A stretch of DNA of 14,553 nucleotides from an uncultured Sulfurovum sp. (GTDB taxonomy: Bacteria > Campylobacterota > Campylobacteria > Campylobacterales > Sulfurovaceae): NCBI GenBank assembly GCA_902727915.1, contig CACVAU010000086.1:1-14553 (forward strand), read 5' to 3'. This document shows positions 1-14,553 of the stretch, piece after piece. Both the position numbers and the translations under genes were made by a program. Positions within the stretch are counted from its first letter, which is position 1. Each line of letters begins with the position of its first letter. Below the pieces are notes generated by a model. That model searched no databases, was not told the origin of the DNA, and saw only the letters and a list, made by a program, of their open reading frames with translations.

Positions 1-2
1 CT

Positions 3-2858
3 GGAGCCAAGACAGTTCGGGCTTTTTCCTCTTTTGAAAATGCTTTGGTTTATGTCATCTTTGAAGAGGGGCATGACATCTATTTTTCTCGTGATAGAGT
101 TGCCGAGAAAATTAATGAACTTCTACCCACCATTCCTAAATCAGCACAGATAAAAATGGGACCTGATGCCACAGGAATTGGTTGGGTGTATGAGTATGCT
201 TTAACTTCCAAAACCAAAGACCTGTCAGAGCTTTATGACTTACAAGAGTACTATTATAAATACGCACTATTAGGCATCAATGGTGTATCAGAAGTCGCAA
301 CAGTTGGTGGCTTTGAAAAGAATTATCAAATCACCATTAATGAACAAAAGCTAGTAGAACAGGGTTTAACCATTCAAGAGGTAACAAAAGCCATCAAAGC
401 AAATAATGAAGATCGTGGTGGTCGGATAATCTTAGAAAATGGTTATGAACAGATAGTTCAAGCTAATGGTTATGCAAAATCCGTACAAGATTTGGCTGAC
501 ATTGTCATAAACAATCACTACCATGGAAAACCTCTTAAAATCTCTGATGTTGCTACGGTAGATATGGTTCCTTCTTATCGTCGTGGTATGGTCGACTTAA
601 ATGGTGAAGGTGAGGTAGTAGGGGGCATTGTTGTTGTTCGTTACAAAGAGAATGCTTACGCTGTCATTCAAGAGATAAAAGAAAAGTTAGAGAAAATAAA
701 ACTTGCTGATGTAGACTTAGTAACCACCTATGATAGGTCAGACTTAATTACTAAAGCCATTAAGACTTTAACCACCACACTATTCGAAGAGTCTGTAGTG
801 GTACTGGTTATTGTTTTACTCTTTTTACTACATTTTCGTTCAGCGTTAGTCATCATCATTACTTTGCCTCTGACCATTGCCATTACTTTTTTACTCATGA
901 AGTGGGCAGGGGTTGAGTCTAACATTATGTCGCTGGGAGGAATCGCCATTGCCATAGGAGCGATGATAGATGCTTCCATTGTCATGGTAGAAAACGTCCA
1001 TAAGAAATTACAAGCCAATGGTGGTGAAAAACTTCAAGGAGAAGCACGAACAAAAATTATTTTAGATGCAGCCAAACAAGTTGGACGACCTATCTTTTTC
1101 GCGTTAATTCTTATAGTGGTTTCATTTCTACCTATTTTTGCATTGTCAGGTCAAGAGGGTGCTTTGTTTAAACCTTTGGCATATACTAAAACCTTTGCCA
1201 TGTTAACAGGGGCGATTATTTCTATAACACTTGTTCCTATTTTGATGGTCTATCTGGTTCGAGGTAAGATTTTAGATGAACGTAGAAACTGGTTAAATCG
1301 TTTTTTTATTTGGCTCTATTCTCCACTGCTTAAAGGGGCGTTGTGGTTACGTTTTGTTATGCCTGTTGTGTTGATAGGGGTTATTGCTTATGGGGTATGG
1401 ATTTACCAACAGCAAAAATGGGAATTTATGCCACCTCTCAATGAACAGACTTATATGTATATGCCTGTAACCCCTTACGGCATAGGGATTGACATGGCAA
1501 AAGAGTTAACGCAAAAGACTGACAAAATTATAAAAGAGAACTTTCCAGAGGTTGAAACCGTATTTGGAAAAGCAGGACGTGCCGACACAGCCACCGACCC
1601 AGCACCTCTTTCTATGATAGAGACTATTATTACTTTTAAACCAGAGAGTGAATGGCGAGAGGGAATGACTTATGAAAAGCTCATGAATGAGATGGAAGAG
1701 AAGTTACAAATAAAAGGTTTAACCAACTCATGGACTTATCCTATTCGTGGGCGAATTGACATGTTACTTTCAGGTATTAGAACGCCTTTAGGTATTAAAC
1801 TTTATGGTGACACAGCTGAAGAGTTAGCCAAGCAAGCCCAAGAGATTGAGAAACGACTGAAAAGTTATGGAGGAACACAATCAGCCTTTGCAGACAAGGC
1901 AAACTCTGGTTACTATTTAAATATTGATTTAAATGATGAGAAAATTGCAGAATACGGTATTACTAAAAATCTCATATTAGACACCATTTCAAATGGAGTA
2001 GGGGGCATGACAGTAGCCACACTCTATGACGGTATAAAACGTTACCCCATTTCAGTACGTTATGAGCAGTCAAAACGTTCAAATTTAACCAGTATAGGAA
2101 GCATACGGGTTAAAACGCCTTATGGCTATACCCCTTTAGAAACCTTTGCACATCTGTATTATAAAGAAGCACCTTCTATTTTAAAAGCTGAAAAAGGTAA
2201 GAAAGTAATTTTTATTTACATTACACCAAATCCAAACATTACTTCTCAAGTTTATAAAAAAGAGGGAATGAAACTTTTAGAAGATTTAGAACTACCTACA
2301 GGTTATTACTATGAGTGGGCAGGAGAGAGTGAGTACTTAGAGTCTGCTATGGAACGTTTGGCTTTTATTGTGCCTATTACGCTGTTTATTACATTTATTT
2401 TAATCTATTTAGGGTTAAACAATATGAGAAATGCACTCATAGTATTTTTCACTTTGCCTTTCGCAGCTGTAGGAGGAATTGTCTATTTAGACATGCTAGA
2501 CTTTAATTTTTCTATTGCTGTGGTAGTTGGGTTCTTGTCGCTCATTGGGGTAGCAACGGAGACAGCGATAGTTATGATTATCTATCTTGAAGAAGCTGTA
2601 CAAAAAGTTGTTAAACGAACCAAAGAAAATCTCAAAGAAGCCATCTATGAAGGGGCTGTTTTAAGAGTTCGTCCAAAGCTTATGACAGTCTTTGCTATTT
2701 TGGGTGGATTGTTGCCTATTATGTACATAGATGGGGTGGGGTCTGAAGTAATGCAACGGATCGCTGCTCCTATGATAGGAGGGGTTGTCTCTTCGGCTGT
2801 GTTGACACTTTTGGTGATTCCTGCTGTTTATTATGTGGTTTTGAAAAAAGAGAAGTAA
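3..2858 (+). CDS. cusA: CusA/CzcA-type heavy-metal efflux RND transporter, 5' end outside the window
   Basis: This is the inner-membrane proton-driven pump of a tripartite metal efflux complex that moves metal ions from periplasm or cytosol to the outside. The frame is open from base 3, where it reads GAKTVRAFSSF. In E. coli CusA this motif lies about 80 residues in, so only the N-terminus is missing; the TTG at 45 is internal. About 951 residues are visible of a usual ~1040. Copper/silver-type residues are seen: Met in the YMYMP, PLSMIET and RIDMLLSG segments, matching the CusA methionine relay as I recall it. The proton-relay acids and lysine are kept: Asp of GAMIDA (codon 969), Glu of GVATE (2559), Lys of VRPK (2676). 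Two large periplasmic portions separate the membrane bundles. The partner genes cusB and cusC, if present, must lie upstream. Cu/Ag specificity is inferred from motifs. Confidence 0.93.
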   Translation, partial: GAKTVRAFSSFENALVYVIFEEGHDIYFSRDRVAEKINELLPTIPKSAQIKMGPDATGIGWVYEYALTSKTKDLSELYDLQEYYYKYALLGINGVSEVATVGGFEKNYQITINEQKLVEQGLTIQEVTKAIKANNEDRGGRIILENGYEQIVQANGYAKSVQDLADIVINNHYHGKPLKISDVATVDMVPSYRRGMVDLNGEGEVVGGIVVVRYKENAYAVIQEIKEKLEKIKLADVDLVTTYDRSDLITKAIKTLTTTLFEESVVVLVIVLLFLLHFRSALVIIITLPLTIAITFLLMKWAGVESNIMSLGGIAIAIGAMIDASIVMVENVHKKLQANGGEKLQGEARTKIILDAAKQVGRPIFFALILIVVSFLPIFALSGQEGALFKPLAYTKTFAMLTGAIISITLVPILMVYLVRGKILDERRNWLNRFFIWLYSPLLKGALWLRFVMPVVLIGVIAYGVWIYQQQKWEFMPPLNEQTYMYMPVTPYGIGIDMAKELTQKTDKIIKENFPEVETVFGKAGRADTATDPAPLSMIETIITFKPESEWREGMTYEKLMNEMEEKLQIKGLTNSWTYPIRGRIDMLLSGIRTPLGIKLYGDTAEELAKQAQEIEKRLKSYGGTQSAFADKANSGYYLNIDLNDEKIAEYGITKNLILDTISNGVGGMTVATLYDGIKRYPISVRYEQSKRSNLTSIGSIRVKTPYGYTPLETFAHLYYKEAPSILKAEKGKKVIFIYITPNPNITSQVYKKEGMKLLEDLELPTGYYYEWAGESEYLESAMERLAFIVPITLFITFILIYLGLNNMRNALIVFFTLPFAAVGGIVYLDMLDFNFSIAVVVGFLSLIGVATETAIVMIIYLEEAVQKVVKRTKENLKEAIYEGAVLRVRPKLMTVFAILGGLLPIMYIDGVGSEVMQRIAAPMIGGVVSSAVLTLLVIPAVYYVVLKKEK

Positions 2859-2912
2859 TAGACTTCTTACAAAACTATTTTTAAAATGTAGTAAAATATA
2901 CTATTCGTCCTT

Positions 2913-2944
2913 TATATCCAAACCTGATAGAAGGTTTGGATATA
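2913..2944. terminator. Perfect 12-bp hairpin between convergent efflux genes
   Basis: Arms 2913-2924 and 2933-2944 are perfectly complementary around an 8-base loop. The hairpin sits 55 bases past the cusA stop and just beyond the stop of the minus-strand efflux remnant. A T7 run follows at 2954-2960 on the plus strand, about 10 bases from the stem. This is further than in a classical intrinsic terminator, and no T-run follows on the minus side. A terminator, perhaps bidirectional, is the simplest reading from position and stem strength. Confidence 0.6.
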
Positions 2945-2952
2945 GCTTGAGA

Positions 2953-4286
2953 CTATTTTTTTAGTAATCCAAAGCGTAAATAAAGAGCTGGTAAAATCAC
3001 CATATTAAGAAGCGTAGAGCTTAACAGTCCAAAGAGAATGACCATCGCCATAGGGGCTTGGATTTCACTTCCAGCTTCTCCTACTCCTAGTGCTAAAGGT
3101 ACCATTGCCAATCCTGCTGAGATAGCTGTCATTAGGATAGGTACGAGACGCTCTTTGGCTCCTTGCTTCACAGCCTGTTCAAAGTTGCTAACCTGCTCAT
3201 GTTGCATGAGGTTATGAATGTGAGCAATCATGATTACTCCATTACGCGTTGCTATACCTAACAAAGTGATAAACCCGATAATGGTTGCTACCGAGAGAAT
3301 ACCCCCTGCCATATAGAGTCCCACAACCCCTCTTATCATAGCAAAAGGTAGATTGAGTAAGATCAGCAATGCATCTCGAATAGAAGCAAATGCCATATAA
3401 AGAAGAATAAAGACCCCAAAGATAACAATCACCCCTAAAATAATCAACATATTAGAAGAAGCTTCAGCACTCTTAAACTGTCCACCATACTCGACTGTGT
3501 AGCCTTTTTGAATATATGCTCTATCGGACTCATACGCTTTAGCCACAATCCATAAAGAAGAAAGATCAGCTAATTTATAAACCTCCATCCCTTTTTTAAC
3601 AGAAGAACCTTCTGTAATAGATTTTTCAATAACAACACCTGAGTATGGTGAATATGCAACCGATGTTCTTTCCTCTTTTAAAATAATCTCCTCATTAAGA
3701 TTGAGCAGGGCTTGGGCTTGGTGTTGCAAATGTCTATAGTGCTTATCGATATTTTTCTCTTGTAGACGAAGCTGTTGCTGCATCAACGCAATGGGTGATT
3801 GCTCCAATCCTGACATCTCACCAGCTTGTTGACGTACTGTTGCTTTTTGATACAGTTGATGACTCTGGTTTAATTGTTGCTCTATGATAAAGCGTTGTCT
3901 CTTCGCAGCCAACAGCTTATAAAAGAGAGTTGCTGCTGAAGGGTATGCTCCTCTTTGAGGTAGCTGCTCTTCTCCAGTTCTAAATGAGCAAGCCTTTTTT
4001 TAGCTCGATGTTCACCCCATGATGGGAACTGCTGACTCACCTCTAAGTAGGTGTACTCCACAGAGCCTTCAAGCCCCTCATCAAACTCCATTTCTAAAGC
4101 AGGATTTTCTCATAGTGTTGATTGGGTGACTCTGCTTTTGTCGATATGAAGTTGAGTCTCATCTTGCTTAAGAGCAAATGAAGCCTCTAAAGCTTTTTCT
4201 ATAAAGCTATTTAGACTATATCGCTCTGTTGATTCGATTGCATGGCAATAATGCATTACCAGCAATAGTAAAATAGTGATTTTCAT
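2953..4286 (-). pseudogene. Collapsed tripartite efflux operon: OMF, MFP and RND segments joined in one remnant
   Basis: The remnant starts at ATG 4286, with AGGAG ten bases upstream and a signal peptide (MKITILLLLVMHYCHA). It reads as a CusC/TolC-like outer-membrane factor. A TGA at 4112-4110 interrupts it before ENPALEMEFDEGLEG. The same frame then reopens until about 3930, where roughly one base is missing and the reading moves to the frame that ends at 2953. That last 319-residue stretch has three parts: TolC-like coiled coil (to ~80), a CusB-like hairpin/lipoyl piece SPYSGVVIEKSITEGSSVKKG (~86-141), and the C-terminal ~178 residues of an HME-RND pump from GGQFKSAEAS with its membrane helices. 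Intact cusCBA or czcCBA would take about 5.5 kb; here it is 1.3 kb. The RND tail has ATRNG where CusA has the AAEFG/ATETA glutamate, so it derives from a different pump than the one at 3-2858. No working pump can be made. Confidence 0.88.
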
Positions 4287-4351
4287 CAATACATTACTCC
4301 TTATTTTATGTAATTTAATTATTAAAGTAGTAGGTTTTTAAATCTATATTT

Positions 4352-4723
4352 TCAAATAAGAAGTATGATAAGGAGGTGCGTGAAAAAGCATGGAGCGTAA
4401 ACGCAAGGGGGGGGAAGCTTAATAAAGCATGTATGATGTGGCGTAATTTTAATGCATAAAACTACGATTTTGTTCCACAATAAAAGTAAATGAAAACCAA
4501 AAGATTTAAAAAAGAGTAGTACCAAAAGAGCCGTGCCAAGAATGACATGCTCTTTATTAAAATTGATATGCTCTTCTAAGTAGTGTAAAATGAGTTGATG
4601 CGATGAGAGTTTTTGGGTATGGGAGTGGTGGTGTGTATTATTATGATGATCTGGAACAAAGTACTTACCCAAATTCCATGCCATACTAATGATAATCAGA
4701 AGTAATAATACTTTTTTTAACAT
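4352..4723 (-). CDS. Small His-rich membrane protein of the metal-efflux operon, frame set by a G8 tract
   Basis: The protein is 123 residues. The start ATG 4723 has AGGAG 12 bases upstream. An N-terminal hydrophobic helix (residues ~3-18) is followed by a His cluster at 26-36 (HHNNTHHHSH), a likely periplasmic metal-binding stretch, and a second membrane helix (~60-82). It is first in line with the OMF-MFP-RND remnant 65 bases downstream, which fits an accessory metal-resistance role (inference). After IKLPPP the reading crosses a run of eight C on the coding strand (4407-4414) and ends in a Cys-rich hydrophobic tail that does not look natural. With nine C the tail would read LRLRSMLFHAPPYHTSYLKI and end at 4344 (126 residues). 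With seven it would end at 4315 (135 residues). The nine-C tail looks most like a real protein end, so the present allele may be a frameshift or an off/variant phase. I do not recognise the family by name. Confidence 0.6.
   Translation of the reverse strand: MLKKVLLLLIIISMAWNLGKYFVPDHHNNTHHHSHTQKLSSHQLILHYLEEHINFNKEHVILGTALLVLLFFKSFGFHLLLLWNKIVVLCIKITPHHTCFIKLPPPCVYAPCFFTHLLIILLI
4407..4414. repeat. G8 homopolymer tract inside a coding region
   Basis: Eight consecutive G on the plus strand (C8 in the minus-strand gene) lie near the 3' end of the His-rich membrane protein gene. In Campylobacter and Helicobacter, G/C tracts of about this length are known to slip and switch genes on and off. 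All three lengths (7, 8, 9) give different C-termini that stay open for 17-30 codons past the tract. Confidence 0.85.
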
Positions 4724-4761
4724 TGAGTCACTTAACTCCTCTTTTTCATACTTTGCTTTTA

Positions 4762-4971
4762 CTATGGAATTATTTTACTCATCACCGAACTGTCTAACAC
4801 ATCAATCCGAATGTTACAGTTCTCCATATCTTTGAAGTGTTCTTTGGTATTTCAGCTTCAGTGAACCCTTCTGAATTATAACTATCGTATACATGAGCTA
4901 TTCTACAGTTAGCTCTTGTGCATGAGACGATAGAAACAGTATGGTAGCAAGTAATAAGACTATTTTTTCAT
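4762..4971 (-). pseudogene. Broken gene for a small exported protein
   Basis: ATG 4971 opens a reading that stops after three codons, because an A6 run (4962-4967, T6 on the plus strand) is one base short. Adding one A gives MKKIVLLLATILFLSSHA, a clear signal peptide ending in SHA, then QELTVE. At least two more frame changes link RIAHVYDSYNSEGFTEAEIP to a tail NTKEHFKDMENCNIRIDVLD...SKIIP, which ends at TAG 4764-4762. The patchwork of sensible pieces in successive frames indicates a decayed ~70-residue periplasmic protein gene. It lies 38 bases upstream of the His-rich membrane protein on the same strand, so it probably headed the same metal operon. I do not recognise the family. Confidence 0.6.
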
Positions 4972-5055
4972 AATTATACTTTTTCACTCTACATTTTTAG
5001 ATGAAGATAAGTGATGTCTATATTTGATACGATAGTTAAACGTTACTTTAGTTTT

Positions 5056-5067
5056 ACTTGTACAAGT
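5056..5067. promoter_or_regulatory. 12-bp perfect palindrome ACTTGTACAAGT, possible operator
   Basis: This is a perfect dyad of twelve bases, 85 bases upstream of the start of the decayed minus-strand metal operon. Position and symmetry suit a dimeric regulator site. No regulator gene is visible nearby and I cannot assign a family; it could be chance in AT-rich DNA. Confidence 0.3.
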
Positions 5068-5131
5068 TTTAATGTTTTGATAGGTAAACCCTATGAGAAG
5101 TTCAGTAAAGTTTAAAGAGAAGATATTTTAA

Positions 5132-5151
5132 TTTCAAAAAATTTTTTGAAA
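5132..5151. repeat. 20-bp perfect palindrome of an A6T6 core flanked by TTTC/GAAA
   Basis: The arms 5132-5141 and 5142-5151 are exact reverse complements with no spacer. A6T6 tracts are intrinsically bent. It lies mid-way in the divergent intergenic region and could be a bend or regulatory site, or a chance consequence of composition. Confidence 0.35.
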
Positions 5152-5347
5152 GAGCGAATTTTATGAAAATGAGTTAGATTGGTTTTTAATGTAGTTGTAT
5201 TTACAAAAATTAAATTACACCTTGTCTATTTGTAATAAATAAAACTTCACGTCTCAAGTATTTTAGTTTCTTTCATAATAAATTATTATTTAATTCTACC
5301 TAATTCTAAGATAGAATACACTATTCAAACTATAAGAGGATGGATTA

Positions 5348-5698
5348 TTGCTATACTATACTTTTAAACTTATCATTACAGCACTACTAATTGTATTAAT
5401 TTCTGAAATAGCAAAGAAAAGTAGTCTCTTTGGTGCCTTATTGGCAGCGATACCTTTAGTTTCAATACTTGCTATGACTTGGATGTACATAGATACAAAT
5501 AGCAGTAATAGTGCTATAGAGTTTTCAAATAGAATTGTTTGGTTAATTGCTCCATCTATGACACTTTTTATTGTGTTCCCTCTTTTGATACAAAAAGGTA
5601 TTAATTTTTACATCAGTATGGGTATTTCAATCATAATGACAGTTTTAGCTTACTATAGTGTGATTTATATACTTGGAAAATTTGGAATTAAATTGTAA
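5348..5698 (+). CDS. DUF3147-type four-helix membrane protein
   Basis: The protein is 116 residues and mostly hydrophobic, with about four membrane helices (roughly residues 4-20, 26-45, 62-82, 87-110) and almost no soluble part. The conserved SEIAKKSSLFGALLAAIPL stretch and the closing GKFGIKL match the DUF3147 family as I know it. Its function is unknown. The start is TTG 5348, chosen because AAGAGGA at 5334-5340 sits seven bases upstream; no in-frame ATG would keep the conserved N-terminus. It is transcribed alone, away from the decayed metal operon. The length equals the usual family length, so it looks intact. Confidence 0.85.
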   Translation: MLYYTFKLIITALLIVLISEIAKKSSLFGALLAAIPLVSILAMTWMYIDTNSSNSAIEFSNRIVWLIAPSMTLFIVFPLLIQKGINFYISMGISIIMTVLAYYSVIYILGKFGIKL

Positions 5699-5793
5699 AA
5701 ATAAGGTTTCAAGATGGAAAAAATAAAAAAATAATTAATACGCTACTGTATAAAAATGAGAAAAATAGAGAACTTGAAAAGAGTAATTTTGAC

Positions 5794-6052
5794 ATGGATA
5801 CCTATTTAACAAGTTCAAGAAATATCTAAAAAGATTCATATATCAGCAAGTAATATTAATAATATATTTGAAAAACTAGAGTGGTGTAAAAAAGATAATG
5901 AACATGGTTGGGCTATGACAAAGTAAGGTGAATATCATGGGGATAAAGTATGTCATAATAGATGGAGTAACGCGAATTATCTAGTTTGGAAAGAGTCTAT
6001 TTTAGAGAATCCCTATGGGATAGAACTTTCACTCATATCATATTTAATATAA
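5794..6052 (+). pseudogene. Broken gene for a small helix-turn-helix-like protein
   Basis: ATG 5794 begins MDTYLTS. One extra base near 5812-5815 then moves the sense reading into the next frame: QEISKKIHISASNINNIFEK, followed by LEWCKKDNEHGWAMTK, a TAA at 5924, then GEYHGDKVCHNRW and NYLVWKESILENP, ending at TAA 6050-6052. The first part reads like a winged-helix or helix-turn-helix segment (EISKK.. ISASNINNIFEKL..W), followed by a GW..TK.G motif and a conserved YLVW.E. I have seen similar short proteins in Campylobacterota but cannot name a function. The insertion and the nonsense codon together mean it is inactive. The start lacks a clear ribosome site. Confidence 0.6.
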
Positions 6053-6094
6053 GATAAATTATATAAAATATTTAGAGGCTATATGCTATCTTAT

Positions 6095-6188
6095 GGGGCT
6101 TACCCTAAAGGGTCGGGCTTGAACCTCTCCACTGCGTTCCAAGGCGAGTACACGGTACATCGCACTACGTGTTCTAATCCCTAAGCCA
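6095..6188. ncRNA. GC-rich hairpin-dense element, candidate structured RNA or DNA site
   Basis: This stretch is about 56% GC while its surroundings are about 30%. An outer pairing GGCTTA/TAAGCC (6097-6102 with 6182-6187) encloses three hairpins: ACCC-TAAA-GGGT (6102-6113, sharing base 6102 with the outer stem), CTTGAAC/GTTC-C-AAG (6118-6124 with 6136-6143, one bulge), and ACACG/CGTGT (6150-6154 with 6168-6172). GGG 6115-6117 can also pair with CCC 6179-6181. A GC-rich island with a closed multi-stem fold in AT-rich DNA is typical of a structured RNA. The strand is undecided because pairing works both ways. It is not a normal tRNA: stem lengths and T-loop do not fit. No open frame of note overlaps it. 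Confidence 0.4.
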
Positions 6189-6809
6189 TTGAACAATCTA
6201 TTAAAAAGAGACCACTCCACAAGACTTTTACTTTTTTCTCCACGCTGCTCCTAAAAAAGAAAAACCCCTATTCCATTACTGATAAAATATTGACCTCTTA
6301 TTTATCTCTGCCCGATTTTTATAAGAGAGTATTTCGCTATTCGCTGCATACCCACTCATAAAAGGTCACAGAGAAAGAAGAGCCAAATATTTTCTAAGTT
6401 TTTTTTCAATAGCTTATTCAATTCAATTGGAAAATCTACACTAACGTTCCGATTCTTTCATATCTTTTTATTTTCTTCTCAAGATGGAGATGCTTATGTC
6501 ACTTTGGCTGTTCTCATCCCCTCACGCTTCGTTACCCATATTCCTCACTTCATTCTAGCTAAAAACACTGCGTTAATACTGACTTTGGAATAAAAAGGAT
6601 TTTATCCCAAACCAAGTATTTTTTATCTCTTCTTCATTCGTCAACAGGGATAACGAAGCGTGATTGGACGAGAAAATCTTAACCATGAGTTGCAAGTTTC
6701 TCCACCTTGGAAAATAAAAAAGAGGTAGGGGATTCAAAACAGCTCATAAACAAGAAATTCAACCATTAAGCACGCTTATCTTTATAAATAGAATGAAAAG
6801 GATTTAACA
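6189..6809. other. Non-coding region upstream of the mobile-element genes
   Basis: About 620 bases have no convincing frame on either strand. The region holds the long inverted repeat and enclosed hairpin listed separately. AAAGGA at 6797-6802, seven bases before ATG 6810, is the ribosome site of the next gene. The concentration of structure and lack of coding suggest a replication, transfer or regulatory function, but nothing is diagnostic. Confidence 0.5.
6522..6663. repeat. Long inverted repeat (13+3 bp arms) enclosing a strong hairpin
   Basis: TCACGCTTCGTTA at 6522-6534 followed by CCC is the exact reverse complement of TAACGAAGCGTGA at 6651-6663 preceded by GGG plus one bulged A. The arms are about 110 bases apart. 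Inside lies a second hairpin at 6584-6611: TTTGG/CCAAA and ATAAAA/TTTTAT around an AGGA loop with one mismatch. Nested arms of this kind occur at replication origins, transfer origins and mobile-element ends. Which applies here is not clear. Confidence 0.6.
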
Positions 6810-7160
6810 ATGAATTATAAAATATATCATAAAAAACAATTGCTCAATGAATCAATTAATAAAAGAAAAGAAAGTTTAACCTTCACTCTTTTCTTTAAAA
6901 TTAATCATCTCAGTTTTGCTGTACAGTACCAACCTCATTACTTTAGAAGTACAGGATTAGCCCATTTTAGTTTTTATGCTCTAAGTAAAGGCTTTGAAGG
7001 TTTTACAGAAACAGGGTATCGCTCATTGTTTGTAAATAACTCTAAAAGTATCTCTTCCTATGAAGAAATTAAAGCCTACCTCTTTAAAAAATTAAATGAA
7101 CAAATAGATTTAGAAAAAGCTTCTACCGAGCCTATTCAATTAAACCTTTTTGAATTCTAG
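6810..7160 (+). CDS. Small mobile-element protein with a C-terminal clamp-binding-like motif
   Basis: The protein is 116 residues with no signal peptide or membrane helix. ATG 6810 is preceded by AAAGGA at seven bases. A middle section with aromatic residues (FAVQYQPHYFR, GFTETGYRSLF) resembles short plasmid-borne proteins that I recall but cannot name. The last residues are PIQLNLFEF. QLNLF at 110-114 is close to the QL[S/D]LF pentapeptide that docks proteins on the bacterial DNA polymerase sliding clamp, and the C-terminal end is a usual place for it. The gene heads a plus-strand group with the 52-residue gene and the methylase-like gene (gaps of 9 and 10 bases), so co-transcription is likely. 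A link to DNA replication or repair is inferred from the motif only. Confidence 0.75.
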   Translation: MNYKIYHKKQLLNESINKRKESLTFTLFFKINHLSFAVQYQPHYFRSTGLAHFSFYALSKGFEGFTETGYRSLFVNNSKSISSYEEIKAYLFKKLNEQIDLEKASTEPIQLNLFEF

Positions 7161-7169
7161 GAGATGGCT

Positions 7170-7328
7170 ATGAAAATAAATAATAAGAAAAAAAGTTTTT
7201 TTGTAGTAATTGATGGAAGTGAAGAGGTGCTGTATCTGAAATGTTTAGATTTAGATGAGGCAGAAGATGAAGTAAAACGTTTTTTAAAAGTAGATGCTCT
7301 TAATGACTCTATAGAAATAATTTACTAA
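7170..7328 (+). CDS. 52-residue hypothetical protein
   Basis: ATG 7170 is preceded by AGGAG at 7159-7163, six bases away; the in-frame ATG at 7164 abuts the ribosome site and is less likely. The protein starts basic (MKINNKKKSFFVVIDG) and continues acidic (DLDEAEDEVKRFLKVD). It looks like a small soluble alpha/beta protein, with FFVVIDG.EEVLYLKCLD as a beta pair and EAEDEVKRFL as a helix. It lies 9 bases after the gene at 6810-7160 and 10 before the methylase-like gene, which supports a real operon member. The family is not recognised. Confidence 0.65.
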   Translation: MKINNKKKSFFVVIDGSEEVLYLKCLDLDEAEDEVKRFLKVDALNDSIEIIY

Positions 7329-7338
7329 AGGGCTGATA

Positions 7339-8142
7339 ATGAAATATGAAGAAGCACAAGAAGCATTTATAAAACTAATAGAGTCAAAATGCTATGAATT
7401 CCAAGCATGGGAACTCTTTACAGACTTTTGTAAACTCTCAGCCATTAGTATGTATCAACCTTTTTTAAAAAGTGAAGAACTTGAAAAAGAGTATATGCAA
7501 ACCATCAAAAAATATAAAAAAGAGATAGCCGAAATATTTCCACAACTTTTAGCCTTTGTTGTAATGGGGCTAGAAGATAAAATGGGTGATTTTCTAGGTG
7601 AATGCTTTATGGATCTAAAGCTAGGCTCAAAATATAAAGGTCAATTCTTTACCCCTTATAATATCTCTGTTTTTATGGCTTCCATTTTAGGAGAAGCCAC
7701 AGGAGAGAAAGAAAGCTTCTGTGAGCCTTGTGTCGGCTCTGGTGGCATGATTATTGCTAGAGCTGAGGTACTCTCTAAAAAACATGGATTAGCCTATCAA
7801 AATATTATGGAAGTTCACGCTGTAGATATAGATATACTCTGTGTTCACATGAGCTTTATACAATTATCCCTTTTAGGCATATCAGCAGAAGTAGTTCATG
7901 GCAATAGCTTATCTCTTGAAGTCTTTTCAAGATGGTACACACTCAAATATATTATGAATGCTTCAAATAAACAACATGTACCAAAAGAAGAAGAACAATT
8001 AACAGAAGAGGTTTTCACAGAAAAACAAGAAGATAGTGAACCCAAAAAAGAAAAAGTCACTTTACCTTGTGATGATATTGAAAACAAAATACTTTACTCC
8101 GATACTGAATTAGAAGTTTTTGCAACAGGAAAACTTTTTTAA
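7339..8142 (+). CDS. N6-adenine methylase-like protein lacking the NPPY motif
   Basis: The protein is 267 residues. It shows the start of an N-6 DNA methylase domain (PF02384 type): GQFFTP at 101-106, SAM-binding motif EPCVGSGGM at 129-137, DID at 163-165, and HGNSL at 187-191. After HGNSL, where the catalytic (N/D)PP(Y/F) should follow, the chain reads SLEVFSRWYTLKYIM and passes into a charged Glu/Lys-rich tail, then LFATGKLF-like hydrophobic residues at the end. Similar methylase-like proteins without NPPY are common on conjugative plasmids and transposons as far as I know. It may bind SAM or DNA without methylating, or need a partner. It starts at ATG 7339 after AAAGGG, last in the plus-strand trio, and ends 7 bases from the convergent traK stop. 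Confidence 0.85.
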   Translation: MKYEEAQEAFIKLIESKCYEFQAWELFTDFCKLSAISMYQPFLKSEELEKEYMQTIKKYKKEIAEIFPQLLAFVVMGLEDKMGDFLGECFMDLKLGSKYKGQFFTPYNISVFMASILGEATGEKESFCEPCVGSGGMIIARAEVLSKKHGLAYQNIMEVHAVDIDILCVHMSFIQLSLLGISAEVVHGNSLSLEVFSRWYTLKYIMNASNKQHVPKEEEQLTEEVFTEKQEDSEPKKEKVTLPCDDIENKILYSDTELEVFATGKLF

Positions 8143-8149
8143 CAAAACC

Positions 8150-8515
8150 TTATTTAATGATTCTATCCTCATCAACATTAGAGCTATGAGGATTGAATGC
8201 TTTAGCTTTAGAAAATGAAGGATATGAGATAATAGGTTCTGTGCTTTTTTCTTCTTTGTTTCCTTCAAGCTCAAAATTATCTTTCTTCTCTTGTTCAATT
8301 TTCTTAGAGCTACTATTAAGCTTTTTCTTTCCCTTTAATTCTTTTCTTGCATAATAACAAAAAGCTTGATAGTCCAAAGTAAGATTGTAGGTATCAACAA
8401 CTTTTTGATGTAGAATTTTAAAAACAACAAAACCTTGATTAAAATATAAATCTTTAATTTCATTAAGATGAGAGTAAAACTCAATCTTAAGCTCACCAGA
8501 ACCACGAATAGCCAT
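8150..8515 (-). CDS. traK: TraK-like oriT-binding protein
   Basis: The protein is 121 residues from ATG 8515, chosen because AGAGG (8521-8525) lies five bases upstream; the longer reading to 8566 lacks a ribosome site. Layout and composition match RP4 TraK (134 residues): an N-terminal helical part with KIEFYSHLNEIKDLY and YQAFCYYARKELK (RP4 has FSYETFRSHARRHIK at the same place), a low-complexity charged middle (~60-95), and a short conserved KAFNPHSS end (RP4: FTFNPTP). In RP4, TraK wraps the oriT DNA next to the nick and is divergent from traJ; the same arrangement is seen here. A TGATATAAT-type -10 at 8577-8582 probably drives it. Sequence identity is low, so position carries much of the call. 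Confidence 0.72.
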   Translation of the reverse strand: MAIRGSGELKIEFYSHLNEIKDLYFNQGFVVFKILHQKVVDTYNLTLDYQAFCYYARKELKGKKKLNSSSKKIEQEKKDNFELEGNKEEKSTEPIISYPSFSKAKAFNPHSSNVDEDRIIK

Positions 8516-8576
8516 AAAAACCTCTTTATTTGGAGTATAGTAAACTAGAATTTTAAATAAATTCAAAATATTTCAT

Positions 8577-8582
8577 ATTATA
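8577..8582 (-). promoter_or_regulatory. Putative extended -10 (TGATATAAT) for traK
   Basis: On the minus strand the bases read TGATATAAT, an exact TATAAT with an upstream TG. Transcription would begin near 8570, leaving a leader of about 55 bases before ATG 8515. Campylobacterota promoters usually show a strong -10 and a weak -35, as here. Confidence 0.45.
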
Positions 8583-8654
8583 TCAATATAAAACAAAAAG
8601 TAACAAAAATAACTAAAAATATGATATAGTTTTAAATATATTCAAAAGAAAAAA

Positions 8655-8734
8655 GGGCAGGATGGGATAATATCCGACAAAAACAAGTTTTTATCACAAA
8701 TTATCGTCCTGAAACTTATTCGCCATAAAATGGC
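8655..8734. other. oriT: Candidate origin of transfer (oriT), IncP type
   Basis: On the minus strand bases 8663-8655 read ATCCTG/CCC, the core of the RP4 nic site, placing the nick between 8658 and 8657. Just 5' of it on that strand is GGATA-T-TATCC (8675-8665). Next comes a 9-bp inverted repeat with one mismatch (8676-8684 with 8687-8695), then a perfect GCCAT/ATGGC hairpin (8722-8726 with 8730-8734). RP4 oriT has an inverted repeat about 8 bases 5' of nic in the same orientation. The site lies between divergent traK and traJ, as in RP4, and the linked relaxase is of the TraI type. No experiment shows that this site is nicked. Confidence 0.68.
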
Positions 8735-8884
8735 TTAACGAAAAATAAAGAAAAAGAAAAGAATTTTTGAAGAACAAATCAAAAAATATTGAGTAAAAAA
8801 GAAGCTAAAATCATCTAAAACACCTTTTTATCCATAACGGTAAAATAACAAAAAACTAATATTTATTAATATCAAAGAAGAAAG

Positions 8885-9244
8885 ATGACACCTAAAAAAG
8901 CCCAAAGAACCAAGCATATAGACAGCCGACTAACTGAAGATGAATACAATATCATCTCAGAAAAAGCAAAAAACACAGGACTTTCCAATTCAAAATACAT
9001 AAGAAACCTAGCCATGAATTACCCCATAAAATCCACCGTTGATCAAAGAGCCTTAGCTGAACTGGTAAAGTGTAAATCAGACTTAGGAAGATTAGGGGGC
9101 TTATTCAAACTATGGTTAGAGAGTGAGAATGGTACGTGGGGTAATCTAGGTGATAGACATTATGAAGATATCTCTGACTTGGTTGATGATCTAATAGCTA
9201 AAGAAGATGAGCTACTTCAGATTGCCAGAAAGCTTTTGGATTAG
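8885..9244 (+). CDS. traJ: TraJ/MobC-like relaxosome accessory protein
   Basis: The protein is 119 residues, against about 123 for RP4 TraJ. The N-terminal half (RTKHIDSRLTEDEYNIISEK, then GLSNSKYIRNLA, residues 8-43) is a ribbon-helix-helix DNA-binding fold. The GRLGGLFKLWL box at 68-78 is the typical TraJ/MobC signature. TraJ binds the right arm of the oriT repeat and loads the relaxase. ATG 8885 has only a weak purine-rich ribosome site (AAGAAGAAAG). The gene ends five bases before the relaxase start, so the two are co-translated, and it faces the oriT candidate about 150 bases upstream. Confidence 0.87.
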   Translation: MTPKKAQRTKHIDSRLTEDEYNIISEKAKNTGLSNSKYIRNLAMNYPIKSTVDQRALAELVKCKSDLGRLGGLFKLWLESENGTWGNLGDRHYEDISDLVDDLIAKEDELLQIARKLLD

Positions 9245-9249
9245 TTCTT

Positions 9250-10839
9250 ATGATAGTTAAACAAGTTTCGTCAAAGGGAAAAGGTTCATTTAAAGCATTG
9301 GCAGCCTATCTACTTGATTTAAAGAATGATGGTGAGAAAGCAGAAATGTATGATTTTTCTAATTGTCCATTTGATTTGGTAGAGGAGAATATATCCTATA
9401 TTAAACAGATGCAAGAACTTAATCAAATGGTACATTCTGATAAGTCTTTACATTTGGTAGTCTCTTTTCAAGAAGAGGAGAAGCCTAGTTTAGAGGTATT
9501 AGCTGATATTGAGATGGAGTTGTTAAAGAGTCTAAATATGCAAGAACATCATAGGTTATCGGTGAGTCACAACAATACCAATAACTTTCATTTACATATT
9601 GCCGTTAATAGATTGAATCCTCATAATAACCTTTTAGTTGATCCATGGAAGTCTAAAATGAAACTTCAAAAAAAAGCTCAAGAGCTTGAAGAGAAACACA
9701 AATTAAAAAAAGACAATCATCCTGTTCAGTTGATTGTGGATGAAAAGGTGTTTTTAGTAGAGGGTAATAAAAGTTCTAATATTAAAGATAACCAATACAA
9801 AGACCAGGAGATACATTCTGGTATGAAAAATCTTTTAACATGGATTAAAGAAGAAGCTCTTGATGAGATACTTGAAGTGCTTAATCATTCTACAAGTACT
9901 TATGAAGATTTGCATGACGTTTTAGCGAAATACAATTTAGAATTGAAGAGTAGGGCGAATGGTTTGGTCATAGGAGATAAGCATAGAAAACTTTTTGTTA
10001 AAGCGAGTGATGTTCATCGTTCTTTATCTAAAGGAAACCTAGAGAGACGATTTGGGTTGTTTCTTGAAAGCCAAAGTAGTATCAGTGCAGAAAAGTTTTT
10101 TGGAAAGCCTAAGTCCTTTTTATGGGAGAACTATCAAAGGCTAATGGAGCAGCGAAAGATTACTAAGAAAAGTGAACTCTCACTTGAAAAAGAGAGTAGG
10201 TTAGCATTAAGACAAAGTATAAAGTTAAAATATAAAGAGCAGCTAGCGTTAGTAAAATTTAATAATAACATACCCTCAAATCAAAAGCCTCAACATCGAC
10301 AGATTATTTATGCTCATCAAAAAGAAGAGCTTCAAGAATTATCAGAACGTTTTAGTCAAAAGAGAAAAGATATTCATAAACTAAATAGACTTTATTCGTA
10401 TAAAGAGTATCTTTTAGAAAAAGCTCTAAAAGGTGATGAAAAAGCACTTGAAGCATTAAGACGAACGACGATGAGCTTTAAAGCAAATGAGAATATTTTA
10501 CGGCATCCTAAAGGAAAAGTAAATCATCAACTTTGGGAGAGTTTAAAGGTTCAAATAACCAAAGAGGGAAAAGCTGTTTATGAAGTTGAAGGGAATGGAA
10601 AAGTTATTGATACAGGGGCTTATCTGAAAGTAACGGTTGAAGATAATGATAGGGCTATTTTAACTTCATTGCAGATGGCTAAAAAGAAGTATGGAGATGT
10701 TTTAGAGATACAAGGTAGCTTAGAATTTAAAAAGCGTGTGATGATGGTGGATGAGCGTTATGAGTTAGGGTTGGAGTTTACAGATAAGGCTATGAAGAGA
10801 ATTCAAGAGCAGGATGTTAAAAAGGGGATGGGGCTATAG
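9250..10839 (+). CDS. traI: TraI-type (MOBP) relaxase with C-terminal LPD7 domain
   Basis: The protein is 529 residues. It nicks oriT through a tyrosine and pilots the strand into the recipient. Motif I Tyr20 sits in KALAAYLLD, aligning with Tyr22 of RP4 TraI. Motif II is HLVVSF (Ser72). Motif III is the metal-binding HLHIAVN (His114, His116, Asn120), close to RP4 HIHIAIN; LNPHNNL follows. A TraI middle domain comes next (~200-265, YEDLHDVLAKYNLELKSR). The C-terminus (~440-514) has the features of an LPD7 domain (GKVIDTGAYLKV, MAKKKYGD, IQGSLEFKKR). RP4 TraI is 732 residues, so this is shorter. It lies directly behind traJ. All catalytic residues are kept, so it should be active. Confidence 0.94.
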   Translation: MIVKQVSSKGKGSFKALAAYLLDLKNDGEKAEMYDFSNCPFDLVEENISYIKQMQELNQMVHSDKSLHLVVSFQEEEKPSLEVLADIEMELLKSLNMQEHHRLSVSHNNTNNFHLHIAVNRLNPHNNLLVDPWKSKMKLQKKAQELEEKHKLKKDNHPVQLIVDEKVFLVEGNKSSNIKDNQYKDQEIHSGMKNLLTWIKEEALDEILEVLNHSTSTYEDLHDVLAKYNLELKSRANGLVIGDKHRKLFVKASDVHRSLSKGNLERRFGLFLESQSSISAEKFFGKPKSFLWENYQRLMEQRKITKKSELSLEKESRLALRQSIKLKYKEQLALVKFNNNIPSNQKPQHRQIIYAHQKEELQELSERFSQKRKDIHKLNRLYSYKEYLLEKALKGDEKALEALRRTTMSFKANENILRHPKGKVNHQLWESLKVQITKEGKAVYEVEGNGKVIDTGAYLKVTVEDNDRAILTSLQMAKKKYGDVLEIQGSLEFKKRVMMVDERYELGLEFTDKAMKRIQEQDVKKGMGL

Positions 10840-10855
10840 GTTCACTTTTAAGTAA

Positions 10856-10902
10856 TATTTACATAGAAATTATTTTCAGGAAAGGAAACTTTTCTGTAAA
10901 TA
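10856..10902 (+). terminator. Two-step hairpin downstream of traI with GAAA loop
   Basis: CAGGAAAG (10877-10884) pairs with CTTTTCTG (10889-10896), one G-T pair included, around a GAAA tetraloop. Outer arms TATTTAC (10856-10862) and GTAAATA (10896-10902) can close it. The structure starts 16 bases past the traI stop. There is no T-run after it, so a Rho-independent terminator is unproven; it may protect or process the 3' end. Confidence 0.35.
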
Positions 10903-11123
10903 GTGAGTTGAAGGGTTCTCAAATAATAGTTTATAGAATTCTTGTTATGTTAATCAAGTGTGAAAATTAATAAAATTCCGATAGACTGAAATGTTATTCA
11001 TATAGTTCCGAACAAATTAACGAAATTCCATTTAATGGATGTATTATGGCAATTGCTTTTTCAAATTAAATATTACTAGATTGAGTCCAACTTGTTTTTG
11101 AATATTATAAATTCATTAAAATA
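10903..11123. other. Gene-free AT-rich stretch after the relaxase gene
   Basis: No convincing frame is seen on either strand. The one symmetric element is TCCATT-T-AATGGA at 11027-11039. It may be the scar of the rearrangement that brought the cargo block in. Confidence 0.4.
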
Positions 11124-11345
11124 TTAGGATGGGTGTCTTCGACCTTGTTCCCAATTTCGTAAAGTCGCAACAGAAATATTTAAAAGTTTCGCAAACTCAT
11201 CTTGTGTTAAATTAAATTTTGAACGAATCTCTTTTGCATTAGGCTCATCAATATAAAAAGTACGACTAGGAGTATTTTTTTTAGCTAATATCTCTTTAGC
11301 TTCTTTTGTACTTGCTAATAATTCATTAAATAATGTATCATCCAT
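11124..11345 (-). pseudogene. NadS/HigA-type Xre antitoxin, C-terminus cut off
   Basis: The reading is 73 residues. It is N-terminally typical of the NadS family (MDDTLFNELLASTKEAKEIL), then SRTFYIDEPNAKEIRSKF and a helix-turn-helix LTQDEFAKLLNISVATLRNWEQGRRHP. In the family this is followed by GPA.ALL and about 25 more residues; here a TAA follows RRHPS directly. The DNA-binding helices are therefore present but the usual end is lost. ATG 11345 starts two bases after the stop of the toxin relic, the normal toxin-first order. It might still bind its operator as a small repressor, so calling it dead is an inference. Confidence 0.72.
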
Positions 11346-11347
11346 CT

Positions 11348-11566
11348 TTAGTCCTTCATAAAAGTTTTTCTAAGTATCTCTATCTGTTTAGGGCTTAAGT
11401 CTTCAGTTTTATTTTTTTCATAAACGAAAATCATTAAAATTAGACTATCATCTTCATGATAGTAGTAGATATTACGAATCCCACCACTTTTACCACGACC
11501 TTTAAATCTATACAAAAAAAGACGATGGAGCTTTGAGCTATTTTGTTTGGCGTTCCTTTGAGTTTT
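11348..11566 (-). pseudogene. HigB/RelE-like toxin, N-terminus lost
   Basis: The frame is open from 11566 to TAA 11350-11348. Its C-terminal part reads LYRFKGRGKSGGIRNIYYYHE, then LILMIFVYEKNKTEDLSPKQ and IEILRK. These are the hallmarks of the RelE/HigB toxin paired with NadS (GRGKSGG.R.IYY, L.IY.KN...DL). The first ~40 residues of a normal toxin are missing; upstream the frame meets TGA at 11569-11567 and no start or ribosome site is found. A second frame (LTEKLKGTPNKIAQ) looks like the displaced upstream piece, suggesting a frameshift near 11540. Loss of the N-terminal half should abolish mRNA cleavage. The cut lies beside the end of the ATPase gene at 11589. Confidence 0.7.
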
Positions 11567-11588
11567 TCAGTTAATGAGTAAAAAAATG

Positions 11589-13007
11589 TTAATTTAAGAT
11601 ATTATGAATACTAATATCTTTATAAACAAGTTCATTATAATACTCATTAGCTGTTACTCCAAAGGGTGTTACAAATATAAGTCGTATATTATATTTGTAT
11701 TTTGTTTGTTCATTGAAAATAGAAATCTTTTCTCTTAACTCTTCATAATATTTTTTTGTAATAGTAAAGGTACTGTCATAATATTTACATTCTATAATAT
11801 CTATGTTTTTACTACCATCTACATACTCAAGTAACATATCTATTTGAGCTCCTTTGTCCCCTCTATGTTGCCAATAATGTGTTTGTGTGTTAACACCAGA
11901 AACACCTAATTGTTCTTTAATTTCATGCGTGTGAATATGACAGAGGTTTTCAAATGCAAAACCAGCCCATACTTTGTAGCGTTGAGAAAGAGCTATTTCT
12001 TTAAAGTTGATATTTGTTTGATCTTTCATCCATTTATTGTAGAAGTAAGAAAAAGGATCAGTAGCCCTATAAACCTTTTCTCGGCTTTTTTTACCAAATA
12101 GAGTAACTGAAGAGATAAAGCCTGAGAGTTCTAATTCATCTAAAACTTTGTTAATAGTTGAAGGAGAGGTATTTAGCTCTTTGGTTATCTCTTTTTGAAT
12201 GTATCCACTCCATTTAGATGAGAGTAGATTCATGATTTTATAATGCCATTGTGCATTTTGAAAAAGAGAATGGTAGAGATCTTGGTATTCAGTAATAAGT
12301 AGTCCATTTTTATTAAAACATTGATAAGAGATATTTTCAAGTTGATGCTTTGTACAGTCAAGATCTTCAAGATATTTAGCTACTCCCCCTAATACAATAT
12401 AAGTATCGACTATAGATTTATCGCTGTATTTACAATGCTTACTTTCTAAAAATTCTTTTGTAGTTTTTAATCTAAAAGGCTGCATGTGTAGTTTTTTTGT
12501 TACTCTATTATGTAGGGTCTTTTTGTTTTTAATAATTTTATTAATCATGTAGGAGGTGGCTGAACCACAGACAATTAATATAATATCTGTTCGTCTTGTA
12601 CAAAAGTCATTCCAAAACTCAGAAAAAGCAGATAAAAATTTAGAACGGTGTGTATCGAGCCATGGGAACTCGTCTAAAAAAATGACTTTTTTTTCATTAT
12701 CTAGCGTTTCAATGTAATCTTCAAGCATAAAAAAAGCATCTTGCCACTCTTTAAATTTTTCCTTTGTTGATATTTTACCTTTTGAAGCTCTTTCAATTTT
12801 TCTTACAAATGCATTAATCTGTGTTGTTTTTGTTGAGCCATAAACACCTGTAATTTCTATACTATGTAAGTTATGTGTTCGAATAAAGTGTCGAATGGTT
12901 TCTGTTTTTCCAATTCTACGTCTACCATAAACAACGGTGAAAGTAGAAGAAGCCTTTTTTATTAAGCTTTCTAAATCATGTAATTCTTCTTGACGACCTA
13001 TAAACAT
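11589..13007 (-). CDS. Archaeal-type AAA ATPase with C-terminal DUF234/nuclease-like domain
   Basis: The protein is 472 residues from ATG 13007. GGAG lies six bases upstream at 13017-13014, so the TTG at 13019 is rejected. Walker A is GRRRIGKT (28-35) and Walker B is VIFLDEFPW (108-116), typical of the ATPase_2 family (PF01637). A sensor-like CGSATS follows. A winged-helix segment lies at ~265-300 (YIQKEITKELNTSPSTINK). The C-terminal third is DUF234-like with a PD-(D/E)xK-type pattern: Glu353, Asp390 in AQIDMLL, and Glu406-x-Lys408 in IIECKYY. This suggests NTP-driven DNA or RNA binding with nuclease activity. Family members are frequent in mobile and genomic-island settings, and their role is unsettled. 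It stands alone on the minus strand with its own promoter. Confidence 0.9.
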   Translation of the reverse strand: MFIGRQEELHDLESLIKKASSTFTVVYGRRRIGKTETIRHFIRTHNLHSIEITGVYGSTKTTQINAFVRKIERASKGKISTKEKFKEWQDAFFMLEDYIETLDNEKKVIFLDEFPWLDTHRSKFLSAFSEFWNDFCTRRTDIILIVCGSATSYMINKIIKNKKTLHNRVTKKLHMQPFRLKTTKEFLESKHCKYSDKSIVDTYIVLGGVAKYLEDLDCTKHQLENISYQCFNKNGLLITEYQDLYHSLFQNAQWHYKIMNLLSSKWSGYIQKEITKELNTSPSTINKVLDELELSGFISSVTLFGKKSREKVYRATDPFSYFYNKWMKDQTNINFKEIALSQRYKVWAGFAFENLCHIHTHEIKEQLGVSGVNTQTHYWQHRGDKGAQIDMLLEYVDGSKNIDIIECKYYDSTFTITKKYYEELREKISIFNEQTKYKYNIRLIFVTPFGVTANEYYNELVYKDISIHNILN

Positions 13008-13037
13008 ATTCAACTCCAATATATACTTATTTTGATG

Positions 13038-13046
13038 ATTATAGCA
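13038..13046 (-). promoter_or_regulatory. Extended -10 promoter TGCTATAAT of the ATPase gene
   Basis: The minus strand reads TGCTATAAT, an exact extended -10. Transcription should start near 13031, giving a leader of about 24 bases to ATG 13007 with GGAG in place. No good -35 is seen, as usual in Campylobacterota. Confidence 0.62.
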
Positions 13047-13069
13047 AATTAACCCTGTATTTATTGGAA

Positions 13070-13104
13070 TTAATTCACTATAACTTATTCATAGTATGAA
13101 TTAA
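13070..13104. promoter_or_regulatory. Inverted repeat upstream of the ATPase promoter, possible operator
   Basis: TTAATTCA-CTAT (13070-13081) mirrors ATAG-TA-TGAATTAA (13091-13104) with a two-base bulge and nine-base spacer. It lies about 30-65 bases upstream of the predicted transcription start, where a regulator could act. No regulator gene is linked, and AT-rich chance symmetry is possible. Confidence 0.35.
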
Positions 13105-13194
13105 CTATTAATAATAGTAGGATAATTCGTGTTATTCTAGTTAGATGACTATAAATACTGGGTAATCAAATTTTAGGTGTAGTAGATAATTTAA

Positions 13195-13353
13195 AGTCTA
13201 TCTACTACTATTGACACTCCGATAAAGTTCAATATTCTTTTACCAGAGAATACTTTAGGAAATTATAGTTTCATTCTTATTGGCTACTTAATTACACTTG
13301 TCGCTTCATCTATTTCTAGTCTTTTTATTTTTCCCATAATCTCACTATTCTAA
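13195..13353 (+). pseudogene. Fragment of a second TraB-like nitrilase joined to a membrane-helix fragment
   Basis: The frame between TAA 13192 and TAA 13351 reads DTPIKFNILLPENTLGNYS from 13213. This equals the active-site segment NTQSYNILLPENALGNYS of the TraB gene at 14325-14378. Over 45 bases the two differ at about six positions, almost all silent, so this is a diverged homologue rather than a fresh copy. After NYS the reading passes into a hydrophobic segment FILIGYLITLVASSISSLF not found in TraB at that place, perhaps from another conjugation gene. The catalytic Glu is present but nothing else of the domain. No start or ribosome site is seen. Confidence 0.6.
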
Positions 13354-13365
13354 CATAAATCTTAT

Positions 13366-13650
13366 TTGTGTTTAATTCTTAGGTACTACTTAACAGAAAG
13401 TTTACAGGAGATATCACGTCCTCTTTTAACACCTGATGAATGCATGAGATTACCAGGAGCTAAAAAAGATACTAATGGACAAGTGGTAGAAGGTGGGGAT
13501 ATGCTTATTTTTATTGCAGGACAAGCACCTATTTATGGAAAACAAATACTCTTTTTTAAAGACCAAGTTTTTTTAGATAGATCTAAAGTAGCAGTATCTC
13601 AATTTACCTCCCCTACTTTCAAAGATGAAGATGAAGTAAAATTAGCTTGA
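13366..13650 (+). pseudogene. traG: C-terminal relic of a TraG/VirD4-type coupling protein
   Basis: From about residue 10 the reading LTESLQEISRPLLTPDECM, then RLPGAKKDTNGQVVEGGDML, IFIAGQAPIYGKQILFF and a short Lys-rich end is the C-terminus of the IncP-type T4SS coupling protein TraG (SRPL.TPDE..RL, GD...F.AG..PI.G.Q.LYF). TraG is about 630 residues; only ~85 are here, and both Walker motifs are missing. TTG 13366 has no ribosome site and is not a credible start. The same frame runs upstream into the TraB fragment, broken only by TAA 13351. The stop TGA 13648-13650 overlaps the next gene. It may survive because it carries that overlap. Confidence 0.8.
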
Positions 13651-14553
13651 GTTATTTGTCATCTGTAAGTTCTTTTCTTTTATCACTTCTAGCTGGAATG
13701 TTTGTTGGGTATGTTTCTTGGGGTCACAATCTTAGTTTCACCATACTATCTTTATCTCTTTTTCTTATTTATATGATAGTTGATAAACGATGGCTCCTAT
13801 TTGGATTTGTATGGGCATATTATCTTATGGCGAGTCGAGGCTTTTTATTGGGTGTAGAGAACTATTATCAAAGTTTGGGATATGCTTTTTTAGCTTGGGT
13901 GAGTGTGGCGACAATTTCAGGTTTACTGTGGATTTTGATATGGAGTAGATTTTTTAAAAAAAGACTTTTACTCTTTCCATTTCTTTTAATCGTTATGATA
14001 GTTCCACCATTTGGTTTTATATCATGGGTTAACCCTTTACCAACCATTGCTGTTCTACTTCCTAGTTTTGGCTTTATGGGTATTTTTATAGAGATAATGG
14101 TTATTTATGCATTGGCTCTATTGTGGAGGAACTATGCTTATGCTAGATATTATGGGATACCTCTCATCAGTATTATTCTAATTTTGACAATCTATTATTT
14201 TCCTCCTACTGTAACAAAGAATTTATCCATTGAAAGTGTACAAAGTGACATTGAGTATTTCCCAATGACCTTTAATAAATCAAAAGAGTATAAGACTTTA
14301 AAAACCTTTTTTTATAAAGTTCAAAACACTCAAAGTTACAATATCCTTTTACCTGAAAATGCTTTGGGAAATTATAGTGCTGTTCAATCTATGTTATGGC
14401 AAGATTTAAACAAAAGTAGAACAGTCTTTGCAGGAGCTACCATTTATAATGCTAAACGTTCTAAAAATATTAATGCTCTTTTAGAGATAGAACATAATAG
14501 AAGTAAAATTCTTTATAAACAAAGAGTTCCTGTTTTAGGGGAGATGTGGAAGC
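13647..14553 (+). CDS. traB: TraB-like conjugal transfer protein (membrane-bound nitrilase), right end outside the window
   Basis: The frame is open for 302 codons to the window edge. The first ~190 residues are very hydrophobic with six or more membrane helices, as in RP4 TraB and apolipoprotein N-acyltransferase. A periplasmic carbon-nitrogen hydrolase domain follows: catalytic Glu237 in LLPENALGNYS and the likely catalytic Lys291 in YKQRVPVLGEMW (Lnt has Y-K...LVPFGE); the Cys would lie beyond the window. TTG 13647 overlaps the TraG stop (TTGA), suggesting translational coupling; TTG 13656 or ATG 13698 are alternatives with no better ribosome site. TraB is needed for transfer of some IncP-like plasmids, and its substrate is not settled. 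It is the only conjugation-apparatus gene here that may be intact. Confidence 0.82.
   Translation, partial: MSYLSSVSSFLLSLLAGMFVGYVSWGHNLSFTILSLSLFLIYMIVDKRWLLFGFVWAYYLMASRGFLLGVENYYQSLGYAFLAWVSVATISGLLWILIWSRFFKKRLLLFPFLLIVMIVPPFGFISWVNPLPTIAVLLPSFGFMGIFIEIMVIYALALLWRNYAYARYYGIPLISIILILTIYYFPPTVTKNLSIESVQSDIEYFPMTFNKSKEYKTLKTFFYKVQNTQSYNILLPENALGNYSAVQSMLWQDLNKSRTVFAGATIYNAKRSKNINALLEIEHNRSKILYKQRVPVLGEMWK

Follow-up and report, generated by a model that had tools for sequence, protein, structure and literature searches.

Organization of the Locus

The window, a whole contig of 14,553 bases, is closest to Sulfurovum and contains traK, an origin of transfer (oriT), traJ, and traI in the IncP order and orientation (Table 1). 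An ORF scan found all three genes as open frames, with the traK-like gene diverging from traJ and traI, exactly as laid out in the initial annotation. The DNA-processing (Dtr) core of a Sulfurovaceae conjugative element of the IncP type (MOBP) very probably lies at 8150-10839.

Table 1. Features of the window, with coordinates, strand, and the basis of each assignment.
Feature	Position	Strand	Basis
Module A, cloverleaf (four-way junction), transferred-strand sense	6096..6189	-	12 copies, covariation
Module B, further structured stretch	6190..6455	-	three further matches elsewhere, each lacking module C
Module C, long imperfect hairpin	6456..6757	-	89 predicted pairs, 3 of which form a separate small hairpin
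Small gene of the leading region (116 aa), conserved across three loci	6810..7160	+	comparison of loci
Small gene of the leading region, conserved across three loci	7164..7328	+	comparison of loci
N6_Mtase-like gene, motif I (GSGG) present	7339..8142	+	Pfam, alignment
traK-like gene, 121 aa, conserved C-tail FNPHSSNVDEDRIIK	8150..8515	-	IncP-TraK-only profile, AF2 model
Leader between nic and traK, 84% AT, predicted TraK-binding stretch	8516..8656		AT content and RP4 analogy
Predicted nic CATCCTG^CCC, cut G8658/C8657, leading end towards traK	8657..8658	-	motif and adjoining repeat
19-2-19 imperfect inverted repeat, 15/19, predicted TraJ site	8666..8705	-	shuffle tests
GAATAAG box, 64 nt before nic	8715..8721	-	common to IncP oriTs
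traJ, NikA/TraJ family, DLGRLGGL motif	8885..9244	+	Pfam, NCBIfam
traI relaxase, 529 aa	9250..10839	+	NCBIfam/Pfam matches, tree, residue alignment
traG remnant, residues 519-604 of a 604-aa relative	13390..13647	+	comparison with relatives
Gene after traG in relatives, matched to residue 295/383 at the contig end	13695..14552	+	comparison with relatives

The Relaxase

TraI matched the NCBIfam family TraI_MobP_relax (NF041893) with 358 bits (cut-off 250). Its Pfam domains, Relaxase, TraI_middle, and LPD7, are also found in the TraI of the IncP-1 plasmid R751, to which it is ~30% identical. Five residues of catalytic type, Y20, S72, H107, H114, and H116, align with Y22, S74, H109, H116, and H118 of the R751 protein, the last three of which we take to be the relaxase three-histidine motif. 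Tyr22 is named as the catalytic residue in a published account (PMC7314908). The R751 protein consists of 747 residues and carries an extra TraI-like C-terminal domain beyond LPD7, whereas that of the window stops just past LPD7 at 529 residues, in agreement with the shorter, LPD7-ended relaxase that had been annotated. The extra domain (PF22287) is listed by Pfam for R751 and not for TraI of the window, its relative L002, or Campylobacter; only the core is thus common to the window and IncP proteins.

In a tree of 27 rows, which has long branches and two outgroup rows, IncP and Campylobacterota relaxases were separated from IncL/M and IncI NikB with a support of 100/100. The 18 Campylobacterota TraI proteins form one branch beside IncP, shared by the protein of the window. 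The relaxase therefore falls on the IncP TraI side, and the Campylobacterota-like background proposed from the sequence was correct.

TraJ and the TraK-like Protein

The traJ gene directly precedes traI. Its product matched the Pfam family NikA-like (4.9e-21), and its best NCBIfam match was TraJ (PRK13877, 9e-22), which nevertheless fell below the family cut-off.

The traK-like frame starts with an ATG at 8515, and a TTG further upstream would start it at 8566. The TraK assignment had been offered as a low-identity call made credible by the layout, and pairwise evidence for it is indeed weak. The protein did not match the Pfam TraK family (PF17273), and no Pfam or NCBIfam family was found at cut-off, the only hit being S1FA (E 0.075), below its own cut-off. 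A tblastn search at a cut-off of 0.01 matched no plasmid, and profile-profile comparison with TraK by hhalign gave P values of 0.012 and 0.0017, compared to 0.17 for a control against TraI. A profile built solely from IncP TraK proteins and run on 1195 ORFs, however, ranked this gene above every other ORF of the window (E=0.0012). This profile, which itself includes R751 TraK, ranked seven IncP-type TraK proteins first, followed solely by Campylobacterota genes in the TraK place, down to E=0.0025. There are 36 further database relatives of the protein. Its AF2 model contains four short helices (6-15, 17-26, 32-43, and 49-60), followed by a disordered linker; IncP TraK is likewise modeled with short helices and a disordered tail, and the C-terminal tails of the two are alike in form. 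That the gene encodes an unrelated small regulator, placed there by chance, would agree with the missing family and plasmid matches and the weak hhalign scores, but is highly improbable given the TraK-only ranking of the profile search and the similar tails and models; no unrelated family claimed the protein.

Architecture of the Origin of Transfer

The gap between traK and traJ had been described as holding an IncP-like nic and repeats, and both were recovered. When the 1900 bases that precede traI are read in the direction from traJ to traK, the ATCCTG motif occurs only once. The inverted repeat lies 8 nt from nic, on the traJ side; a 15/19 match at such a distance was obtained in none of 2000 shuffled sequences, and when the best of 49 placings was allowed, none of 500 shuffles reached this score. 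Repeats adjoin the same nic in three relatives (L002, L003, and L004), with 13/19, 14/19, and 16/19 matches that were equaled in 2, 1, and 0 of 500 shuffles. In these relatives the best repeat stands 7 or 9 nt from nic, and the letters of the arms differ from those of the window. The IncP-type locus L040 has no such repeat (9/19), and that of L038 is poor. An IncI oriT also contains a repeat (17/19) with identical 8-nt and 2-nt spacing, indicating that this architecture does not discriminate between IncP and IncI.

The GAATAAG box was found 64-67 nt before nic in five Campylobacterota loci, and 58-63 nt before nic in all six IncP-type oriTs with a nic match, but is absent from the IncI oriT; its use as a criterion comes from the present comparison and has no published source.

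By homology with characterized systems, the Sulfurovum relaxosome would bind, cut, and transfer DNA as follows. TraJ would bind the inverted repeat, and TraK may bind the AT-rich leader, by analogy with RP4 TraK, which is described as binding a curved stretch of ~200 bp downstream of the traK promoter (PMC7314908). Tyr20 of TraI would then cut the minus strand at the predicted nic and stay on the 5′ end. The transferred strand would leave with the traK side first, and traJ, traI, and traG would enter last.

Relationship to IncP-1 and Campylobacter Plasmids

The gene order and orientation and the nic sequence are those of IncP-1 plasmids (R751, and RP4 according to the literature). The R751 oriT also shares the 19-2-19 repeat 8 nt from nic and a GAATAAG box ~60 nt before it, and the TraJ and TraI families are the same. 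Unlike in IncP-1, traL and traM are not beside traK; in a near relative (contig G003:C65) they lie ~30 kb away on the same contig.

IncP-type cores are not new to the Campylobacterota. IncP-type TraI, TraL, and trb genes are reported for the pCC42 group (PMC6145009), and type-2 (pCC42) accessions of that study, such as CP017867, CP017874, CP013736, and CP011016, were among the TraI matches. The two Campylobacter plasmids of this kind that were inspected, NZ_AP028389 and NZ_CP044263, have the same order of traK-like gene, traJ, and traI, so the layout does recur elsewhere in the phylum; NZ_CP044263 also has an annotated trb set. Their TraI proteins are 37-38% identical to that of the window over 98-99%, and that of NZ_AP028389 has 718 residues, compared to 529. 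Their oriTs differ, however, with a nic of TATCCTG^T, no GAATAAG box nearby, and unremarkable repeats (85 and 32 of 500 shuffles were equally good). The initial annotation had suggested that an IncP-like core settled in this phylum would link host ranges. The core is present, but the separate Campylobacterota TraI branch suggests long residence rather than a recent host-range bridge.

Completeness of the Element

A search of the window for the rest of the traG coupling-protein gene found none, and the copy as assembled would therefore need a coupling protein from elsewhere. Pieces of the gene that follows traG are displaced to 11504-11575 and 13229-13270. The contig also holds apparent decayed efflux-gene pieces. 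The 49-kb contig of the near relative encodes TrbB, TrbE, TrbJ, TrbL, TrbG, and TraF above cut-off, TrbF-, TrbI-, TraL-, and TraM-like matches below cut-off, and a Rep_3 initiator, and the relaxosome there belongs to a larger element of the trb type.

The reduction of traG to its last 86 residues, the misplaced pieces of the next gene, and the efflux-gene fragments would all be explained if the plasmid or integrated element had decayed and its relaxosome were a dead remnant, retained by chance. We consider this rather unlikely, since the traI, traJ, and traK frames are open with their conserved residues retained, nic, box, and repeat are all kept, and traG is whole in three relatives (L001, L002, and L005); the traG break could also reflect an assembly chimera.

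A Folded Element in the Leading Region

The stretch 6096-6757 is non-coding, conserved, and covarying, can form a cloverleaf and a long hairpin when read in the transferred-strand sense, and stands before an operon that includes the N6-methylase-like gene, in which no NPPF/Y motif was seen by eye. Across 12 copies of module A, its 22 pairs are 94.3% paired, and 10 have changed on both sides. DNA folding gave a z-score of -5.7 in the transferred-strand sense and -3.4 in the opposite sense. A T-templated operon follows all six copies with module C, and a T-templated gene comes first in 10 of the 16 module-A copies that have an ORF on the gene side. Two copies in genome G524 share a plasmid-like contig with a TrwC-type relaxase, SSB, and methylase-like genes.

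Frpo elements are described as single-stranded promoters in the leading regions of F and ColIb-P9 (PMC9849209, PMC11541004). Set beside that description, the present element is similar in its leading-region position, its transferred-strand fold, the presence of more than one copy on a contig, and the placement of module-C copies upstream of T-templated genes. It differs in its size of ~660 nt with a cloverleaf, and in that a conserved -35/-10 pair was not seen in the stem: a search by eye, covering A10 only, found no conserved -35, and the stem base is invariant and A/T-rich. By this analogy the stretch may be an Frpo-resembling, single-strand-acting control element, a reading that is unproven. 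Tentatively, and with less than even confidence, we propose that the GNA-looped cloverleaf A, joined to hairpin C, defines an undescribed family of DNA elements in the leading region of these Sulfurovaceae plasmids. They would fold while the transferred strand is single-stranded and start transcription of early genes, such as the N6-methylase-like operon, or complementary-strand priming, with the cloverleaf also present on the TrwC-type contig.

It is somewhat unlikely that the stretch is instead transcribed in the minus direction as an RNA gene or leader. RNA would be expected to show structure and covariation just as well, and RNA folding in the minus sense gave a z-score of -7.5, but no Rfam family was matched at gathering score, and the element sits just upstream of oppositely read genes. 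The three-base loop of module A, moreover, is GNA in 12/12 copies; GNA loops are known in very stable DNA hairpins, and are stable in RNA too. An origin of the modules as a MITE-, REP-, or IS200/605-like element, small, non-autonomous, and either mobile or repetitive, is unlikely. Several copies occur per genome (five in G004), and in 6 of the 16 module-A copies the first gene on the gene side is not T-templated, with those on G004 contigs C26 and C80 squeezed between adjacent genes, but such an origin fits poorly with the T-templated operon behind every module-C copy, and with the position of the two G524 copies on the contig of the TrwC-type relaxase, SSB, and methylase-like genes.

Biological Implications

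The IncP-type transfer start has its own Campylobacterota branch, which keeps IncP oriT features. As these features are kept though the proteins are only ~30% alike, the co-evolution of oriT and TraJ is open to study across phyla. If the leading-region element acts on single-stranded DNA, it would allow early conjugative gene expression to be tested beyond the enterobacterial Frpo plasmids.

The IncP-type relaxosome

The initial annotation had read 8150-10839 as an IncP-type transfer core laid out as traK, oriT, traJ and traI, and this reading was borne out by the family of TraI, the box and repeat of oriT, and a TraK profile. The relaxosome is very probably real and correctly read, and it is of a kind already known.

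Positions of the features discussed in the text
Feature	Position	Strand
Efflux region	45-4289	
Module A (cloverleaf)	6096-6189	-
Module B	6190-6455	-
Module C (long hairpin)	6456-6757	-
orf6810		+
orf7164		+
N6_Mtase-like gene	7339-8142	+
traK-like gene	8150-8515	-
nic (predicted)	8658/8657	-
19-base repeat	8666-8705	-
GAATAAG box	8721-8715	-
traJ	8885-9244	+
traI	9250-10839	+
NadS/RelE-like pair and ATPase gene	11124-13019	
Displaced fragment	11504-11575	
Displaced fragment	13229-13270	

The 529-residue TraI scored 358 bits against the NCBIfam model TraI_MobP_relax (cut-off 250), covering model positions 1-502 of 502, and contains Relaxase, TraI_middle and LPD7 domains. TraI of the IncP-1 plasmid R751 (747 residues) carries the same three domains plus TraI-like_C, whereas the window protein ends directly past LPD7. 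Tyr20, Ser72, His107, His114 and His116 correspond to Tyr22, Ser74, His109, His116 and His118 of R751, and are identical across five aligned proteins. The nearest relatives of this TraI, five loci from 14 candidate stretches, come from MAGs labelled Sulfurovum or "Campylobacteraceae bacterium"; three show identities of 88, 72 and 71% along the full length, and two show 89 and 94% along part of it. The Campylobacterota background that had been proposed is correct. TraI also matched 4138 of 72,556 plasmid records, including 69 from Campylobacter; the best 50 of the 4138 were Campylobacter plasmids (36.7-37.7% identity), and the next matches in an even sample were mainly IncP-type plasmids (27-30%). 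In a tree of 27 relaxases, with just two outgroup rows and with long branches or skewed composition in several rows, the IncP and Campylobacterota proteins (25 rows) were split from IncL/M and IncI NikB with support of 100/100, and the 18 Campylobacterota rows formed one side of a second 100/100 branch. Window TraI groups with IncP TraI, in agreement with the MOBP placement initially suggested.

TraJ and the origin of transfer

The window TraJ is NikA-like and carries the DLGRLGGL motif of IncP TraJ. In RP4, TraJ binds a repeat of 19 bp situated 8 bp away from nic, and TraK binds a curved region of ~200 bp (PMC7314908). Read on the minus strand from traJ to traK, the window presents the GAATAAG box, a 19-base arm, TT, the second arm, 8 bases, and a predicted cut after CATCCTG. 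The arms agree at 15/19 positions, a value reached by 0/2000 shuffles at that distance. R751 has the same architecture (19-2-19, 17/19, 8 bases, CATCCTG). An IncI plasmid oriT (L045), which is without the GAATAAG box, likewise has a 19-2-19 repeat (17/19) 8 nt from its CATCCTG nic; the spacing is therefore not IncP-specific. Among six IncP-type oriTs with a nic match, at least 15/19 at exactly the window's spacing was found in R751 and Sphingobium only; two others had 16/19 at another spacing, and the IncP-type loci L038 and L040 had 12/19 and 9/19. Loci L002, L003 and L004 keep nic and the box, and their repeats (13, 14 and 16/19, respectively) lie 7 or 9 bases from nic, differ from the window in the letters of both arms, and were matched by 2, 1 and 0 of 500 shuffles (best of 49 placings). 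No outstanding repeat was found in the Campylobacter plasmids L007 and L046, where 85 and 32 of 500 shuffles equalled the best.

The GAATAAG box lies 64-67 bases before nic in the window, L002, L003, L004 and L025, and 58-63 bases before it in 6/6 IncP-type oriTs with a nic match; in QKH54 the box is present and no nic was matched. No box was found near nic in L007, L046, L026, L027, L029 or IncI. By chance, it fell within 76 bases before nic in 12/5000 simple shuffles. The box is the more telling mark of an IncP-type oriT, compared with the repeat.

TraK

The window TraK stayed below the cut-off of every Pfam and NCBIfam family and had no plasmid match by tblastn, and a search of 5.8 billion proteins returned 37 matches, including itself. 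R751 TraK is Pfam DUF5338 (PF17273). An IncP-only profile, for which R751 TraK was combined with 33 of the 91 relatives retrieved for it from the database, was searched against 1195 ORFs (minimum 50 aa) taken from the window and the loci collected for comparison. Seven IncP-type TraK genes led the ranking, followed down to E=0.0025 only by Campylobacterota genes in the TraK place (L025, L003, L002, L007, L046, window and L029), with the window ORF at E=0.0012; the following match (L004, E=0.19) again occupies the TraK place. At the same database size, 22 of the 37 window-family proteins scored below 0.01, three at 0.01-0.02, and 12 above 0.05. Profile-profile comparison was weak (P of 0.012 and 0.0017 for alignments A1 and A4; 0.17 for an unrelated control). 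Both proteins were modelled by AlphaFold (pLDDT 70.5 and 67.2) with a disordered tail and short helices, the latter at 5-19, 25-42, 47-57 and 64-76 in the IncP-type protein and at 6-15, 17-26, 32-43 and 49-60 in the window protein. The C-terminal tails are FNPHSSNVDEDRIIK (window), FNPHATKIDPKRILN (L025), FDAKFGKDIKEDDLL (L007) and FTFDATPKKEDLL (R751). One type of N-domain is paired with two distinct C-tails among the proteins P0037 and P0010 and the locus L002:4790-5176.

The TraK call, missed by single-sequence searches, was upheld by the IncP-only profile, and sequence comparison supports assignment of the gene as a putative TraK distant from that of IncP. The protein P0037 combines an L002-like N-terminal half with a window-type tail; the N-terminal domain seems to be exchangeable.

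Distribution and the larger element

TraI was matched at 0.001 in 16 of 397 sampled Campylobacterota genomes, strongly in 12 (13 loci). Both TraK and TraJ were present within 1.5 kb of TraI at four loci (G003, G221, G088 and G139), G088 having a further ORF between them; the pair was not found within that flank at eight of the 13, and G028, at a contig edge, was unjudgeable. The four-part layout is thus one among several settings of TraI in the phylum. In L028, a TraI gene beside which no TraK was found is followed, at 161-1240, by a homologue of the N6_Mtase-like gene and by one of orf6810, the latter recognised by eye. L007 and L046 share the window's TraK-like/TraJ/TraI order, with TraK annotated as hypothetical and, in L046, a trb set. 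IncP-type TraI, TraL and trb genes are listed in PMC6145009 for the pCC42 group, several accessions of which are among the TraI matches; TraK, TraJ and oriT are not mentioned in its main text.

A related 49-kb contig (G003:C65), whose ends show no exact overlap, carries traG-, traI-, traJ- and traK-like genes, TrbB, TrbE, TrbJ, TrbL, TrbG and TraF over cut-off, TrbF-, TrbI-, TraL- and TraM-like genes below it, a Rep_3 initiator and, by eye, partition-like genes. VirB4-type genes were found in 2/4 of the MAGs from which the close loci come. The window traG comprises residues 519-604 only and is complete in L001, L002 and L005; upstream of the remnant lie a NadS/RelE-like pair (both just under cut-off) and the ATPase gene. 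Cargo at the corresponding place in L001 differs (by eye, ATPase- and Fic-like). Two out-of-place fragments of the gene that succeeds traG in relatives are a sign of rearrangement or misassembly. In the efflux region, an AcrB-family gene enters from the contig start and is followed by seemingly decayed efflux pieces on the opposite strand.

The leading region and its folded element

The polarity of the predicted nic means that the recipient would receive the DNA left of 8657 before the rest. Its plus-strand genes, orf6810, orf7164 and the N6_Mtase-like gene, are read with the transferred strand as template. In four aligned N6_Mtase-like proteins motif I is present, and an NPPF/Y-like motif was not seen by eye. 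At 1e-5, this protein matched 2051 plasmid records; 1411 are typed as conjugative, and only four matches extend over 80% of its length. Methylases and single-strand promoters are reported in leading regions (PMC11541004), and plasmid methylases specific for single strands are described in PMC7736820.

Modules A to C contain no ORF longer than 54 aa, and a four-locus alignment of the region averages 88% column identity. Fold z-scores were -5.7 for the transferred sense and -3.4 for the other as DNA, and -7.5 and -3.5 as RNA; by DNA energy the transferred sense was stabler in 9/9 stretches, and its z-score was better in 6/9. In module C (six copies), 95.3% of 533 cells were paired and 13/89 pairs were altered on both sides, in a structure derived from the same alignment on which it was tested. 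Covariation was 0.189 vs 0.100 shuffled (0/500) and at most 0.082 slid, with shuffles that ignore copy relatedness; further pair types were matched by 32/500 shuffles. For module A (12 copies), the structure was adopted from the fold of a single member; 94.3% of 264 cells were paired, 10/22 pairs were altered on both sides, and covariation was 0.323 vs 0.110 shuffled (0/500; copy relatedness again ignored) and at most 0.072 slid. RNAalifold alone recovered only part of this structure. The hairpin loop is GNA in 12/12.

With strict filters, a covariance model of module A gave 16 matches in 7/175 Sulfurovaceae genomes. Five of the 16 had not contributed to the model, with scores of 63 bits for G484, 56 bits for G489, and 27-32 bits for G003:C48 and a pair in G473. 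Among the genomes sampled across the phylum, the model matched G003 only (1/397). The cloverleaf occurs in several copies on Sulfurovaceae contigs. Of 17 copies, one lies at a contig end; the first gene-side ORF is templated by the transferred strand in 10/16 and not in 6/16, and the ten include all six copies with module C. An oriT is on the same contig for 5/17 copies, all in the same sense, four of these being the same position in relatives. One contig (G524) carries two cloverleaf copies with SSB, two methylase-like genes and a TrwC-type relaxase. It is conceivable, if somewhat doubtful, that the folded element acts on single-stranded DNA, and this element of the leading region is the part that deserves specialist attention.
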